A stretch of 64,000 bases of DNA from Oscillospiraceae bacterium (GTDB taxonomy: Bacteria > Bacillota > Clostridia > Oscillospirales > Ruminococcaceae), in the NCBI GenBank assembly GCA_017427265.1, contig JAFRTG010000021.1, forward strand, positions 310,001 through 374,000. Reading direction: 5' to 3'. The translations under genes were made by a program, and so were the position numbers. Below are positions 1 through 64,000 of the stretch, one piece after another (the stretch's first letter is position 1; each line of letters starts with the position of its first letter). The notes below the pieces were generated by a model that saw only the letters and a program-made list of their open reading frames with translations, did not search any database and was not told where the DNA came from.

Positions 1-995
1 GTTGTGCCCTCGCCGACCTTGATCTCAAGATCCTCAATGCCCTCGACCGGGTTGCCGTCCTCATCGAGGCCGTGATCGTTGTACCAGTAGCCTTTTCTGG
101 TCTGCGGATCCTTGCCGACGGTCAGCCAGTATTCCGTATCCGCCGGAGACTTGTGCTCAACATTCAGGCCGCAGCCGTACATGAACGTGTTCATGTTGAC
201 TTCGGATTCCACGCTGAAGGTAAAGGATTCCAGCGTAATCTTTTCATCGTCAGCCAGCTCCGGAAGACCGAATTCCGCATACGTAATCTTGCGGCTGTTG
301 ATCGGGTCGCCCTCTTCCCAGGTGCTGTTGCCGTCATCATCGAGATAATCTTCCTCACTCGTGCCTGCCGTCAGAACCATGTCGATATCATCGACCTTGC
401 CGGAGAGTGTCGAGGAAATTGTCGCGGTGCCGTCCTTGTTGTCCTTGAAGGAATAGGCGCCGCTCTTTGCAGCTGTGCTGGTGGGATCTGTCGGCTTGGT
501 CGGCGTGGTGGTGCTGCTCTCGTTCGCCACGATCTTGTCGAGCGTCAGCGTGCTGCCGTCCGGGATATAATAATTGCGGAATTCAAACTTGCCGGGATAC
601 TGCGAGGATTTTGCAGTATAGCTGAGCTTGACCTTGGAGAGGTCAATCTTGATCGGCGTGGACTCGCCTGCTTCCAGCGCAACGGAGGTACCTTCGCCGT
701 CACCTTCGACCAGCTTGCCGTTCGCCATTTCGACCCAGTACGGATCAGCAGCCGTACCGATGCCGAAGCCGTAGGAGAACTTGCAGGTTTCCGTGCAGGT
801 GACATAGAATGTCAGGGACTTGATATCGCTGGTGCCGTAATCCGCGGTATAGCCGAGGTACTTGTCTTCTACAGCGATTTTCTTGTTGATGGTTTCCGCC
901 GACACCGGTACTGCCGGGAAAGAAACCAGCGTTGCAGTGATCGCAGCAGCAAGTGCTGCAGAGACTGCTCTCTTGGTCCTGGTGAACATGTGCAT
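1..995 (-). CDS. Secreted protein with duplicated beta-rich module, 3' end outside window
   Basis: This is the first 331 codons of a minus-strand gene that runs off the window. The start is the ATG at 995, preceded by a strong AAGGAAGGGG ribosome site; a second ATG lies two codons on. Residues 3-33 form a signal peptide (a basic FTRTKRA stretch, an alanine-rich core, cleavage likely after PVSA). The mature part holds two related segments, near residues 45-85 and 235-300. Each has an SLTF/SFTF beta strand, an aromatic YGFG/YGCG-type turn and a conserved YW. A Ser/Thr/Pro linker (about residues 153-168) separates them. I do not recognise a named family. The layout suits a surface or cellulosomal carbohydrate-binding protein, and a dockerin could lie past the window edge. 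It is divergent from the gene at 1285, with about 290 bases between that hold no other gene. Confidence 0.75.
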   Translation of the reverse strand, partial: MHMFTRTKRAVSAALAAAITATLVSFPAVPVSAETINKKIAVEDKYLGYTADYGTSDIKSLTFYVTCTETCKFSYGFGIGTAADPYWVEMANGKLVEGDGEGTSVALEAGESTPIKIDLSKVKLSYTAKSSQYPGKFEFRNYYIPDGSTLTLDKIVANESSTTTPTKPTDPTSTAAKSGAYSFKDNKDGTATISSTLSGKVDDIDMVLTAGTSEEDYLDDDGNSTWEEGDPINSRKITYAEFGLPELADDEKITLESFTFSVESEVNMNTFMYGCGLNVEHKSPADTEYWLTVGKDPQTRKGYWYNDHGLDEDGNPVEGIEDLEIKVGEGT

Positions 996-1196
996 AATAT
1001 TACCCCTTCCTTTCCGGGCTTCGGAAACCGGATTTGTTTGCGCGCCCGGAGATTTGTACTATTTATCATATCCAAAAAATGTGATAATCTTGTGAAAATT
1101 TGGTAACAATCAATGATTTTCTTTCGCAGCAGCGTAATATTTTTGAAAAAATGGGCTGCGCGCATGTATGCAGAATCAAAAAATTCAAAAAAGGTC

Positions 1197-1230
1197 TTTA
1201 CTTTTACAGACTAATGTGTTAAAATATAGA
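1197..1230 (+). promoter_or_regulatory. Sigma-A type promoter for the 1285-4068 operon
   Basis: TTTACT at 1197-1202, a 17-base spacer, then TAAAAT at 1220-1225. An overlapping alternative pairs TTTACA (1203-1208) with TATAGA (1225-1230) at 16 bases. Either would start transcription about 50 bases before the first gene. Confidence 0.55.
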
Positions 1231-1284
1231 TACCGGCAGCCGGCAGAATTTGCTGCCGTGTGAACACAAAAGGAGGCCAGATCT

Positions 1285-1596
1285 ATGTTTAAGCCGATGG
1301 ATGAAGCGCATCTGAAGGATCTCTACGAGGCATTTGCCGTTCTGCAGTCCGCTGAGGAAATTGCCATGTTCATGCAGGATCTCTGCACCCCGCAGGAGCT
1401 TGTTGCAATCGCACAGCGCTATCAGATCGCAAAGCTGCTTTCGGAGGACTGCCGCTATGCCGAAATCGTCGAAAAGACGGGCACCAGCACGGCGACGATC
1501 AGCCGCGTGAACCGCTCCCTCAGCATGGTCAGCTCCGGCGGCTATGCCATTGTCTTTGACCGTCTGAACCAGCAGAAAAAGGATGCTGCGGAATGA
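1285..1596 (+). CDS. TrpR-like repressor, YerC/YecD family
   Basis: A 103-residue protein, the usual size for the YerC/YecD branch of the TrpR superfamily: small helical DNA-binding proteins related to the tryptophan repressor. The central CTPQELVAIAQRYQIAKLL and the later TGTSTATISRVNRSL segments are the paired helices and helix-turn-helix of that fold. The start ATG has a good AAAAGGAGG site. Its stop overlaps the next start in an ATGA, so it is translationally coupled to the methyltransferase downstream. The family's effector is generally not established and no target site is visible here. Confidence 0.88.
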   Translation: MFKPMDEAHLKDLYEAFAVLQSAEEIAMFMQDLCTPQELVAIAQRYQIAKLLSEDCRYAEIVEKTGTSTATISRVNRSLSMVSSGGYAIVFDRLNQQKKDAAE

Positions 1597-2378
1597 CGCC
1601 GTCCTACGGGGTCTTCGCGCAGTATTACGATGCACTGACAGAAAACGTCCGCTATGCCGAACGGGCCGCACAGCTGCACAGCCTGATCGGGAAATGGCAG
1701 CGGCCTGATATGCCGGACAATATCCTGCTGGATCTTGCCTGCGGCACCGGCTCTCTCTCTGAGGAATTTGCAAAGCTCGGCTGGGATGTCATCGGCATCG
1801 ACGGCTCCGAGGAGATGCTCAGCGAAGCACTCGATAAAAAATATGACAGCGGCCTGCCCGTGCAGTATCTGAAGCAGGATATGCGCAGACTCGATCTGTT
1901 CGGCTGCATCAGCGTCACGGTCTGTATGCTCGACAGCCTGAACCATCTGACCGCGGAAGCGGATGTCCGCCGCACAATGGAACGCATCAATCTGTTTTCC
2001 AATGCAGGCGCGCTGTTTCTGTTCGATCTGAATACCGAGTACAAGCACCGGGAGATCCTCGCAGAGCAATGCTTTGTCTATGAACTGCCGGATGCTGTCT
2101 GCGTCTGGCAGAATCATTTGCAGGACACCGCACCGGATTATCCGGTCACGATCCGGCTGGACTTCTTTGAACATACCGAGGGGCGGCGCTATGTCCGCTC
2201 GTCCGAGGAATTTACAGAGCGCATCTGGCCGCGGGAAACCGTTGAGGCGATGCTCTCCGAAACCGCCTTTACGCTGCTTGAGGTGCTCGACGGAGACACC
2301 TTTGCAGCGCCCGTACCGGAAACACAGCGCCTGCTCTATATTGCAAGAGCGGCGGGTGGGCAAAAGCCGGAGTCGTAA
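1593..2378 (+). CDS. SAM-dependent methyltransferase, class I
   Basis: A 261-residue cytosolic protein with a Rossmann-type methyltransferase fold. Motif I is LLDLACGTGSLS (near residue 46), followed by a motif II acidic end in VIGIDGSEEML; these bind S-adenosylmethionine. The substrate cannot be read from the sequence. It overlaps the upstream regulator by four bases and lies 5 bases before a second methyltransferase. The two share the N-terminal 'FYDHLAQQYD'-like opening (here VFAQYYDALT) and are probably distant paralogues. Confidence 0.85.
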   Translation: MTPSYGVFAQYYDALTENVRYAERAAQLHSLIGKWQRPDMPDNILLDLACGTGSLSEEFAKLGWDVIGIDGSEEMLSEALDKKYDSGLPVQYLKQDMRRLDLFGCISVTVCMLDSLNHLTAEADVRRTMERINLFSNAGALFLFDLNTEYKHREILAEQCFVYELPDAVCVWQNHLQDTAPDYPVTIRLDFFEHTEGRRYVRSSEEFTERIWPRETVEAMLSETAFTLLEVLDGDTFAAPVPETQRLLYIARAAGGQKPES

Positions 2379-2383
2379 CTCAG

Positions 2384-3154
2384 ATGGATATTGTACAGAA
2401 TTTTTACGATCATCTTGCGCAGCAGTATGATACGCTGTATGCGGACTGGCCGTCTGCCGTGCGGGAACAGGCGGAGATCCTTCACCGGATCTTCCGTGAA
2501 AACGGCTTCTCTGCCGATGCGCAGATTCTCGACTGTGCCTGCGGAATCGGGACACAGGCGATCGGACTGGCCGCACAGGGCTATCGCGTGACTGCATCGG
2601 ATATCAGCGATGCAGCGCTTGCCGAGGCAAGGAAGCGCGCCGTGCAGTCCGGTGTCCGGATCCGGTTTGCCCATGCAGATTTCCGCGCACTGGCAGATAC
2701 CTTTTCCAAACAGTTTGATCTTGTGATCGCCATGGACAATGCCCTGCCGCATATGCTGACGCACTCTGATCTGGAAGCTGCGGCCAGGAGCATCGCCGGA
2801 CGGCTCAGGCCGGGCGGAATGTTCACTGCAAGCATCCGGGATTATGACAGCCTGCCGGAAAACAAACCGGCGTATTCCGCGCCTTATATCCATAAAACGG
2901 ACAAGGGACAGCGGGTGTGCTTTCAGACATGGGAATGGAACGGCGACAATTACCGGTTGATCCAGTATATCATTGATGATGAAGAAACCACTGCCGTCAG
3001 CCGGTTTGCATGTGAATACAGAGCGGTACGCCGAGCGGAGCTGACAGCGCTCCTGTCTGCGTGCGGCTTTCAGGATATTCGGTGGCACATGCCGGAAGAA
3101 ACCGGTTTTTTTCAACCCATTGTGACAGCAGTCAGATGCATGATGCAGAATTGA
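2384..3154 (+). CDS. SAM-dependent methyltransferase, class I
   Basis: 256 residues with the class I methyltransferase fold: motif I ILDCACGIGTQAIGLA (near residue 48), motif II VTASDIS, and motif IV FDLVIAMDNALPH. The target is unknown; the family includes glycine/sarcosine-like and small-molecule methylases. It is the third gene of the operon and ends 11 bases before hslO. Together with its neighbour it may be a tandem duplication that diverged, as the N-terminal QQYDTLYADW and the C-terminal domains are only loosely similar. Confidence 0.85.
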   Translation: MDIVQNFYDHLAQQYDTLYADWPSAVREQAEILHRIFRENGFSADAQILDCACGIGTQAIGLAAQGYRVTASDISDAALAEARKRAVQSGVRIRFAHADFRALADTFSKQFDLVIAMDNALPHMLTHSDLEAAARSIAGRLRPGGMFTASIRDYDSLPENKPAYSAPYIHKTDKGQRVCFQTWEWNGDNYRLIQYIIDDEETTAVSRFACEYRAVRRAELTALLSACGFQDIRWHMPEETGFFQPIVTAVRCMMQN

Positions 3155-3165
3155 GGAGATTTGTA

Positions 3166-4068
3166 ATGAAAGGAACGCTGAAGCGTTATTTATCCGGTGA
3201 CGGCGCCGTGGTCTGCGCCGTACTGGAGGGCACGGAAATGTGCCGCGAAATGGAGCGGATCCATCAGCCCTCTGCGGTCGTGACGGCCGCACTCGGACGG
3301 CTCTCCATGGCCGCTTCCCTGATCGGCTATACGCTGAAAAATCCCGGCGATACCGTGACTGTCCGGCTGGACGGCGGCGGCCCTGCCGGCATTCTGCTCG
3401 CGGTTGCGGATGATCTCGGCAATGTCAAAAGCTATGCGGAGCAGCCCGTCGTGGAGCTTCCGCTCAACAGCAAGGGCAAGCTCGATGTTGCAGGCGCAGT
3501 CGGCACGGACGGCACGATCTTCGTCATCAAGGATATCGGCCTGAAGGAGCCGTATTCCGGTCAGACCGCGCTTGTCTCCGGTGAGATTGCAGAGGATATC
3601 ACGCAGTATTTTGCCGACAGCGAGCAGATCCCGACGGCCTGCGGACTCGGCGTGCTCGTCAATCCTGATCTGACGGTCAGCTGCGCGGGCGGCTATCTGA
3701 TTCAGCTGCTGCCTTTTGCGCCGGAAAGCGATATCGCGCAGCTGGAGGAAAATCTCAGGGAGATCACCAGCGTGACCGATCTGCTGCAAAGCGGCATGAC
3801 CGCCGACGATATTGCGCAGAAGCTGCTGAACGGTCTGCATCCGGAAAAGCTGGACGAATCCGAGCCTGCGTATGCCTGCGACTGCTCGCGGGAGCGCACC
3901 GAGAAAATGCTCCGCGCACTGGATGTCAGGACGCTGCGCGATATGGCTGCCGAAATGCCGGAGATTGAGGTCTGCTGCCATTTCTGCACGAATAAGTATG
4001 TCTTTACGCCTGCAGAGGTTCTGAAAATGGCCGAAGATAAGGAAAATGCTGCTGCTGCGGACAAATAA
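3166..4068 (+). CDS. hslO: Hsp33 redox-regulated chaperone
   Basis: A 300-residue holdase chaperone that is activated by oxidation and prevents aggregation of unfolded proteins in the cytosol. The C-terminal zinc redox switch is intact: CDC at about residue 240 and CHFC at about 272, the CXC...CXXC arrangement that releases zinc and forms disulfides under oxidative stress. The N-terminal domain carries the family's LGRLSMAASLIGYTLK and GPAGILLAVAD segments. The ATG at 3166 with GAGGAGATTTGTA just before it matches the family start (MKGTLKRYL); a longer upstream reading is not needed. Last gene of its operon. Confidence 0.95.
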   Translation: MKGTLKRYLSGDGAVVCAVLEGTEMCREMERIHQPSAVVTAALGRLSMAASLIGYTLKNPGDTVTVRLDGGGPAGILLAVADDLGNVKSYAEQPVVELPLNSKGKLDVAGAVGTDGTIFVIKDIGLKEPYSGQTALVSGEIAEDITQYFADSEQIPTACGLGVLVNPDLTVSCAGGYLIQLLPFAPESDIAQLEENLREITSVTDLLQSGMTADDIAQKLLNGLHPEKLDESEPAYACDCSRERTEKMLRALDVRTLRDMAAEMPEIEVCCHFCTNKYVFTPAEVLKMAEDKENAAAADK

Positions 4069-4110
4069 AATTATTAAAGCAAAAATATTTATGTTTTTTT
4101 GCAAAACCGC

Positions 4111-4139
4111 TTGACAAACGGAGAAAAATGCGCTATAAT
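4111..4139 (+). promoter_or_regulatory. Consensus promoter of the tRNA cluster
   Basis: TTGACA (4111-4116), 17 bases, TATAAT (4134-4139): both hexamers match consensus exactly, as expected for strongly expressed tRNA genes. The first tRNA begins 33 bases after the -10 box. Confidence 0.9.
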
Positions 4140-4171
4140 AATAAGGCACTGTTCAAGCAGCAGTGATGGAT

Positions 4172-4244
4172 GGAAGCTTAGCTCAGCTGGGAGAGCATCT
4201 GCCTTACAAGCAGAGGGTCACAGGTTCGAGCCCTGTAGTTTCCA
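4172..4244 (+). tRNA. tRNA-Val (TAC)
   Basis: 73 bases with a complete cloverleaf. The acceptor stem GGAAGCT pairs with AGTTTCC, including one G-U pair. The anticodon loop CTTACAA sits between TCTGC and GCAGA, and the T loop has GGTTCGAGCC. Discriminator A. The CCA end is not encoded, so it must be added by a nucleotidyltransferase. Confidence 0.95.
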
Positions 4245-4248
4245 TAGT

Positions 4249-4322
4249 GGCCTGGTAGTTCAGTTGGTTAGAACGCCGCCCTGTCACGGCGGAGGTCGTG
4301 GGTTCGAGTCCCATCCAGGTCG
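4249..4322 (+). tRNA. tRNA-Asp (GTC)
   Basis: 74 bases, four bases after tRNA-Val. Acceptor stem GGCCTGG/CCAGGTC with one G-U pair. The anticodon loop CTGTCAC is closed by CCGCC/GGCGG. Discriminator G, as is usual for aspartate. No encoded CCA. Confidence 0.95.
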
Positions 4323-4351
4323 TTCTGATGAATCAGAACCGGTTCATCTGT

Positions 4352-4424
4352 GCGGATTTAGCTCATCTGGTAGAGCGCCACCTTGCCAAGGTGGAGGTAG
4401 CGGGTTCGAGCCCCGTAATCCGCT
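4352..4424 (+). tRNA. tRNA-Gly (GCC)
   Basis: 73 bases. Acceptor stem GCGGATT/AATCCGC. The anticodon loop TTGCCAA is closed by CCACC/GGTGG. Discriminator T. No encoded CCA. Confidence 0.95.
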
Positions 4425-4430
4425 TTTCAC

Positions 4431-4501
4431 GGCGCGATAGCCAAGTGGTAAGGCAATGGTCTGCAACACCGTGATCACCAGTTCAAATCTGGTTCGCGCC
4501 T
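4431..4501 (+). tRNA. tRNA-Cys (GCA)
   Basis: 71 bases, six bases after tRNA-Gly. Acceptor stem GGCGCGA/TCGCGCC. Anticodon loop CTGCAAC. Discriminator T, the usual identity base for cysteine tRNA. It is the last tRNA of the cluster. Confidence 0.95.
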
Positions 4502-4600
4502 TCTGAATCAACTCGCAGTTGCTGCACGGAACGATCGGTTTCCGGCGGGCTGCGGGTTTTTTGTTATGAAAGGCGACAAGCGTTATCTGATTCGACAAGA

Positions 4601-4627
4601 ACGCCCCTGCGTGTGCAGGGGCGTTTC
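4601..4627. terminator. Bidirectional terminator between tRNA cluster and 4641 gene
   Basis: ACGCCCCTGC / GCAGGGGCGT form a perfect 10-bp stem with a GTGT loop, followed by TTTCTT. It can end tRNA transcription from the left and the minus-strand gene from the right. Confidence 0.8.
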
Positions 4628-4640
4628 TTATCATTTTTCG

Positions 4641-6197
4641 TCAGTCATCTGACACAGGCAGAAGTGCGCTGATGCCGTCCGACAGCCGGTCTGCTTCGTC
4701 GTCCGTGAGACCGATGCCTTTCAGCATCTGCTTGGTAAAGCGCAGAATGCTGTCTTTATCGGCATAATTCCGGAGCGTTTCCGGCCGGCTGGGCACAAAG
4801 TGGCAGGCATCCGAATAATCCGGCTCCTCGACGTCTGCGCCGTCCGAGACCGAATAGGTCATCGTAATATCACCGAGCTTTTCCTCATCGTACTCCACGC
4901 TGCAGGAGACAGACTGCGAATTCCCTTCCGAGAACAGCGTCATTTCAGAGAGCGGCTCACCGTTCTTCTGAATCTGCATGCTGCCGTCTGCCAATACAAC
5001 CGAATCCTCGGTTTTCAGCTGCAGATTGTTGAAATCAACCGCGTAGATATCTTCGCTGCCGCCGTATGTACCGGTCACTGTACCGGAATACAGGCCGTTG
5101 CTTTTCGTCATGAGCAGTTCAATATCCGCGAGCTTCGTGTCCTTGTCGCCGCAGCGGAATGTGCCGACAATATTTCCGCCGGAGAAGCCGACGCAGCAGA
5201 ACAGGTTCTCCTCCGCGCCGGAAGAGAGGTCAATACCGCGGATATTTCCTGCAATATCCACGTAGAGCTTCAGCTGAACGGAGCCGTCCGGAAGGCGGCC
5301 GGAGCTGACCCCTGAGCGGAACTGTTCTGCGAGCACACCCATTGTCTCGCTGAACTGCTCCGGTTTGCCGGAAAGATCCATCAGCACGCCGTCTTTCGAG
5401 GCTGCCTCGCAGATGCGGGAAATTGTATCGTAGAACTGCTCTGCGTTGAGATTGGCCGTGACCTCTGTATATTTCACTTCAAGGCCGGCAATCGTTACAG
5501 GCACCCGTCTCTTGACAGCAGCCTTGGAGAAATCCTCCAGCATCATATCGCTGTATTTCTTGACACGATCTGCGGCATCCTCCGGGTCCGGAATCACCGG
5601 CATCTGTCTGATGAATGCCGTTCCGCGGAAGTTTTCCGGCATCGTGTCCTCGGTTTCCATATACAGCCAGCGTTCGGTCAGTCCGGGGAAGCGCACATAA
5701 TACAACTCATCTGCATGTGCCGTGATTGTATCCATTGCGAAAATTTCCTCGCCGTTCCGCGTCAGCACGGCATTGACGCCGGATGCCTTCTTGGAGACGG
5801 ACGAGACCGCTTCCAACGAAAGATAATCCGTTCCGTCGATGATGCGTTCTGCCATGTTTCCGATTTTGGGGTCAAGCGCGCTGAGCCGCATATCAGAAAT
5901 CATCCGTTTCAGTTTATCACGGCCCTCCGCAGAGGGTGTAAAGCACAGCTCTGTATTTGCGGTCTGCCCGGTTTCATTGCGGGCATTCAGCCGCTGTGCC
6001 TGTACGGCGGCAAATGCCGCGGTGTCATTGGTATTCTTCTCGCAAACCCACGAGAAATAGCTGTTCGGCTTTGAAAATGTGAGCTTCACCTGATTTTTTA
6101 CAAGATCAGAGAACGCATAGGACGCGATGAATCCGCCGGCGAGCACAGCCGTCAGGCCGGCAATTCCTGCAATCTTGAGACCAACCTTATTTTGCAT
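4641..6197 (-). CDS. Membrane-anchored extracytoplasmic protein of unknown function
   Basis: 518 residues. An N-terminal hydrophobic segment (about residues 8-30, LKIAGIAGLTAVLAGGFIA) is a signal anchor or uncleaved signal. The rest is soluble, acidic and probably outside the membrane. I recognise no motif or catalytic site. A YFSW-V-CEKN segment near residue 50, a central stretch of alternating beta-like segments (about 330-440) and an EADRLSDGISALLPVS tail can be described but not named. It is a single-gene unit with its own consensus-spaced promoter (6260-6288) and the terminator at 4601. Confidence 0.7.
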   Translation of the reverse strand: MQNKVGLKIAGIAGLTAVLAGGFIASYAFSDLVKNQVKLTFSKPNSYFSWVCEKNTNDTAAFAAVQAQRLNARNETGQTANTELCFTPSAEGRDKLKRMISDMRLSALDPKIGNMAERIIDGTDYLSLEAVSSVSKKASGVNAVLTRNGEEIFAMDTITAHADELYYVRFPGLTERWLYMETEDTMPENFRGTAFIRQMPVIPDPEDAADRVKKYSDMMLEDFSKAAVKRRVPVTIAGLEVKYTEVTANLNAEQFYDTISRICEAASKDGVLMDLSGKPEQFSETMGVLAEQFRSGVSSGRLPDGSVQLKLYVDIAGNIRGIDLSSGAEENLFCCVGFSGGNIVGTFRCGDKDTKLADIELLMTKSNGLYSGTVTGTYGGSEDIYAVDFNNLQLKTEDSVVLADGSMQIQKNGEPLSEMTLFSEGNSQSVSCSVEYDEEKLGDITMTYSVSDGADVEEPDYSDACHFVPSRPETLRNYADKDSILRFTKQMLKGIGLTDDEADRLSDGISALLPVSDD

Positions 6198-6259
6198 AGT
6201 ATACCTATCCTTTCAATACCTTCAGTACCTGAACAAAGCTCACCCCTGGCTTTGAAAAG

Positions 6260-6288
6260 ATTATAGCATATCTCCGATGAAAAATCAA
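6260..6288 (-). promoter_or_regulatory. Promoter of the 4641-6197 gene
   Basis: On the minus strand TTGATT (6288-6283), 17 bases, TATAAT (6265-6260). It drives the unknown anchored protein. Confidence 0.8.
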
Positions 6289-6340
6289 GGTAAAATTGAT
6301 GACAAAACGATTGCAGATGCAGCAGGGAAGCGGCTTCGGC

Positions 6341-8026
6341 TCAGCTGCAGTCAATTCTTTCGTAAAATGATATCAGCTCCGGTCTGCATTTCAGGAACAC
6401 AGTGCCGAGCAGCGGATCAAACTGCGTGCCGAGCGTTTTGGCGATCATCTGCAGCGCCTGATCCGGCGTCAGCGGTTCTTTGTAGCAGCGTTTGCTCACA
6501 AGGGCGTCAAAAACGTCCGCAAGTGCCATGATCCGCGCCTCAACGGGGATCTCATCGCCCTTCAGATGATCCGGATAGCCGCTGCCGTCATAGCACTCAT
6601 GATGATAATGCGCAATGTTGACGGCGATCTCGACAAAATCCTCCTGATCGACCTCGTGCAGCACCTTTTTCAGAATCTTTGCGCCCTCGGTCGGATGCTT
6701 CCGCATTTCTGCGTATTCTTCCTCCGTAAACTTTCCGGGCTTGCGCAGAATCTGGTCATCAACGGCGATCTTGCCGAGGTCATGCATCGGGGCTGCCTTG
6801 GTCACATTGTGCAAAAACGGCTGATCCAGCTTCAATGCCTCGCAGACATCCTTTTCCTGCAAAAGCTGCTTTGCAAAGATCCGGACGACATGGCTTGTCC
6901 GGTTGATATGTCCGCCGGTACTGTTGTCACGGCTTTCAACGACGCTTGCCATGCCGGTGATGATCGAATTCTGAACCTTGCGGATATGCTCGGTCTTTTC
7001 CTCGACCTCCGACTGCAGCTTGTTGTTATAGTTGTTCAGCAGCCGCACATATTTCTGCTGCTCGGTATCGTCCTCCAGCAGCAGGCCGTAGCCGACCGTC
7101 TGATCCTTCTTTTTCAGCTCGGTGACCTTTCGCTCAAAGGCCTCCTCACCCATTTCAAAATGCGTGCTGTTGGCCGTGAACAGCGTGAACAGTCTGTCCG
7201 GAATGCGCACATTCCGGCCGAGCGTTTCCAGCTCCGGGAACAGCGCCTTTGCATGTGTATTGGCATCGAGGAAGCCGAACTGGTTATCCGTGATGATATA
7301 CGGGTTTTCCATCTGCTTGAAGACCCACTCGTGACCGGAATCCGTGACGCCGAAAAAGCCGTCGGTCAGCATACTGATGACCACGGAAAGCAGCGACAGC
7401 GCACAGAATACCGGCAGCAGTTCGAGCTTCGGCTTGGCGAGCAGCTGCATGACCATGGAGGCTGCGATGATAAACTGCGCAGCAGTCAGCCGGAACAGAT
7501 TCCGCTTTTCGGATGCGAGCTTGTTCCGCATCATCTGCAAAAACGTGTAGCAGATGCCGGCAATCAGAATCGAGAGCAGAAACACGTTCCGCAGCACATA
7601 AAGTGCGGACTGCTCGATTTCTGCGGTAAAGACGCTGAACAGCTCATGCCGCACAAAGTGCACATGTCCGATGACGACCTCGCAGGTTTTGCTGCTCCAC
7701 TGCAGTGCAACGACAAGGCACTCAAAGCCGCCCCAGCCCATCAGAACCTGCCGCGGGATTTTCAGCCTGAGATAAGCGATGACAAAGCTGATGAAAAAAT
7801 AATAGAACATCGCATTGCCGAAAAATTCAAACCTGTAGGCCATGGCAGCTTCCGTTTCGGTTTCGGCGGTTTCCATGAGCAGCGCGCCGCTGTTCATGAC
7901 AAGACAGCCGAGACTCGTCATCATCAGACGAATGCTGCTTTCGCTCTGATGCCGTTCCATCAGCAGTGCCGCAGCACCTGCCAGCGGAATAATCAGCGCA
8001 ATCAGCTCCAGGAAAATAATCAGCAC
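6341..8026 (-). CDS. Membrane HD-GYP domain protein, probable c-di-GMP phosphodiesterase
   Basis: A 561-residue protein. The N-terminal half (about 1-225) has seven or so hydrophobic helices like the membrane sensor part of some histidine kinases. A linking PAS-like region (about 235-325) and a coiled segment (NNKLQSEVEEKTEHIRK) follow, then an HD-GYP domain from about 345. The metal-binding MHDLGK (near 412) and HHECYDGSGYP (near 474) motifs are both present, so hydrolysis of cyclic di-GMP is likely. A GTG at 8032 is only one base from the AGGAGG site; the GTG at 8026 has seven-base spacing and is my chosen start. Monocistronic, promoter at 8072-8100. Confidence 0.88.
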   Translation of the reverse strand: MLIIFLELIALIIPLAGAAALLMERHQSESSIRLMMTSLGCLVMNSGALLMETAETETEAAMAYRFEFFGNAMFYYFFISFVIAYLRLKIPRQVLMGWGGFECLVVALQWSSKTCEVVIGHVHFVRHELFSVFTAEIEQSALYVLRNVFLLSILIAGICYTFLQMMRNKLASEKRNLFRLTAAQFIIAASMVMQLLAKPKLELLPVFCALSLLSVVISMLTDGFFGVTDSGHEWVFKQMENPYIITDNQFGFLDANTHAKALFPELETLGRNVRIPDRLFTLFTANSTHFEMGEEAFERKVTELKKKDQTVGYGLLLEDDTEQQKYVRLLNNYNNKLQSEVEEKTEHIRKVQNSIITGMASVVESRDNSTGGHINRTSHVVRIFAKQLLQEKDVCEALKLDQPFLHNVTKAAPMHDLGKIAVDDQILRKPGKFTEEEYAEMRKHPTEGAKILKKVLHEVDQEDFVEIAVNIAHYHHECYDGSGYPDHLKGDEIPVEARIMALADVFDALVSKRCYKEPLTPDQALQMIAKTLGTQFDPLLGTVFLKCRPELISFYERIDCS

Positions 8027-8071
8027 AGGCACACCTCCTCACTCGTTCTTTTCAAAGCTGTTTCTGTCTGT

Positions 8072-8100
8072 ATTATATATCAAATCCTCAAAAAAATCAA
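8072..8100 (-). promoter_or_regulatory. Promoter of the HD-GYP gene
   Basis: Minus-strand TTGATT (8100-8095), 17 bases, TATAAT (8077-8072), about 45 bases before the GTG start. Confidence 0.8.
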
Positions 8101-8124
8101 GTCGCCGGAGCCGGCTGTTCTGCA

Positions 8125-8988
8125 TCAGAACAGGGAAAGCTGCTCGAAGGCGGGCGGCAGCTCTTTCAGATATGCAAACACCGCCTCCGGACGGTGCAGA
8201 ATTCCATGCTCCTCGCAGATGCCATGAAACAGCCGCATCAGCTCTGCATTGCGCGGACTGTTCACGATATATGCTTCGCCGTATTTCTGCTCATAGCGCT
8301 GCCGGATCCCCGGAAAATGCCTGTCCAGTGCCGCATAGAAATATTCCCGGCTGCCTGCGCGGAGCGTTACGCCCATATCAAAGCAGACAATGCCCTTTAC
8401 CCCGGCCTCAATGCAGTATTGCAGAATACCGCGCAGATTTTCTTCTGTATCGTTGAGGAACGGCAGTACAGGCGTCAGCCAGACCACCGTCGGGATGCCG
8501 TGCGCCTGCATGGTCTGCAGCACCTCAAACCGCCGTGCCGTCGTGCAGACACCCGGTTCCAGAATCCGGCAAAGCGATTCGTCAAAGGTTGTCAGCGTCA
8601 TCTGTACCACGGCCTTCTGCTCCCGGTTGATCTGCTCCAGCAGGTCGAGGTCGCGCAGTACAAGATCGGATTTCGTCAGAACCGCCGCCCCGAACCCGTA
8701 CTGTAAAATCAGCTCCAGCGCACGCCGCGTCAGGCGCCGTTCCTGCTCCGCCGGCTGATAGGGGTCGCTCATGGAACCGGTTCCGATCATGCATCTGCGG
8801 CGTTTGGAACGCAGCGCCTGCTCCAGCAGCTCCGGCGCGTTTTCCTTGCAGGCCGTATCCGCGAAATCATGCGTGAACTGATAGCATTCGCTCCGGCTGT
8901 CACAGTAAATGCAGCCGTGCGTGCAGCCGCGGTACAGATTCATACCGTTTTCGGCAGACAAAATCGTTTTTGCATATTCTGTGTGCAA
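8125..8988 (-). CDS. Radical SAM protein of the spore photoproduct lyase-like family
   Basis: 287 residues. The cluster-binding CTHGCIYC is at residues 22-29 (CxxxCxxC) inside the family's NGMNLYRGCTHGCIYC opening. GTGSMSDPYQPAE and the later LTKSDLVLRDLDLL segments are typical of the SplB-like/Rv2578c radical SAM group, so it should bind a 4Fe-4S cluster and cleave SAM. The substrate is unknown. I place the start at the TTG at 8988, which has a run of six G six bases before it and gives the family's usual MHTxYAKTIL beginning. An in-frame ATG at 9024 lies inside the -10 box of the promoter and cannot be the start. Confidence 0.88.
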   Translation of the reverse strand: MHTEYAKTILSAENGMNLYRGCTHGCIYCDSRSECYQFTHDFADTACKENAPELLEQALRSKRRRCMIGTGSMSDPYQPAEQERRLTRRALELILQYGFGAAVLTKSDLVLRDLDLLEQINREQKAVVQMTLTTFDESLCRILEPGVCTTARRFEVLQTMQAHGIPTVVWLTPVLPFLNDTEENLRGILQYCIEAGVKGIVCFDMGVTLRAGSREYFYAALDRHFPGIRQRYEQKYGEAYIVNSPRNAELMRLFHGICEEHGILHRPEAVFAYLKELPPAFEQLSLF

Positions 8989-9022
8989 TGTGCGCCCCCC
9001 TTTTTCTGTGCGTCTTTTTGTC

Positions 9023-9051
9023 ATTATAGCATATTCCCGTGCGGAAAGCAA
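9023..9051 (-). promoter_or_regulatory. Promoter of the SplB-like radical SAM gene
   Basis: Minus-strand TTGCTT (9051-9046), 17 bases, TATAAT (9028-9023). It is divergent from the flavodoxin promoter, with only 27 bases between the two -35 boxes. Confidence 0.8.
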
Positions 9052-9078
9052 GCGGGCAGCGGATGCTTTGATTTGTTC

Positions 9079-9107
9079 TTGCAATTCCGCCGGTTTTGGT
9101 GTATAAT
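9079..9107 (+). promoter_or_regulatory. Promoter of the flavodoxin/radical SAM pair
   Basis: TTGCAA (9079-9084), 17 bases, TATAAT (9102-9107), followed by a leader of about 85 bases. Confidence 0.8.
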
Positions 9108-9200
9108 AAGAATATCAAACAGAACGAACAAAACCGGATGCACCGCCGTTTCCGGATTCTGCATTCCGGGATACCGTAAAATGGAAAGGAGAAACCCGCA

Positions 9201-9665
9201 ATGAGCAAAAAATTAGTCGCATTCTTTTCCGCGGGCGGCAGAACCGCCAAGGCTGCGCAGAAGCTCGCGGATGCAGCAGGAGCAGATCTCTACGAGATCA
9301 GGCCTGCCGTCCCCTATACCGGAGAGGATCTCAACTGGATGAACAAACAGTCACGCAGCAGCATCGAGATGCAGGATCACAGCTCGCGTCCGGCTGTTGC
9401 GGAACCTGATGCGGATATTGCTGCATATGACACGGTCTACGTCGGATTCCCGGTCTGGTGGTATATCGCCCCGACCGTCATCAACACGTTCCTTGAACGC
9501 TATGATTTTTCCGGAAAAAAGATCGTGCTCTTTGCCACATCCGGCGGCAGCGGATTCGGTCAGACCGCAGAGTATCTCCGGCCGAGCGCGCCGGGCGCTG
9601 AGATCATCGAGGGCAAGGTCAATCCGAAGGACAAGGATATGCAGGCGCTTGCGGCAATCTCCTGA
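9201..9665 (+). CDS. Flavodoxin-like protein
   Basis: A 154-residue FMN-binding electron carrier, the length of a short-chain flavodoxin. The phosphate loop is FFSAGGRTAKAAQKLAD near residues 9-25, in the place of the usual T/SxTGNT. FPVWWYIAPTVINTFLE (about 87-103) is the isoalloxazine-side segment typical of the flavodoxin_4 group. ATSGGSGFGQTAEYL follows. It lies 17 bases before a radical SAM gene and shares its promoter, so it may be the physiological reductant of that enzyme's iron-sulfur cluster; this is inference. Confidence 0.87.
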   Translation: MSKKLVAFFSAGGRTAKAAQKLADAAGADLYEIRPAVPYTGEDLNWMNKQSRSSIEMQDHSSRPAVAEPDADIAAYDTVYVGFPVWWYIAPTVINTFLERYDFSGKKIVLFATSGGSGFGQTAEYLRPSAPGAEIIEGKVNPKDKDMQALAAIS

Positions 9666-9682
9666 AACGGAAGAGGTTCATT

Positions 9683-11143
9683 ATGCATTATTATGCGGAT
9701 TATAAACAGTATGTTGCCGAAACGCTCAGAGACAGCGTGCCGGTGATCCGGGCGGCAGAACGCGGTACGCTCTCGTTCACGCCCTATATCTCAAACCGCT
9801 GCAGCGCGGCCTGCCGGTTCTGCTCGGAAAAGCTGTACCGCGGCGGCATCGCCAGTGCGGATCTGACAGTCTGCAGCGGATACCGCGAAAAGCTCGCTGA
9901 GATTCTGCGCTCACAGCGCGGCCGGAAGATTTTTCTGTCTGTCTCCGGCATGGAGCCTTCGGAAAGCATCGGACAGCTTTCCCTTGTGCGCGAAGCCGTT
10001 CAGCAGGCCGAACAGAGCGGGTGCGTCTTTACCGAGCGCGTTATGTATTCCAATCTTTCCGGCTTTGCTAAGCATTGGGAACAGCTGACTGCGCTTGTCC
10101 GTTCGCTGAAGCTGACCAGAATCGAATGCTCCCGCCATCATTTTGACGATGCCGTCAATCAGCAGATCGTGCGGTTCCGGGACGGAGAGCACATCCGGCA
10201 GAACAGCGTATTCATCCGCACTGTGCAGAATCTGCTGCAAATCGTGCCGGTCACAATGGTGTGTGTGATGCAGAAAACAGGCGTTGCATCGCCGGAGGAT
10301 GTGCTGCCCTATCTGGAATTTGCGCGTCAGACCGGCGTCCGGCATGTTGTGTTCCGGGCACTGTCCATCTTCTCAGAACCGGCAGACGGCATTCAGATTG
10401 CGTCCTATATCACGGAAAACCGCGTGGAAATGCTGGATATGATCCGGGCGCTTCCGCAGGAGCATTTCCGGCTGCTGTCTGTGACAGAGGGCTATTACTA
10501 CTACTCCTTCCGGTATCAGTACCGCGATATGGAAGTGCTGTTTGAGATGTCTGACTACGATCAGATGCGCCGCGAGCATCACAGCGAACGGCAGCACAAG
10601 CTGATCTTTTACCCGAACGGGGAGCTGTATAAGGACTGGAACCGGAATCCCGACGGAAAGGTCTGTGATGACCCCGACACCGTTTTCAGAACGCTTGCAG
10701 AAATCGCAAAGGAGCTGACCGCTTCCGGAGAGGCCGCTGTCATCGGGAGCTTCGGCGCCCGGCTGACGGTTCCGCAGGTGCTGGATCATATGCCGAAGGA
10801 TCTTGACCTGTTCATGCAGAACGATATTGCGGCGATCCGCCGTGCAATCCGGATTCTGCGGAAGCACGGATTTTCCGTGTATTCATGGCAGGACCGCATT
10901 GACGAAAATGTGCCGGAAGAACTGCTGAAAGGGCGGTATTATATCCGCGGCATCCGTGATATACTGAATGTTGATCTCACCTATGAAATCGAAGGCATCG
11001 AATACGAAAAGCTCAGCGCCCATGCAGTGCATGCGGACGGAATCGGTACTTACGATAAAGAGGGGCAGATGCGGCTGCTCGAAGTATGCACGGAACGGCC
11101 GGATCTGACAGAACGGCTTGAAAAAATGCGGAACATAACCTGA
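9683..11143 (+). CDS. Radical SAM enzyme fused to a nucleotidyltransferase-like domain
   Basis: 486 residues in two parts. Residues about 30-330 are a radical SAM domain with CSAACRFC (Cys40, Cys44, Cys47). Residues about 350-470 look like a polymerase-beta type nucleotidyltransferase: IGSFGAR at 354-360, DLDLF with Asp373 and Asp375, and a third acidic strand LNVDLTY with Asp431. That supplies the GS loop and all three metal-binding acids of the superfamily, although the GS-to-DxD spacing (16 residues) is longer than the common 9-13. The radical SAM half contains a HHFDDAVNQQIVRFRDG segment like peptide- or metabolite-modifying members. I know no described enzyme of this architecture; the substrate is unknown. 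Co-transcribed with a flavodoxin; terminator immediately after. Confidence 0.75.
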   Translation: MHYYADYKQYVAETLRDSVPVIRAAERGTLSFTPYISNRCSAACRFCSEKLYRGGIASADLTVCSGYREKLAEILRSQRGRKIFLSVSGMEPSESIGQLSLVREAVQQAEQSGCVFTERVMYSNLSGFAKHWEQLTALVRSLKLTRIECSRHHFDDAVNQQIVRFRDGEHIRQNSVFIRTVQNLLQIVPVTMVCVMQKTGVASPEDVLPYLEFARQTGVRHVVFRALSIFSEPADGIQIASYITENRVEMLDMIRALPQEHFRLLSVTEGYYYYSFRYQYRDMEVLFEMSDYDQMRREHHSERQHKLIFYPNGELYKDWNRNPDGKVCDDPDTVFRTLAEIAKELTASGEAAVIGSFGARLTVPQVLDHMPKDLDLFMQNDIAAIRRAIRILRKHGFSVYSWQDRIDENVPEELLKGRYYIRGIRDILNVDLTYEIEGIEYEKLSAHAVHADGIGTYDKEGQMRLLEVCTERPDLTERLEKMRNIT

Positions 11144-11148
11144 AAAGA

Positions 11149-11190
11149 GGCGCAGGATTCACTGTACGGGGAGTCCTGCGCCCTTTGTTT
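11149..11190 (+). terminator. Terminator after the radical SAM fusion gene
   Basis: GGCGCAGGA...TCCTGCGCC stem (11149-11182) followed by CTTTGTTT. Confidence 0.8.
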
Positions 11191-11303
11191 CTCTGCGCAT
11201 GTGAACAGATGCCGCAAAGCAGCGGCGGTCTTACGCTGCTTCAGCTTGTCCGCAATCGCGTTCCGTGCGCCCCGAAGTTGTGTGTTTTTTTGCGTTTCAC
11301 CCA

Positions 11304-11332
11304 TTGAAAAAACGGATAGAGTATGTTATAAT
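11304..11332 (+). promoter_or_regulatory. Promoter of the miaB-mutS-mutL cluster
   Basis: TTGAAA (11304-11309), 17 bases, TATAAT (11327-11332), about 50 bases before the miaB start. No strong terminator is visible until 26127, so this promoter may serve a very long transcript with internal promoters. Confidence 0.8.
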
Positions 11333-11384
11333 ATAGAGTGGCTTGTTATCAGCAGGCGAAGTTGTCAGAGAAAGGAAGATCACA

Positions 11385-12764
11385 ATGGCAGAATCCGCTG
11401 CACAGATCAGAGAGGGCATCCGGGCGGTTCTGGAGACGTTCCCGCATACGCCGCGGGCACATGTCCAGAGCTTCGGCTGTCAGCTCAATTTCTGCGACGG
11501 TGAAAAATACAAGGGCATCCTGCAGGATCTCGGCTATGAGCTGACGGATATTCCGGAAGAGGCAGACGTCATCCTGTTCAATGCCTGTGCAGTCCGTGCA
11601 CATGCGGAATCCCGCGTGATCGGGCGGCTCGGTGCGCTGAAGGCGATCCGGGAAAAGAATCCGCGGCTGATCGTCGGTTTATGCGGCTGCATGGCCGAGG
11701 AGGAGGAGGTCCGCGCACTGCTGCGGAAATCCTATCCGTTTGTGAAGCTGGTGCTCGGCGCCGGTGCAATGGAGCGTCTGCCGGGAAGCCTGCTGTCTGT
11801 TTACCGCGGCGAAAAGCGCGCGGAGACGCTGGCATTTGCCGGTCTGCCGGACGAAGCGCTCCCGACTGTGCGCGATTCCGGTTTTCAGGCGAGCGTGCCG
11901 GTCATGTACGGCTGCAACAATTTCTGCACCTACTGCATTGTGCCGTATGTCCGCGGCAGAGAGCGCAGCCGGAAGCCGGAGGCAATCGAGCAGGAGGTGC
12001 GGCAGCTGATTGCACAGGGCTACAAGGAGATTCTGCTGCTCGGTCAGAACGTCAATTCCTACGGCCGCGGGCTCGATGAGGAGATCAACTTCCCGGCGCT
12101 GCTGCGGCGGCTCGATGCGATCGAGGGGGATTACTTCATCCGCTTTATGAGCTCACACCCGAAGGACGCGACGCCGGAGCTCATTGATGTGATGCTTGAG
12201 TCAAAGCATATCGAGTACCATCTGCATCTGCCGGTACAGTGCGGCAGCGACCGCGTGCTGCAGGAGATGAACCGGCGGTATACCGTGGAAAAATATCTGG
12301 AAACGGTGGATTATGCACGCGCAAAGGATCCGGATTTCGGATTTTCGAGTGACCTGATTGTCGGGTTCCCGACGGAAACGGATGCCGATTTTGAAGGCAC
12401 CATGCAGGTCATCGAGCGCGTGAAATACGACAATCTTTATACGTTTATCTACAGCCCGCGCAGCGGAACAAAGGCGGCGGAGATGCCGTTTGTCTCCACG
12501 CAGGAGCAGATTGCGGCGCGCATGAGCCGTCTGCTTGCGCGGCAGCGGGAAATTTCCGAGGAATTCAACAAGCGCTTCCTCGGAAAGCAGGTGCGGTTCC
12601 TTGCGGAAAAGCGCGATCCGGAAACCGGTCTGCTGCTCGGCAAGACGCGCCACGGACTGGTGCTGGAAGCGCCGGGTACGCAGGAGGACATCGGGCGGCT
12701 GTTGGATGTCACCGTGACCGGCGTAAAGAACTGGGCGCTTTCCGGCGAGATTCTGCGGGGGTGA
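11385..12764 (+). CDS. miaB: tRNA-2-methylthio-N6-isopentenyladenosine(37) synthase MiaB
   Basis: A 459-residue methylthiotransferase that adds the 2-methylthio group to i6A37 of tRNAs reading UNN codons, acting after MiaA (encoded at 21366). The order is an N-terminal UPF0004 domain with the three auxiliary-cluster cysteines (SFGCQLNFCDGEK, NACAVRAHAE, LCGCMAE), a radical SAM domain with YGCNNFCTYCIVPYVRGRERSR-type CxxxCxxC (near residue 175), and a C-terminal TRAM domain. The start ATG at 11385 has AAAGGAAG eight bases before; longer forms lack a ribosome site. First gene of the cluster, 6 bases before endonuclease V. Confidence 0.95.
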   Translation: MAESAAQIREGIRAVLETFPHTPRAHVQSFGCQLNFCDGEKYKGILQDLGYELTDIPEEADVILFNACAVRAHAESRVIGRLGALKAIREKNPRLIVGLCGCMAEEEEVRALLRKSYPFVKLVLGAGAMERLPGSLLSVYRGEKRAETLAFAGLPDEALPTVRDSGFQASVPVMYGCNNFCTYCIVPYVRGRERSRKPEAIEQEVRQLIAQGYKEILLLGQNVNSYGRGLDEEINFPALLRRLDAIEGDYFIRFMSSHPKDATPELIDVMLESKHIEYHLHLPVQCGSDRVLQEMNRRYTVEKYLETVDYARAKDPDFGFSSDLIVGFPTETDADFEGTMQVIERVKYDNLYTFIYSPRSGTKAAEMPFVSTQEQIAARMSRLLARQREISEEFNKRFLGKQVRFLAEKRDPETGLLLGKTRHGLVLEAPGTQEDIGRLLDVTVTGVKNWALSGEILRG

Positions 12765-12770
12765 GATAAT

Positions 12771-13484
12771 ATGCAGTCAGCACTTTCACAGGAAAAACAG
12801 CTTGTATTTACGCAGCAGCAGGAATCGCTCGCCGGCCGGCTCCGGCTGACGGACTGCCGCGATTTCAGCGCGGCAGAGACTGTTGCGGGCGTTGATCTTG
12901 CATACTGGAACACGCCGGACGGCAGGGAATATGCAGTCTGCTGCATCGTTGTGCTCGATATGCAGAGCCGTCAGGTGCTGGAAACTGCAAGGGCATCCGG
13001 AGAGATCACGGTGCCTTACTGTCCGGGATTTCTGGCCTTCCGGGAGCTGCCGCTTGTAACGGCGGCCGCAGAAAAGCTGACAATCAGGCCGGATCTGTAT
13101 ATTTTTGACGGCAACGGTTATCTGCATCCGCGGCATATGGGCATTGCGTCCCATGCATCGCTGCTGCTGCAGACGCCTGCATTCGGAATTGCCAAGACCT
13201 ATTACCGTGTGCTGGACACGGATTATACCGAGCCTGCGCCGGAGACAGGCAGCTATACGGACATCGTGATCGGCGGCGAGGTGTACGGCAGGGCGCTGCG
13301 CACGCATGACGGCGTCAAGCCGGTGTTTGTATCCGCCGGCAATGATATCTCACTGGAAACCGCGACGGCGCTGGCGCTCCGTCTGACGGAGCCGGAGAGC
13401 CATATCCCGCTGCCGACACGGCTGGCCGATCTGGAAACCCATATTGCGCGGAGAGAACTGTGCAGCCGGGAAGAGACAAAATAA
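12771..13484 (+). CDS. nfi: Endonuclease V (deoxyinosine-specific)
   Basis: A 237-residue DNA repair nuclease that nicks the second bond 3' to deoxyinosine arising from adenine deamination. Family marks are VAGVDLAYW (first metal-binding Asp), VPYCPGFLAFRELP, and FDGNGYLHPRHMGIASH with the catalytic Asp and the HPR signature, then a late IGGEVYGRALR lysine/arginine segment. Length is normal. Its placement between miaB and mutS groups base-deamination repair with mismatch repair. Confidence 0.95.
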   Translation: MQSALSQEKQLVFTQQQESLAGRLRLTDCRDFSAAETVAGVDLAYWNTPDGREYAVCCIVVLDMQSRQVLETARASGEITVPYCPGFLAFRELPLVTAAAEKLTIRPDLYIFDGNGYLHPRHMGIASHASLLLQTPAFGIAKTYYRVLDTDYTEPAPETGSYTDIVIGGEVYGRALRTHDGVKPVFVSAGNDISLETATALALRLTEPESHIPLPTRLADLETHIARRELCSREETK

Positions 13485-13541
13485 GAAGCAGATGCTGACC
13501 CAACAAATGAACCAATGCGATACAGAAAGGAGAGACCTACA

Positions 13542-13988
13542 ATGAAAAAAGTACCTGTTATCATCGGCGTCAGCCTTGCTGCTGTGGCATTTGCCGTACT
13601 CTGGCACGCAACGCATGGTATTTCTGTGTTTGCGCGTACCGATTGCGGCGACAGCAGCAAAAACACGCATTCCGACGAGGAAATCCGCATGGCAGCTTCG
13701 ATGGCACGGGAGCAGTTCCGCAAGGAATTTAATGGCTGCATTATGACCGAACTCAGCTACAGCGAGGAATGGTCGCAGGCTGAGATGGAATATGAAAACA
13801 GCTATTACGCCTGCTATCTTGCGCCGGAAAAATGTGTGGACGATGCCATTGTGCTGGAATCCACATTTGTGACCAAAAGCCCGTTTGCATCGTTTATGTG
13901 GGAGAACTACACACAGCGCGGCTGGAAATGGGTCATCAAGCATACGCCGGAGGGCGGCTGGAAATTTACCGGCTGCGGCTATGCGTAA
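13542..13988 (+). CDS. Small membrane-anchored or secreted protein, unknown
   Basis: 148 residues starting at the ATG at 13542, which has GAAAGGAG 10 bases before it. Residues 3-22 (VPVIIGVSLAAVAFAVLW) form a signal anchor. The extracytoplasmic part holds a 'SDEEIRMAASMAREQFRKEF' helix and a C-terminal beta-rich segment ending GGWKFTGCGYA, with several aromatic residues and three cysteines (in TDCG, NGCI and LAPEKC). I do not recognise a family. It sits between endonuclease V and the YlbF-like gene in the same direction. Confidence 0.65.
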   Translation: MKKVPVIIGVSLAAVAFAVLWHATHGISVFARTDCGDSSKNTHSDEEIRMAASMAREQFRKEFNGCIMTELSYSEEWSQAEMEYENSYYACYLAPEKCVDDAIVLESTFVTKSPFASFMWENYTQRGWKWVIKHTPEGGWKFTGCGYA

Positions 13989-14037
13989 GCTGCCCTGAAA
14001 TTTGTTTGAAATCATTGATATAAAGGAGATTTTTATT

Positions 14038-14451
14038 ATGGCAGATCTTTTGGAAATGGCAAAGCAGCTCGGCAGAGAGCTGCAGAAGGATGAGCGCTAT
14101 CTTGCATTCCGTGCGGCTTCGGAGGAAAACGACAAGGATTCCGAGCTGCAGAATCTGATCGGAGAGTTCAATCTCAAGCGTCTCGATCTCGGCAATGAGG
14201 AGGACAAGGCTGAGCACGACGAGGATCGCGTCAAGGCCCTCGGCGAGGAGGTGCGCACGCTGTATTCGCAGATCATGGCGCACAAGGCCATGCAGAAGTA
14301 TCAGGCGGCACGCGCCGAATTCGAGCAGCTGCTCGACGGCATCAACCGCGTAATCGCATACAGCGCGGCCGGTCAGGATCCGGATTCCTTTGATCCTGCG
14401 GCGGCTTCCGGCTGCTCCGGCAACTGCTCTGCCTGTGCAGGCTGCCACTGA
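14038..14451 (+). CDS. YlbF/YmcA family protein with cysteine-rich tail
   Basis: 137 residues, mostly alpha-helical and highly charged, of the YlbF/YmcA family. In Bacillus subtilis those proteins join YaaT in a complex that binds iron-sulfur clusters and directs RNase Y processing. The body (residues 1-115) is the family helical fold; the tail ends GCSGNCSACAGCH, four cysteines in a CxxxCxxCxxC pattern suitable for a metal or iron-sulfur site. Start ATG at 14038 with AAAGGAG. Ends 8 bases before mutS, so probably coupled to it. Confidence 0.85.
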   Translation: MADLLEMAKQLGRELQKDERYLAFRAASEENDKDSELQNLIGEFNLKRLDLGNEEDKAEHDEDRVKALGEEVRTLYSQIMAHKAMQKYQAARAEFEQLLDGINRVIAYSAAGQDPDSFDPAAASGCSGNCSACAGCH

Positions 14452-14459
14452 TCTGCCCT

Positions 14460-17087
14460 ATGAATATGGAAATCGACCGTTCCAAGCTGTCGCCGATGAT
14501 GCAGCAGTATCTTGCTGTCAAGGATGCGTCCGGCGATGCGATCGTGTTCTTCCGTCTCGGCGATTTTTACGAGATGTTCTTTGACGACGCGATTCTGGTC
14601 TCCAAGCTGCTGGAGCTGACGCTGACCGGCCGGGACTGCGGTCTGCCGACCCGTGCGCCGATGTGCGGCGTGCCGTATCATGCCGTGGAGCAGTATCTCA
14701 AGCGGCTCGTGAATCTCGGCTACCGCGTGGCGATCTGCGAGCAGATGGAGGATCCGGCGCTTGCCAAGGGTCTGGTGGAGCGCGGTGTCATCCGCGTGGT
14801 GACGCCGGGTACGCTGATCGAATCCAGTATGCTGGACGAATCCAACTGCAACTATCTGGCTGCTGTCTGGAGCCGCGACGAGGAGATTGCGTTCTGTGCG
14901 GCGGATATTTCGACCGGTGCGCTGAACCTGCACCGTCTGGAGGGCAAAACGCGCACGGATGATCTCATCAGCCTGCTCGACCGCTATCATCCGGCGGAGC
15001 TGCTGATTACAAAGGATTTTCTCGATTATAAGCCGGTTGCGGATTTCCTGAAAACCCGCACCAAATGCATGGTGACGCTGCGCGATGACAGCTGCTTTTC
15101 GCAGAAGCTGCAGCGGGAGACCGTGCTGAAGCAGTGCTCTGCGGATTCCTTTGAGGCGCTGGGGCTTTCGCCGGACGGGGCAGACAGTGCCGCGGCCTGC
15201 GGTCTGTTCCAGTACATTGCAGAGACACAGCGCGCGCTGGTCGGCCGCTTCACGGAAATCACCGTGCACGGCAAGGACGGCGTCATGGGGCTGGATGCCA
15301 ATGCGCGGCGCAATCTGGAGCTGACCGAGACGCTGCGCTCGCATGAGAAGAAGGGCTCGCTGCTCGGCGTGCTCGATCAGACCGAAACTGCAATGGGCCG
15401 CCGGATGCTCCGCACATGGATGGAGCAGCCGCTCACAACGCCCGTGCGCATCATGGACAGACTGAACGCCGTCGAGCTGCTGATGAAAAACAGTGTCGTC
15501 ATGACAGAACTGCGCGATCTGCTGGACAAGGTCTTTGATCTCGAACGCCTGATGTCCCGCGTCATGTTCCAGAAGGCGACCCCGCGGGATATGAAATCGC
15601 TTTCGCAGACGGCGATGCAGCTGCCGCAGATCAAGGAGCAGCTGCGCGCACTGCCGCAGTCGAAGCTGCTTGTGAAGCTCGAATCTGAAATCTCTCCGCT
15701 GACGGAGATCTCCGACCTGATTGAGCGCGCACTGGTCGATGAGCCGCCCGTGCAGATCAAGGACGGCGGCGTCATCCGGGACGGGTTCCATCAGGAACTC
15801 GACCAGCTGCGCCACGCGATGAATCACGGTACGGAGCTGATTGCGGAGATCGAAAACCGCGAGCGCGAGCGCACCGGCATCAAGAATCTGAAAACCGGCT
15901 ATAACCGCGTGTTCGGCTATTATCTGGAAGTATCGCGGTCGTATTACGATCAGGTGCCGCCGGAGTGGATCCGCAAGCAGACGCTTGCAAACTGCGAACG
16001 CTTTATCACGCAGGAGCTGCGCAATGCGGAGAACACGATCGTCGGCGCAAAGGACAAGGCGCTGGCACTGGAAGCCGAGATTTTTTCGGAGCTGCGGGAA
16101 TTTCTCGCGCAGCAGCTGAAAACCGTGCAGGAGACTGCTGCGGCGGTCGCGCAGGTGGATGTACTCTGCTCGCTTGCGCAGACAGCGCTTGAAAATGAAT
16201 ACTGCAAGCCGGAGATTGCCGTGGACGGCCGCATCGAGATTCATGACGGCCGGCATCCGGTCGTCGAGCAGATGCTCACGGATTCGGTCTTTGTGCCGAA
16301 TGATGTGCTGCTCGATCAGAAGGCGAACCGGCTGGCAATCATCACCGGCCCGAACATGAGCGGCAAATCGACCTATATGCGGCAGACTGCACTGATTGTG
16401 CTGATGGCGCAGATGGGCAGCTTTGTGCCCGCGTCCTACGCGAAGATTTCGGTCGTTGACCAGATTTTCACGCGCGTCGGCGCATCCGATGACCTGACGG
16501 CGGGCGAATCGACATTCATGGTCGAGATGCACGAGGTCTCGACGATTCTGAAGCGTGCAACCGTGAACAGCCTTGTCATTCTCGACGAGGTCGGCAGAGG
16601 TACTTCGACCTTTGACGGCATCAGCATTGCGCGGGCGGTCGCGGAGTTCATTTCCGGAAAGAAGATCGGCTGCAAGACGCTGTTTGCAACGCATTACCAC
16701 GAGCTGACAATGCTGGAGGGACAGTGCGACGGCGTGCGGAATCTCAGCATTGCCGTCAAAAAGCACGGTGATACGATCCGTTTTCTGCGCAAGATCGTGG
16801 ACGGCGCCGCCGATGACAGCTACGGCATCGAGGTTGCAAAGCTGGCGGGACTCCCGGCACAGGTAACGAACCGTGCGCGGGCGCTGCTCATGGAGCTGGA
16901 AGCGCAGTCGAAGGCGGAGAAGGAATCCTATGCGGCGAAGATGGCAGCGGAATCCGCGGGGCAGATGTCCTTTGCGGCAGATGCGGACGCACAGGTCATT
17001 TCGCAGCTGTCCAAGACGCATGTCAACGAGCTTTCCGATGCGGAATGCCGCGAACTGCTCCTTGACCTGACCGCCATGCTGCACTGA
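14460..17087 (+). CDS. mutS: DNA mismatch repair protein MutS
   Basis: An 875-residue mismatch-recognition ATPase that forms a dimeric clamp on DNA and recruits MutL. The N-terminal mismatch-binding domain has the FYE motif in LGDFYEMFFDDA (near residue 36). The lever and clamp domains follow, then the ABC ATPase with Walker A GPNMSGKSTYMRQ (near 630), the STFMVEM signature region, Walker B LVILDEVGRGTSTFDG, and a helix-turn-helix end. Full length. A clear ribosome site is lacking before the ATG at 14460; translation probably couples to the gene 8 bases upstream. GC-rich codon use matches neighbours. Confidence 0.97.
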   Translation: MNMEIDRSKLSPMMQQYLAVKDASGDAIVFFRLGDFYEMFFDDAILVSKLLELTLTGRDCGLPTRAPMCGVPYHAVEQYLKRLVNLGYRVAICEQMEDPALAKGLVERGVIRVVTPGTLIESSMLDESNCNYLAAVWSRDEEIAFCAADISTGALNLHRLEGKTRTDDLISLLDRYHPAELLITKDFLDYKPVADFLKTRTKCMVTLRDDSCFSQKLQRETVLKQCSADSFEALGLSPDGADSAAACGLFQYIAETQRALVGRFTEITVHGKDGVMGLDANARRNLELTETLRSHEKKGSLLGVLDQTETAMGRRMLRTWMEQPLTTPVRIMDRLNAVELLMKNSVVMTELRDLLDKVFDLERLMSRVMFQKATPRDMKSLSQTAMQLPQIKEQLRALPQSKLLVKLESEISPLTEISDLIERALVDEPPVQIKDGGVIRDGFHQELDQLRHAMNHGTELIAEIENRERERTGIKNLKTGYNRVFGYYLEVSRSYYDQVPPEWIRKQTLANCERFITQELRNAENTIVGAKDKALALEAEIFSELREFLAQQLKTVQETAAAVAQVDVLCSLAQTALENEYCKPEIAVDGRIEIHDGRHPVVEQMLTDSVFVPNDVLLDQKANRLAIITGPNMSGKSTYMRQTALIVLMAQMGSFVPASYAKISVVDQIFTRVGASDDLTAGESTFMVEMHEVSTILKRATVNSLVILDEVGRGTSTFDGISIARAVAEFISGKKIGCKTLFATHYHELTMLEGQCDGVRNLSIAVKKHGDTIRFLRKIVDGAADDSYGIEVAKLAGLPAQVTNRARALLMELEAQSKAEKESYAAKMAAESAGQMSFAADADAQVISQLSKTHVNELSDAECRELLLDLTAMLH

Positions 17088-17203
17088 GCCGGCAGCCGTT
17101 TTGCTTCGCCTTTATTCTGCACTTCATGTGTGACGGCTCGCTGCGCTCTCAGTCGGGGCGGCTCTCCGCCGCCGTACACAACCCGTTTTATGAGATTTTA
17201 ATT

Positions 17204-17530
17204 ATGGAATATGTCTATTATCATTTCAGGACAAACAGCATCTCCGAGACATGGAATACCGGCATCATTGAGGATTTCCTTCGCAGCACGGGGCTGTTTC
17301 AGGGGGATCGTTTTACAGCGCAGAAGCCGTTTCTCAGCCTTTCCCTGATGCATGTGCATGACTTTGAGGGAAGCTGGAGCGGCAAGGATTATGATCCCGA
17401 AAAAACAAATTATATTTCAATCGTGACAAGCGATAACTGGTACTGGGGCGTCCGGAAGGATCCGCAGATTCAGGCAGTGTTTGACGGATTGGAGCAGCTT
17501 CTGCATACGGAGATGCGGGAGGACTGGTGA
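17204..17530 (+). CDS. Small protein of unknown function between mutS and mutL
   Basis: About 108 residues from the ATG at 17204 (MEYVYYHFRTNSISETWNTG). Upstream in-frame codons (from 17126) are GC-rich non-specific sequence and an unlikely start. It is aromatic-rich, with no signal peptide and no motif I know. Sequence such as SIVTSDNWYWGVRKDPQIQ suggests a compact alpha/beta cytosolic protein. The ribosome site is weak (GAG 9 bases before). Local base composition is lower in GC than mutS and mutL, so it may be a later insertion into the operon. Confidence 0.6.
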   Translation: MEYVYYHFRTNSISETWNTGIIEDFLRSTGLFQGDRFTAQKPFLSLSLMHVHDFEGSWSGKDYDPEKTNYISIVTSDNWYWGVRKDPQIQAVFDGLEQLLHTEMREDW

Positions 17531-17563
17531 GCATCGCAAGGCTCACTTAGAAAGGAAAAAGCA

Positions 17564-19603
17564 GTGCCCGAAATTCATGTTTTACCGAAGGATATTGCCG
17601 AGCTGATTGCGGCGGGCGAGGTGATCGAACGCCCGGCCTCGGTGCTCAAGGAGCTGACCGAAAATGCCATTGATGCAGGTGCAAAGCGCATCACCGCGGA
17701 ATTAAAGCGCGGCGGCGTGCTGTATCTGCGCGTGACCGACGACGGCTGCGGCATTGCGCCGGAGCAGGTGCGGACGGCATTTCTCCGCCATGCAACAAGC
17801 AAAATTCAGACCGCGGAGGATCTGGAAACGATTTTTACGCTCGGATTCCGCGGCGAGGCGCTGGCTTCGATCTGCGCGGTCTCGCGGACAGAGGTGCTGA
17901 CGCGGCAGCAGGGCGCAGAATACGGCACGCATTATCAGATTGAGGGCGGTGAGGAGACTGCCTTTGAGCAGAGCGGCTGCCCTGAGGGCACGACCGTTGT
18001 TGTGCGCGACCTTTTCTATAATGTGCCGGTGCGCGCAGGCTTTCTCAAGAAGGACACTGCCGAGGGCAATGCCGCCGCGAATATTTTTCAGAAAATCGCG
18101 CTGTCACACCCGGAAATCTCGTTCCGGCTGATCCGCGAAAACAAAACGGAGTTTGTCACGCCCGGCGACGGGAAACTGTTTTCGGCCGTTCATGCGATCT
18201 TCGGCAAGGATTTTGCACGCGATCTGCTCCCGGTGCAGTATCAGGAGCAGGAACAGGGCGGCATTTCCGTCGAGGGCTATGTGATGAAGCCGCTCTATGC
18301 GCGCCCGAACCGTTCGCATCAGCTGTTCTTTGTCAACGGCCGTTCCGTGCGGTCGTTCACGCTGATCTCCGCGATCGAGGAGGCATATAAAACGCTGATT
18401 ATGACCGGAAAATATCCGGCCTGTGTGCTGCGGATTCAGGTCTCGCCGCGCATCGTGGATGTCAACATGCACCCGACCAAGGCTGAGGTGCGTTTTTCCG
18501 ACGAAAAGCGGATTTATCATGCTGTTTATTATGCGGTGATTGCTGCGCTGGAGCAGAACCAGCTGGTCTATGAATTCCGGATTCCGCAGCAGGAGCCGCC
18601 TGCCGCTGAGAAGCCGGCGCCCGCGCCGCAGCGAACGGTCAGGCCGGAACTCATTGCGCCGAAGCGGCCGCAGCGGGACTGGTTCGCGCCTGTGCCGGGT
18701 ACGGATGACAATACGCCGGCACCGCTGTTTGAAAAGAAGCAGGCGCCCGCGCCGGAACAGCCCGCGCCGGTACCGGAACCGGCAGTTGTGCCGCAGGAAC
18801 CCGTCCGGCTCCCGGCGACGGAAGCACCGGCTGCTCCGGTTCCGCCGAAGCCTGTGCATACCGAAGCGCTGAAGGCTTTTCCCGATCTGACCGCGCAGCC
18901 TGTTAGACCGGAGCCGCCTGCTGTGCGGGAGATGCCTGCGAAACCGGAGCCTGTTCAGCAGATCAATCCTGCGGGAGCCGATCTGCCGGACGAGCCGGAA
19001 GCACGCAATACGGTGCTTTCAGAGATTCAGCGCGACCCGATCACGGTGATCGGTGAGCTGTTTGAGAATTATGTGCTTGCCGAGGCCGGCGAGCAGCTGG
19101 TCATCATTGACAAGCACGCCGCGCACGAGCGCATCCTGTTCGAGCGCTTCCGCAGAAGGGAATGCAAGGACCGTCAGACCTTGCTGACGCCCGTGCGCGT
19201 TCTGCTGACCGCGGACGAAATCTCTGCGCTGCAGGAGCAGGCGGAGACGCTGGAGGGATGCGGCTTTACATTTGATTTCAGCGAGGCGCCCGTCGTGCAG
19301 CTGACCGGCGTTCCGCTTTCCTGCGCAGAGCTTGATCTCGATCAGATTGCGGCCGATCTTGCGGCAAACTGTGTGAAGCATCATGCGCAGCCGGATCTGC
19401 ATCTGCTGGACGATCTGTTCCACGATCTTGCCTGCAAGGCTGCAATCCGGACGGGCACACACAATACAAAAGAAGAGCTGCAGTCGCTGGCTGTGCAGGT
19501 GTGGGGAAACAGTCAGATCCGGCATTGTCCGCACGGACGTCCGGTGATGTTCCTGCTGTCCAGATATCAGCTGGAAAAGCAGTTCAAGCGCATTCAAAAC
19601 TGA
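17564..19603 (+). CDS. mutL: DNA mismatch repair protein MutL, endonuclease type
   Basis: 679 residues from a GTG start with GAAAGGAAA before it. The N-terminal GHKL ATPase carries AAGEVIERPASVLKELTENA, DDGCGI, HATSKI and TLGFRGEALASI. A long Pro/Ala/Glu-rich linker (about residues 345-480) leads to the C-terminal dimerisation domain. That domain has DKHAAHERILFE (near 515), the family's D-x-H-A-x2-E-x4-E endonuclease motif, plus ACKAAIRTG and CPHGRP metal-site segments. It should therefore nick DNA itself, as in other bacteria without MutH; no mutH is present here. Confidence 0.96.
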   Translation: MPEIHVLPKDIAELIAAGEVIERPASVLKELTENAIDAGAKRITAELKRGGVLYLRVTDDGCGIAPEQVRTAFLRHATSKIQTAEDLETIFTLGFRGEALASICAVSRTEVLTRQQGAEYGTHYQIEGGEETAFEQSGCPEGTTVVVRDLFYNVPVRAGFLKKDTAEGNAAANIFQKIALSHPEISFRLIRENKTEFVTPGDGKLFSAVHAIFGKDFARDLLPVQYQEQEQGGISVEGYVMKPLYARPNRSHQLFFVNGRSVRSFTLISAIEEAYKTLIMTGKYPACVLRIQVSPRIVDVNMHPTKAEVRFSDEKRIYHAVYYAVIAALEQNQLVYEFRIPQQEPPAAEKPAPAPQRTVRPELIAPKRPQRDWFAPVPGTDDNTPAPLFEKKQAPAPEQPAPVPEPAVVPQEPVRLPATEAPAAPVPPKPVHTEALKAFPDLTAQPVRPEPPAVREMPAKPEPVQQINPAGADLPDEPEARNTVLSEIQRDPITVIGELFENYVLAEAGEQLVIIDKHAAHERILFERFRRRECKDRQTLLTPVRVLLTADEISALQEQAETLEGCGFTFDFSEAPVVQLTGVPLSCAELDLDQIAADLAANCVKHHAQPDLHLLDDLFHDLACKAAIRTGTHNTKEELQSLAVQVWGNSQIRHCPHGRPVMFLLSRYQLEKQFKRIQN

Positions 19604-19640
19604 AAGAACCATGGAAGCCGAATTGGGGCGGAGGCGTGAA

Positions 19641-20189
19641 ATGGAACAATTACTTTTTGAGATGATTTACAGAGGACTCATGTTTGAAATGAACAGAGTC
19701 ACCAAAAAACTGACGGCGGGCATTCTCACCGAGATCCGGCAGCATGTGCTGCTGCTCCGCCGGATGCTGCAGCTTGCAGCCTATGCAGGGAGACCGGAAT
19801 ACGGCGGGTTCTGCACGGTGCTCAAGCGCGATATCATCCGGAGCGTCGGAAGCAGCCCGGCACTTGCACGCCGCTACGACACGGCGCTGCTGCGCTGCGA
19901 GCTGCCTGCCGGTCGCATTGCGGTTCCGCGGCGGGCCGTGCTGCTGCTGCACGATCTGTTTTTGCAGATGGGCGAGGAGCTGACCGGTCAGCCGGACGCA
20001 AAACGGCTGGAAATGCTGTTCCGTGCGGGACACCATCTGCCGCGCTGTATGCTGGATCCGGCCAATCATATCACGGCGTCGGAGGCGGTCTGCCTGGAGG
20101 ATGCGCTGGCCGCTATGGATACGGAAACAGCCGAACGGACTGCGCTGCTGCTGCAGACCATGCCCGCAGAGGGCGCATCTCAGACCTGA
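19641..20189 (+). CDS. Protein of unknown function downstream of mutL
   Basis: About 182 residues. I choose the ATG at 19641, which has GGAGG seven bases before; an in-frame ATG at 19611 has a poorer site. The product is a predicted all-helical, arginine- and leucine-rich cytosolic protein with no cysteine motif, signal or known domain. Recognisable stretches are MTRVTKKLTAGILTEI-like N-terminal helices and a VPRRAVLLLHDLFLQMGEEL helix near residue 110. It is 37 bases after mutL and 12 before the next gene. No function can be assigned. Confidence 0.65.
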   Translation: MEQLLFEMIYRGLMFEMNRVTKKLTAGILTEIRQHVLLLRRMLQLAAYAGRPEYGGFCTVLKRDIIRSVGSSPALARRYDTALLRCELPAGRIAVPRRAVLLLHDLFLQMGEELTGQPDAKRLEMLFRAGHHLPRCMLDPANHITASEAVCLEDALAAMDTETAERTALLLQTMPAEGASQT

Positions 20190-20201
20190 AAGGATATTTT
20201 T

Positions 20202-20729
20202 ATGGCAAAAATTGCTCTGATTGTGACGGAAATGCAGAATGACTACCTCTGGGCGAAGCGGAAGGACAAGTTCCCGTATGACACAGATACGCTGGTTTCC
20301 GCGGTCAATGCCGCAATCGACACGGTTCATGCTGCGGGCGGCGATGTGATCTATATTGCGCAGATTTTTCCGGATACGCCCTCGAATCATCTGATTTTCG
20401 GGTATAATATCACCGGTACGGAGGGCGCGGAGCTCTTCGGTGATCTGCACCGGGTCTCTGAACTGTACTTTGAAAAGAATGTGTCCGATCTGTTCACGGA
20501 TGCGAAATTCCGCGAATGGACAGAAGCGCAGGGATATGAGGAGCTGCTGTTCTGCGGCGTTGACGAGTGTGCCTGTATTGCTGCAACGGCAAAGCACGCG
20601 GCGGAATCGGGGATTCGTGCTGTGATTCTGGAAAAGGCCTCGGCCACGCGGTTCGATGCCCGGAAAAAGGCGATGACCCGCGCAGAGCTGAAGGCCGCCG
20701 GCGTGCAGTACCGTGCAGAAGTGCTCTGA
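20202..20729 (+). CDS. Isochorismatase-like cysteine hydrolase
   Basis: 175 residues of the isochorismatase/nicotinamidase superfamily. The catalytic triad can be read: Asp in VTEMQNDYL (near residue 12), Lys in ELYFEKNVSDLF (near 90), and the nucleophile Cys in CGVDECACIAATAKHA (near 123, with the family's preceding cis-peptide region). Natural substrates of this superfamily include nicotinamide, N-carbamoyl amines and isochorismate. The metal-binding His residues of true nicotinamidases are not evident, so I do not assign a substrate. Good ribosome site (GAAAGGA). Confidence 0.85.
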   Translation: MAKIALIVTEMQNDYLWAKRKDKFPYDTDTLVSAVNAAIDTVHAAGGDVIYIAQIFPDTPSNHLIFGYNITGTEGAELFGDLHRVSELYFEKNVSDLFTDAKFREWTEAQGYEELLFCGVDECACIAATAKHAAESGIRAVILEKASATRFDARKKAMTRAELKAAGVQYRAEVL

Positions 20730-20751
20730 TGTACCGAAAGGAGAAGAATCC

Positions 20752-21333
20752 GTGAAAAAAGAGGAGATGTCCGGCGGCGCACCGCAGCCGGAAGCTGCAA
20801 TCTATACGGTCTACGGCCCGCCTTCGATGCTGCGCGAACGGGCGGAGAAATCCGTCTGCATCCGGGCATGGACGGAATCCGATCTGCCGGAGATGCTCGA
20901 AATCTGGAATGAGGTTGTTGCGGCGGGAGATGCCTTTCCGCAGGAGGAGCTGCTGACGCCGGAAACCGGCGCGGCATTTTTTGCGCAGCAGACCTATACG
21001 GGCGTTGCAGAGCAGAACGGCCGCTTGCAGGGGCTTTATATTCTGCACCCGAACAATGTCGGCAGATGCGGGCATATCTGCAATGCAAGCTATGCGGTGC
21101 GCAGCAGCGCCCGCGGACGCGGCATCGGCAAACGGCTCGTGCGGGACTGCCTTGAACAGGGCAAAGCGCACGGCTTCCGGATTTTGCAGTTCAATGCCGT
21201 TGTGGAAAGCAATCTGCCGGCGCGGCAGCTTTATGAGCGGCTGGGCTTCCGGCAGCTCGGTACCATCGAGGGCGGCTTCCGGATGCCGGACGGCACATAC
21301 GTCAACATCTGCCCGTACTGGATTGCGCTTTAA
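20752..21333 (+). CDS. GNAT family N-acetyltransferase
   Basis: 193 residues from the GTG at 20752, which has GAAAGGAG eight bases before. Residues 1-30 are an unusual leader (KKEEMSGGAPQPEAAIYTVYG) before the fold proper at SVCIRAWTESDLPEM. The acetyl-CoA loop is RSSARGRGIGKRLVRD (near 123), and the C-terminal NLPARQLYERLGFRQLGT is the standard GNAT strand-helix end. Substrate unknown; similar enzymes modify amino acids, phosphinothricin-like compounds or ribosomal proteins. Confidence 0.87.
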   Translation: MKKEEMSGGAPQPEAAIYTVYGPPSMLRERAEKSVCIRAWTESDLPEMLEIWNEVVAAGDAFPQEELLTPETGAAFFAQQTYTGVAEQNGRLQGLYILHPNNVGRCGHICNASYAVRSSARGRGIGKRLVRDCLEQGKAHGFRILQFNAVVESNLPARQLYERLGFRQLGTIEGGFRMPDGTYVNICPYWIAL

Positions 21334-21365
21334 TCACCATACAAAAACAGGAAAGGAGCACGCTT

Positions 21366-22313
21366 ATGTCCGAACAGCTGCCGGTGATTGCGGTCGTCGG
21401 TGCAACGGCAACCGGAAAAACGGCACTCGGTGCGGAGATTGCAGCAGCCTATGGCGGAGAGGTGATTTCCGGCGATTCCATGCAGCTCTATGAGGGGCTG
21501 GACATCGCAACTGCCAAGCCGACTGCCGAGGAAATGCGCGGCATTCCGCATCATCTCATCAGTGTGCTCCCGCCGGAGCACGCCTGCTCGGTCGCAGAAT
21601 ATGTCGAAATGGCGCGGGAGAAGATCGCCGCGCTGCACGAGAAGGGAAAGCTGCCGGTAATCGTCGGCGGCACGGGGCTTTATATCGACGCGCTGCTTGA
21701 CAATATTCAGTTTCCGGATATTCCCGCGGACGATGCGCTGCGTGCAAGGCTCAATGCAGAGGCGGAAACGCTCGGCAGAACAGCCATGCGCGAACGGCTG
21801 ATGCAGTGCGATCCGGAATCGGCGGAGCGGCTGCACGAAAACAATCTGCGGCGGATTATCCGCGCACTGGAGGTCTATGAGCTGACGGGCATTCCGCTCT
21901 CCGAGCACGCCAGACGCAGCAGAGCCGTTCCGGCGCCGTGGAATATCCTGCGCATCGGCATCGGCTTTGCGGACAGAGAACAGCTCTACGCCCGCATCCG
22001 CAGGCGCGTGGACTGTATGGTCACACAGGGATTGCTGGACGAAGTCCGCGCAGAATACGAATCCGGCAGACGCCGCGCAACCGCTGCCATGGCCATCGGC
22101 TACAAGGAGCTGCTGCCGTGGCTTGCGGGTACGGATTCTGCAGAAGAATGCATCGCACGCATCAAACAGGAGACCTGCAGATATGCCAAACGGCAGGGCA
22201 CCTGGTTCCGTCGGAATCAACAAATCAAATGGATAACGGCGGATGAAAATTGTAACGGAAGTGGAAATTTTGAAATGTGTCAAAAAATGATAGCGAAATG
22301 GAATGCGTTGTGA
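21366..22313 (+). CDS. miaA: tRNA dimethylallyltransferase MiaA
   Basis: 315 residues. It transfers a dimethylallyl group to N6 of A37 in tRNAs that read UNN codons, giving the substrate for MiaB. P-loop VGATATGKTALGAEIA (near residue 13), GDSMQLYEGLDIATAKP (DSxQ motif), VGGTGLYIDALLDN, and the late KQETCRYAKRQGTWFRRNQ region are all present. Directly upstream of hfq, the classical miaA-hfq order. A possible promoter for hfq (extended -10 at 22314-22319) overlaps its stop. Confidence 0.96.
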   Translation: MSEQLPVIAVVGATATGKTALGAEIAAAYGGEVISGDSMQLYEGLDIATAKPTAEEMRGIPHHLISVLPPEHACSVAEYVEMAREKIAALHEKGKLPVIVGGTGLYIDALLDNIQFPDIPADDALRARLNAEAETLGRTAMRERLMQCDPESAERLHENNLRRIIRALEVYELTGIPLSEHARRSRAVPAPWNILRIGIGFADREQLYARIRRRVDCMVTQGLLDEVRAEYESGRRRATAAMAIGYKELLPWLAGTDSAEECIARIKQETCRYAKRQGTWFRRNQQIKWITADENCNGSGNFEMCQKMIAKWNAL

Positions 22314-22383
22314 TATAATATATGATGTGTAGTTGTTGACGGGTGAGGTATACCCTCGCGCCTGCATCGCAAATATACATATT

Positions 22384-22394
22384 TATGCTATAAT
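22384..22394 (+). promoter_or_regulatory. Possible extended -10 promoter for hfq
   Basis: TATGCTATAAT (22384-22394) contains a TG-N extended -10 element. No good -35 hexamer lies 17 bases upstream. It would start transcription about 16 bases before the hfq ATG. Confidence 0.4.
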
Positions 22395-22416
22395 AAAAGA
22401 AATGAGGCAAAGTAAC

Positions 22417-22668
22417 ATGACCAACAAGGGACTCAACTTACAGGATGTTTTTCTGAATCAGGCAAGAAAGGACCGGCTTCCGCTGACCATCTTCCTGACG
22501 AACGGCTATCAGTTCAAGGGAATCATCCGCGGATTCGATTCCTATATCGTGATTCTGGAGACTGAGGGCAGACAGCAGCTGGTGTATAAGCACGCGATTT
22601 CGACAATCGTCCCCGCCAGACCGATCTCAATTCTCGATGCGATGGAGCAGCGGGAGGAAGCTGAGTAA
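22417..22668 (+). CDS. hfq: RNA chaperone Hfq
   Basis: 83 residues. Hfq forms a ring-shaped hexamer that binds U-rich and A-rich RNA and helps small RNAs pair with messages. The Sm1 motif ([20 protein letters not shown] onward, [19 protein letters not shown]) and Sm2 motif ([13 protein letters not shown], the family YKHAI signature) are both complete. A longer reading from 22333 adds 28 unlikely residues; the ATG at 22417 gives the family's MxxKGxNLQD start. It ends 5 bases before the next gene. Confidence 0.95.
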
Positions 22669-22673
22669 CTTAT

Positions 22674-23933
22674 ATGAACGAAATTACAACGCGAATCCTC
22701 AAGATTTTGCTGCTGGTGTTCGCTGTTGTGCTGGCCTCCACCATTTTCTATCATCTGTTCTATACGAACTATGAAACGGAAAATGCGAGCCTTTACGAGG
22801 ACAGTGTTGTTTCGACATTTCAGGGGGTCTATGTCCGGAATGAGACCGTGCGCCGCTATAACGGGAACGGTGCCGTCCGCTACTGCGTGGATGACGGCGC
22901 CAAGCTCGGTGTCGGCAGCGTGATCGCAGAGGTCTATTCCAATGAGGAACAGATCGACCTTCGCAGGCGTATCGCGGAAAAGGAAGATGAGCTTTCCATG
23001 CTCAGCCGGATTGAAAATCCCGGTACCAGCGAAAATGCCCAGCCGGCAAATATTGCTGCGCTCATTGACGAACAGTTCAAGTCCATGATACGGCTGCGGG
23101 AGCACGGAGACCTTTCCGGTGCCTGTGCAGCCAGACAGAACCTCACCGTTCTGATGAGCACATATGATAAAATCACAGACAGCTCCGTCGATTTTCATGA
23201 CAGAATCGTTGCGCTGGAGGACGAGATCACAAGACTCAGCCGGCAGAAAACCTCGCCGGATGAGATCATCCGTGCTTCCGGCAGTGCCTATTTTGTCAGC
23301 CATACCGACGGCTATGAGTCTGTTCTGACGGAGGATAATGTCGCAGACCTGACGCCTGAGCTGCTCAGCGAAATCACCGATGACGGCAATCTCCCGGGGA
23401 ATCCCGAAAACGGCATGGTCATCGGCAAGCTGATTGATGATTATGCGTGGTATATCGTCGGGGTGTTTGACAATACCCAGCTCCGCCTCTCGGAGGACGA
23501 TACGGTCACGGTCAAGCTCGAATCCTTTCCGTCTGATTTGCGTGTCAGAGTCGTTTCCCTCATTTCTGCGGGCGATGTGACCAGGACAAAGGGCGTGTTC
23601 CGCTGCGATCAGCTGACAAAGGAAGTTGTGCAGCACCGCACGGAGCGCGTGGAGGTTCTGCGTGACCGTGTAAAGGGCATCCGGATTCCGCGTTCGGCCA
23701 TCCGCTTCAAAACGATGGATGTGGAGACCGAGGACGAGGAAGGCAATGTCACAACCGTTACGGAGAACTGCCGCGGCGTCTATGTGCTGGTCGGCGAAAG
23801 ACCCGAATTCCGCAGAATCGACGTGATCTTTGAAGATGAGAACTTTTGCGTCTCCTCGCTGGATGCCGGAAGCGGATTCGTCGCGCTTTATGACGATATT
23901 ATCGTGAAAGGTGTGATGGCAGATGGCGAGTGA
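22674..23933 (+). CDS. HlyD/membrane-fusion-like single-pass protein
   Basis: 419 residues: one N-terminal transmembrane helix (about 8-30, ILKILLLVFAVVLASTIFYHLFY), then an extracytoplasmic part with a lipoyl-like half motif (GAVRYCVDDGAKLGVGSVIAEVY, about 62-85), a coiled-coil hairpin (about 88-200) and a beta-barrel-like C-terminal half. This resembles HlyD-type adaptors, but no transporter gene is next to it. Its place between hfq and yggS-sepF-divIVA suggests an envelope or division role rather than export; that is inference. Confidence 0.75.
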   Translation: MNEITTRILKILLLVFAVVLASTIFYHLFYTNYETENASLYEDSVVSTFQGVYVRNETVRRYNGNGAVRYCVDDGAKLGVGSVIAEVYSNEEQIDLRRRIAEKEDELSMLSRIENPGTSENAQPANIAALIDEQFKSMIRLREHGDLSGACAARQNLTVLMSTYDKITDSSVDFHDRIVALEDEITRLSRQKTSPDEIIRASGSAYFVSHTDGYESVLTEDNVADLTPELLSEITDDGNLPGNPENGMVIGKLIDDYAWYIVGVFDNTQLRLSEDDTVTVKLESFPSDLRVRVVSLISAGDVTRTKGVFRCDQLTKEVVQHRTERVEVLRDRVKGIRIPRSAIRFKTMDVETEDEEGNVTTVTENCRGVYVLVGERPEFRRIDVIFEDENFCVSSLDAGSGFVALYDDIIVKGVMADGE

Positions 23934-24657
23934 GTTTGCTCCCTGTACGGAAGCACAGAAAAAAGCTGTTCTGGAACGGCTTGCAGTGATCCGGCAGAAC
24001 ATTGCCGAAGCCTGCCGTGATGCAGGACGTCCGGAATCGGATGTCACGCTGATGGCAGTAACCAAGACCGTTTCTCCGGAGCTGATCAATATTGCATTCG
24101 ATGCCGGCGTGCATACGCTCGGCGAAAACCGCGTGCAGGAATTTCTCTCCAAGCGGGATGCCTACCGCCCGGATGCCGAGGTGCACTTTATCGGTCATCT
24201 GCAGACGAACAAGGTCCGGCAGATCATTGATAAGGTGAAGCTGATTCATTCGGTGGACAGTCTGCATCTTGCAGAGGAGATTGACAAGGCGGCCGCACGG
24301 CAGGGCATTGTGATGCCGGTGCTGATTGAGGTCAATATCGGCGGGGAAGCCTCCAAATCAGGCGTTTCTCCCGCGGAGCTTCCGCAGCTGCTCTCTCAGC
24401 TGCAGACGCTCTCCGGTATCCGCACGGACGGGCTGATGACCATTCCGCCCCCCATGACGGATGAAACAGAACAAAACCGTGTGTTTGCACAGATGCGGCA
24501 GCTGTACGATTCGCTGCGGCAGACTGTGCCGATGCATGTGCTTTCTATGGGCATGTCCGGCGACTATGCGGCTGCGGTCCGGAACGGATCGACGCTGGTG
24601 CGCATCGGCAGTGCCTTGTTCGGGGCGCGGTATTATCCGCCGAAGCCCGAAGGCTGA
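23923..24657 (+). CDS. yggS: PLP homeostasis protein YggS/YlmE
   Basis: 244 residues of the YggS/YlmE/PROSC family, a pyridoxal-phosphate-binding TIM-barrel protein that balances free PLP and amino acid pools. The PLP lysine is in LMAVTKTVSPELI (near residue 45). FIGHLQTNKVRQI, LIEVNIGGEASKSG and LSMGMSGDYAAAV are the other family marks. It overlaps the preceding gene by 11 bases. The position before sepF and divIVA is the conserved ylm cluster order. Confidence 0.95.
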   Translation: MASEFAPCTEAQKKAVLERLAVIRQNIAEACRDAGRPESDVTLMAVTKTVSPELINIAFDAGVHTLGENRVQEFLSKRDAYRPDAEVHFIGHLQTNKVRQIIDKVKLIHSVDSLHLAEEIDKAAARQGIVMPVLIEVNIGGEASKSGVSPAELPQLLSQLQTLSGIRTDGLMTIPPPMTDETEQNRVFAQMRQLYDSLRQTVPMHVLSMGMSGDYAAAVRNGSTLVRIGSALFGARYYPPKPEG

Positions 24658-24743
24658 TTGGATTTCAATTTACATGCAGCCGGCGTACAAGCCGGAACAT
24701 GTGCCGGAAAATACATTTCACCAGAAAGAAAAGGAGAATCCAG

Positions 24744-25283
24744 ATGAAAGTTTTTGATCAACTGCGCGATTTTTTCGCACCGCAGGAGGACGATTCCTAC
24801 GAAACTGAGCCGGTGCGCGAGTCCAGAGAACTCCGCGACCGCAGAGAATACCGTGAGCCGGTGCGTGAGCGCGAAGCAGTCAGAGAGCAGCCGGATACCT
24901 CTGCACGGGAGGTCCGTGAGCCTTCTCCGCTGCGCGAAAGCTACAGACCGGAAACGGATTATCAGGCCAAGCGCGACAATAAGGTCGTCAATATTCAGGC
25001 AACTGCACAGCTGCAGGTTGTGCTCGTCAAGCCGGAGGTTTTCACAGACGCCAAGCAGATCGCCGATCATCTGATCTCCAAAAAGACCGTTGTGCTCAAT
25101 CTGGAAACTGCTTCTGCAGAGAACAAGCGCCGGATCATCGACTTCCTTGTCGGCGTGGCCTATGCAAACGGCGGCAGCCTCAAGCCGGTCGCAAATCTGA
25201 CCTATATCATTACGCCGTATAATGTCGGCTTTATCGGCGAGGATCTTGTCAACGAACTGGAAACGAACGGCGTTATCATGTAA
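24744..25283 (+). CDS. sepF: Cell division protein SepF
   Basis: 179 residues from the ATG at 24744 with AAAGGAG before it. The N-terminal MKVFDQLRDFF is the membrane-binding amphipathic helix. An Arg/Glu-rich disordered linker follows (about 15-90) and then the SepF domain (VVNIQATAQLQVVLVKPEVF, KKTVVLNLE, NLTYIITPYNVGF). SepF binds FtsZ and anchors the Z-ring to the membrane. The linker has RE/REP repeats and is longer than in many homologues. Followed by divIVA. Confidence 0.95.
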   Translation: MKVFDQLRDFFAPQEDDSYETEPVRESRELRDRREYREPVREREAVREQPDTSAREVREPSPLRESYRPETDYQAKRDNKVVNIQATAQLQVVLVKPEVFTDAKQIADHLISKKTVVLNLETASAENKRRIIDFLVGVAYANGGSLKPVANLTYIITPYNVGFIGEDLVNELETNGVIM

Positions 25284-25335
25284 TCGCAGCAAAAACGGAT
25301 AACCGTATACAGATATCGGAAAGGAGCGCACCGCG

Positions 25336-26070
25336 ATGATTACTGCGAAGGATGTACAGAAGAAAAAGTTTGAAAAGGTCAAATTCGGATACAGCCCGGA
25401 GGAAGTCGATTCCTTCCTCGCACAGATCGAAAACGATCTGCGACTGCTGCAGCAGGATCTGGACGATTCCAACGAGAAGGTTCAGCTGCTCGCGGATAAG
25501 GTGCGGGAGTACAAAGATACAGAGGATGATTTGAAAAATGCGCTGCTGCTTGCTCAGAAGCAGGCGCGGCAGGTTGTCGAGGAAGCGCAGGCCAAGGCAG
25601 ATGCAATCGTTGCCGAAGCAAAGAATTCGGTGGATTCCGTTAAGGCACAGGCCATTCACGATTCCGAGACACAGCTCAGAAATATTACAACACAGCTTGA
25701 ACAGGAAACTGCATCGCTCGTGGATACGCGGCATCAGGTCTCTGAATTCAAGCGCGCGCTGTTCGATATGTATAAGGAGCATCTGGAACTGATTTCCCGC
25801 CTGCCGGAAACGGCTGAGGAAGTGGAGGAGTTTGTCTCCGGTGAGGACACCGCTGCGGAGACTGCGGAGGAGAACGCTGCGGAAGCTGCTCCGGCGGCAC
25901 CTGCTGCAGAGACGGCATCCGCTGAGGCGCCTGCAGCACCGGAAGTTCCCGCTGCACCGGATTCTCCCATGCCGGAGCATCCGGCATCTGAGGAGGAGGC
26001 ACAGGCCTTCGGCAGCCGGCGCGACGATGCCGGCAATGCGGCACGGCGGAGATTCAGCGAGCCTGTCTGA
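25336..26070 (+). CDS. divIVA: DivIVA family protein
   Basis: 244 residues. The N-terminal lipid-binding domain shows FEKVKFGYSPEEVDSFLAQI (about 11-31), the DivIVA signature for sensing negatively curved membrane at poles and septa. A long coiled coil follows (about 32-150). The C-terminal tail (about 165-244) is Ala/Glu/Pro-rich and low-complexity. Start ATG with GAAAGGAG. Last gene before a terminator at 26127. Confidence 0.93.
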   Translation: MITAKDVQKKKFEKVKFGYSPEEVDSFLAQIENDLRLLQQDLDDSNEKVQLLADKVREYKDTEDDLKNALLLAQKQARQVVEEAQAKADAIVAEAKNSVDSVKAQAIHDSETQLRNITTQLEQETASLVDTRHQVSEFKRALFDMYKEHLELISRLPETAEEVEEFVSGEDTAAETAEENAAEAAPAAPAAETASAEAPAAPEVPAAPDSPMPEHPASEEEAQAFGSRRDDAGNAARRRFSEPV

Positions 26071-26126
26071 TGCACGCTGCTGCGGTCACTGAAACAGCTT
26101 CCGTTTCAGTGAAGTCAACATAACAA

Positions 26127-26162
26127 AGGAACCGTGCTCTTTGCGCGGCTCCTTTTTATTTC
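26127..26162 (+). terminator. Terminator between divIVA and lspA
   Basis: AGGAACCGTGC / GCGCGGCTCCT stem with one mismatch and one T-G pair, followed by TTTTTATTTC. The T-run is just ahead of the lspA ribosome site, so lspA may be read through or have a promoter I cannot see. Confidence 0.7.
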
Positions 26163-26179
26163 GGAAAGGAGCATGGATC

Positions 26180-26815
26180 TTGCTCACGTTTATCATTGTG
26201 CTTCTGGCGATTGCCGGACTGGTCGGGCTCGATCAGGCTATCAAGCTCTGGGCAATCGCAAATCTGCAGAATCAGCCGGCGCGTCCGTTTCTGCCGCTCG
26301 GCAGCCTCGACTGGATGCACCTGAACTATGTCGAAAACAGGGGTGCAGCGTTCAGCATCATGAGCGGAAACCGCGGCTTTCTGATCGTGTTCCCGCTGGT
26401 GATGCTGGCAGTCTGTCTTTATCTGCTCCACAGATACGGCAAAACGCACCGCTGGCTTTATGCGGCGCTCCCTCTGATTGCGGCGGGCGGCATCGGCAAT
26501 CTGATTGACCGCATCTTCCGGGACGGCGCAGTCGTCGATTATCTGGATGTGCAGCTGTTCCGGTTTGCCGTGTTCAATTTTGCAGATATCTGCGTCACGG
26601 TCGGCGTGGCACTCACGGTGATCTGCGTTCTCTTTGTGGAGAAGGAAGTTCCGGATGCCAAAAAGGCCAAAAAAGCCAAACGGATGCCGTTTGCTCATAC
26701 GGTGACAGAGCTGCCGGAGGCCGGTACGCTGCCGGAAGCAGGAGAACTGCCGGAGGCCGGTGAACGGGAGATCCTGCCGGAGCTGACGGAGGATTCCGAC
26801 GATGCCGGCGCGTGA
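26180..26815 (+). CDS. lspA: Lipoprotein signal peptidase (signal peptidase II)
   Basis: About 211 residues. It is the membrane aspartyl protease that removes the signal peptide of diacylglyceryl-modified prolipoproteins. Four transmembrane helices are visible. The catalytic Asp pair is in GNLIDRIFRDGAVVDYLDV and FNFADICVTVG. I choose the TTG at 26180, eight bases after AAAGGAG; the upstream in-frame TTG at 26141 lies in the terminator. The C-terminal 45 residues are an extension beyond the usual family end, with a triple PEAG repeat (LPEAGTLPEAGELPEAGE) and an acidic tail. It overlaps the next gene by 14 bases. Confidence 0.92.
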   Translation: MLTFIIVLLAIAGLVGLDQAIKLWAIANLQNQPARPFLPLGSLDWMHLNYVENRGAAFSIMSGNRGFLIVFPLVMLAVCLYLLHRYGKTHRWLYAALPLIAAGGIGNLIDRIFRDGAVVDYLDVQLFRFAVFNFADICVTVGVALTVICVLFVEKEVPDAKKAKKAKRMPFAHTVTELPEAGTLPEAGELPEAGEREILPELTEDSDDAGA

Positions 26816-27716
26816 GCTTCAGCTTTCGGCAGCGCCGGAGGACGCCGGAACGCGGCTGGATGCATGGCTTGCCGCACAGCCGGAGCTCGGTCTGACGCGC
26901 TCTGCGGTGCAGCAGCTGCTCGAACAGGGGCATGTCATGCGGAACGGCCGTCCTGCAAAGAAGAATGAAAAGCTGCTGGCCGGGGATACTGTCCTTGTGC
27001 ACGTACCGGAGCCGCAGCTGCTTGAGGTGCTCCCGCAGGAGCTGCCGCTTGAGATCGTCTATGAGGATGATGACCTGCTGGTCGTCAACAAGCCGAAGGG
27101 CATGGTCGTGCATCCCGCGCCGGGGCATCCGGACGGGACGCTTGTCAACGCGCTGCTCTGGCACTGCGCGGGACGGCTTTCCGGCATCAACGGCGTGATC
27201 CGTCCGGGCATTGTCCACCGGATCGACCGGGATACCAGCGGGCTGCTGATTGTCGCCAAGAATGACCGCGCCCACCTTGGTCTTGCCGAGCAGATCGCGG
27301 TGCATTCCTTTACGCGGGAATATGAAGCGATTGTCTGCGGCAGACTGAAAACGGCTGCCGGAACCGTTCACGCACCGATCGGCAGAGATCCGCGTGACCG
27401 TCAGAAAATGTGCGTGATTGCGCAGAATTCCAAGGATGCTGTGACGCATTACGAGGTGCTGACGCAGTATGAAAAATATGCGCATATCCGCTGCCGGCTG
27501 GAGACCGGCCGCACGCATCAGATTCGTGTGCATATGAAATACATCGGGCATCCGGTCTACGGCGATGCGGTTTACGGCAAGGCGGAAAAGGGAATCGAGG
27601 GGCAGTGCCTCCATGCGAAAAAGATCGGCTTTCTTCATCCGGTCACGGGGGCGTATCTCGAATTTGATTCTGAATTGCCTGCATATTTTACGGAAATACT
27701 GAGAAAGCTGCGCTGA
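26802..27716 (+). CDS. rluD: RluA/RluD family pseudouridine synthase
   Basis: 304 residues. An N-terminal S4 RNA-binding domain (TRLDAWLAAQ... VQQLLEQGHVMRNG) is followed by the synthase domain with the catalytic Asp in HRIDRDTSGLLIVAKN (near residue 146) and the RLETGRTHQIRVHM motif. Enzymes of this group isomerise uridines in 23S rRNA or tRNA. The symbol is by family; the exact target is uncertain. lspA followed by rluD is a common order in Firmicutes. Confidence 0.92.
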   Translation: MPARELQLSAAPEDAGTRLDAWLAAQPELGLTRSAVQQLLEQGHVMRNGRPAKKNEKLLAGDTVLVHVPEPQLLEVLPQELPLEIVYEDDDLLVVNKPKGMVVHPAPGHPDGTLVNALLWHCAGRLSGINGVIRPGIVHRIDRDTSGLLIVAKNDRAHLGLAEQIAVHSFTREYEAIVCGRLKTAAGTVHAPIGRDPRDRQKMCVIAQNSKDAVTHYEVLTQYEKYAHIRCRLETGRTHQIRVHMKYIGHPVYGDAVYGKAEKGIEGQCLHAKKIGFLHPVTGAYLEFDSELPAYFTEILRKLR

Positions 27717-27740
27717 AACCGGCGCACGGGGAGTTGACAG

Positions 27741-28238
27741 ATGCATTTTACGTATTGCCCGGACTGCGGGACGAAGGCTGTCCTGCGCCGGATGGGAGAT
27801 GACGGCGAAGTTCCGTATTGCGAAGCCTGTCAAAAGCCGCTGTTTGATATGTTCAGTACATGCGTGCTTTCGGTTGTGCGGAACCCGGCAGGGGAGATCG
27901 CGCTGATCCGGCAGAGCTACGGGCAGCAGGAGACCTTTGTCGGTGTTGCGGGCTATATGAAGCCCGGCGAAACCGCAGAGCAGGCGGCGCTGCGCGAGAT
28001 CACAGAGGAGATCGGCCTTGCAGCGGAGCGGCTTTGCTTTCTGTTCAGCGCATGGCACGAAAAGCGCGGTCAGCTGATGCTCTGCTTCTGCGCAGAGACG
28101 AAGCAGACAGCCTTCACGCTCTCGGAGGAGGTCTCTGAGGCAAGGTGGTTTTCACCGCAGGATGCGGAGAAAGCTGTCCGCCGTGGGAGTATCATTGAAC
28201 GTGTGGTGCGAACAGCTGTTTCTGTTAAGAAAACCTGA
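27741..28238 (+). CDS. Nudix hydrolase with zinc ribbon, NudC-like
   Basis: 165 residues. It opens with a zinc ribbon (CPDCGT at 6-11 and CEAC at about 31-34), then a Nudix domain with the full box GYMKPGETAEQAALREITEEIG. Zinc ribbon plus Nudix is the C-terminal architecture of NAD pyrophosphatase NudC, but the N-terminal domain of that enzyme is missing. It is thus a short relative that may act on NADH-type or other nucleoside diphosphate substrates. Confidence 0.88.
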   Translation: MHFTYCPDCGTKAVLRRMGDDGEVPYCEACQKPLFDMFSTCVLSVVRNPAGEIALIRQSYGQQETFVGVAGYMKPGETAEQAALREITEEIGLAAERLCFLFSAWHEKRGQLMLCFCAETKQTAFTLSEEVSEARWFSPQDAEKAVRRGSIIERVVRTAVSVKKT

Positions 28239-28254
28239 AATTCGGGAAAAAGAC

Positions 28255-28283
28255 TTGAAAAAACAGCAGGAATTTGCTATAAT
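28255..28283 (+). promoter_or_regulatory. Promoter of the pssA-psd pair
   Basis: TTGAAA (28255-28260), 17 bases, TATAAT (28278-28283), about 60 bases before pssA. Confidence 0.8.
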
Positions 28284-28342
28284 AAGAAAATGGAGAGAAA
28301 CCAAGCCATAAGGGCACTCGGTAACAAAGGGATGAAACAGAA

Positions 28343-28969
28343 ATGATCGGCTATTACAGCTATACAGTTATATTGACGTATCTGGGGTTTGTCTGCGGTT
28401 CAGTCGGGCTTTATTTTGCGGCGCACGGCAATACCAATGCAGCGATTATTATGCTGATGCTTGCGGGCTTTTGCGATATGTTTGACGGAAAGGTTGCAAA
28501 GACCAAAAAGAACCGTACCCCGGAGGAATGCCGCTTCGGCATTCAGATTGATTCGCTTTCCGATATGGTCTGCTTCGGACTGCTTCCGCCGGTGATTGCA
28601 TACAGCGCCGGGCTGCAGCGTCCGATCCATATCGCCGTTTACAGCTGCTTCAGTCTGGCGGCGCTGATCCGCCTCGCATATTTCAATGTCACGGAGGAGG
28701 AGCGCCAGCAGGTCACAACCGAGCGCCGGAAGGTCTATGAGGGACTGCCGGTTACGTCGGTGGCGCTGCTGATTCCGGTGCTGTTCGCATTCCGCAGAGA
28801 CCTGGGCGGCTATTTTTCACTGACTGCAACAATCGTCTATGCCGTGATTGCATGTGCATTCATTACGCGCTTTACGCTGAAAAAGCCGGGCATGCGCGTG
28901 ATGCTGCTCTTTATTGTGATCGGCGTGCTGGAGCTGCTTTTGCTGATCTACAAGCACCTCCACCGCTGA
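28343..28969 (+). CDS. pssA: CDP-diacylglycerol-serine O-phosphatidyltransferase
   Basis: 208 residues, polytopic. The CDP-alcohol phosphotransferase motif is present in expanded form: CDMFDGKVAKTKKNRTPEE, then FGIQIDSLSDMVCFG, supplying the metal-binding Asp residues. It makes phosphatidylserine from CDP-diacylglycerol and serine at the membrane. The gene 34 bases downstream encodes the decarboxylase, so together they make phosphatidylethanolamine. A polar insertion between the first and second halves of the motif is usual for the Gram-positive PssA type. Confidence 0.93.
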   Translation: MIGYYSYTVILTYLGFVCGSVGLYFAAHGNTNAAIIMLMLAGFCDMFDGKVAKTKKNRTPEECRFGIQIDSLSDMVCFGLLPPVIAYSAGLQRPIHIAVYSCFSLAALIRLAYFNVTEEERQQVTTERRKVYEGLPVTSVALLIPVLFAFRRDLGGYFSLTATIVYAVIACAFITRFTLKKPGMRVMLLFIVIGVLELLLLIYKHLHR

Positions 28970-29003
28970 ACGGCTTACAATGAAACATGAAGGAGGGATC
29001 CGT

Positions 29004-29915
29004 ATGTCGGAACCGATGGAAGCAGCACTCGGAAAGGGTGTACAGATTTGCGACCGTGAGGGGAATCCGGCTGCGGATTCCTGTGCTTCTCAGGGGAAGC
29101 TGCTCGGCCTGCTTTACGGCACGGCTCCCGGACGCGCGGCGCTCAAGGTTCTGACGAAGCCGGCCGTCTCCAAGGCAGCGGGCTATGCGCTGGAGCATCC
29201 GCTCTCGACCGTTGCAATTCCGCCGTTTGTCATGAAGAAGCACATCAAAATGAGTGACTACGCGGAGGACAAGTTCCGCAGCTTCAATGCGTTCTTTACA
29301 CGGCCGGTCAAGCCGGAGGCCAGACCCGTTGACCGCAGGCCGGAGGCGCTCATCAGTCCGTGCGATGCCAAGCTGACCGTCGTTCCCGTGACGGATGATC
29401 TGCATTTCCGGATCAAGGGCGCGGAATACAGTCTGGCGGCCTTCCTCGGCTGCAAGCATCTTGCGGCGCACTATCAGGGCGGTCAGCTGCTGATCTTCCG
29501 CCTGACGCCGGACGATTACCACCGCTACTGCTACCCGGATGACTGCCGGATCGGCAAGACGCGCTGCATTCCCGGCGAGCTGCATACGGTCAATCCCGTT
29601 GCCGCGGAGCACGACGTCAAGGTCTATCACCGGAATACGCGGACCATCACAATGCTGACGACGGCGCACTTCGGGCATTTGCTGCAGATTGAGGTCGGTG
29701 CGATGCTCGTCGGCAAGATTGTCAATCACCCGCACGGCGAGACCGTTTCGCGCGGCATTGAAAAGGGCTATTTTGAGTTCGGCGGCTCGACGATCGTTCT
29801 GGTGCTCGAACAGAATGCCGCGGAGATCGACCCGCAGATTTTGAAAAATACGGAAAACGGCGCAGAAACGATCGTGCGGTACGGCTCCCGGATCGGAACT
29901 GCGTGCCGCCGCTGA
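29004..29915 (+). CDS. psd: Phosphatidylserine decarboxylase proenzyme
   Basis: 303 residues from the ATG at 29004, which has AAGGAGG before it. Psd cleaves itself at a Gly-Ser bond to make the pyruvoyl group; here the site reads YFEFGGSTIVLVLEQ near residue 260, the GGST form. DYAEDKFRSFNAFFTRPVKP and the HHxxxP-like DYHRYCYPDDC segments are typical of the soluble-loop family. It acts on the product of pssA. Confidence 0.94.
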   Translation: MSEPMEAALGKGVQICDREGNPAADSCASQGKLLGLLYGTAPGRAALKVLTKPAVSKAAGYALEHPLSTVAIPPFVMKKHIKMSDYAEDKFRSFNAFFTRPVKPEARPVDRRPEALISPCDAKLTVVPVTDDLHFRIKGAEYSLAAFLGCKHLAAHYQGGQLLIFRLTPDDYHRYCYPDDCRIGKTRCIPGELHTVNPVAAEHDVKVYHRNTRTITMLTTAHFGHLLQIEVGAMLVGKIVNHPHGETVSRGIEKGYFEFGGSTIVLVLEQNAAEIDPQILKNTENGAETIVRYGSRIGTACRR

Positions 29916-29970
29916 GATATGTTCTGCCGTGCGATTCGACGCAAAATTTGTGCAAAATGCTGAAAATGAC

Positions 29971-30008
29971 CGCATCCGACAAAAATGATTGTCGGATGCG
30001 CATTTTTG
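29971..30008 (+). terminator. Terminator after psd
   Basis: CGCATCCGAC / GTCGGATGCG perfect 10-bp stem (29971-30000) with a 10-base loop, followed by CATTTTTG. Confidence 0.85.
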
Positions 30009-30017
30009 TGGTAAAAT
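29989..30017 (+). promoter_or_regulatory. Promoter of mreB overlapping the psd terminator
   Basis: TTGTCG (29989-29994), 17 bases, TAAAAT (30012-30017). The -35 box is part of the terminator's 3' arm. Confidence 0.55.
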
Positions 30018-30076
30018 AAAGAGTGGAGAATTCTCCGCAAACATGACAAGGAACAAAAGAAATAAAGGAGCAAAGC

Positions 30077-31093
30077 ATGTTTACCAGATATATCGGGATT
30101 GATCTGGGTACGGCCAATACCCTGATCTATGCACGCGGGAAGGGCATCATTATGCGGGAGCCCTCGGTCGTGGCGGTCAATACCAGAACCGATCAGGCCT
30201 GCTCGGTCGGCAGAGAGGCAAAGGACATCATCGGCAGAACCCCCGGCTCCATTATTGCCGTGCATCCACTCAAGGACGGCGTCATTGCCGATTTTGATAT
30301 TGCTGCAACCATGCTGCAGGAGCTGATTAAAAAATCCCTGAAGGGCACTCTTTTTACCAAGGCGCGCGTGATTATCTGCATTCCGTCCGGCGTCACCGCC
30401 GTGGAGCGCCGTGCCGTGAAGGAGGCCGCGGAAAAGGCCGGCGCCAGACCGGTTCAGCTTGTTGCGGAGCCGCTTGCAGCCGCACTCGGTGCGGGTCTGC
30501 CCATCATGGAGCCGACCGGTACGATGATTGTCGATATCGGCGGCGGCACCAGCGAGATCGCCGTGATTTCGCTCGGCGGCATTGTCTCTTACCGCTCTGT
30601 GCGGACAGCCGGAGATGCGTTTGATCTTGCGATTGTCAATTATATCCGGAAGAAATACAGTCTGCTCATCGGTGAGCGCACGGCAGAGGCCGTCAAGATC
30701 GGCATCGGCTCGGCGTTCCCGGAGGCGACCGTCAGCGAGATGGAGGTGCGCGGCAGAAACCTGCTCAACGGCCTGCCGGAGAATATCACAATCTCGTCCG
30801 ATGAGGTGCGCGATGCGCTCTATGAGCCGCTGTGCGACGTCATGGACGCAATCCGCGAAACACTTGCACATACGCCGCCGGAGCTTTCCGCGGACGTCAT
30901 TGAGCAGGGCATTACGCTGACGGGCGGCGGCGCGCTGCTGCACGGTATGGATAAGCTCATCAACCGCGAAACCGGTATGCCGGTTTATGTTGCGGAATAT
31001 CCGCTGGACTGCGTGGCCGAGGGTACCGGCAAGATTCTGGAAAATCTTGACGAGTACGAGGAGCTTCTGACCGAAGAGATTAAGTATTACTGA
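30077..31093 (+). CDS. mreB: Rod-shape determining protein MreB/Mbl
   Basis: 338 residues of the bacterial actin family, which guides lateral wall synthesis beneath the membrane. Phosphate 1 loop IGIDLGTANTLIYARGKG (near 6), phosphate 2 VDIGGGTSEIAVIS (near 155), and the adenosine loop LTGGGALLHGMDKLI (near 287) are intact. No mreC, mreD or rodA follows; it is a single-gene unit, as often seen for mbl-type copies. Good AAGGAG site. Confidence 0.93.
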   Translation: MFTRYIGIDLGTANTLIYARGKGIIMREPSVVAVNTRTDQACSVGREAKDIIGRTPGSIIAVHPLKDGVIADFDIAATMLQELIKKSLKGTLFTKARVIICIPSGVTAVERRAVKEAAEKAGARPVQLVAEPLAAALGAGLPIMEPTGTMIVDIGGGTSEIAVISLGGIVSYRSVRTAGDAFDLAIVNYIRKKYSLLIGERTAEAVKIGIGSAFPEATVSEMEVRGRNLLNGLPENITISSDEVRDALYEPLCDVMDAIRETLAHTPPELSADVIEQGITLTGGGALLHGMDKLINRETGMPVYVAEYPLDCVAEGTGKILENLDEYEELLTEEIKYY

Positions 31094-31130
31094 GGCGGCA
31101 GTGCTTTGCGTGTTATAATCAATCTGTGAA

Positions 31131-31158
31131 AAAGCGCCGCAGCTGCGGCGCTTTCCGT
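31131..31158 (+). terminator. Terminator after mreB
   Basis: A perfect 24-base palindrome, AAAGCGCCGCAG / CTGCGGCGCTTT, followed by CCGTTTG. The T-run is weak. Confidence 0.6.
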
Positions 31159-31456
31159 TTGTTGTAATTAGAAAAAGGTATCCGCTGCGCGTTCGGAATG
31201 GGGGCCTCTATCGCAGGCGCCCAAGCCCGCCGAGCTCTTGAACGCAGGGGAGTTTCGCTCACTGCGGTGAGCGACGAGGGCGCTTGCCCACTCCGCTATG
31301 AGTTTGCAAGCAAACTCACCCCGACCCGCGAGCTTTTTGAAATAAGCTCGACCAAAAACTTTAATTTTGGATCACAGAAGGTTTATAGACAAAATGAAAG
31401 ACGCTGATTGTTGTAATCAGCGCCTTTTTTGATATGCTTTTGCGTTCCCGGCCGGT
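31155..31456. repeat. Intergenic hairpin-rich repeat, copy A (core 31250-31370) plus terminator
   Basis: About 300 bases without a gene. The core at 31250-31370 shares three modules with 62240-62330: AGTTTCGC followed by a TGCGG hairpin; an AGGGCxCTxGCCC hairpin; and AGCTTTTTG...AAGCTxGACC running into CAAAAACTTTA. An additional short hairpin lies at GAGTTTGCAAGCAAACTC. The region ends in a terminator (31402-31430). No ribosome site or plausible protein is seen. Confidence 0.7.
31402..31430. terminator. Terminator hairpin before the ABC operon end
   Basis: CGCTGATT / AATCAGCG stem with a GTTGT loop, followed by CCTTTTTTG on the plus strand. It lies between mreB and the converging ABC transporter operon. 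Confidence 0.75.
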
Positions 31457-32773
31457 TTACTCGTAACGGAGTGCGTCGATCGGGTTCAGGTTTGCTGCCT
31501 TGATGGACGGAATCAGACCAAAGACGATACCGACGCCCATCGAGAATACAACAGAGATTACAATCGCAGAGGTCGAAATTGCGACCGGAACTTCCGCGAT
31601 GTTTGCGACGACATGCGCCAGTCCGATACCGCTCAGAACACCGATCAGACCGCCGATGCTGGTCAGAACGGAGGCTTCCGTCAGGAACTGCGCGAGAATT
31701 CTGCGTCTGCGGGCGCCCAGCGCTTTCTTCAGACCGATTTCTCTGGTACGCTCTGTGACGGACACCAGCATGATGTTCATAACACCGATACCGCCGACAA
31801 GCAGCGAGATGCTTGCGATCCAGATCAGCATCTGGTTTGTGGACTGCGAGAGATCCTGCATTGCCTTGGCCTGCTCCAGAAGGCTCTCACTCTTGTATTC
31901 AACCTTGGTGAGCGAGAGATCCATAGAGGCCTCTTCCGCGCCTTCCTCGTTCTCTTCCTGCTGCGGTGCGGATACGCTGCGGATGTTTTCGTTCAGGATA
32001 TCGGCAGCCTTTTTGCCGGCTGTCGTCATGCTGTCCGTATCCGTTGCCTGAATGATGCAGTGCTGCGGTTCATCGTACTGGAAGCAGATGCTCCAGTCCT
32101 CGGTCGGGATAAAGACCTTTCCGCCCTGATTTGCGCTGTTGAAGGTATAATACTCATCAACCGTATTGATTACCGGTTCAAAGCCGGAACGCTTCGCCAC
32201 AACGCCGATGACCGTGAACGGTTCGCCGGCGATATCCAGAATCTTGCCGATCGGCTCCTCGCCGTCAAAAACGGAGCGCGCAACGCTCTCCTCAATGAGT
32301 GCGACCTTGGAGAAATCCTTATACTGCTTTTCTGAGAAGCCGGCTCCTTTTGAGACCTCATAGCCTTCTGCTTCCAGATAATCCTCGTCGATGCCGAGCA
32401 GCGCAATGCCTTCGAGCATCTTGTTGCGATAGAAGAAGTTCTCGGTGTATTCGCGCATCCGGTAGAGCGAACAGCGCTTGACTTCCGGAATGTTCTTGAT
32501 GCGTTCCTTGTATTCCTTGGAAATGACGCGGACCGTATCCGGAACGGGGGTGTAGTTGAACTGAATCGGATAATCGCCCTGCATCAGGCGGATCTGAACC
32601 GTGTTGTTGCCGGCGCCGATCAGATTCTTCTTGATGGTTTCCTTGGTACCCTCGATGATCGAGACGATCGCAATGATTGCCGCGATACCGATGATAATAC
32701 CGAGCATCGTCAGAAACGACCGGATCTTGTGGGATAAGATGCCCTGCAGTGAGAGCCTGATATTTTCAAACAT
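31457..32773 (-). CDS. MacB-type ABC transporter permease
   Basis: 438 residues. Topology is that of the MacB/FtsX family: one helix near the N-terminus (about 20-42, FLTMLGIIIGIAAIIAIVSI), a large extracytoplasmic domain (about 45-315), then three C-terminal helices (about 318-430). Signature stretches are RSFLTMLGIIIGI, VGGIGVMNIMLVSVTERTREIG, KALGARRRRILAQFL and an AANLNPIDALRYE end. It acts with the ATPase at 34537. Last gene of the four-gene minus-strand operon. Confidence 0.93.
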   Translation of the reverse strand: MFENIRLSLQGILSHKIRSFLTMLGIIIGIAAIIAIVSIIEGTKETIKKNLIGAGNNTVQIRLMQGDYPIQFNYTPVPDTVRVISKEYKERIKNIPEVKRCSLYRMREYTENFFYRNKMLEGIALLGIDEDYLEAEGYEVSKGAGFSEKQYKDFSKVALIEESVARSVFDGEEPIGKILDIAGEPFTVIGVVAKRSGFEPVINTVDEYYTFNSANQGGKVFIPTEDWSICFQYDEPQHCIIQATDTDSMTTAGKKAADILNENIRSVSAPQQEENEEGAEEASMDLSLTKVEYKSESLLEQAKAMQDLSQSTNQMLIWIASISLLVGGIGVMNIMLVSVTERTREIGLKKALGARRRRILAQFLTEASVLTSIGGLIGVLSGIGLAHVVANIAEVPVAISTSAIVISVVFSMGVGIVFGLIPSIKAANLNPIDALRYE

Positions 32774-32788
32774 GTTCTGCTACTCCAA

Positions 32789-34540
32789 TCAATAATACAT
32801 CTTGTCGGACATCAGCGGTTCCTCCGTGTCATGCGTCCGGACGCCTTCCTTGACATTGGTGCCGAACGGGAAGCAGATGCGGTCATCCATTTTCAGGCCG
32901 CCCTTGATTTCCAGATAGTAGTTGGAAGAACCGACGCTGACATATTGCTTGACAAGCCGGTCATTTTCATCTGCCTTCATGACATAGTAGTCGCCGCCCT
33001 CTTTGTGGACATAGTGCTGCGGAATATAGATGGACTTGCTGGATGTATTCGTCGTATCGGAGGTCAGTGTCAGTCCGACGGAGCGGCCGATCATAAAGCT
33101 CTCCGGATCCTCAAGCTCCGCATGAACATTATATCTGGAGCAGTTCGGATTGGTGCCGTAGCCGCTGCTGCCGTAGGAAGCAGGCTCGGTGTCAATCTTT
33201 GTGACGATTGCGGTTGTGGTATTGCCGCTGGAATAGTCTGTGACCTCCAGCTCAGCGCCGGGCTGCATCTTGTCGAGGTTCAGCTCCGGTGCCTGGAAAA
33301 CGGCTTCCACGCTGCCTTCGCCCTCGATAATGGCGAAATACTTGTCATCCTCGCTCGGCTCAGCAAACGGATCTATCTTTTCCTCATCCACCGGCACTTC
33401 GGTTTCAGCGATGCCGTTTTCCAGCGTACCGATCTTTTTGACAATGCCGTCGATCTCAGCCACGACTCTGCCGTCCACCTTCTGCTTCTTGGCGCGTTCG
33501 AGCTTCATCTGCGCAGATTTCAGGTCAATCTGCAGGCTCTTGATTTCGTTCTCCTTCTGCTTGACCATCCGTGAGATTTCAGCGCGGGAATAGCGGTAAT
33601 CGTCCGGGTTGGTGTCTTCCGGCGGGATATAGGGCTCCGGCTCCGGTTCGTATTCGGGAACGGGATCCGGTTCCGGGATTTCTTCCTCTTCATTTTCGGG
33701 CAGGGTAGGCGGTGCGCCGAAGGAGAGCTGACCGTTCATCTTGCCTTCCGGATCTATGGAAATCGAGCCGGTCTCCTTGTCAATGAGAACGCCGTCCGTG
33801 ACATGCCATTCTGCGGCTTCCTCCGGCTTGATCTTGCTGCCGTTCAGCAGCCATTTATAGAGGAAAGTGCTGTCATCGTCATAGACGCGCAGCTCCACGC
33901 AGCGCTTGGACGCTGCAAGAGACTGCATGAACGGTGCGTAGACGACAGCACGGGTGCTGCAGTTCAGAACCAGCGGATCCTCGGCTGTGCCGGTGCCGGA
34001 TACAGGCTGGAACGAAACAGGAACCTCTTCGACCAGAACGATCGGGTTTGAAGGTTCCTCCGGAATCTCCGGCTCTTCCGGAATCTCCGGCACCTCCGGA
34101 TAGGTCGGCTGCTGCGGTGCAGGTGCATTCTCCGAAGGCTTGTAGTTGCGGATTTCGTTCAGCTCCTTGTTTGCCATACGGATCTGGTTTTCGCAGACCT
34201 GAACGTCGTTTTCCTTCTGTGCGAGCTCAAGCTCGACGACTGTCATGTCATATTCGAGGATGGTGTCGCCCTTTTTGATTTCCTGTCCTTCTTCCACACA
34301 GATTGTTTTGACCAGTTTGTCGGTCGCAAGTTCCACACGCTGTGCGTTTGCTGCATTGATGATGCCGTACATATTGCCGTCATCGCCGCCCCACATATAG
34401 CTTGGGATGGCCATTGTGCTGACCGGCACGACATCAACGATCTTTTTCTCGTCACGGTTCTTTTCATACTGCTTGTAGCCGAAGAAGCCGCCGCCGCCGA
34501 TCAATGCGATGCACAGCAGGAAAATAATGAGCTTTTTCAT
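32789..34540 (-). CDS. HlyD-type adaptor with inserted extracytoplasmic domain
   Basis: 583 residues, long for the family. A signal anchor (about 1-22) leads to a lipoyl half (ICVEEGQEIKKGDTILEYD, about 80-98), then a coiled-coil arm (about 101-133). Where the hairpin should turn, there is an insert of about 175 residues (about 134-310), framed by Pro/Glu-rich linkers (PEVPEIPEEPEIPEEP and EPDPVPEYEPEPEPY). The returning arm (about 315-353), the second lipoyl half (AEIDGIVKKIGTLENG) and a beta-barrel follow. The insert has a compact domain with SGTGTAEDPLVLN and VELRVYDDDSTFLYKWLLNG. Overlaps the ATPase gene in ATGA. Confidence 0.88.
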   Translation of the reverse strand: MKKLIIFLLCIALIGGGGFFGYKQYEKNRDEKKIVDVVPVSTMAIPSYMWGGDDGNMYGIINAANAQRVELATDKLVKTICVEEGQEIKKGDTILEYDMTVVELELAQKENDVQVCENQIRMANKELNEIRNYKPSENAPAPQQPTYPEVPEIPEEPEIPEEPSNPIVLVEEVPVSFQPVSGTGTAEDPLVLNCSTRAVVYAPFMQSLAASKRCVELRVYDDDSTFLYKWLLNGSKIKPEEAAEWHVTDGVLIDKETGSISIDPEGKMNGQLSFGAPPTLPENEEEEIPEPDPVPEYEPEPEPYIPPEDTNPDDYRYSRAEISRMVKQKENEIKSLQIDLKSAQMKLERAKKQKVDGRVVAEIDGIVKKIGTLENGIAETEVPVDEEKIDPFAEPSEDDKYFAIIEGEGSVEAVFQAPELNLDKMQPGAELEVTDYSSGNTTTAIVTKIDTEPASYGSSGYGTNPNCSRYNVHAELEDPESFMIGRSVGLTLTSDTTNTSSKSIYIPQHYVHKEGGDYYVMKADENDRLVKQYVSVGSSNYYLEIKGGLKMDDRICFPFGTNVKEGVRTHDTEEPLMSDKMYY

Positions 34541-35316
34541 GCGTTCTCCTCCTGCACTGTGTTCTGTTGTGCTGCGTTTTCAGATTGCGGATTTGCTGCC
34601 TGCGGTGCGGGTGCGGGCGGCTGTGTGCTGCCGGTGCGGGTATTGAATGCACCGGTATACAGCTGACCGTCGCGGATATACATGATGCGCTTTGCACATT
34701 TTGCGATATCCGGTTCATGCGTAATCATGACGATGGTGACGCCTTCCTCGTTCAGTTCGCGGAACAGCTCCATGACCTGATCGCCGGATTTGGTATCCAG
34801 TGCACCGGTCGGCTCGTCCGCGAGCAGCAGGCGCGGCTTGTTGACGATCGCTCTTGCGATTGCAACACGCTGCTTCTGGCCGCCGGAAAGCTGGGTCGGC
34901 TTGAAGTCCATGCGGTCCTCAAGTCCGACGCGCTTGAGTGCTTCGGCAGCGCGCTCTCTGCGCTGCTTTTTGGAAACACCTGCATAGAGCAGCGGAAGCT
35001 CGACGTTTTCAAGCGCCGACTGCCGCGGCAGCAGGTTGAAGTTCTGGAACACGAATCCGATTTTTTCGTTGCGGATTTCAGAAAGCTGCTTGTCTGTGCA
35101 GTGCATGATATCGGTGCCGTCAAAGACAAAGACGCCCTTTGTCTGTTTATCGAGGCAGCCGATAATATTCATCAGGGTGGATTTGCCGGAGCCGGACGGT
35201 CCCATGATGGCGACATATTCACCCTCGTCAACTGACATGGTGATGTCCTTCAGAACCGGAACGGCGTCCTTGCCCTGCATATAGTCCTTAAAAATTCCAT
35301 TCAGATCAAAAACCAT
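34537..35316 (-). CDS. ABC transporter ATP-binding protein, MacB/LolD type
   Basis: 259 residues from the ATG at 35316, preceded by AGGAGATGCACA. Walker A is [12 protein letters not shown] (near 40), the Q-loop [22 protein letters not shown], signature [14 protein letters not shown], Walker [15 protein letters not shown]-loop [10 protein letters not shown]. It energises the permease encoded two genes on. After the domain ends near residue 215 there is a Pro/Ala/Gln-rich tail of about 40 residues ([15 protein letters not shown]), which is not usual. First codons are 14 bases from the upstream adaptor gene. Confidence 0.94.
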
Positions 35317-35329
35317 TGTGCATCTCCTG

Positions 35330-36874
35330 TCAGTTGGCAGCGGAGGCATTCTCGGCTTTTTCGCCGCCGAACAGCTGATCGCCGCCTTCGATCAGGTTGC
35401 CGTCCTCATCGAATTTCAGGACATTGCCGGAGCCGTCATCATAGATCATATTGCCGTCGTCATCGTATTTGATTTCGTTGCTTCCGTTATCTGCGGGCAT
35501 TTCGGCGCCCTCCGGAATTTCAGCGCCCTCCGGAATCTCAGCGCCTTCCGGGAATTCAAATCCCTCCATGTTTTCCATGCCCTCCGGCATATCCATTTCA
35601 TCGCTGACATTGCCTTCGCCCGGCAGCTCATTGATGACATTATCCGGAATGTTCTTGTCGCTCTGGTTGGTCGTTGCGGTCATGCCGGGTTCGATGTAGT
35701 CGGACGGGAATGCAATGTAATCGTCGATTGTCAGACCGGAGAGAATTTCGCAGTCACCGGCCTCATCATTGACGGTGCCGATTTCAATATAGCGCTTTTC
35801 AATCTGATCCTTGCTGTTCTTTGCCCAGACATAGGTGCGGTCGCCGTCCCAGAGCACGAAGCTGCTGTAGATCCAGAGACCCTGTTTCTTTTCGGCATCT
35901 GCCTGGCCGTTGTCCATTTCGATCAGGATGTGCTGGCCGAGCATGAAGCCCTCCAGCGATTCCGGTTCAACATAGAATGCATATTTTGCAGAAGTGCTCT
36001 GCTCATCCGTCGGCATATAATAATAGGTATCCTGATTGCTGGTTTCCGGGGTGGAGTCAATTTCGGAGACCTCGCCGTGCAGCACGAGCGAATCGTCGAT
36101 GCGGCTTCTCAGCAGCACCTTTGCGCCCGGATGAATCTGTGCGCTGTTCTGCTCGTTGAACACGCCCTTGACACGGTAATTGCCGGCTGCGGCGATTTTG
36201 AGGAGCACATCGTTCGACTGCGGCTGATTGCTGTAGCCGTAGTACATGTCGTTCTGGCTGGCAGACGAGCTGCTGTCCTTGATATCCTTGACAGTGCCGT
36301 CGATCGGCGCTGTGACAAATGCATTTTCCAGTGTCTTTTCGAGCTTGGTGACATCTGCTTCCTTGGTTTTGATGTCATATTCGTTTCTTGCGATGGAGCT
36401 CTTCTTGGAAAGAATATTGGTGGTGCAGGTGATGGCTGCATCGCCGACTGCGGTTTTCTTTTCCTGCTCGTACTGCTCAATCTCGCTCTTGAATGTTTCA
36501 ATCTCGGTTTTGAGACGCTCGATCTCAAGTTTTGCAGAGTCGATATCGACCTGAATCTTTTCCACATCGTAGGTCATCAGCTTGTCGCCCTTCTTGACCT
36601 CATCGCCGTTTTCCACGAGAATTTCGCCGATGGTCTTTTCAGGGTCATATTTGACGTCCATGGTTTTCTGTGCGACAATCACGCCGGAGAAGTTGTGTGC
36701 AAACAGGTTTGCTCCGTCTACTGTATTGAGTGTTGCGACTTTCTGTACGAATACCTTGTCCGAGCTGGTCGAGACTGTTCCGCCGAAATGCTTGTACAGT
36801 CCGTATCCGCCCGCACCAAGGCCGCAGATTACTGCTGCTGTGATGATTCCTTTGACGATGCCTTTTGCCGCCAT
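35330..36874 (-). CDS. HlyD-type adaptor protein with acidic repeat tail
   Basis: 514 residues from the ATG at 36874, which has ACGGAGGG eight bases before it. N-terminal anchor (about 6-25), lipoyl half motif (IGEILVENGDEVKKGDKLMTYD, about 75-95), coiled-coil hairpin (about 98-190) without an insert, the second lipoyl half AFVTAPIDGTVKDI, and beta-barrel domains. The last 90 residues are low-complexity: PEG-M/EN-ME, then a three-fold EGAEIPEGAEIPEGAEMP repeat and DDDGN/DEDGN stretches. First gene of the operon; the second adaptor three genes on is only distantly similar. Confidence 0.87.
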   Translation of the reverse strand: MAAKGIVKGIITAAVICGLGAGGYGLYKHFGGTVSTSSDKVFVQKVATLNTVDGANLFAHNFSGVIVAQKTMDVKYDPEKTIGEILVENGDEVKKGDKLMTYDVEKIQVDIDSAKLEIERLKTEIETFKSEIEQYEQEKKTAVGDAAITCTTNILSKKSSIARNEYDIKTKEADVTKLEKTLENAFVTAPIDGTVKDIKDSSSSASQNDMYYGYSNQPQSNDVLLKIAAAGNYRVKGVFNEQNSAQIHPGAKVLLRSRIDDSLVLHGEVSEIDSTPETSNQDTYYYMPTDEQSTSAKYAFYVEPESLEGFMLGQHILIEMDNGQADAEKKQGLWIYSSFVLWDGDRTYVWAKNSKDQIEKRYIEIGTVNDEAGDCEILSGLTIDDYIAFPSDYIEPGMTATTNQSDKNIPDNVINELPGEGNVSDEMDMPEGMENMEGFEFPEGAEIPEGAEIPEGAEMPADNGSNEIKYDDDGNMIYDDGSGNVLKFDEDGNLIEGGDQLFGGEKAENASAAN

Positions 36875-36938
36875 ATTTTTCCCTCCGTAATAATGAAACA
36901 GATATATTGTGTTAGATTTCGCGCTTACACGCAACAAT

Positions 36939-36967
36939 ATTATAATACGGGAAGGCGGCGGTGTCAA
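36939..36967 (-). promoter_or_regulatory. Consensus promoter of the ABC exporter operon
   Basis: Minus-strand TTGACA (36967-36962), 17 bases, TATAAT (36944-36939): both boxes match consensus. The leader to the first gene is about 60 bases. Confidence 0.9.
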
Positions 36968-37062
36968 TCCCAATGCCGGAATTTTAAGAAAGAATTCATG
37001 TTGATGAAAAGCGTTATCATCTATTTTTCATACGTTTATCATAATGCGCAGGAAAGCGCATT

Positions 37063-38037
37063 TCAGCAGGTTTCCCGGCAGACGGTTCCGGGATAATAAT
37101 GCAGCAGAATCTCGCGGAAACTGCATCCGCGGGCGGCCATTTTTCCGGCACCGTACTGACTCATGCCGACGCCGTGCCCGAAGCCTTTTGTCCGGAATGT
37201 GAACAGGCCGTCTGCATAGCTGACGGTTATGCAGGCTGAACGCAGTCCGAGTATTTCCCGCAGGCGGCTGCCGCTGAGAACGGCTGTGCCGCAGTGCATC
37301 TGCAGGACAGTGCCGCTTTCCGTGCACACGGAATCCGTGAACCATTCCGCAGGATCCTCCGGCAGAGAGAGTGCCGGCTCGACCGAGAGCAGCGCGTTCC
37401 GGACTGTTTCCGGCGGCAGAGAGACCTCCTCCGCGAACGAGGGCGCGGAACGGTCTGCATCGGAGCTGACCGGCACCAGATAGGGCAGCGCAGTGCCAAA
37501 GACGGCTTCGGCATTCTCGGTTCTGCCGGGCGAGACTGCATGAAACGCCGCAACGATCGGTTCATCCTCCCAGCAGATCAGCAGATTGCTGACTGCATCG
37601 ACTGCTGCTGCGACTTTATCATAGTGTATGCGGAACTGATCGCCCCACTGTGCCTGCAGCTCTGCTTCGGAGGCAAATGCCTGATAAAACCGGCAGTCAT
37701 CGGAAAAATCTGCGCCGTCAAGCGCAGGATCGGGGTGTGCAGCGTTCTGCCGCCGGATGCGTTCCGCATAGGTATGGGAAGCGACAGCCTGCGCTTTCAG
37801 TGCCTCTGTGCCGTAGGACGGCGGCATTTCCGAGGCAACCGCGCCGATCAGATAATCCCGGACGGAAACCTCCTCGGTTTCTCCGGTTCCGGTACGCAGC
37901 ACGCGGTAGGAGGCGGCCGCCGGAACCGGTTCATCCGGATCCGGTGCAGGGGCTTCCGCCGGACGGCAGAACAGCACGGCCGGAATCAGCAGCATAAAGG
38001 CGGCGGAAAGCAGAAAAAATCGGATCGGATGCTTCAT
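37063..38037 (-). CDS. SpoIID/LytB domain protein
   Basis: 324 residues from the ATG at 38037 with GAGGAGG before it. A signal anchor lies at about 4-24; VLFC lacks a good lipobox. The SpoIID domain fills the rest: VSVRDYLIGAVASEMPPSYGTEALKAQAVASHTYA at the N-side, and the diagnostic GFGHGVGMSQYGA near the C-terminus. SpoIID cleaves glycan strands lacking peptide stems during engulfment, and relatives act in vegetative wall turnover. No other sporulation gene is adjacent. The gene is single and divergent from citrate synthase. Confidence 0.9.
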   Translation of the reverse strand: MKHPIRFFLLSAAFMLLIPAVLFCRPAEAPAPDPDEPVPAAASYRVLRTGTGETEEVSVRDYLIGAVASEMPPSYGTEALKAQAVASHTYAERIRRQNAAHPDPALDGADFSDDCRFYQAFASEAELQAQWGDQFRIHYDKVAAAVDAVSNLLICWEDEPIVAAFHAVSPGRTENAEAVFGTALPYLVPVSSDADRSAPSFAEEVSLPPETVRNALLSVEPALSLPEDPAEWFTDSVCTESGTVLQMHCGTAVLSGSRLREILGLRSACITVSYADGLFTFRTKGFGHGVGMSQYGAGKMAARGCSFREILLHYYPGTVCRETC

Positions 38038-38093
38038 GGCGACCTCCTCAGAACAGTTTATCCGGAGCCGCTGTGCACGGCTTTGCAAAATGC

Positions 38094-38122
38094 TTGACAG
38101 AACGGAACAAAAGCAGTATAAT
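38094..38122 (+). promoter_or_regulatory. Consensus promoter of the citrate synthase gene
   Basis: TTGACA (38094-38099), 17 bases, TATAAT (38117-38122). Both boxes are perfect; about 55 bases to the ATG at 38179. Confidence 0.9.
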
Positions 38123-38178
38123 AATAGAGAATGCAGATTTTAAGATGGATGATTATTGCATGGGAAAGGAAATTGCTT

Positions 38179-39534
38179 ATGAACAGTATGGACTACATTA
38201 ACAAATTATGCCTCGGACTGCGTGAATATTCCGCGCTGGATCCGTCGCTGTATCAGAAATATCAGGTCAACCGCGGTCTGCGCAAGGCGGACGGAACCGG
38301 CGTCGTTGCGGGCATTACCAAGATCTGTAATGTTCACGGCTATATGCTGAACGAGGGCGAGGTTGAGGCCATCCCCGGCGAGCTGATCTACCGCGGCTAC
38401 CAGATTACCGATCTGGTGCGCGCAGTCGAGCACGAAAACCGGTTTGGTTACGAGGAAACCGCGTATTTGCTGCTGTTCGGCAAGCTGCCGAATCTGGAGG
38501 AGCTGGAGGAGTTCCGGCAGATCGTCTCCGAATACCGCGAGCTGCCCGACGGCTTTGTCATCGACATGATCGCCAAGGCTCCTTCTAACAATATCATGAA
38601 CAAGATGGCGCGTTCCGTGCTGGCACTCTATTCCTACGATGACGACTGCGAGATGCAGTCTGTGGAAAATGAAGTCCGCATTGCGATTTCCATGATTGCG
38701 CGGCTGCCGGTCATCATGACGGCGGCCTATCAGGTGAAGCGGCAGCATTTTGACGGTGAAAGCCTTGTCATGCACCCGCTCCGTCCGGAGGAGACCAATG
38801 CACAGACGATTCTTTCGCTGCTGCGTCTCGACCGCAAGTATACGCCGGATGAAGCGCATCTGCTCGATATCTGCATGATGCTCCATGCAGAGCACGGCGG
38901 CGGAAACAATTCTGCGTTTGCCTGCCGCGTGCTGACATCCAGCGGCACCGATCCCTATGCGGCCTATTCGGCGGCAATCGGTGCACTCAAGGGCTTCCGC
39001 CACGGCGGTGCCAATATCAAGGTCATGGAGCAGCTTGATAACTTCAAGCGCAAGATCCGCAACCCTGAAAATGAAGGCGAGGTCGCAGACTTTATCCGCA
39101 AGGTGCTCCGCAGGGAAGAAGGCGACGGCGCCGGTCTGATCTACGGCATGGGACATGCTGTGTATACGCTTTCCGATCCGCGTGCCGTGCTGCTCAAGGA
39201 AAAGGGCTTTGCACTGGCAAAGGGCAAGGAGATCGAAGCCGATTTCCGTCTGCTTGAGACGATCGAGCGGCTGACACCGGCACTCGTTGCGGAAAAATCC
39301 GCACGCGCTGCCGCAAAGAATGTCTGCGCGAATGTCGATTTGTATTCCGGCCTTGTGTACCGGATGCTCGGCATCCCGCCTGAGCTGCTGACCCCGATGT
39401 TTGCTGTTTCCCGGATCGCGGGATGGTCCGCGCACCGTATTGAGGAGGTCCTGACCGGCGGCAGAATCATCCGGCCGGCCTATAAGTCGATCACCAAGAC
39501 GGTGCCCTACGTTCCGCTGGCTGAGCGGAAATGA
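38179..39534 (+). CDS. gltA: Citrate (or 2-methylcitrate) synthase
   Basis: 451 residues from the ATG at 38179 with AAAGGAA before it. It condenses acetyl-CoA and oxaloacetate. Active-site segments are MLHAEHGGGNNSAF (His), GFRHGGANIKVMEQL, and GMGHAVYTLSDPRAVLL (His), with SARAAAKNVCANVDLYSGLVY holding the arginine/aspartate region. The N-terminal region (about 1-50) is longer than in the short archaeal-type form. Methylcitrate activity cannot be excluded. The last four bases overlap the next gene. Confidence 0.93.
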   Translation: MNSMDYINKLCLGLREYSALDPSLYQKYQVNRGLRKADGTGVVAGITKICNVHGYMLNEGEVEAIPGELIYRGYQITDLVRAVEHENRFGYEETAYLLLFGKLPNLEELEEFRQIVSEYRELPDGFVIDMIAKAPSNNIMNKMARSVLALYSYDDDCEMQSVENEVRIAISMIARLPVIMTAAYQVKRQHFDGESLVMHPLRPEETNAQTILSLLRLDRKYTPDEAHLLDICMMLHAEHGGGNNSAFACRVLTSSGTDPYAAYSAAIGALKGFRHGGANIKVMEQLDNFKRKIRNPENEGEVADFIRKVLRREEGDGAGLIYGMGHAVYTLSDPRAVLLKEKGFALAKGKEIEADFRLLETIERLTPALVAEKSARAAAKNVCANVDLYSGLVYRMLGIPPELLTPMFAVSRIAGWSAHRIEEVLTGGRIIRPAYKSITKTVPYVPLAERK

Positions 39535-40880
39535 TCGCCCGGCTGATTGCCTGCGGTGCTGCGCTGTCTCTGCTGACGCTGCAGCTCCCCGCATGCAGCT
39601 TCAATATGAATGTGGAATCCATGCTGACCCCGCCGCGTCTGACTGCGGAGCAGGAGCAGATTTATCAGGCCTTGCTGCGGGATACCGGCGGCACGCAGGT
39701 CAGCCTCAAGTATCCGAAATCCGGAGAGCGTCTTTCCGCATTCATCGTTGAGGATCTCGACAATGACGGCTCTGATGAGGCGATTGTGTTCTATCAGACG
39801 GGCAGAACCACGCCGGCGGAAAATCCGCTGCGCATCGGCCTGCTCGATCAGGAGGACGGTGTATGGACACCTGTCCGGAACTATACAACCCCCGGTGCGG
39901 AAGTCGAGCGTGTGGATATCACAAAGCTCGGCACCGATCCGCACACCAATCTGATTATCAGCTACAGCATGGTGGACGGCGCAGATTATCATGCGGATGT
40001 TCTGATCTATGAGAACAGGGAGCTTGTGAGCCGGTTCGGTGTGCCGTATTCGGCGATGGCACTGCAGGATCTCGATCAGAACGGCACGCAGGAGCTGTTT
40101 ATCGCAAATGCGGCGAAGGGCTCGACGATGCCGGCCGCGTTTACCTATTCGTTTGATGAGAACGGCGAGCCGCTGCAGTCGATGGTCAATCTGCCGGAGA
40201 CATTTACCGGTGTGACGCGGCTGGTTTACAGCTCGCATCCGACCGGCATCGGCTCTGGGAGCGTTCCGGCGATCTATATGGACTGCCTGACCGGTGCGAC
40301 GCAGGTGCAGACCATTGTGCTGACCTTTGAGCAGAACCGGCTTGCCCGTGAATATACCGACAGCGCCGCGCCTGACCGTCCCGGCACACAGCGTCCGGGC
40401 AATTATCAGACAATGGATATCGACGGGGACGGAGAGGCCGAGATTCCGGCCAATACAACGCCCTTCGGCTTTGACAAGGCAGAAACCAAGCCGGCCATCG
40501 AAATGACAAAATGGTATGTCTGCCGCGGCGGCAGCCTGATGCAGAAATATACGTCTTATTACGCTGCACAGGACGGATATGTGTTCCTGATGCCGAAGCG
40601 CTGGGAACGGCGCGTGACCGTTGTGCAGGAAGAGGGCGAAACGGTCTTTTATACCTATGATCCGAACGAACTGAATCCGGACGGCTCTCCGGTTCTGCAG
40701 GAGCCGCTGCTCCGGCTTGCAGTCGTGACAGACCTGATTGCGGCAGATGCCATGCAGCCGAACGGCTATCTGCTGCTCCGTCAGCAGGACGGAAGATATT
40801 ACCTCGGCAAGGCAGAATCCGGCAACCGGAAGCTGTCGCTCAGCGCGAGTGAGCTGATGTTTGCAATGCGGTTCCTGTAA
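39531..40880 (+). CDS. Lipoprotein with calcium-binding-like DxDxDG repeats
   Basis: 449 residues. The signal peptide ends LTLQLPAC, a lipobox-like site, so the mature protein is probably lipid-anchored at Cys22. Three acidic loops, DLDNDGSDEA (about 73-82), DLDQNGTQEL (about 179) and DIDGDGEAEI (about 297), resemble FG-GAP/VCBS calcium loops. The remaining sequence is beta-rich without a catalytic motif. ATGA overlap with citrate synthase indicates translational coupling; 58 bases separate it from a response regulator. It may be an input or output partner of the two-component system, which is inference. Confidence 0.75.
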   Translation: MIARLIACGAALSLLTLQLPACSFNMNVESMLTPPRLTAEQEQIYQALLRDTGGTQVSLKYPKSGERLSAFIVEDLDNDGSDEAIVFYQTGRTTPAENPLRIGLLDQEDGVWTPVRNYTTPGAEVERVDITKLGTDPHTNLIISYSMVDGADYHADVLIYENRELVSRFGVPYSAMALQDLDQNGTQELFIANAAKGSTMPAAFTYSFDENGEPLQSMVNLPETFTGVTRLVYSSHPTGIGSGSVPAIYMDCLTGATQVQTIVLTFEQNRLAREYTDSAAPDRPGTQRPGNYQTMDIDGDGEAEIPANTTPFGFDKAETKPAIEMTKWYVCRGGSLMQKYTSYYAAQDGYVFLMPKRWERRVTVVQEEGETVFYTYDPNELNPDGSPVLQEPLLRLAVVTDLIAADAMQPNGYLLLRQQDGRYYLGKAESGNRKLSLSASELMFAMRFL

Positions 40881-40938
40881 AAAACATCCTGGCAGAGGCA
40901 GAACCGCTTATCAAGTAACCGTGAAGGGAGACTGAACC

Positions 40939-41652
40939 ATGAAGCGTGTGCTCGTTTGTGAAGATGAGGAAACAATCCGCGAATTTATAGTAATCAATAT
41001 GAAGCGCGCAGGCTATGAGGTCATGGATGTGGACTGCGGCGAGGACGCACTGCGTGTCTTCGACCAGGAAAACGGCAATTTTGATATCGCACTGCTCGAT
41101 ATCATGATGCCCGGTATTGACGGCATTACGGTGCTCAAGCGTCTGCGGGAGAAATCCAAGACGCTCGGCATCATCATGCTCTCGGCAAAGGCACAGGAAA
41201 TGGACAAGGTCAATGCGCTCATGAATGAGGCGGACGACTATATTACCAAGCCGTTTGCGCCCTCGGAGCTGACTGTCCGCGTTGATGCGCTCTACCGCCG
41301 CGTTATGATGAATTCCATGAACTCAGAGGGCGTCAAGATGCTCGAATCCGGCCCGTTCGTCATCAATCTCGACGGCCGGACTGTCACAAAGAACGGTGAG
41401 CCGATCGAGCTGACGGATGTGGAATACAAGATCCTGACCTATTTCCTGAAAAATAAAAACACGGCTCTTGACCGCGCCAGCATTCTCTCCAATGTCTGGA
41501 GCGACAGCTATTACGGCGATAACAAGATCGTCGATGTCAATATCCGGCGCCTGCGCATGAAGATCGAGGATGACCCCTCTGACCCGCGCTATATCATGAC
41601 CATCTGGGGCTACGGCTACAAATGGGAGGAGAAATCCGAGGGGCACCGCTGA
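40939..41652 (+). CDS. OmpR-family response regulator
   Basis: 237 residues. The receiver domain shows the acidic pocket CEDEE, phosphoacceptor Asp in ALLDIMMPGIDG (near 53), and the Lys in YITKPF (near 100). The C-terminal winged helix has the family's LTDVEYKILTYFLKNKN and VDVNIRRLRMKIEDDP. It is paired with the kinase that starts 42 bases downstream. GAAGGGAG ribosome site. Confidence 0.95.
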   Translation: MKRVLVCEDEETIREFIVINMKRAGYEVMDVDCGEDALRVFDQENGNFDIALLDIMMPGIDGITVLKRLREKSKTLGIIMLSAKAQEMDKVNALMNEADDYITKPFAPSELTVRVDALYRRVMMNSMNSEGVKMLESGPFVINLDGRTVTKNGEPIELTDVEYKILTYFLKNKNTALDRASILSNVWSDSYYGDNKIVDVNIRRLRMKIEDDPSDPRYIMTIWGYGYKWEEKSEGHR

Positions 41653-41694
41653 TTCCGTGTATCCCGCATATCCGGATAAAAGGAAGCACTGCGA

Positions 41695-43128
41695 ATGGCA
41701 AAGAAAAGCATTACGCGCCGCTGGATTACAAATAACCTCGGCGTGATTGTTCTGATCCTGCTGGTCATTGAGCTGGCAGTGATCTACGCCGTGCAGAGTT
41801 ATTTTTACAATTCTGCGCGGCAGTATCTGGAATCCAAGATCAAGGCGGTCAACGCCGTTCTGACGCGGTATGCGTCGGACCCCGGCACCAATCTGAGCGC
41901 GGAAATCCGCAGCACGCTGGAAAACTTTTCCGACAAGGACAAAATGGAGCTCATGGCAATCGACTGTGACGGCCGCATCGTCCTGACATCCTCCGGTTTT
42001 TCCTCACCGGATTATCTCATCAGTATGCCGGATTACGACGCCGCCATGCAGGACGAGAGTTCTTACGGATTCCGGAACAGCCGCACCGAAAACGGTGAGC
42101 GCATTATGGCTGTTACCATGCGGATTGACAGCATCAGCGAGGAATTCAGTGCGATCCGCGTTGTCGCCTCGCTGGAGACCATTGATGATGCGGTATCCGG
42201 CTTTGTGCTTGCGGTCACACTCGCGGCGATTGCCGTGCTGCTGCTGCTCGGCATTTCAGACCTGTATTTCGTCGGCTCAATTCTCCGCCCGATCCGTGAA
42301 ATCAATGCGAATACGGAAAAATTTGCACAGGGCGATTTCTCCGCACGGATCAATCAGGAGAGTGAGGACGAGATCGGAGAGCTCTGCGCCGGCATCAACC
42401 ATATGGCGGACGAGCTTTCGGCAACCGAAGCGATGAAAAACGAATTCATCAGCTCTGTTTCCCACGAGCTCCGCACGCCGCTGACGGCAATCAAGGGCTG
42501 GGCGGAAACGCTGAGCGATATGAGCAAGGATGCGGTCGAGCAGAAGACGCCGCAGGATCCTGAGATGATGCAGAAGGGTTTGCATATTATTGTCGGGGAA
42601 ACAGCGCGTCTTTCTGAGATGGTCGAGGAGCTGCTTGACTTTTCGCGGATGCAGAGCGGTCATTTTCCGCTGCAGATGGATACGATGGATGTCCTTGCAG
42701 AACTTGGCGATGCCGTGCTGATCTATGATGAGCGTGCCAGAAAGGAAGGCATCCGCCTGATCTACGATGAGCCGGAAATGCTGCCGTTTGTCTACGGCGA
42801 CAAAAACCGCATCCGGCAGGTGTTCATCAATATCATTGACAATGCGATCAAATATTCCGATGCAGGCGGTGTTGTGACAATCACGGCCGAGGCGGTTGAC
42901 GACAGCAATGCCGTCCGCATCACCGTGCAGGATACCGGCTGCGGCATCAAGGAATCCGATCTCGGAAAGGTCAAAACAAAGTTCTATAAGCCGAATCACA
43001 CCCGCCGCGGCTCCGGCATCGGCCTTGCCGTCGCGGATGAGATTGTCGGGATGCATAACGGTACGCTGGATATCGACAGCGTTGAAAATGTCGGCACAAC
43101 TGTAACAATCACGCTGCCGGCGAAATAA
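41695..43128 (+). CDS. Sensor histidine kinase
   Basis: 477 residues. Two transmembrane helices (about 13-38 and 166-192) bracket an extracytoplasmic sensor domain of about 125 residues. A HAMP linker (about 193-245) precedes the HisKA box SVSHELRTPLTAIKG (phospho-His near 259) and the ATPase domain with NIIDNAIKYSD (N box), VQDTGCGIKESD (G1) and GSGIGLAVADEIV (G2). Cognate partner of the regulator immediately upstream. Ligand unknown. Confidence 0.94.
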   Translation: MAKKSITRRWITNNLGVIVLILLVIELAVIYAVQSYFYNSARQYLESKIKAVNAVLTRYASDPGTNLSAEIRSTLENFSDKDKMELMAIDCDGRIVLTSSGFSSPDYLISMPDYDAAMQDESSYGFRNSRTENGERIMAVTMRIDSISEEFSAIRVVASLETIDDAVSGFVLAVTLAAIAVLLLLGISDLYFVGSILRPIREINANTEKFAQGDFSARINQESEDEIGELCAGINHMADELSATEAMKNEFISSVSHELRTPLTAIKGWAETLSDMSKDAVEQKTPQDPEMMQKGLHIIVGETARLSEMVEELLDFSRMQSGHFPLQMDTMDVLAELGDAVLIYDERARKEGIRLIYDEPEMLPFVYGDKNRIRQVFINIIDNAIKYSDAGGVVTITAEAVDDSNAVRITVQDTGCGIKESDLGKVKTKFYKPNHTRRGSGIGLAVADEIVGMHNGTLDIDSVENVGTTVTITLPAK

Positions 43129-43211
43129 TTGCAGTACAGAATGCAGCAAAAAACAGAATGAATCCGGCATGTGCGGAAAAATGCGCATACCGATGCGAAA
43201 GGATGAGACTT

Positions 43212-44450
43212 TTGGCAGATATCCACACGAATGAATCCGCGGATGCGCAGCAGGCAGCTGCAAAGGCGGAATATGCACACAAATCCAAGATCGGCGGACA
43301 GGCACTGATTGAAGGCGTCATGATGAAGGGCGCATTCCGCGGTGCGATGGCCTGCCGCCTTCCGAACGGCGAGATCGACATTGAAACATGGGATCTGCCG
43401 GCTTCGTTCGAGACGGACCCGAAAACCGGAAAGCAGCGCATCGTGCGCAAATGGTATAACCGGATTCCGCTGCTGCGCGGCTGCGTCAATTTTGTCATGT
43501 CCATGGTGGACGGCTACCGCTGCATGATGAAATCTGCGGAAAAGCAGTTCGATGAGGAGGTCGATGACTTCTGCGCGTGGAAAAAGCACGAGAAGATCGA
43601 CAAGCTCTCTGAGGAGGAAGCCTTTTCAAAGTTCGGCGACTGGCTCCGGAAGGAGCGCGCAAAGATCGACGCCGAAAAAGCAAAGGAAGATAAAAAATAT
43701 CAGCCGATGGGCGAGCCCGACGCTGAGACAATCCAAAAGCGCTGGGATTATCTGAAAAAGGCTTCTGAGCACTATGACTATGAGGAGCCCTCGAAACTGG
43801 AAAAGTGGCTCGACGAAAAGCTCGGTGACAAGCTGTTCAATGCCGTGATGGTCGTTGCAATGGTGCTCGGCGTGGCGGTTGCATTCGGCCTGTTCCTGTA
43901 TCTGCCGCGGCTGATTGTCTCGTTCATCAAGCCGCTGACCGATAATCAGATTGTGAAATCCTGTGCGGAGGGTCTTGTGAAGATTGCGCTGTTCGTCGCC
44001 TATATGGCGCTGACCGGCTGCACGAAGAGCATTCGCCGCACCTATGAATATCACGGCGCGGAGCACAAAACAATCGCCTGCTTTGAGGCGGCGCTCCCGC
44101 TGACGGTCGAGAATGTCAAAAAGCAGGTGCGGTTCCATCCGCGCTGCGGCACCAGCTTTATCTTCCTTGTGCTGCTGATCGGCATTTTCTTCGGCTGCTT
44201 CAATCCGTATAAGATCGTGTGGCAGCGCGTGCTGTTCGGTCTTGCGCTGCTGCCGCTGATTATGGGCGTCAGCTACGAGCTCATTCGTCTGGCAGGGCGC
44301 TATGACAATGTGTTCACGCGGATTCTCTCGGCGCCGGGACTCTGGATTCAGCGCATTACGACGAAGGAGCCGGACGCTTCGCAGATTGAATGCGCGATTG
44401 CGGCCATGACGCCGTGCATCCCGGAAAATCTGGAAGATGATGAATGGTAA
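43212..44450 (+). CDS. DUF1385 (YqhQ-like) membrane protein
   Basis: 412 residues from the TTG at 43212, eight bases after GAAAGGA; the ATG at 43203 abuts the ribosome site. KIGGQALIEGVMMKG near the N-terminus and the HGAEHKTIACFE and RFHPRCGTSF histidine/cysteine motifs define the DUF1385/YqhQ family. Several helices lie in the C-terminal half (about 215-260, 265-290, 325-375). A charged insertion of about 60 residues (about 118-195, rich in Lys and Glu) separates the two conserved parts. The function is not established. It overlaps prmC, the usual neighbour. Confidence 0.9.
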   Translation: MADIHTNESADAQQAAAKAEYAHKSKIGGQALIEGVMMKGAFRGAMACRLPNGEIDIETWDLPASFETDPKTGKQRIVRKWYNRIPLLRGCVNFVMSMVDGYRCMMKSAEKQFDEEVDDFCAWKKHEKIDKLSEEEAFSKFGDWLRKERAKIDAEKAKEDKKYQPMGEPDAETIQKRWDYLKKASEHYDYEEPSKLEKWLDEKLGDKLFNAVMVVAMVLGVAVAFGLFLYLPRLIVSFIKPLTDNQIVKSCAEGLVKIALFVAYMALTGCTKSIRRTYEYHGAEHKTIACFEAALPLTVENVKKQVRFHPRCGTSFIFLVLLIGIFFGCFNPYKIVWQRVLFGLALLPLIMGVSYELIRLAGRYDNVFTRILSAPGLWIQRITTKEPDASQIECAIAAMTPCIPENLEDDEW

Positions 44451-45240
44451 TGCGGAGCTTCTGCGCGAACTGATTCGTGTGCTTCGGGACGGCGGGACGG
44501 AAGATGCGGAGCTGGAAGCCAAATGGATTCTGGAGGACGCGGATTCCGCTGAGCAGGCGCGGCAGATTGCCGGGCGCCGTGCAAAGCATGAGCCGTTGCA
44601 GTATCTGCTCGGAAAATGGGAATTCTACGGGCTGACGATGTTCGTCGGCGAGGGCGTGCTGATTCCGCGCGCCGATACCGAAACGCTCGTGGATGCCGTG
44701 CTGTCCCGCGTGAAGGACTGTCCCGGCCGGATGATCGCCGATCTCTGCACCGGCAGCGGATGCATCGCGCTGGCACTTGCAGCGCACATGGATGATACGC
44801 GGTTTGCGGGCATAGATTTCAGTGAAAAGGCGCTGGAATATGCTGAGAAAAACCTCGCGTACCATCGGCTTTCCAATGTAAAATTCGACCGTGCGGATGT
44901 GCTCGATGCAGCCGTCGCCGCGCAGTATCAGAATCTTGCGGCGATTGTCTGCAACCCGCCCTACCTCACTGCAGAGGACATGCGGAATCTGCAGGCGGAG
45001 GTGCGCTTTGAACCGGAAACGGCGCTTTACGGCGAGCCGGACGGTCTGCACTTTTACCGCGAAATTACGCGCATCTGGAAGCATTCGCTCTGTGACGGCG
45101 GCCTGCTCTGCTATGAGGTCGGCATCGGTCAGGCAGATGACGTTGCTGCGATTCTCTCGCAGAACGGCTTTGCGGAGATCGAAAAGATACGTGACCTGAA
45201 CGGCGTGGAGCGCGTCGTGCTCGGCAGATTCCGCGGATAA
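44437..45240 (+). CDS. prmC: Release factor glutamine methyltransferase PrmC (HemK)
   Basis: 267 residues. It methylates the GGQ glutamine of peptide release factors 1 and 2. The N-terminal helical domain contains KHEPLQYLLGKWEFYG. The methyltransferase domain has motif I LCTGSGCIALALA (near residue 110) and the catalytic NPPY in AIVCNPPYLTAEDM (near 170). The first codon (ATG, followed by a second ATG) overlaps the end of the DUF1385 gene. No prfA is adjacent in this window. Confidence 0.93.
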   Translation: MMNGNAELLRELIRVLRDGGTEDAELEAKWILEDADSAEQARQIAGRRAKHEPLQYLLGKWEFYGLTMFVGEGVLIPRADTETLVDAVLSRVKDCPGRMIADLCTGSGCIALALAAHMDDTRFAGIDFSEKALEYAEKNLAYHRLSNVKFDRADVLDAAVAAQYQNLAAIVCNPPYLTAEDMRNLQAEVRFEPETALYGEPDGLHFYREITRIWKHSLCDGGLLCYEVGIGQADDVAAILSQNGFAEIEKIRDLNGVERVVLGRFRG

Positions 45241-45339
45241 TTTTTCAGATGTATCAATTCTGAACATCTAATGTGCTATGATATAGATGAACCGCAAGGA
45301 TGAGCGGTGCAGAACATACGCACAGAAAGGATTAAATAT

Positions 45340-46527
45340 ATGGCAAAGGCAGAACTGAAAAAGAAGAATATCGGCCTGACCATTCCGGCTTCCAGAGAGG
45401 AGCGGGAGAAGGCTCTGAAGAATGCGATTGCGCAGATCGAAAAGCAGTACGGCGCAGGCGCTGTCATGCGTCTCGGTCAGAACACCGTGCAGAATGTGCA
45501 GGCAATCTCGACCGGCTCGCTTTCGCTGGATATGGCACTGGGCATCGGCGGTGTTCCGCGCGGCAGAATCGTGGAGATTTACGGACCGGAAAGCTCCGGT
45601 AAGACCACCGTTGCGCTGCAGATCATCGCAGAGGCGCAGAAAAAGGGCGGAGATGCTGCATTTGTGGACGTCGAGCACGCACTCGACCCGACCTATGCAC
45701 AGGCACTCGGCGTCAACATTGACGATCTGCTGGTCTCGCAGCCGGACAGCGGTGAGCAGGCACTTGAAATCGCGGAAGCGCTCGTGCGCTCCGGTGCAAT
45801 CGACGTCATTGTCATCGACTCCGTTGCAGCCATGACGACCCGTGCGGAGATCGAGGGCGAAATGGGCGATTCGCATGTCGGTATGCTCGCAAGACTGATG
45901 TCGCAGGCGATGCGCAAGCTGACGCCGGTCATTGCAAAATCGAACTGCGTCGCCATTTTCATCAACCAGGTGCGTGAGAAGATCGGCGTCATGTACGGCA
46001 ACCCGGAGACCACGACCGGCGGACGTGCACTGAAGTTCTATGCCTCTGTCCGCATGGAAGTGCGCAAGGGCGAGGCCATCAAGAACGGCGCTGAGGTGAT
46101 CGGCAACCGCACGAGAGTCAAGGTCGTCAAGAACAAGGTCGCGCCGCCGTTCAAGGAGTGCGAGTTCGATATGATGTACGGCAAGGGCATTTCCCGCATC
46201 GGCGAGGTGCTCGACCTTGCAACTGACCTCGACATCATCCACAAGAGCGGCTCGTGGTTCAGCTACGGTGAGCGCAAGCTCGGACAGGGACGCGACGCCG
46301 TCAAGGAGCTGCTGGAGAACGATCCGGACTTCGCAAGAGAGGTCGAGCAGCGGATCATGCAGCAGAAGGCGGAGCTCGTGCTCGCTTCCAAGAAGAATAA
46401 GAAAGCGGCTGCTGTCACGGAGGCAAAATCCAAGGCGGATCAGGCCGTTGCAGAAACCGGCGCTGCTCTCGATGCAGCCGGAACCGATGCGGATGAGGAT
46501 TTTGAGGAATTTGCACCGGAGGAATGA
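45340..46527 (+). CDS. recA: Recombinase RecA
   Basis: 395 residues from the ATG at 45340, with AGAAAGGA before it. RecA forms filaments on single-stranded DNA for homologous recombination and triggers SOS cleavage of LexA. Walker [15 protein letters not shown] (near 85), the L1/L2 loops ([19 protein letters not shown] and [16 protein letters not shown]) and the C-terminal domain are full. The N-terminal leader ([18 protein letters not shown]) is some 15 residues longer than in E. coli and the acidic tail is extended. No intein. An imperfect -10 TATGAT lies at 45277-45282. Confidence 0.97.
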
Positions 46528-46545
46528 TGCGGGGCTGCCTGAATC

Positions 46546-47190
46546 ATGAAAATTACGGAGATTGTTCCCGGAAAGGGAAAGCTGTTTGAAATCAGACTTG
46601 AAAATGAACAGAAAATCTGGCTGCACGCCGATCTTGTGCAGTCAGAATTTCTGCGTCCGGGCGTTGAACTGGACGAGGAACGCATTGCGGCGCTGAAAGC
46701 ACAGGCCGCATTGCACCGCGCCTATGAATATGGGCTGTATCTGCTGGAAAAACGCGGCTATTCCTACCGGGAGCTCTATACAAAGCTGATGACTGCGCCC
46801 GATGCGCAGGAGGAGGCCGTGCTGGCAGCGCTCGAAAAGCTGACGCGCTACGGCTTTCTCAATGATGCCCGCTATGCCGAGCAGCTGGCGCGGCATTTTG
46901 TCGAGAACAAAAAATTCGGCATCCGGCGTGCAGAATACGAGATGCGGCACCGCGGACTCTCGCAGGAGGACATCGACGATGCGCTTGCGTCCTATGACGA
47001 TGCCGAGCAGATTTCCGCGCAGCTGCTGGAAATTCTGCAGAAGAAATATGCGCGGTATCTGACGGATCCGGATGACCGCAAAGCGACCGAAAAGGTTACG
47101 GCGGCGCTTGTCCGGCGGGGCTATACCTATCAGCAAATCCGCTATGCGATTGAGGATTACTATGCGTGGCTGGAGGAGCAGGAAGCATAA
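46546..47190 (+). CDS. recX: Regulatory protein RecX
   Basis: 214 residues. RecX proteins bind and limit RecA filaments; this one follows recA by 18 bases, the standard arrangement. The three-helix repeats are visible: YLLEKRGYSYRELYTKLM, LEKLTRYGFLNDARYAEQLA and RRAEYEMRHRGLSQEDIDDAL. Length is within the Firmicute range (about 210-270). The ribosome site is weak, so translation may depend on recA. Confidence 0.9.
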   Translation: MKITEIVPGKGKLFEIRLENEQKIWLHADLVQSEFLRPGVELDEERIAALKAQAALHRAYEYGLYLLEKRGYSYRELYTKLMTAPDAQEEAVLAALEKLTRYGFLNDARYAEQLARHFVENKKFGIRRAEYEMRHRGLSQEDIDDALASYDDAEQISAQLLEILQKKYARYLTDPDDRKATEKVTAALVRRGYTYQQIRYAIEDYYAWLEEQEA

Positions 47191-47214
47191 CAGGCAGGAA
47201 AACAGGAGAGCATT

Positions 47215-48549
47215 ATGATTGTCAGTATCGTATCCCTTGGCTGTGCCAAGAATCTAGTGGACTCGGAGCGGATGCTTGCCGCGCTGAAAAAGGGCGGCTA
47301 TACGCTCACGGCAGAGCCTGCCGATGCGGATATTGCGATTGTGAACACCTGCGGATTCATTCAGTCCGCCAAGGAGGAAGCAATCGAAACGATTCTTCAG
47401 CTGGCAGAGCTGAAGGCATCCGGTTCGCTGAAAAAGCTCGTTGTGACAGGCTGCCTTGCGGAGCGCTACAAAGAAGAGGTCGCAGAGCAGTTTCCGGAGG
47501 CCGATGCGGTCATCGGCATCGGCAATCAGCCCAATATTGCCGCCGTGCTCGATGAAATCACAAAGGATCTGCGCGTGACGCGGTTTGCGCCGAAGTGCAA
47601 TATGCCGCTGACCGGCGAGCGCCTGCTTGCGACACAGCCGTTTTTCGCTTATCTCAAGGTCGCGGAGGGCTGCTCCAACGGCTGTACCTACTGTGCGATT
47701 CCGGCCATCCGCGGAAAATTCCGCTCGGTGCCGATGGAGGATGTGCTCGCGGAGGCGCAGAAGCTCGCGGATTCCGGTGTCAGAGAGCTGGCCGTCATTG
47801 CGCAGGATACCACGCGCTACGGCGAGGATCTGTACGGCGTCTCAAAACTGCCGGAGCTTCTGACAGCGCTCTGCCAAATCGAAGGATTCCGCTGGATCCG
47901 CGTGCTCTACTGCTATCCGGAGCGCATTTCCGATGACCTGATTGACGTCATCGCGCGGGAGCCGAAGATTGTTAAGTACATGGATATCCCGATTCAGCAC
48001 TGCAATGCGGAGGTGCTGAAGAATATGCGCCGCAAATGCGATGCAGAAATGCTGCGGACACTGTTCGCAAAGCTGCGCGCAAAGGTTCCCGGCATTACGC
48101 TGCGGACGACTTTGCTCGTCGGATTCCCCGGCGAGACCGAGGAACAGTTCAATGAGCTGGCCGAATTTGTACAGGAGATGCGCTTTGACCGGATGGGCTG
48201 CTTTGCCTATTCCGAGGAGGAAAACACCGTTGCAGCGCGAATGCCCGATCAGGTGGACGAGGCAGTGCGGCAGCACCGTGCGGATCTGCTGATGGAGCAG
48301 CAGATGCCGATTTCAGCGGCGCTGAATGCTGCGCGCGTCGGGACGGAAACCGAAGCGGTGATTGAGGGCTACGATGCGCAGGCCGGTGCGTGGCTTGCGC
48401 GAACCGCTGCCGATGCGCCCGATATCGACGGCAGACTCTATCTGCCGGGAGAACCTTCGGACGGTCTGGCGGTCGGACAATTTGTAAGGGTGCGCATTAC
48501 AGATACGATGGATGATTATGATTTAACCGGAGAGGTGACTGTAAGTTGA
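47215..48549 (+). CDS. rimO: Ribosomal protein S12 methylthiotransferase RimO
   Basis: 444 residues, a radical SAM methylthiotransferase that modifies Asp of ribosomal protein uS12. N-terminal cluster cysteines lie in VSLGCAKNLVDSE, IVNTCGFIQSAKEE and VVTGCLAERYKEE. The radical SAM motif is EGCSNGCTYCAIPAIRGKFR, near 150. A TRAM domain ends the protein. The GCAKNLVDSE start and the IRG/FRS pattern separate RimO from MiaB, which is encoded at 11385. Its stop overlaps the pgsA start. Confidence 0.94.
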   Translation: MIVSIVSLGCAKNLVDSERMLAALKKGGYTLTAEPADADIAIVNTCGFIQSAKEEAIETILQLAELKASGSLKKLVVTGCLAERYKEEVAEQFPEADAVIGIGNQPNIAAVLDEITKDLRVTRFAPKCNMPLTGERLLATQPFFAYLKVAEGCSNGCTYCAIPAIRGKFRSVPMEDVLAEAQKLADSGVRELAVIAQDTTRYGEDLYGVSKLPELLTALCQIEGFRWIRVLYCYPERISDDLIDVIAREPKIVKYMDIPIQHCNAEVLKNMRRKCDAEMLRTLFAKLRAKVPGITLRTTLLVGFPGETEEQFNELAEFVQEMRFDRMGCFAYSEEENTVAARMPDQVDEAVRQHRADLLMEQQMPISAALNAARVGTETEAVIEGYDAQAGAWLARTAADAPDIDGRLYLPGEPSDGLAVGQFVRVRITDTMDDYDLTGEVTVS

Positions 48550-49130
48550 ATACACCCAATAAACTGACGCTGCTGCGCGTTTTTCTGGTGCCGGTGTTTG
48601 TCCTGTTCTTTTACTGGAATATTCCGGCGCATTATCTGATTGCAACGCTGGTTTTTGTTGTTGCAGCCATTACCGATGCCGTTGACGGACATCTTGCACG
48701 CAAAAACAAGCAGATTACGGACTTCGGAAAATTTCTCGACCCGCTCGCGGATAAGGTGCTGGTCGTGACGGCGCTGTCCTGCTTTTTGCAGCAGCAAAAG
48801 CTCAATATCGTGGCGTTTCTGCTGATTGTTGCGCGGGAATTCATGGTTTCGGCGCTGCGGCTTGTGGTTGCGGGCAAGGGAACGGTCGTGCCGGCCGGAT
48901 TTGCCGGCAAGCTGAAAACGGCGTTTACAATGGTTGCGCTGATTGCCGCAATGGTGTACTGGTCGTTCCGGTTGGATTTCAATGCATTCGGTCTCCGGAT
49001 TCCTGCGGGTGTCTTTACCGGCACGGAAATTTTCCTTTCGCTGCTGTTCTGGATTGCTGCCGGCCTGACGGTCTGGTCGGGCGCTGAGTATCTGGTGCAT
49101 TACTGGAAGGATATCAATCCGAATCAATGA
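48546..49130 (+). CDS. pgsA: CDP-diacylglycerol-glycerol-3-phosphate 3-phosphatidyltransferase
   Basis: 194 residues from a TTG start that overlaps the rimO stop (TTGA), with GGAGAGG inside the rimO end as ribosome site. A polytopic membrane enzyme committing CDP-diacylglycerol to phosphatidylglycerol. The CDP-alcohol phosphotransferase signature reads TDAVDGHLARKNKQITDFG followed by KFLDPLADKVL, with all conserved Asp residues. The recA-recX-rimO-pgsA order is found in many Clostridia. Strong terminator follows. Confidence 0.94.
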   Translation: MNTPNKLTLLRVFLVPVFVLFFYWNIPAHYLIATLVFVVAAITDAVDGHLARKNKQITDFGKFLDPLADKVLVVTALSCFLQQQKLNIVAFLLIVAREFMVSALRLVVAGKGTVVPAGFAGKLKTAFTMVALIAAMVYWSFRLDFNAFGLRIPAGVFTGTEIFLSLLFWIAAGLTVWSGAEYLVHYWKDINPNQ

Positions 49131-49150
49131 GCGTATCGCTCCGTGAATAA

Positions 49151-49193
49151 AACCAAGGGCGCTGATTGTGATATCAGCGCCCTTGGTTTTTTG
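49151..49193 (+). terminator. Terminator after pgsA
   Basis: A 16-bp perfect stem, AACCAAGGGCGCTGAT / ATCAGCGCCCTTGGTT with a 6-base loop, then TTTTTTG. Confidence 0.95.
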
Positions 49194-49299
49194 TTACGCA
49201 GTCAATACATATCAGGATGAAATCATAAGGTTTTGGATGCATATGCGAATTATATGGAATCACGCCCCCTATAATGTACCCAAAACACAAGAAATTCTT

Positions 49300-49490
49300 C
49301 TCCCCGCAGAGCGGGGGTGACAACCAAAGGGGACAGGGGAAAGCGCCGCTTTGCGGCTTATCCCCCTTTCCCCTTAGGTTTTCGCCCCCGCGCCCCCGCT
49401 TTCCTTACCCTTTTCCCTCTGGCTTCGCAGAATTTCAGTTGTGTGCAGCAGAGAGGAGAGTAAGGAAAGAGGGGGCGCATTCGCGCGCAG
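49300..49490. repeat. GC-rich double-hairpin intergenic element
   Basis: It lies in a gene-free stretch of about 470 bases between pgsA and valS. It starts with a short CCCCGC/GCGGGG hairpin (49302-49317). Next is a long imperfect hairpin (49324-49378) whose arms carry AAGGGGACAGGGGAA and TATCCCCCTTTCCCCTT around GCCGC/GCGGC. A second long imperfect hairpin (about 49392-49480) pairs GCGCCCCCGCTTTCCTTAC with GTAAGGAAAGAGGGGGCGC. It contains no plausible gene. A possible TATAAT lies at 49270-49275, without a convincing -35 box. Confidence 0.65.
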
Positions 49491-49528
49491 TCAAATGAAA
49501 CATCGGACAAAAACCAGAATGATCGCGC

Positions 49529-49579
49529 AAAAAATCGTCATCATATCCCTGACGTCTTATCAGAAATACGATGACGATT
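49529..49579 (-). terminator. Terminator of valS
   Basis: On the minus strand AATCGTCATC / GATGACGATT (49579-49570 with 49542-49533) is followed by TTTTTGCG. The loop is 27 bases. Confidence 0.75.
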
Positions 49580-49598
49580 CCTTATGAAATTTCAGTTA

Positions 49599-52217
49599 TT
49601 ACGCCTTCCAGCTTTCGATGGATTCGAGCACCTTGGCGAGCTTTTCCTTTGCCTTGGCGAGCTTTTCGCGCTCATTCTGAATCAGCTGTGCGGGCGCCTT
49701 TTCGCAGAAGCCCGGGTTGTTCAGCTTGTTCTGAATGATCTCGATATCCTTCCACGCCTTGGTTTCTTCCTTGGCGAGGCGGGCGAGCTCCTTCTCCTTA
49801 TCGACGAGCTGCTCCATCGGAATGAAGATTCTTGCGCAGTCGGTCACGGCGGTCAGCGCGTTCTTGAACTTGTAATCCTGACCGAATTCCAGCTCGGAGG
49901 CACCGACCATATTCTCGAAGAAGATGCTGTTTGCAGAGAACAAATCGACATCCAGCGTTTCAAAATAGAGCTTTGCCTTGACGGAGTTCGGAACATTGAG
50001 CTCGGTGCGGCTCATGCGGACGGCCTTGATCGCGGCAATGACCTTGTCGAAGCCGTTTGCATCTGCGCTGAAATCAAGCGCTTCCTGATAAACCGGATAA
50101 TCCTCCAGAATAATCATGCTTTCGCCGTCGGTCAGCACCTGCCAGATCTCCTCGGTGATGAACGGCATGAACGGATGCAGCAGCTTCAGCATACCGCGCA
50201 GCACCCAGACCAGAACCTGCTCCGCATCGGCCTTGGACTGTCCGCCCGCGCGCATTCTCGGCTTGGTCAGCTCGATATACCAGTCGCAGTAGACATCCCA
50301 GATGAAGTCATAGAGCTTTGTGGACGCAACGCCGAGCTCGAAGTGATCGAGGTTCTCGTTGACATCCTTTGCCAGCTGATTGAAGCGGGAGATGACCCAC
50401 TTGTCCTCCATGCGGAGATCCGCCGGCAGACCCTTGAAGCGGAAATCGTTCGGCAGGTTCATCATGACAAAGCGGGAAGCATTCCACAGCTTGTTTGCGA
50501 AGTTTCTGGCAGCCTTGACCTTGTCGTCGGTGAAGCGCATGTCGTTTCCGGGAGAGTTGCCGGTTGCGAGCATAAAGCGCAGTGCGTCGGCGCCGTACTG
50601 GTCAATGATTTCGAGCGGGTCGATGCCGTTGCCGAGCGACTTGGACATCTTTCTGCCCTGTGCATCGCGGACGAGACCGTGAATCAGCACATGCTTGAAC
50701 GGCACTTCATCCATGTTTTCCATTGCGGCCACGATCATTCTGGAAACCCAGAACGTGATGATATCATAGCCGGTAACGAGCGTATCGGTCGGATAGAAAT
50801 ACTGCAGATCATCGGTTTTCTCCGGCCAGCCGAGCGTCGAGAACGGCCACAGGGCAGAGGAGAACCAGGTATCGAGCGAGTCGGGATCCTGCCGCATCGG
50901 CTTGCCGCACTTCGGGCAGACCGCGCTGCTTTCCTTGGTCACGACGAGCTCGCCGCAGTCATCGCAGTAGAAGGCAGGAATCTGGTGACCCCACCACAGC
51001 TGACGGGAGATGCACCAGTCGCGGATATCTTCCATCCAGTTGAAATAGAGCTTGTCGAAGCGCTCCGGCACGAACTTGATGCGGCCGTCGCGCACAGCCT
51101 CGATGGCCGGCTTTGCGAGCTCGTCCATCTTGACGAACCACTGCAGAGAGACACGCGGTTCAACGGTCGTGCCGCAGCGGTAGCAGGTGCCGACATTGTG
51201 GACATGCGGCTCGACCTTGACGAGGAAGCCGCCCTCCTTGAGATCCTCAAGGATAGCCTTTCTGGCCTCGTAGCGGTCCATGCCTGCGTATTTCGGATAG
51301 TCGTCGGTGATCTTTGCGTCCTCGGTCATGACGTTGAGCACCGGCAGATTATGGCGCTGACCGACCATAAAGTCGTTGGGGTCATGTGCCGGGGTAATCT
51401 TCACGACGCCGGTACCGAAGTCCATATCGACGTAGCTGTCTGCGACGATCGGGATTTCTCTGTTCACGAGCGGGAGGATAACAGTCTTGCCGATGACATT
51501 CTGATAGCGGATGTCCTTCGGGTTGACGGCGATCGCGGTATCGCCGAGCAGGGTCTCCGGACGGGTTGTTGCAAGGAACATATAGCCGGAGCCGTCTGCG
51601 AACGGATAACGCAGATGCCAGAAGCTGCCTTCCTGTTCCTCATAGCTGACCTCCGCATTGGAGATCGAGGTCAGGCAGTGCGGACACCAGTTGATGATGC
51701 GCTCACCGCGGTAGATATAGCCTTTTTCATAGTAATTGACGAAAACGTCCTTGACCGCTTCCGAGCAGCCTTCGTCCATTGTGAAGCGCTCGCGCTCCCA
51801 GTCGCAGGAGGAACCGAGCTTCATCAGCTGCTGGTCGATGCGGCCTGCATACTGCTCCTTCCACTTCCAAGCGCGCTCCATGAAGCCGTCGCGGCCGAGG
51901 TCGTCCTTGGTCAGACCTTCCTTGCGCAGCGCCTCCACGATCTTTGCCTCGGTTGCGATGGCAGCGTGGTCGGTGCCGGGGAGCCACAGCGTCGAAAAGC
52001 CGCTCATGCGCTTCCAGCGGACCAGGATGTCCTGCAGGGTTTCATCCAGTGCGTGACCCATGTGCAGCTGTCCCGTGACGTTGGGGGGCGGAATCACGAT
52101 GGTGTAGGGGATCTTTTTGGGGTCGGTTTCCGCATGGAAGCAGCGCTTTTTCATCCACTGCTGATAGATGCGGTCCTCAAAGGTACTGGGGTCATAGTTT
52201 TTTGCGAGTTCCTTCAA
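49599..52217 (-). CDS. valS: Valyl-tRNA synthetase
   Basis: 872 residues from a TTG start at 52217, with AAAGGAG nine bases before. A class I synthetase that charges tRNA-Val and edits threonine. HIGH box PNVTGQLHMGHALDE (near residue 46), the editing domain with GTGVVKITPAHDPND, KMSKS loop GRKMSKSLGNGIDP (near 515), a zinc-like CDDC...CPKC pair in the insertion, and a C-terminal coiled coil (KEKELARLAKEETKAWKD). Length matches the bacterial family. Regulated by the T-box leader upstream. Confidence 0.97.
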   Translation of the reverse strand: MKELAKNYDPSTFEDRIYQQWMKKRCFHAETDPKKIPYTIVIPPPNVTGQLHMGHALDETLQDILVRWKRMSGFSTLWLPGTDHAAIATEAKIVEALRKEGLTKDDLGRDGFMERAWKWKEQYAGRIDQQLMKLGSSCDWERERFTMDEGCSEAVKDVFVNYYEKGYIYRGERIINWCPHCLTSISNAEVSYEEQEGSFWHLRYPFADGSGYMFLATTRPETLLGDTAIAVNPKDIRYQNVIGKTVILPLVNREIPIVADSYVDMDFGTGVVKITPAHDPNDFMVGQRHNLPVLNVMTEDAKITDDYPKYAGMDRYEARKAILEDLKEGGFLVKVEPHVHNVGTCYRCGTTVEPRVSLQWFVKMDELAKPAIEAVRDGRIKFVPERFDKLYFNWMEDIRDWCISRQLWWGHQIPAFYCDDCGELVVTKESSAVCPKCGKPMRQDPDSLDTWFSSALWPFSTLGWPEKTDDLQYFYPTDTLVTGYDIITFWVSRMIVAAMENMDEVPFKHVLIHGLVRDAQGRKMSKSLGNGIDPLEIIDQYGADALRFMLATGNSPGNDMRFTDDKVKAARNFANKLWNASRFVMMNLPNDFRFKGLPADLRMEDKWVISRFNQLAKDVNENLDHFELGVASTKLYDFIWDVYCDWYIELTKPRMRAGGQSKADAEQVLVWVLRGMLKLLHPFMPFITEEIWQVLTDGESMIILEDYPVYQEALDFSADANGFDKVIAAIKAVRMSRTELNVPNSVKAKLYFETLDVDLFSANSIFFENMVGASELEFGQDYKFKNALTAVTDCARIFIPMEQLVDKEKELARLAKEETKAWKDIEIIQNKLNNPGFCEKAPAQLIQNEREKLAKAKEKLAKVLESIESWKA

Positions 52218-52239
52218 AGTAATCAGCTCCTTTTGATTG

Positions 52240-52580
52240 TTCGCGTCTCGGGCAAATAAAAACGCCCTGAACGCATTTCGGTTACGTTCAGGGCGAATGA
52301 ATCAGAATTCAATCCGCGGTACCACCTGAATTCGGCTGCTTCGGCAATCCGGAACAGACCGCACTCTTTCGGCAGCGTATATCCTGACGGATACGGTACT
52401 GCCTGTCCGGTGACGGCGGACGACCCGTCAGACAGTTTTCCGTTGCCGGCTTTTCCGTCTGCTGCTCGGAACGCGACTTCGATACCGCAGCGGGAACACT
52501 CACACCGACCGTGTCCTCTCTGAACCGCTGTAGGGCATTTACTACTCGTTCGTCATGGCATTTGTGATAGATAAACTTAT
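52240..52580 (-). promoter_or_regulatory. T-box riboswitch leader of valS
   Basis: The leader of about 340 bases has the T-box features in order. GACGAACGAGTAGTAA (the AGTA-box start of Stem I) is followed by a GAGAGG/GGTCGGTGTGAG distal region. A candidate specifier GTC follows GAA at about 52477-52475. The T-box sequence AGGTGGTACCGCGG is at 52327-52314. Last is a terminator stem CGCCCTGAACG/CGTTCAGGGCG (52295-52263) with TTTTTATT. Uncharged tRNA-Val should pair with both the specifier and the T-box and stop termination. The exact specifier codon is less certain than the T-box itself. Confidence 0.93.
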
Positions 52581-52607
52581 TATAGCAGGGTTTTGGCAAA
52601 TCGTCAA
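52579..52607 (-). promoter_or_regulatory. Promoter of the valS T-box operon
   Basis: Minus-strand TTGACG (52607-52602), 17 bases, TATAAT (52584-52579), immediately before the T-box leader. Confidence 0.88.
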
Positions 52608-52728
52608 GGGCTTCTGACATTTTTGGCAGTTTGCATAATTTATCAGTCAAAGTAAAACAGTTCCTCGAATTTCATGTCCGTTGCGATGCAGAAAATCCGC
52701 GCATCATCCGTTCTGCGTTCCGTCCCTG

Positions 52729-52757
52729 TTGACAAAATCCGCAGTTTGTGGTACGAT
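52729..52757 (+). promoter_or_regulatory. Promoter of the 58-residue membrane peptide gene
   Basis: TTGACA (52729-52734), 17 bases, TACGAT (52752-52757), then an AAAGGAGG ribosome site before the ATG at 52795. Confidence 0.75.
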
Positions 52758-52794
52758 ATAGGAAATACGTTTCAGTTCAAAAGGAGGCATTATC

Positions 52795-52971
52795 ATGGCA
52801 TTCCAAATGATTCCGGCGGCGCTTCCGCTCGGCGACGACACACCGATCCTGCTTTACGTCATACTCGGACTGGTTGCGCTCGGACTTGTGGTCACATCTG
52901 TGATCATGAGCAAGAAATCGAAGGAACAGAATTCCGGCAAGGATTCCTCTGACCGCCGCGGCAAGGAATAA
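52795..52971 (+). CDS. Small membrane peptide resembling a free cell-wall sorting tail
   Basis: A 58-residue ORF with its own promoter, a strong AAAGGAGG site nine bases before the ATG, and a terminator. The sequence is an N-terminal polar MAFQMIPAALPLGDDTP, a hydrophobic helix (about 18-38, ILLYVILGLVALGLVV) and a basic tail (MSKKSKEQNSGKDS). The order LP-x-GDD, hydrophobic span, then basic cluster is the layout of LPXTG-type cell-wall sorting signals, but no Thr-Gly site and no surface domain are present. It might instead be a regulatory or toxin-like membrane peptide. Function unknown. Confidence 0.72.
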   Translation: MAFQMIPAALPLGDDTPILLYVILGLVALGLVVTSVIMSKKSKEQNSGKDSSDRRGKE

Positions 52972-53041
52972 GCAGAAAAAGGTAGATGATCTGTGATGCG
53001 GGCTTTGCCTTCAGACATCCGCCGGGGAGATATCCCTGTTC

Positions 53042-53113
53042 TCAATTCATCGGAGATACCTCATAATCAACAGATTAAGGCGCTGATTTTCGCAATCAGC
53101 GCCTTTTTCTTTT
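53042..53113. repeat. Short repeated element plus terminator, copy 1
   Basis: CATCGGAGATACCTC (53048-53062), 14 bases, then the terminator hairpin AAGGCGCTGATT/AATCAGCGCCTT (53077-53105) with TTTTTCTTTT. The same 15-mer and spacing recur at 56908. It ends the small peptide gene on the plus strand; the hairpin can also act on the converging htrA-like gene. Confidence 0.75.
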
Positions 53114-53139
53114 GGATTCATTCCAAAGGGGCAGTGTCC

Positions 53140-54633
53140 TTAATAGTCGCCGGACTGATCTTCGAGCAGCGTGAATTCGATATCGAAGTGCTCAACGGTG
53201 CCGTCGTCAAGGATTCTGGCACACGCGCATTTGACGGAGTCGCCGCCCTTGAGGCCTTCGATTGCGGCATTGATGCTGTCATAATCCTTGACTTCCTTGC
53301 CGTTCATTTTGAGAATCCAGTCGCCGTCCTTCATTGCGGTGTTTTTGAGGTCGGAGTCGTCCGCGATTGTGACCACCAGAACGCCGTGACCTTCCAGCTC
53401 CTTCGGGAATTTTCTGTCCTTGTTGTCCTCGTCCGACTTCCAGCTCTGCATGGCGTTGACGTTATCAAGGAACTGAATGCCGATGCGGACTCTGCCGCTG
53501 ACATAGCCTTTCTCCATCAGCTCCTGAATGATCGGCATGGCCTGATTGATCGTGATTGCAAAGCCGAGACCTTCGTAATAGCCGCCCGTGATGATGCTGC
53601 TCGCGTACTTCGACGAGGTAATGCCGATGACCTGCCCGTACATATTGACGAGCGCGCCGCCGGAATTTCCGGGGCTGATCGCGGCGTCTGTCTGAATGCA
53701 GTCCATCTCGAAGTTCGTGGATTTTGCGCGCACCTTCCGGTTCATGCCGGAAATGATGCCGGTTGTGATGGAACCGCTCAGGCCTGCCGGATTGCCCAGC
53801 GCACAGACCTCCTCGCCCAGATTCACGTTGTCGGAATTGCCGAGTACAGCGGGCTTCAGACCGTGCGCGGAGATTTTCAGCACGGCAAGGTCGGTTTTGG
53901 TATCGTGTCCCACAAGCACAGCATCATACTGCGAATCGCCCTGCTTGTCGCCGAACAGCTTGACGGAATAGCCGGTCGTGTTCTCCACGACATGTGCATT
54001 GGTCGCAATATAGCCGTCCTCGGAGAGGATGATGCCGGAGCCTGCGCCGGCCATTTCGCCGTCAGAATAGGTATAGATTTCAACAATGCTCGGCATGACT
54101 GCTTTCGCAATGCCCGCAAAGGTATATTTTCCGTTTTCATCCGCTTCGGTATCCGGTTCTGACGGACGTCCGTGCTGAACGAGCTCGACGCGGACAATAT
54201 TGCCGGACTGGCTGCCGCCGGACGATGTGCCTGTGCGGATATCCCAGATTATACAGAAAACGGCAAAGCCGATCACCGCAAGCACAAGCAGCGTCAGCAG
54301 CAGATAAAGGAACACATGCCGCACGGGCTTCGGTGCAGCTGCAGCCGCAGCGCTTTCCGCAAACAGCTCGTCTGATTCCGGCGGAACCGGTCTCGGCGGC
54401 GGCGGAACCGAACCGAACGGATCTGCAGGCGTCTGCTCAGCAAAAAGGTCTGCAAGCGGCGGTGCCGGTCTGCCGGGCACGGCGGGCACCGGCTGCTCCT
54501 CCGGAAGCGTATCCTCCCGGATGACGGGTTCTTCCGGAAGCGGCTCTGCAGGATGTGCAGGCGGCAGCTCTCCGGCTTCACTGCGCGGCTGATAGCGTTC
54601 TCCGAGCAATGCCTTCAGTTCTTCCTCTGTCAT
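53140..54633 (-). CDS. htrA: HtrA-like serine protease with PDZ domain
   Basis: 497 residues. A Pro/Glu-rich cytoplasmic N-terminus (about 1-100) leads to one transmembrane helix (about 104-127). The extracytoplasmic trypsin-like domain has the catalytic triad: His in YIATNAHVVEN (near 211), Asp in DTKTDLAVLK (near 247), Ser in SPGNSGGALVNMYG (near 322). A C-terminal PDZ domain (about 385-480) shows LKNTAMKDGDWILKMNG. It degrades misfolded envelope proteins. The start overlaps the kinase gene in ATGA, so it is part of the two-component operon. Confidence 0.94.
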   Translation of the reverse strand: MTEEELKALLGERYQPRSEAGELPPAHPAEPLPEEPVIREDTLPEEQPVPAVPGRPAPPLADLFAEQTPADPFGSVPPPPRPVPPESDELFAESAAAAAAPKPVRHVFLYLLLTLLVLAVIGFAVFCIIWDIRTGTSSGGSQSGNIVRVELVQHGRPSEPDTEADENGKYTFAGIAKAVMPSIVEIYTYSDGEMAGAGSGIILSEDGYIATNAHVVENTTGYSVKLFGDKQGDSQYDAVLVGHDTKTDLAVLKISAHGLKPAVLGNSDNVNLGEEVCALGNPAGLSGSITTGIISGMNRKVRAKSTNFEMDCIQTDAAISPGNSGGALVNMYGQVIGITSSKYASSIITGGYYEGLGFAITINQAMPIIQELMEKGYVSGRVRIGIQFLDNVNAMQSWKSDEDNKDRKFPKELEGHGVLVVTIADDSDLKNTAMKDGDWILKMNGKEVKDYDSINAAIEGLKGGDSVKCACARILDDGTVEHFDIEFTLLEDQSGDY

Positions 54634-56057
54634 CCGTGTCCTCCGTTCTGTTTCTGTTCCTCAATCCGCTGATAGCGCGGCAGATTGACGATAAATTCGG
54701 TATATTCGCCCTTGATGCTCTTCACTGTGACAGTGCCGCTGTGCAGCGCAACAATCCGGCTGACGATGGAAAGCCCCAGTCCGACGCCGGTTGTATCCTT
54801 GCCGCGGGATTCGTCTGTTTTATAAAAACGGTCGAAAATACGCGGAATTTCATCCTCAGTAAGACCCTCGCCGGTATTGCGCAGATGCACATGCACCTGC
54901 TCGTCGTCCGATTCCACGGCGAAAAACAGCGTACCGCCGCGGTTGACGAATTTGATTGCGTTCTCAGTCAGATTATAGAAAATCTGCTGTACAAGATCCT
55001 TGTCCGCGACGGCGCTGGCCTTCGGACATTCCTCCAGCCCTTCGACGAAAAGCTCCTTTGCATTGACCTTGTCCTCAAACAGAAGCAGCGTTTTAATCAG
55101 CAGGTGCGTGATATCCACACGCTCGAAGCGCGGCGCCATCGTGCCCTCCTCAAAGCGGGAGATATTGAGCATGGTGTGCACAAGGCGGGACATGCGGTCA
55201 ACCTCCGAGGAGACAATTTTCAGATAATGCCGTTCCTCCGAATGGGGGATCGTGCCGTCGAGGATGCCGTCCACAAAGCCGCCGATGCTGGTGATCGGCG
55301 TTTTCAGTTCGTGCGAGACATCGGAGATGAACCGTTTGCGGCTGCGTTCGTTCCGGTCGATGAAATCCGCCATGCGGTTCATCGTGGAGGTCAGCTGATC
55401 CATTTCGGGGTCGCCGGTCTGCTGCAGACGGGCAGAGAAATCGCCCTTTGCATAGCTTTCCGCGGCTTTTGTCACCTGAACGACCGGGCTGAGCACACGC
55501 TTGGTGTTCAGATAGAACAGCGTGGAACAGCTGATGCCGGTCAGAATCAGCGTGATGACCATTGCTGCAATCAGCTTGGAGGAGAACACGCTCAGATGAC
55601 CTGCCGGGAAAATCAGCATCAGATAATAGGGCTTGCCGTCGCACTCAAGCCGTTCGACATAGGTTGCGGTGTCCTCGACGAAGTTGCCCATCGGGCCGCC
55701 CATGCGGAAGTAGGGCTCTTCCAGTGCAGCGCGCCGGATGGCCGGGCTGAGCGGAATCTCGTTCAGGTTGTTGTCCGAGCGGGTAATGCAGCTGCCCTCC
55801 ACATCGTACAGATAGCAGTCCACATTGTCCCGCGTGGTATAGACCGTCATTTCATCCTTGACGGCCTTGGGATCGAACGACTGCATTTCCTTGATGCGCC
55901 AGCTGAGGATGCTCGCAGTCCGGGAGAACTGCTCCTCCGCTTCCTTTTCGTGCATATGGTTTGCATAGGTAACGACGATGAGGCCGGTCAGTGAGCACGC
56001 AAACAGCAGTACAATCGTGCACAGATAAAAGATCCGGCTGTAAAGACTGTTCAGCAT
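54630..56057 (-). CDS. Sensor histidine kinase
   Basis: 475 residues. Two transmembrane helices (about 8-30 and 158-182), an extracytoplasmic domain of about 125 residues, a HAMP linker, then the HisKA box SDVSHELKTPITSIGGF (near 245) and an ATPase domain with NLTENAIKF, IFDRFYKTDESRGK and GLGLSIVSRI. PhoR/WalK-like. It lies 3 bases after the regulator and overlaps the protease gene, so an envelope stress circuit is likely (inference). Confidence 0.94.
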   Translation of the reverse strand: MLNSLYSRIFYLCTIVLLFACSLTGLIVVTYANHMHEKEAEEQFSRTASILSWRIKEMQSFDPKAVKDEMTVYTTRDNVDCYLYDVEGSCITRSDNNLNEIPLSPAIRRAALEEPYFRMGGPMGNFVEDTATYVERLECDGKPYYLMLIFPAGHLSVFSSKLIAAMVITLILTGISCSTLFYLNTKRVLSPVVQVTKAAESYAKGDFSARLQQTGDPEMDQLTSTMNRMADFIDRNERSRKRFISDVSHELKTPITSIGGFVDGILDGTIPHSEERHYLKIVSSEVDRMSRLVHTMLNISRFEEGTMAPRFERVDITHLLIKTLLLFEDKVNAKELFVEGLEECPKASAVADKDLVQQIFYNLTENAIKFVNRGGTLFFAVESDDEQVHVHLRNTGEGLTEDEIPRIFDRFYKTDESRGKDTTGVGLGLSIVSRIVALHSGTVTVKSIKGEYTEFIVNLPRYQRIEEQKQNGGHG

Positions 56058-56060
56058 CGG

Positions 56061-56768
56061 TTATTCGGTTTCGTCCGGCACGGCGAATTTATAGCCGACA
56101 CCCCAGACCGTGCGCAGTTCCCATTTATCGGAAACACCCTCAAGTTTTTCGCGCAGACGCTTGATGTGAACGTCGATGGTGCGGGAATCGCCGTAGTATT
56201 CAAAGCCCCAGACCTCATCCAGCAGCTGGTCTCGGGTATAAACATGGTTGGGGTTGGAGGCGAGACAGTAGAGCAGCTCCAGCTCCTTGGGCGGTGTTTC
56301 GATCACCTTTCCGTTGACGCGCAGCACATAGCCGTCCATATCGACGGTCAGCTTGTCATAATCGACTCTGCCGCGGTGTGCGCTCGGCTCCGGAGCAGCG
56401 GTACCGGTTTTGCGCGTCCGTGCGCGGATGCGTGCGAGCAGCTTGGTTTTGTCGATCGGCTTGGTGATATAGTCCTCTGCGCCGAGGTCAAGGCCGAGCG
56501 CTTCGTCATTCGGCTCGGATTTTGCGGTCACAAGAATGACCGGGACATTTGATTTTTTCTGGATCTCGCGCATGACGGTGTAGCCGTTCATACCGGGCAT
56601 CATAACGTCCAGCAGCACCAGATCGGGATGCATGGCGGCAAATTTCGCCAGCGCCTCTTCTCCGTCGTTTGCGATGATCGCAGTATATCCTTCTTTTACG
56701 AGAATTGTACGCAGAACCTCACAGATATTCGGTTCGTCATCCACGATCAGTATTTTTTCCATTGCCAT
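56061..56768 (-). CDS. OmpR/PhoB-family response regulator
   Basis: 235 residues from the ATG at 56768, which has AGGAGG seven bases before. Receiver domain with VDDEPN, phospho-Asp in LVLLDVMMPGMNGYT (near 54) and Lys in YITKPIDKT. Winged-helix domain with ETPPKELELLYCLASNPN and TIDVHIKRLREKLEG. First gene of the regulator-kinase-protease operon. Its promoter is not clear; a TATACT lies at about 56817 on the minus strand, without a good -35. Confidence 0.94.
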   Translation of the reverse strand: MAMEKILIVDDEPNICEVLRTILVKEGYTAIIANDGEEALAKFAAMHPDLVLLDVMMPGMNGYTVMREIQKKSNVPVILVTAKSEPNDEALGLDLGAEDYITKPIDKTKLLARIRARTRKTGTAAPEPSAHRGRVDYDKLTVDMDGYVLRVNGKVIETPPKELELLYCLASNPNHVYTRDQLLDEVWGFEYYGDSRTIDVHIKRLREKLEGVSDKWELRTVWGVGYKFAVPDETE

Positions 56769-56900
56769 GGTCGTTTCCTCCTGTCTGAAAGAAGATATAG
56801 CTATACAACTTATAGTATACAATATTTCAGATTCATTCATATGAACAAATCATGAAAACTGTGTGAATATTTTGAGGTGGAACCGAGACCGTGGCTTGCG

Positions 56901-56970
56901 TTCAATCCATCGGAGATACCTCTGTATCGACAAACAAAGGCGCCGATGCGAAATCGGCGCCTTTTTCTGT
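56901..56970. repeat. Short repeated element plus terminator, copy 2
   Basis: CATCGGAGATACCTC (56908-56922), 13 bases, then hairpin AAAGGCGCCGAT/ATCGGCGCCTTT (56936-56964) with TTTTTCTGTT. Same order as at 53042. It lies between the response regulator start and the end of the metY-like gene. Confidence 0.75.
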
Positions 56971-57026
56971 TCATATTATATTGAGGTTCCGTCTGAAGCC
57001 GTGAACCGCGGAAGGAGATTCCGCTC

Positions 57027-58292
57027 TTACTTCACAGCATCAAAGGCCTGTGCAATATCGGCGATGATATCATCGACATTTTCGAGGCCGACAGAGAGGC
57101 GGATCATACCGGCGTTGATGCCGGCAGCGACGAGCTGCTCATCGGTCAGCTGACGGTGCGTCTCAGAGGCCGGATGCAGCACGCAGGTGCGGATATCCGC
57201 AACGTGCACGACATTGGATGCGAGCTTCAGCGAATCCATCCAGTTCATCGCGGTGGTTCTGCCGCCCTTGATGACGAACGAAATAACACCGCTGCAGCCG
57301 TCCTTCAGATAGGTCTTTGCGCGCTCGTGATACGGGTCGTTTTCGAGTCCCGGATAGCTGACGGATTCGACCTCCGGACGGGTGAGCAGATACTCAGCGA
57401 CCTTCTGTGCGTTGATGCAGTACTGCTTCATGCGGAGTGCAAGCGTCTCAAGGCCAAGGTTGAGGTAAAACGCTGCGGTTGCACTCGGATAGCATCCGAA
57501 ATCGCGCATCAGCTGCATTCTGCACTTAATGATATAAGCCATGCTGCCGAACTCGCTGACATAGCGGACGCCGTGATAGCTCTCATCCGGCTCGGTGAAC
57601 TCCGGGAATTTGCCGTTATCCCACGGGAAGGTGCCGCAGTCCACGATCACACCGCCGCCCTGTACGGCATGGCCGTCCATGTACTTGGTGGTGGAGTGAA
57701 TGACGACGTCTGCGCCGAATTCCTTCGGGCGGCAGAGAATCGGCGTCGGGAAGGTGTTGTCAATGATGAGCGGCAGACCGTTGTCGTGTGCAAAGTCTGC
57801 GAGCTTTTTGATATCAAGAACAGTCAGTGCCGGGTTTGCGAGCGTTTCACCGAATACGCAGCGGGTGTTCGGCTTGATGGCCTTCTGCAGCTCCTCACGG
57901 CTTGCCTCGGAGTCCACAAAGATGCACTCGATGCCGAAGCGCTTGAGCGTCACAGCGAACAGATTGACGGTTCCGCCGTAGATCGTTGCGGTGGAGATGA
58001 AGCTGTCACCTGCACTGCAGACATTGAGAATCGAGAGCAGGCTTGCAGCCTGACCGCTTGTGGTGCACATTGCGCCGACGCCGCCTTCGAGCGCAGCGAT
58101 CTTCTTTTCGACTGCATCGACGGTCGGATTGGCAAAGCGGGAGTAGATCGGCTCGGTCGGCATATCGAACAGCGCCGCGATGTGCGCGGTGGAATCAAAG
58201 GTATAGGTTGTGCTCTGAACGATCGGCACAACGCGCGGATCGCCGTTTCCGGGTGTGTAGCCTGCGTGCAGGCACTGTGTTTCAATTTTCAT
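57027..58292 (-). CDS. metY: O-acetylhomoserine sulfhydrylase / aminocarboxypropyltransferase
   Basis: 421 residues from the ATG at 58292 with CAGGAGG before it. A PLP enzyme that makes homocysteine or cysteine from O-acetylhomoserine (or O-acetylserine) and sulfide. TQCLHAGYTPG at the N-terminus, GQAASLLSILNVCSAGD, and the PLP-lysine segment VIHSTTKYMDGHAVQGGGV (near 205) are characteristic of MetY-type Cys/Met metabolism enzymes; the length of 420-430 fits. No methionine genes or S-box are adjacent. Confidence 0.94.
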   Translation of the reverse strand: MKIETQCLHAGYTPGNGDPRVVPIVQSTTYTFDSTAHIAALFDMPTEPIYSRFANPTVDAVEKKIAALEGGVGAMCTTSGQAASLLSILNVCSAGDSFISTATIYGGTVNLFAVTLKRFGIECIFVDSEASREELQKAIKPNTRCVFGETLANPALTVLDIKKLADFAHDNGLPLIIDNTFPTPILCRPKEFGADVVIHSTTKYMDGHAVQGGGVIVDCGTFPWDNGKFPEFTEPDESYHGVRYVSEFGSMAYIIKCRMQLMRDFGCYPSATAAFYLNLGLETLALRMKQYCINAQKVAEYLLTRPEVESVSYPGLENDPYHERAKTYLKDGCSGVISFVIKGGRTTAMNWMDSLKLASNVVHVADIRTCVLHPASETHRQLTDEQLVAAGINAGMIRLSVGLENVDDIIADIAQAFDAVK

Positions 58293-58345
58293 TGCTGCGT
58301 TCCTCCTGTGGCTTCGCATTGATTTCTGCGTTTGCAGATATACCT

Positions 58346-58374
58346 ATTATAAGATACTTTTCCGGTTCTGTCAA
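58346..58374 (-). promoter_or_regulatory. Consensus promoter of metY
   Basis: Minus-strand TTGACA (58374-58369), 17 bases, TATAAT (58351-58346). Both boxes match consensus; no riboswitch-like leader lies between it and the start. Confidence 0.9.
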
Positions 58375-58753
58375 GCGTTCCGGAAAAAAGAACGCCGCAG
58401 GACAAAACACACTTTTGTAATATGCATACATGATTATACGATATGTTATATAAAAAAATTTAACTGTCACGGAAATCAGGGCACAAATAAAGCTATGTGA
58501 CACGCTGCCACATAGCTGCAAGGAGAAGTAAAATCAACAAAACATAGGGGGGATTGGGGGATTTGAAACAAGGTTTTACAACCTTGAATATAGTATAACC
58601 TATAAACATAAACAAAAGCTGAATACAAAATGAACATTCTGTGAATTTCAGAAGGGCGCAATGTAAATTGCCGTCGATTTGTACAGGTATTTTCCAGAAT
58701 TGTACAATTGTATTTTTTTCGTGCAATTTCTTATCTTCGTTTGTGAGAATACT
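58375..58753. other. AT-rich gene-free stretch upstream of the esterase gene
   Basis: About 380 bases with clearly lower GC than the rest. It contains one perfect inverted repeat, AGCTATGTG (58491-58499) and CACATAGCT (58509-58517), with a 9-base gap: either a hairpin or an operator. No gene, tRNA or further repeat is seen. Confidence 0.5.
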
Positions 58754-58783
58754 TGACAGAATTCTGTTTTATATGATATGATA
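58754..58783 (+). promoter_or_regulatory. Promoter of the double esterase gene
   Basis: TTGACA (58754-58759), 18 bases, TATGAT (58778-58783), about 75 bases before the ATG. Confidence 0.7.
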
Positions 58784-58860
58784 AAATGACGGGAGTATGA
58801 TATGCCGCATATCAAAAAACAGAAAGGCATATCCGAAATAGAGAACAGGGGGTTCGTTTT

Positions 58861-61821
58861 ATGAAACAGATTTTTCGGAAAGCAGCAGCTTCTGCCGTTT
58901 CACTTGCAATGACGGCAGCGCTGGCGTCCGCCTTTCCGGCGGGCGGCGGCATGGTCGCATCAGCCGCGTCGGATTACTGGAAGTTTGACTTCGGCGGAAA
59001 CGGTGCGGCGTCCGGCTATACCGGCGTCAGCGCGGGCGACGGCTACAACGCCGGCCGCGGCTACGGCTTTTCGTCCGGCTGCAATGTCTCGAATGTCGGG
59101 GCGTCGGGCGGCGGTGCGCTCAGCGATGCCGTGCGCTTCAACAATTCCTCGCCGACCGGCGGAAACACCTTCTGCGCGGATGTGCCGGACGGACTGTATC
59201 AGGTGTCTGTCTGGCTCGGCGACACCAACCGCACGAGCGTGGCGATCGAGGGCATGTATCAGATCATGAACATGACCGGCAACAATGCTTACCACACGCT
59301 GCAGGTTCCGGTCTCCGACGGTCAGCTCAATATCTGCGCCTGCGAGGGCAAAGAGGGCTATCCGTATTCGATCTCCGCGCTGGAAATCAAAAAGATCTCC
59401 GATACCGCAAAGACCAATCCGACGATCTGGGTCTGCGGCGATTCGACGGTCTGCAATTACTATCCGCTCGACACCTCGTCGCAGGCGGGCTGGGCGCAGA
59501 TGCTGCCGCAGTTTATTGATACAAAGCAGTGGCAGGTCATGAACATGGCCGCGTCCGGTCAGTGCGCGAGAGGCTTCCTCGATGCCGGACAGTTCACGGT
59601 CATTGAAAAGAACGGCCAGCCGGGCGATATCTATGTTATCTCCATCGGCATCAACGATACAAACGCGAAGAACAATACCACAGAGCAGCAGTATGCGGAG
59701 CTCATCACGGACATGGCACAGCGCGCCATGAAAAAGGGAATGCGCGTGATCCTTGTCAAGCAGCAGGGACGGAACGGCGACTGTCAGCGCAATCCGCTGC
59801 TGACGAGCCGCTGGTACAACAATGCGCTGGATCCGATCGGCGCAAGCCTCGGCATTGAGGTCGTCAATCTGTTTGAGCTCTGGCAGAATTACTGCCTGAC
59901 AAAGTCTGCGGACGAGGTCAGCAGCATGTATCTGGATGACGGTCTGCACCCGAACCGCAAGGGCGCGACGGTGCTGGCGCAGCTCATGGCAGATGCGATC
60001 AATTCCGGCAGCAGTCCTTCCGGGCCGCAGGGCGAAGAATTCCCGGCGGGCAAAACGGTCATGTTCCGGAACCTCGAATCCGGCATGTATCTGACCGCAG
60101 AGGGCGGCACGGCTGCCGACGGCACCAATGTCTCCCAGAGCAGCGACGATACGCCTTCGGCAAAGAATCTCTGGAAGTTTGTGCCGGCCGGCGACGAGCA
60201 GGAATACTATATATATTCTATGGTCGGTGACGGAAACAGCTATCTGCTGGATGTGGAGGATGCCAAAACCGAAAACGGCACAAACATCGGCATCTGGAGC
60301 AAGACGAATTCCGATGCGCAGAAGTTCAAAATCGTGAAGGACGGCAATTACTATCATATTGCGACTGCCGTGACGAATTACCGCAGCTATATCGGCATCT
60401 GGGCGGGCTCGCACGAGGAAAAGGGCAATGCGATCGAATGGGAAAACGACGGCACTGATAACCAGAAGTGGTCAGTCGTGGATCCGCAGTTTGCCGAAGA
60501 TCTTGTGAAGCTGCCGGGCGATCTGGACGATGACGGCGCCGTGACGGCCAAGGATCTGACGCTGCTCAAGCGCCTGACCGGAGCATCGGATGTGCCGTAT
60601 TCGTTCCTTCAGGCCGCAGACCTGAACAGCGATTTCAAGATTGATGCTTCGGATGTGAAGCGGATGACAGATGCGCTCAGCGGCGAAGCGGAGCCGTTTG
60701 CGGATCCGAAGTACGCTGCATCCGAGCAGATAATTACCGCGGGCGTCCGTGAGAATACGAATGCGGGCTTTGCCTATCGGGACTATCTGAATCTCGACAA
60801 CACGACGGAGAGCAGTGTGGTGTTCTCGGTCAATGTGCCGAAGACCGGAAATTATCTCTGCACATTCCGCATTGCAAACGGTTCGGCAAATGACCGTGCA
60901 ATGATGATCGGCATTGAAGGCGTAACGGAAAAGTGGCTGCAGAGCTTCCTGACGACGGGCGCGTGGACGACGTGGGAGGAGCGCGGCATCGTGCTGCCGA
61001 TGAAGGCCGGCCGCAACTTCATTCAGCTGAAATCCAATACGTCGGAGGGCGGCCCGAATTTTGACTATCTGGAGATGACCTATACGGACGAACCGGTTGC
61101 GCAGCCCTATGACGGCTCGCAGCAGCAGAATCCCGTGACCTCTGACCGTCCGGTCGTGTATGTGGCATCGGATTCCACGGCGCAGTCCTACGGCGCTTCC
61201 TATGCACCGCAGCAGGGCTGGGGCTATTATCTGGGGGACAATTTCACGGACAGCGTAACGGTTTCCAATCACTCGATTGCCGGCAGAAGCTCCAAGAGCT
61301 TCTATGACAACGGCCGCCTGAACACGATTCTGGACAGCATCAAGGCGGGGGATTACCTGATTGTCTGCTTCGGCATCAATGACGGCGCGGCAAGCAAGCC
61401 GGAGCGTTATGCGCCGGTCTGCAACAATGCGGACAATCCGACGGAAGGCTCGTTCGAGTATTACATGACATACTATATTAAAGGCGCGCTGGAAAAGAAT
61501 GCCACGCCGATTCTGATGAGCCCGTCGCTTTCGATCAAGGGCGCGTCACAGCCGTTCAAGGCGGGCTACCGCAACATTGATTCGGCCTGTGCGGCACTTG
61601 CGCGAAAGTACAATATTCCGTATTTCGATCTGAATGCGGCGATGGTTTCCTCGTTCAATAATCTGCCGTATGATACGGTATACCGGTATTATATGGGTTC
61701 GACGGTGCAGGACGGCACGGATTTCACGCACTTCACGGAGAGCGGCGCGCAGGCGACTGCGAAAATCATTTGTGACGGCATCAAAAATATGAATATTGAC
61801 CTTTCCAAGTACGTGAAATGA
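58861..61821 (+). CDS. Secreted double SGNH/CE12-like esterase with internal dockerin
   Basis: 986 residues with a signal peptide (about 1-36). Order: N-terminal beta domain (38-180); first SGNH hydrolase (about 186-382; Ser in CGDSTV, Asn in GINDTNA, Asp/His in DDGLHPN); ricin-B-like lectin domain (about 393-545, with paired LWKF/NQKW repeats); dockerin (about 550-610: DLDDDGAVTAKDLTLLKRL and DLNSDFKIDASDVKRM, two calcium loops); CBM35-like domain (about 620-745); and a second SGNH hydrolase (about 763-985; Ser in SDSTAQ, Asn in FGINDGA, DFTHFTESG). Both catalytic domains look active. The fold and motifs match rhamnogalacturonan acetylesterases (CE12), so it probably deacetylates pectin or xylan. 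The mid-protein dockerin is unusual. Confidence 0.9.
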   Translation: MKQIFRKAAASAVSLAMTAALASAFPAGGGMVASAASDYWKFDFGGNGAASGYTGVSAGDGYNAGRGYGFSSGCNVSNVGASGGGALSDAVRFNNSSPTGGNTFCADVPDGLYQVSVWLGDTNRTSVAIEGMYQIMNMTGNNAYHTLQVPVSDGQLNICACEGKEGYPYSISALEIKKISDTAKTNPTIWVCGDSTVCNYYPLDTSSQAGWAQMLPQFIDTKQWQVMNMAASGQCARGFLDAGQFTVIEKNGQPGDIYVISIGINDTNAKNNTTEQQYAELITDMAQRAMKKGMRVILVKQQGRNGDCQRNPLLTSRWYNNALDPIGASLGIEVVNLFELWQNYCLTKSADEVSSMYLDDGLHPNRKGATVLAQLMADAINSGSSPSGPQGEEFPAGKTVMFRNLESGMYLTAEGGTAADGTNVSQSSDDTPSAKNLWKFVPAGDEQEYYIYSMVGDGNSYLLDVEDAKTENGTNIGIWSKTNSDAQKFKIVKDGNYYHIATAVTNYRSYIGIWAGSHEEKGNAIEWENDGTDNQKWSVVDPQFAEDLVKLPGDLDDDGAVTAKDLTLLKRLTGASDVPYSFLQAADLNSDFKIDASDVKRMTDALSGEAEPFADPKYAASEQIITAGVRENTNAGFAYRDYLNLDNTTESSVVFSVNVPKTGNYLCTFRIANGSANDRAMMIGIEGVTEKWLQSFLTTGAWTTWEERGIVLPMKAGRNFIQLKSNTSEGGPNFDYLEMTYTDEPVAQPYDGSQQQNPVTSDRPVVYVASDSTAQSYGASYAPQQGWGYYLGDNFTDSVTVSNHSIAGRSSKSFYDNGRLNTILDSIKAGDYLIVCFGINDGAASKPERYAPVCNNADNPTEGSFEYYMTYYIKGALEKNATPILMSPSLSIKGASQPFKAGYRNIDSACAALARKYNIPYFDLNAAMVSSFNNLPYDTVYRYYMGSTVQDGTDFTHFTESGAQATAKIICDGIKNMNIDLSKYVK

Positions 61822-61882
61822 CAGAGGCGTCTCCGGCAGAATGACAGCTTGCTTTCCATGCAAGCCTGAGCAAGAAAGAGAA

Positions 61883-61938
61883 AATGGTGAACAGGATTGA
61901 CACGGTTTTCCGCGTTCTTTCCTGTTCACCATTGTTTT
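61883..61938 (+). terminator. Terminator of the double esterase gene
   Basis: AATGGTGAACAGGA (61883-61896) and TCCTGTTCACCATT (61920-61933) form a perfect 14-bp stem with a 23-base loop, followed by GTTTTTG. Confidence 0.85.
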
Positions 61939-61979
61939 TGCTGTTTGCGTTTTACGATTTTGCAGAGTGCGGGCGCGGT

Positions 61980-62340
61980 GAGTGAATTTGGCCGCTGTTT
62001 TGTGCGAAGGGCTGCCGCCCTTTGGAACCTGCTTGAACCATAACACAGGGCTCCCGCCCTGTGAACCCGGACGCGCAGAAAGCTGCGCGGCGACTTCGTC
62101 GGCGCTGCGCTTTCTGCGCGCTGCGAATCTCTCTGCGATTCGCCTGGGGACGCCCTCTCTTACAGGGCTTCCCCCTTCCAAAAACGATCCGCAGGATCGT
62201 TTTTGAAATTCCCCCTTGCGGTGCGCCTGACGATGGGAGAGTTTCGCACTCTGCGGAGTGCGACTTAGGGCTCTGCCCTAAGAACCTGCCAGCTTTTTGT
62301 AAAAAGCTGGACCAAAAACTTTAGTTTGGGGCGGGTATGC
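61980..62340. repeat. Hairpin-rich intergenic repeat, copy B (core 62240-62330)
   Basis: A run of short inverted repeats: AGGGCTGCCGCCCT, CAGGGCTCCCGCCCTG, GCGCAGAAAGC with GCTTTCTGCGC, AAAAACGATCCGCAGGATCG with its TTTTT, GCACTCTGCGGAGTGC, TAGGGCTCTGCCCTA and AGCTTTTTGTAAAAAGCT. The last three modules and the trailing GACCAAAAACTTTA are shared with 31250-31370. No coding potential is seen. Confidence 0.7.
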
Positions 62341-62362
62341 GTCGGTATTTGCTTTGCGGATA

Positions 62363-62726
62363 GCTTTAGCATTGGGTGAGGTTACGTCACAGAAGCCGCG
62401 TCAGCGGCGTGATGGTGAAAAGATGGGGGGCTCCGCTGCCGCCCTCCGGAGGGAATTGGCTGTCGGCACTGCCGACCGGCGGGCTTTAGCCATTGGGAGA
62501 AGTTACGTCACAGAAGCCGCGCCAGCGGCGTGATGGTGAAATGATGGGGGAGCTCCGCTGCCGCCCTCCGGAGGGAATTGGCTGTCGGCACTGCCGACTG
62601 GCGGGCTTTAGCCATTGGGAGAAGTTACGTCACAGAAGCCGCGCCAGCGGCGTGAATTTGTTTCATTGGGAGAGCTCCGCTGCCGTCCTCCGGAGGGAAT
62701 TGGCTGTCGGCACTGCCGACCGACAG
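62363..62726. repeat. Three tandem copies of a 120-122 base unit
   Basis: Units start at 62363, 62483 and 62605, each with GCTTTAGC. Shared parts are a GTTACGTCACAGAAGCCGCG block, a GCCGC/GCGGC hairpin, GCTCCGCTGCCG, the palindrome CCTCCGGAGG, and TTGGCTGTCGGCACTGCCGA. Units 1 and 2 are nearly identical; unit 3 has a different segment (AATTTGTTTCATT) in the middle. It lies just past the stop of the coiled-coil gene at 62728 and is non-coding. Confidence 0.9.
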
Positions 62727-62727
62727 C

Positions 62728-63180
62728 TTACCACATGGTGTCGCCGTCGTTGTAGCGGGATTCCTCGGCGTCATAGAAGAACCGCTGCACCTCTTCTTTC
62801 AGCTTGACAGCACGGTTCCGCGTCTCCGCCGAGAGCACATTCATGTCCTCATAGAGATTGTCCATATCGCGGGAGAGAACGTCGGTTGTTTTGTTGAGCG
62901 CAGCGATTGCGTCCTCCTGGTGATCCGCAGATTCATCGAGTGCGTCAGCGCGTTCGGTCAGTGCATCCAGATGCCGCTGAATGCTGCGGAGCGTGTTCTG
63001 AATTGTTTTCTGCTCCTCGCGGAGCTCCTGCTGCGCGTTTTCCAGTGCCGTAACGGTTTCCGCGAGCGTTTTGACGGATTCCGCCGTCCGCAGCAGCTGC
63101 GCGGAGAGCTTTCCGTTTTGCTTTTCGAGTTCCTCGTTCTGGGTTTCCAGCTCTGAAAGCCGGAGTGTCAGGTCGTCCAT
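62728..63180 (-). CDS. Cytosolic coiled-coil protein, unknown
   Basis: 150 residues from the ATG at 63180, which has GAGGAGG eight bases before. Nearly the whole length (about 5-130) is predicted coiled coil with heptad Leu/Ala (LRLSELETQNEELEKQNGKL, ALENAQQELREEQK). No signal peptide or membrane span. The tail (about 130-150) is aromatic and acidic (VQRFFYDAEESRYNDGD). It has its own consensus promoter and lies beside a three-copy tandem repeat. No family assignment. Confidence 0.7.
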   Translation of the reverse strand: MDDLTLRLSELETQNEELEKQNGKLSAQLLRTAESVKTLAETVTALENAQQELREEQKTIQNTLRSIQRHLDALTERADALDESADHQEDAIAALNKTTDVLSRDMDNLYEDMNVLSAETRNRAVKLKEEVQRFFYDAEESRYNDGDTMW

Positions 63181-63241
63181 GCAGATGCGCCTCCTCATTG
63201 CCGAAATGCCGCGGCTGTCATGCAGCTGCGTATCTGCTACT

Positions 63242-63270
63242 ATTATAAAATATTCGGCAGATGATGTCAA
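63242..63270 (-). promoter_or_regulatory. Consensus promoter of the coiled-coil gene
   Basis: Minus-strand TTGACA (63270-63265), 17 bases, TATAAT (63247-63242). Both boxes match consensus. Confidence 0.9.
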
Positions 63271-63302
63271 GCGTTTTGCAAAAATTGCGGTCACATCAGG
63301 TG

Positions 63303-63641
63303 TCATTCTGCAATATAATACTGCAGAACATGCCGCAGACGTTCCCGTGCCCGTTTGAGCGTCCGGGAGACGGTCGCAATGTTGACACCGTTCTGCTCCG
63401 CGATTTCACGCATGGTCAGCGTTTCCTCATAATAAAGGTGCAGATATTTGCGCTGACATGGCGTCAGCTCATGTTCCCAGGCCTGCCGGAGCGCTCTGTG
63501 AAGCCTTGTGCGGCCGTTATCCTGTTCCGGAAAGAGCGATTCCTCTGTGCGGCGTGCAAGTCTGCGGACAATTTCCGGGTCGTAGGCAAAAACTTCTTCT
63601 TTCAGGCGCCGCCGCCGGCGCAGTGCACGGGCGATCAGCAC
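63303..63641 (-). CDS. Short sigma-70 region 4-like DNA-binding protein
   Basis: About 112 residues. The C-terminal half is a sigma-70 region 4 type helix-turn-helix: LTPCQRKYLHLYYEETLTMREIA, NGVNIATVSRTLKRARERL. There is no region 2, so it is not a complete sigma factor; it could be an anti-sigma-like or YlxM-type regulator. The N-terminal half is Arg-rich. The start is uncertain: GTG at 63641 (one base after AGGAGG), with no in-frame ATG at a good distance. It overlaps the end of the upstream gene by seven bases, so coupling is likely. Confidence 0.72.
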   Translation of the reverse strand: MLIARALRRRRRLKEEVFAYDPEIVRRLARRTEESLFPEQDNGRTRLHRALRQAWEHELTPCQRKYLHLYYEETLTMREIAEQNGVNIATVSRTLKRARERLRHVLQYYIAE

Positions 63642-63910
63642 ACCTCCTTTTCGGCGTAGACGCGGATGCTGCACATCGCATACAGCAGATCGGTATGTTC
63701 TTCACACAGCAGTGCAATGCGTTTTTCGAGTACGGTCTGTGTACGGGCGGATTCTGCTGTTCCGAGTCTGCTGCGCCGCAGCTGCCGGAGCTCGGCGCGC
63801 AGCAGCACAATCCGGCTGTGAACGGACTTTGCTGCCTGTTCATACTGTGCCAGCATCCTTGTATAGGGCATGTTCCTTGCCCACGGCTGGTCTTTTTTGA
63901 CAGTGTACAT
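63635..63910 (-). CDS. Small helical protein of unknown function
   Basis: 91 residues from the ATG at 63910, which has AAGGAGG 11 bases before. It is all-helical with Arg/Leu-rich coiled segments (RIVLLRAELRQLRRSRLG, TVLEKRIALLCEEHTDLLYAM) and no signal or known domain. It is the first gene of a two-gene unit with the sigma-region-4-like protein, whose start overlaps its stop. The pairing recalls small phage-type regulator pairs, but no other phage gene is visible before the window ends. Confidence 0.65.
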   Translation of the reverse strand: MYTVKKDQPWARNMPYTRMLAQYEQAAKSVHSRIVLLRAELRQLRRSRLGTAESARTQTVLEKRIALLCEEHTDLLYAMCSIRVYAEKEVC

Positions 63911-63959
63911 GATGCATTCCTCCTTGCTGAAACAGAAAAAGAACATTCGTTCTACTCTT

Positions 63960-63988
63960 ATTGTACCAGATTTCCGCTTCTTTGTCAA
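63960..63988 (-). promoter_or_regulatory. Promoter of the 63635-63910 / 63303 pair
   Basis: Minus-strand TTGACA (63988-63983), 17 bases, TACAAT (63965-63960). Confidence 0.85.
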
Positions 63989-64000
63989 GCAGTAAACATG

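Follow-up and report, generated by a model that had tools for sequence, protein, structure and literature searches.

The question raised by this locus is whether a single polypeptide can join a radical SAM (rSAM) domain to a nucleotidyltransferase (NTase), and what such an enzyme would do. The window, by which we mean the whole 64,000-nucleotide stretch that was analysed, is part of contig C18 of an Oscillospiraceae genome of 3.82 Mb (99.3% complete), and its forward strand contains a frame of 486 aa without a single internal stop. A first-pass annotation had described this frame as a radical SAM enzyme fused to a polymerase-beta-type NTase domain and knew of no characterised protein with this pairing. 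We likewise found no description of a single enzyme that pairs the two in the open-access literature, so its absence is not firm. The intact CxxxCxxC motif of that annotation was confirmed in the translation as C40/C44/C47, and G355-S356, D373/D375 and D431 all lie where it had placed them. The gene and its immediate upstream region are laid out as follows:

9079..9107, forward strand: promoter-like site before the flavodoxin-fusion pair (consensus match only)
9201..9665, forward strand: flavodoxin (PF12682, E 3.8e-63), directly upstream of the fusion
9683..11143, forward strand: fused gene, MoaA-like radical SAM domain plus nucleotidyltransferase-like domain, 486 aa, with an 82% identical fused homologue (L002/L007)

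The fusion is real, conserved and rare. The homologue with both halves that the first-pass annotation had proposed to look for exists in fused as well as in split form, the fused one being an ORF of an Oscillospiraceae MAG from sheep omasum (L007, contig JAFWVK010000025.1). Both halves are under purifying selection: between the window and the MAG, dN/dS (NG86) is 0.109 in the rSAM half and 0.104 in the C-terminal half (C-half). Over the 21 linker codons near residues 322-342, identity is just 43%. These values describe two constrained domains held together by a loose linker, and since both halves are constrained and the fusion recurs in the MAG, it does not stem from a fault in a single assembly.

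On the evidence of sequence comparison, the N-terminal half is a MoaA-like radical SAM domain and thus a member of a known superfamily. Its features are:

9683..10657, forward strand: radical SAM half, approximately residues 1-325, GYYYY clade (Pfam, MoaA profile match, tree and alignment)
9800..9823, forward strand: CxxxCxxC, the [4Fe-4S]-SAM motif, Cys40/44/47 (invariant in the aligned rSAM rows)
10262..10264, forward strand: Cys194, a conserved non-cluster cysteine (alignment of two clades against MoaA/PqqE)
10490..10504, forward strand: residues 270-274, GYYYY of the clade (G270, Y272, Y273 and Y274 invariant in 9/9 rows)

The match of this half to PF04055 lies below the Pfam cut-off (E 0.0027, 18.4 bits against 29.5), whereas P0004, a member of the same clade, lies above it with 33.5 bits, and it is homology to P0004 that places the window protein in the PF04055 superfamily. 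A profile of four rSAM sequences also matches the MoaA structures 2fb2 (E 8e-5) and 1tv7 (E 1.5e-4). The CxxxCxxC motif is invariant in all 21 aligned rSAM rows, which comprise nine of the GYYYY clade, seven of a second clade, three MoaA and two PqqE (seven of the 28 tree rows, L018 among them, were left out of this alignment). Taken with the Pfam and MoaA matches, this bears out the radical SAM part of the first-pass annotation. The nine-row clade shares 26 invariant residues, including G270, Y272-Y274, R225, E288 and W319. Cys194 is present in 16/16 rows of the two clades and in 0/5 MoaA/PqqE rows, and is absent from the remoter relative L018; it may contribute to the radical reaction, possibly as a catalytic residue.

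In a maximum-likelihood tree of 28 rSAM cores, the sequences from the window, the MAG and Hymenobacter form one clade (support 100/98), and this NTase-linked clade sits inside the nine-row clade (99/99), whose other six rows (from phages and viral contigs and from two genomes of the window's genus) are without a C-half of this kind. The three MoaA rows group together (94/98), apart from the nine-row clade (99/99). The window protein shares with MoaA (GTP 3',8-cyclase) the rSAM core and the profile match to MoaA structures, but it lacks the C-terminal second-cluster Cys triad of the three MoaA rows, carries Cys194 and GYYYY and belongs to a separate branch of the tree. Identity with MoaA was rejected since the triad is missing and the protein falls outside the MoaA group. 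The Cys positions of the rSAM half also include no PqqE-like C-terminal set.

Remoter relatives of the rSAM half are found in several other gene contexts. Twelve tree rows fall neither in the nine-row clade nor among the MoaA, PqqE and QueE-like rows, and six of them adjoin a HIGH-type adenylyltransferase-like gene in the flanks as viewed (L008, L011, L018, L104, L107 and L119, several of them near copies; the calls are by Pfam, L119 just under the PF01467 cut-off, and by eye for L107). They belong to other clades, and their neighbours to another transferase superfamily, and may be taken as an analogy only and not as evidence of a common function. On two IMG/VR viral contigs (L104, 3403-6731; L107, 2122-5477) the rSAM gene lies within a viral NAD-salvage run in the order isochorismatase family (nicotinamidase-like), radical SAM, nicotinate phosphoribosyltransferase and NadD-like adenylyltransferase, as read from Pfam in L104 and by eye in L107. 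In the uncultured phages LR745206.1 (L011, 3137-5861) and LR756502.1 (L119, 4001-6810) the rSAM genes adjoin NadR-like genes, with adenylyltransferase and kinase-like domains, and PnuC-like genes (PF04973 in L119, by eye in L011). The relatives on L018 (1306-3394) and L008 (169-1568) adjoin cytidylyltransferase-like (PF01467) genes, and L018 has alongside a second rSAM-like gene, which scores under the PF04055 cut-off and resembles RlmN by eye. Within the window's own genus, L003 (777-3423), L004 and L005 (1468-2622) carry a cassette of three rSAM genes, one of which has an N-terminal part of ~330 aa with no Pfam match at E 0.1 and no PDB match better than E 0.24; the small and larger rSAM pair of this cassette is also found in Dulem virus 40 (L010) and in L013. 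A further relative, on a plasmid of Prevotella sp. E2-28 (L118, 226-7353), lies near an annotated ADP-ribosylglycohydrolase, NUDIX, DUF1810 and a second rSAM gene, which suggests an NAD/ADP-ribose theme for that stretch.

The identity of the C-half is the harder part of the question. Its proposed features are:

10700..11140, forward strand: nucleotidyltransferase-like half, residues 340-486 (stand-alone homologue P0002 in Hymenobacter; profile comparison)
10745..10750, forward strand: G355-S356, proposed GS loop (GT in Hymenobacter; homologue alignment)
10799..10807, forward strand: D373-L-D375, proposed metal-binding DxD (DLD in both fusions, DCD in Hymenobacter)
10973..10975, forward strand: D431, proposed third catalytic acid (VDLTYE; LDCAYE in Hymenobacter)

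The three acids were not accepted by themselves as proof of an NTase, as a loose form of their pattern (G[GST]...DxD/E...D/E) is too frequent: when residues 337-486 were shuffled 5000 times it appeared in 519 of the products, and of the 129 stop-to-stop window frames of at least 150 aa, 20 contain it. A tight pattern, met in 1/5000 shuffles, was not counted because it was written after both sequences were known. What raises the motif above chance is that a separately encoded homologue in a different phylum keeps it in register. The best non-fused match to the fusion protein is found on plasmid pHsw1 of Hymenobacter swuensis DY53 (Bacteroidota), where an rSAM protein of 367 aa (34% identity to query residues 27-362, E 2e-38) is followed by a C-half protein, P0002. 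The two genes, HSW_RS01030 and HSW_RS01025, are both annotated 'hypothetical protein' and are adjacent with a 4 bp overlap, the rSAM gene being first; both parts are thus present as in the window protein, which differs in being one gene rather than two. P0002 is identical to the window C-half at 30/122 positions (25%, E 9e-13 as a single comparison) and has G-T-F for G-S-F, D-C-D for D-L-D and L-D-C-A-Y-E for V-D-L-T-Y-E, all in register. In a plasmid-wide search with the C-half alone the P0002 gene was the sole match, at E 0.04, and because this value is so modest the match would lack significance if it did not lie beside the rSAM gene. Loss of the three Asp residues in homologues, named in the first-pass annotation as a point that would speak against an NTase, was looked for: the G[ST] loop, the DxD and the third acid are kept in 2/2 C-half homologues, one of them a close copy (the three sequences compared being the window, L007 and P0002, with L007 the close copy and P0002 the one independent homologue). 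The split counterpart suggests, from the adjacency and overlap of its genes, that the two parts act in one process. Overall, the pairing of rSAM and NTase-like parts looks real and functional.

Family searches place the C-half less firmly. The only NTase family that hmmscan reports for the window protein is PF09970 (DUF2204, 'Nucleotidyl transferase of unknown function'), at residues 335-384 with E 0.042 and 13.9 bits, under the cut-off of 20.3, so that the profile search proposed in the first-pass annotation returned an NTase family, but one below threshold. No NTase family in Pfam, NCBIfam or PHROGs matches the C-half above cut-off, NCBIfam and PHROGs name none for it, PF14907 is unreported by hmmscan for the window protein, PDB sequences gave only chance-level matches to the C-half, and P0002 matched none of the curated NTase families in family profile searches. 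A search for defence systems with PADLOC gave a single weak ThsB match (E 0.0052, residues 379-413), and a defence role was rejected as this match is local.

The C-half profile was then compared by hhalign with 31 templates consisting of NTase profiles, single members and decoys. The template members were drawn from genomes (4/5 loci for PF09970, with the repeat-like L042 dropped; 7/9 for PF08843; 10/11 for PF14907, with L063 run alone; 12 of 30 for PF01909), and there were 17 decoys, among which the miaB entry is off frame and of no value. The best of the 31 templates was PF14907 (NTP_transf_5), with a score of 27.3 and a probability of 14%; its DxD falls on the DxD of the window protein and the following HGF / LGY stretch is aligned, although the window GS loop is matched to a KG that is one residue out of step. 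PF09970 scored 23.8 (probability 7%), again with DxD on DxD, against 23.2 for the top decoy, GNAT. PF01909 reached a probability of ~1% with both GS and DxD in register. Ten single NTase-family members scored at most 21.8, several of them out of register, and L063 alone (21.9, with 0/150 shuffles as high) was left uncounted because its alignment is out of register there, at the motif itself. Query profiles with shuffled columns never reached the PF14907 rerun score of 24.3 (0/150) and rarely those of PF09970 (1/150) or PF01909 (3/150), whereas 63/150 were as high as AbiEii (PF08843), whose alignment lies away from the motif. The AbiEii-type resemblance raised by the first-pass annotation is therefore without signal. 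Its wider assignment to the polymerase-beta-type NTases is supported in part, by the motif kept in two homologues and by the weak profile matches to PF14907, PF09970 and PF01909, with no family above cut-off. Scores, DxD register and column shuffles together favour, short of proof, an NTase domain like those of PF14907/PF09970 rather than one of the AbiEii type, and the C-half probably belongs to the known NTase superfamily.

The fusion is a rare pairing of two known superfamilies. Among 61 relatives it is present in two, the window's own genome (G000) and G022, whose copy lies on the MAG contig described above, and G002 and G003 have the radical SAM part only. The same two are found among 396 genomes of the family sample, where a third match is radical SAM only, and among 30 genomes of the genus; in the overlapping samples of the order (295) and phylum (398) it is found only in G000, with one further radical SAM-only match in the phylum. 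A further 27 weak C-half places appeared in the order and phylum samples, and the 11 that were viewed are all unrelated by eye. The 72,556 plasmid records gave three matches at E ≤0.01, Hymenobacter and two from Embleya (the latter via the rSAM half), and a plasmid search with P0002 and P0003 (the Hymenobacter rSAM protein) gave no further rSAM/C-half pair. Four matches among 50,697 phage records involve the rSAM half only, and the C-half alone had none in these records. Viral contigs scanned with P0001, A2, P0002 and P0003 gave no homologues, and with A3 four radical SAM-only loci; the scan of genome contigs, which reaches close relatives only, returned L007.

The genes around the fusion offer one possible helper. 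The fusion ATG lies 17 nt past the flavodoxin stop, with a Shine-Dalgarno-like AAGAGG 6 nt before it, and the promoter-like site upstream of the pair is one of three found in the region against 1.5 expected by consensus matching. In both genomes that carry the fusion, a flavodoxin gene precedes it on the same strand; in the window the two are immediate neighbours, in L007 they are separated by one MFS-like gene, and the 16 annotated features viewed near the Hymenobacter pair include no flavodoxin. Since flavodoxin relatives are common across the genus in genomes that lack the fusion (matches at E ≤1e-30, paralogues included, in 24/30 genomes, with varied neighbours at the 13 loci viewed), the flavodoxin is a possible electron donor and not a dedicated partner. 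The downstream miaB (named by eye; ATG at 11385) was rejected as a partner, as it has its own promoter-like site (11304-11332) and the gene that follows the fusion in L007 is a different one. No further gene common to the window, L007 and Hymenobacter neighbourhoods was recognised by eye. Elsewhere in the window, a cluster of four tRNA genes is found at 4171-4501: Val(tac), Asp(gtc), Gly(gcc) and Cys(gca).

We favour, with a probability of about 0.5, a two-domain enzyme in which the rSAM domain would modify a small molecule or nucleotide and the NTase domain would nucleotidylate the product or prime the substrate. The upstream flavodoxin would perhaps reduce the rSAM domain, which would generate a 5'-deoxyadenosyl radical and modify a small, possibly nucleotide-like, substrate; the NTase domain would transfer NMP from an NTP to the rSAM product, or prime the substrate before the radical step. 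The kinship with MoaA favours a nucleotide-like substrate, as do, more distantly, the genes that flank the remote relatives. That both reactions are coupled on one substrate, as the first-pass annotation had proposed, is plausible. The C-half might instead have kept the NTase fold without transferase activity and serve the rSAM domain as a nucleotide- or substrate-binding module. With three sequences and weak profile similarity to NTase families such a module is conceivable; against it, the three putative metal acids and the G[ST] persist between two phyla at 25% identity and this half is under purifying selection, and we consider it unlikely. A more basic doubt is that the C-half is an unrelated small domain whose acids are coincidental, as the frequency of the loose pattern in shuffles and window frames, the lack of any database match above cut-off (for P0002 also) and the near-equal GNAT decoy would allow. 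Against this, the three NTase profiles put DxD on DxD at scores that shuffles rarely reach and the acids are kept in Hymenobacter, so that coincidence, too, seems improbable.

A role in peptide (RiPP) tailoring would have the rSAM half modify a precursor that the NTase-like half modifies further, as PsmN may do. The starting point for it is that the best profile neighbour of the C-half is PF14907, the family to which we take PsmN to belong. In the passage of the source that concerns it, PsmN is an annotated nucleotidyltransferase of a lasso peptide cluster and is thought to help add a hexose (PMC9266682). The MFS-like gene upstream of the fusion in L007 encodes a transporter-like protein and was noted in the same connection. 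This role is nonetheless very unlikely, as the rSAM half has no PqqE-like C-terminal Cys set and inspection by eye revealed no adjacent precursor or peptidase gene, either in the window or in Hymenobacter.

Returning to the two-domain enzyme, its most far-reaching form would be the first recognised radical SAM-nucleotidyltransferase enzyme, in which the rSAM domain builds an unusual nucleotide-like product that the NTase domain converts into a dinucleotide-type cofactor or an NMP-capped metabolite. We hold this to be quite doubtful; it would parallel, by analogy, the remote rSAM relatives of phages and bacteria whose neighbours are NadR- or NadD-like adenylyltransferases. Radical SAM enzymes and NTases are both large superfamilies, and their pairing in one enzyme is apparently undescribed. 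The fused and split forms provide a small, testable system, and if it is true that both domains work on one molecule, this would represent a new biosynthetic logic.
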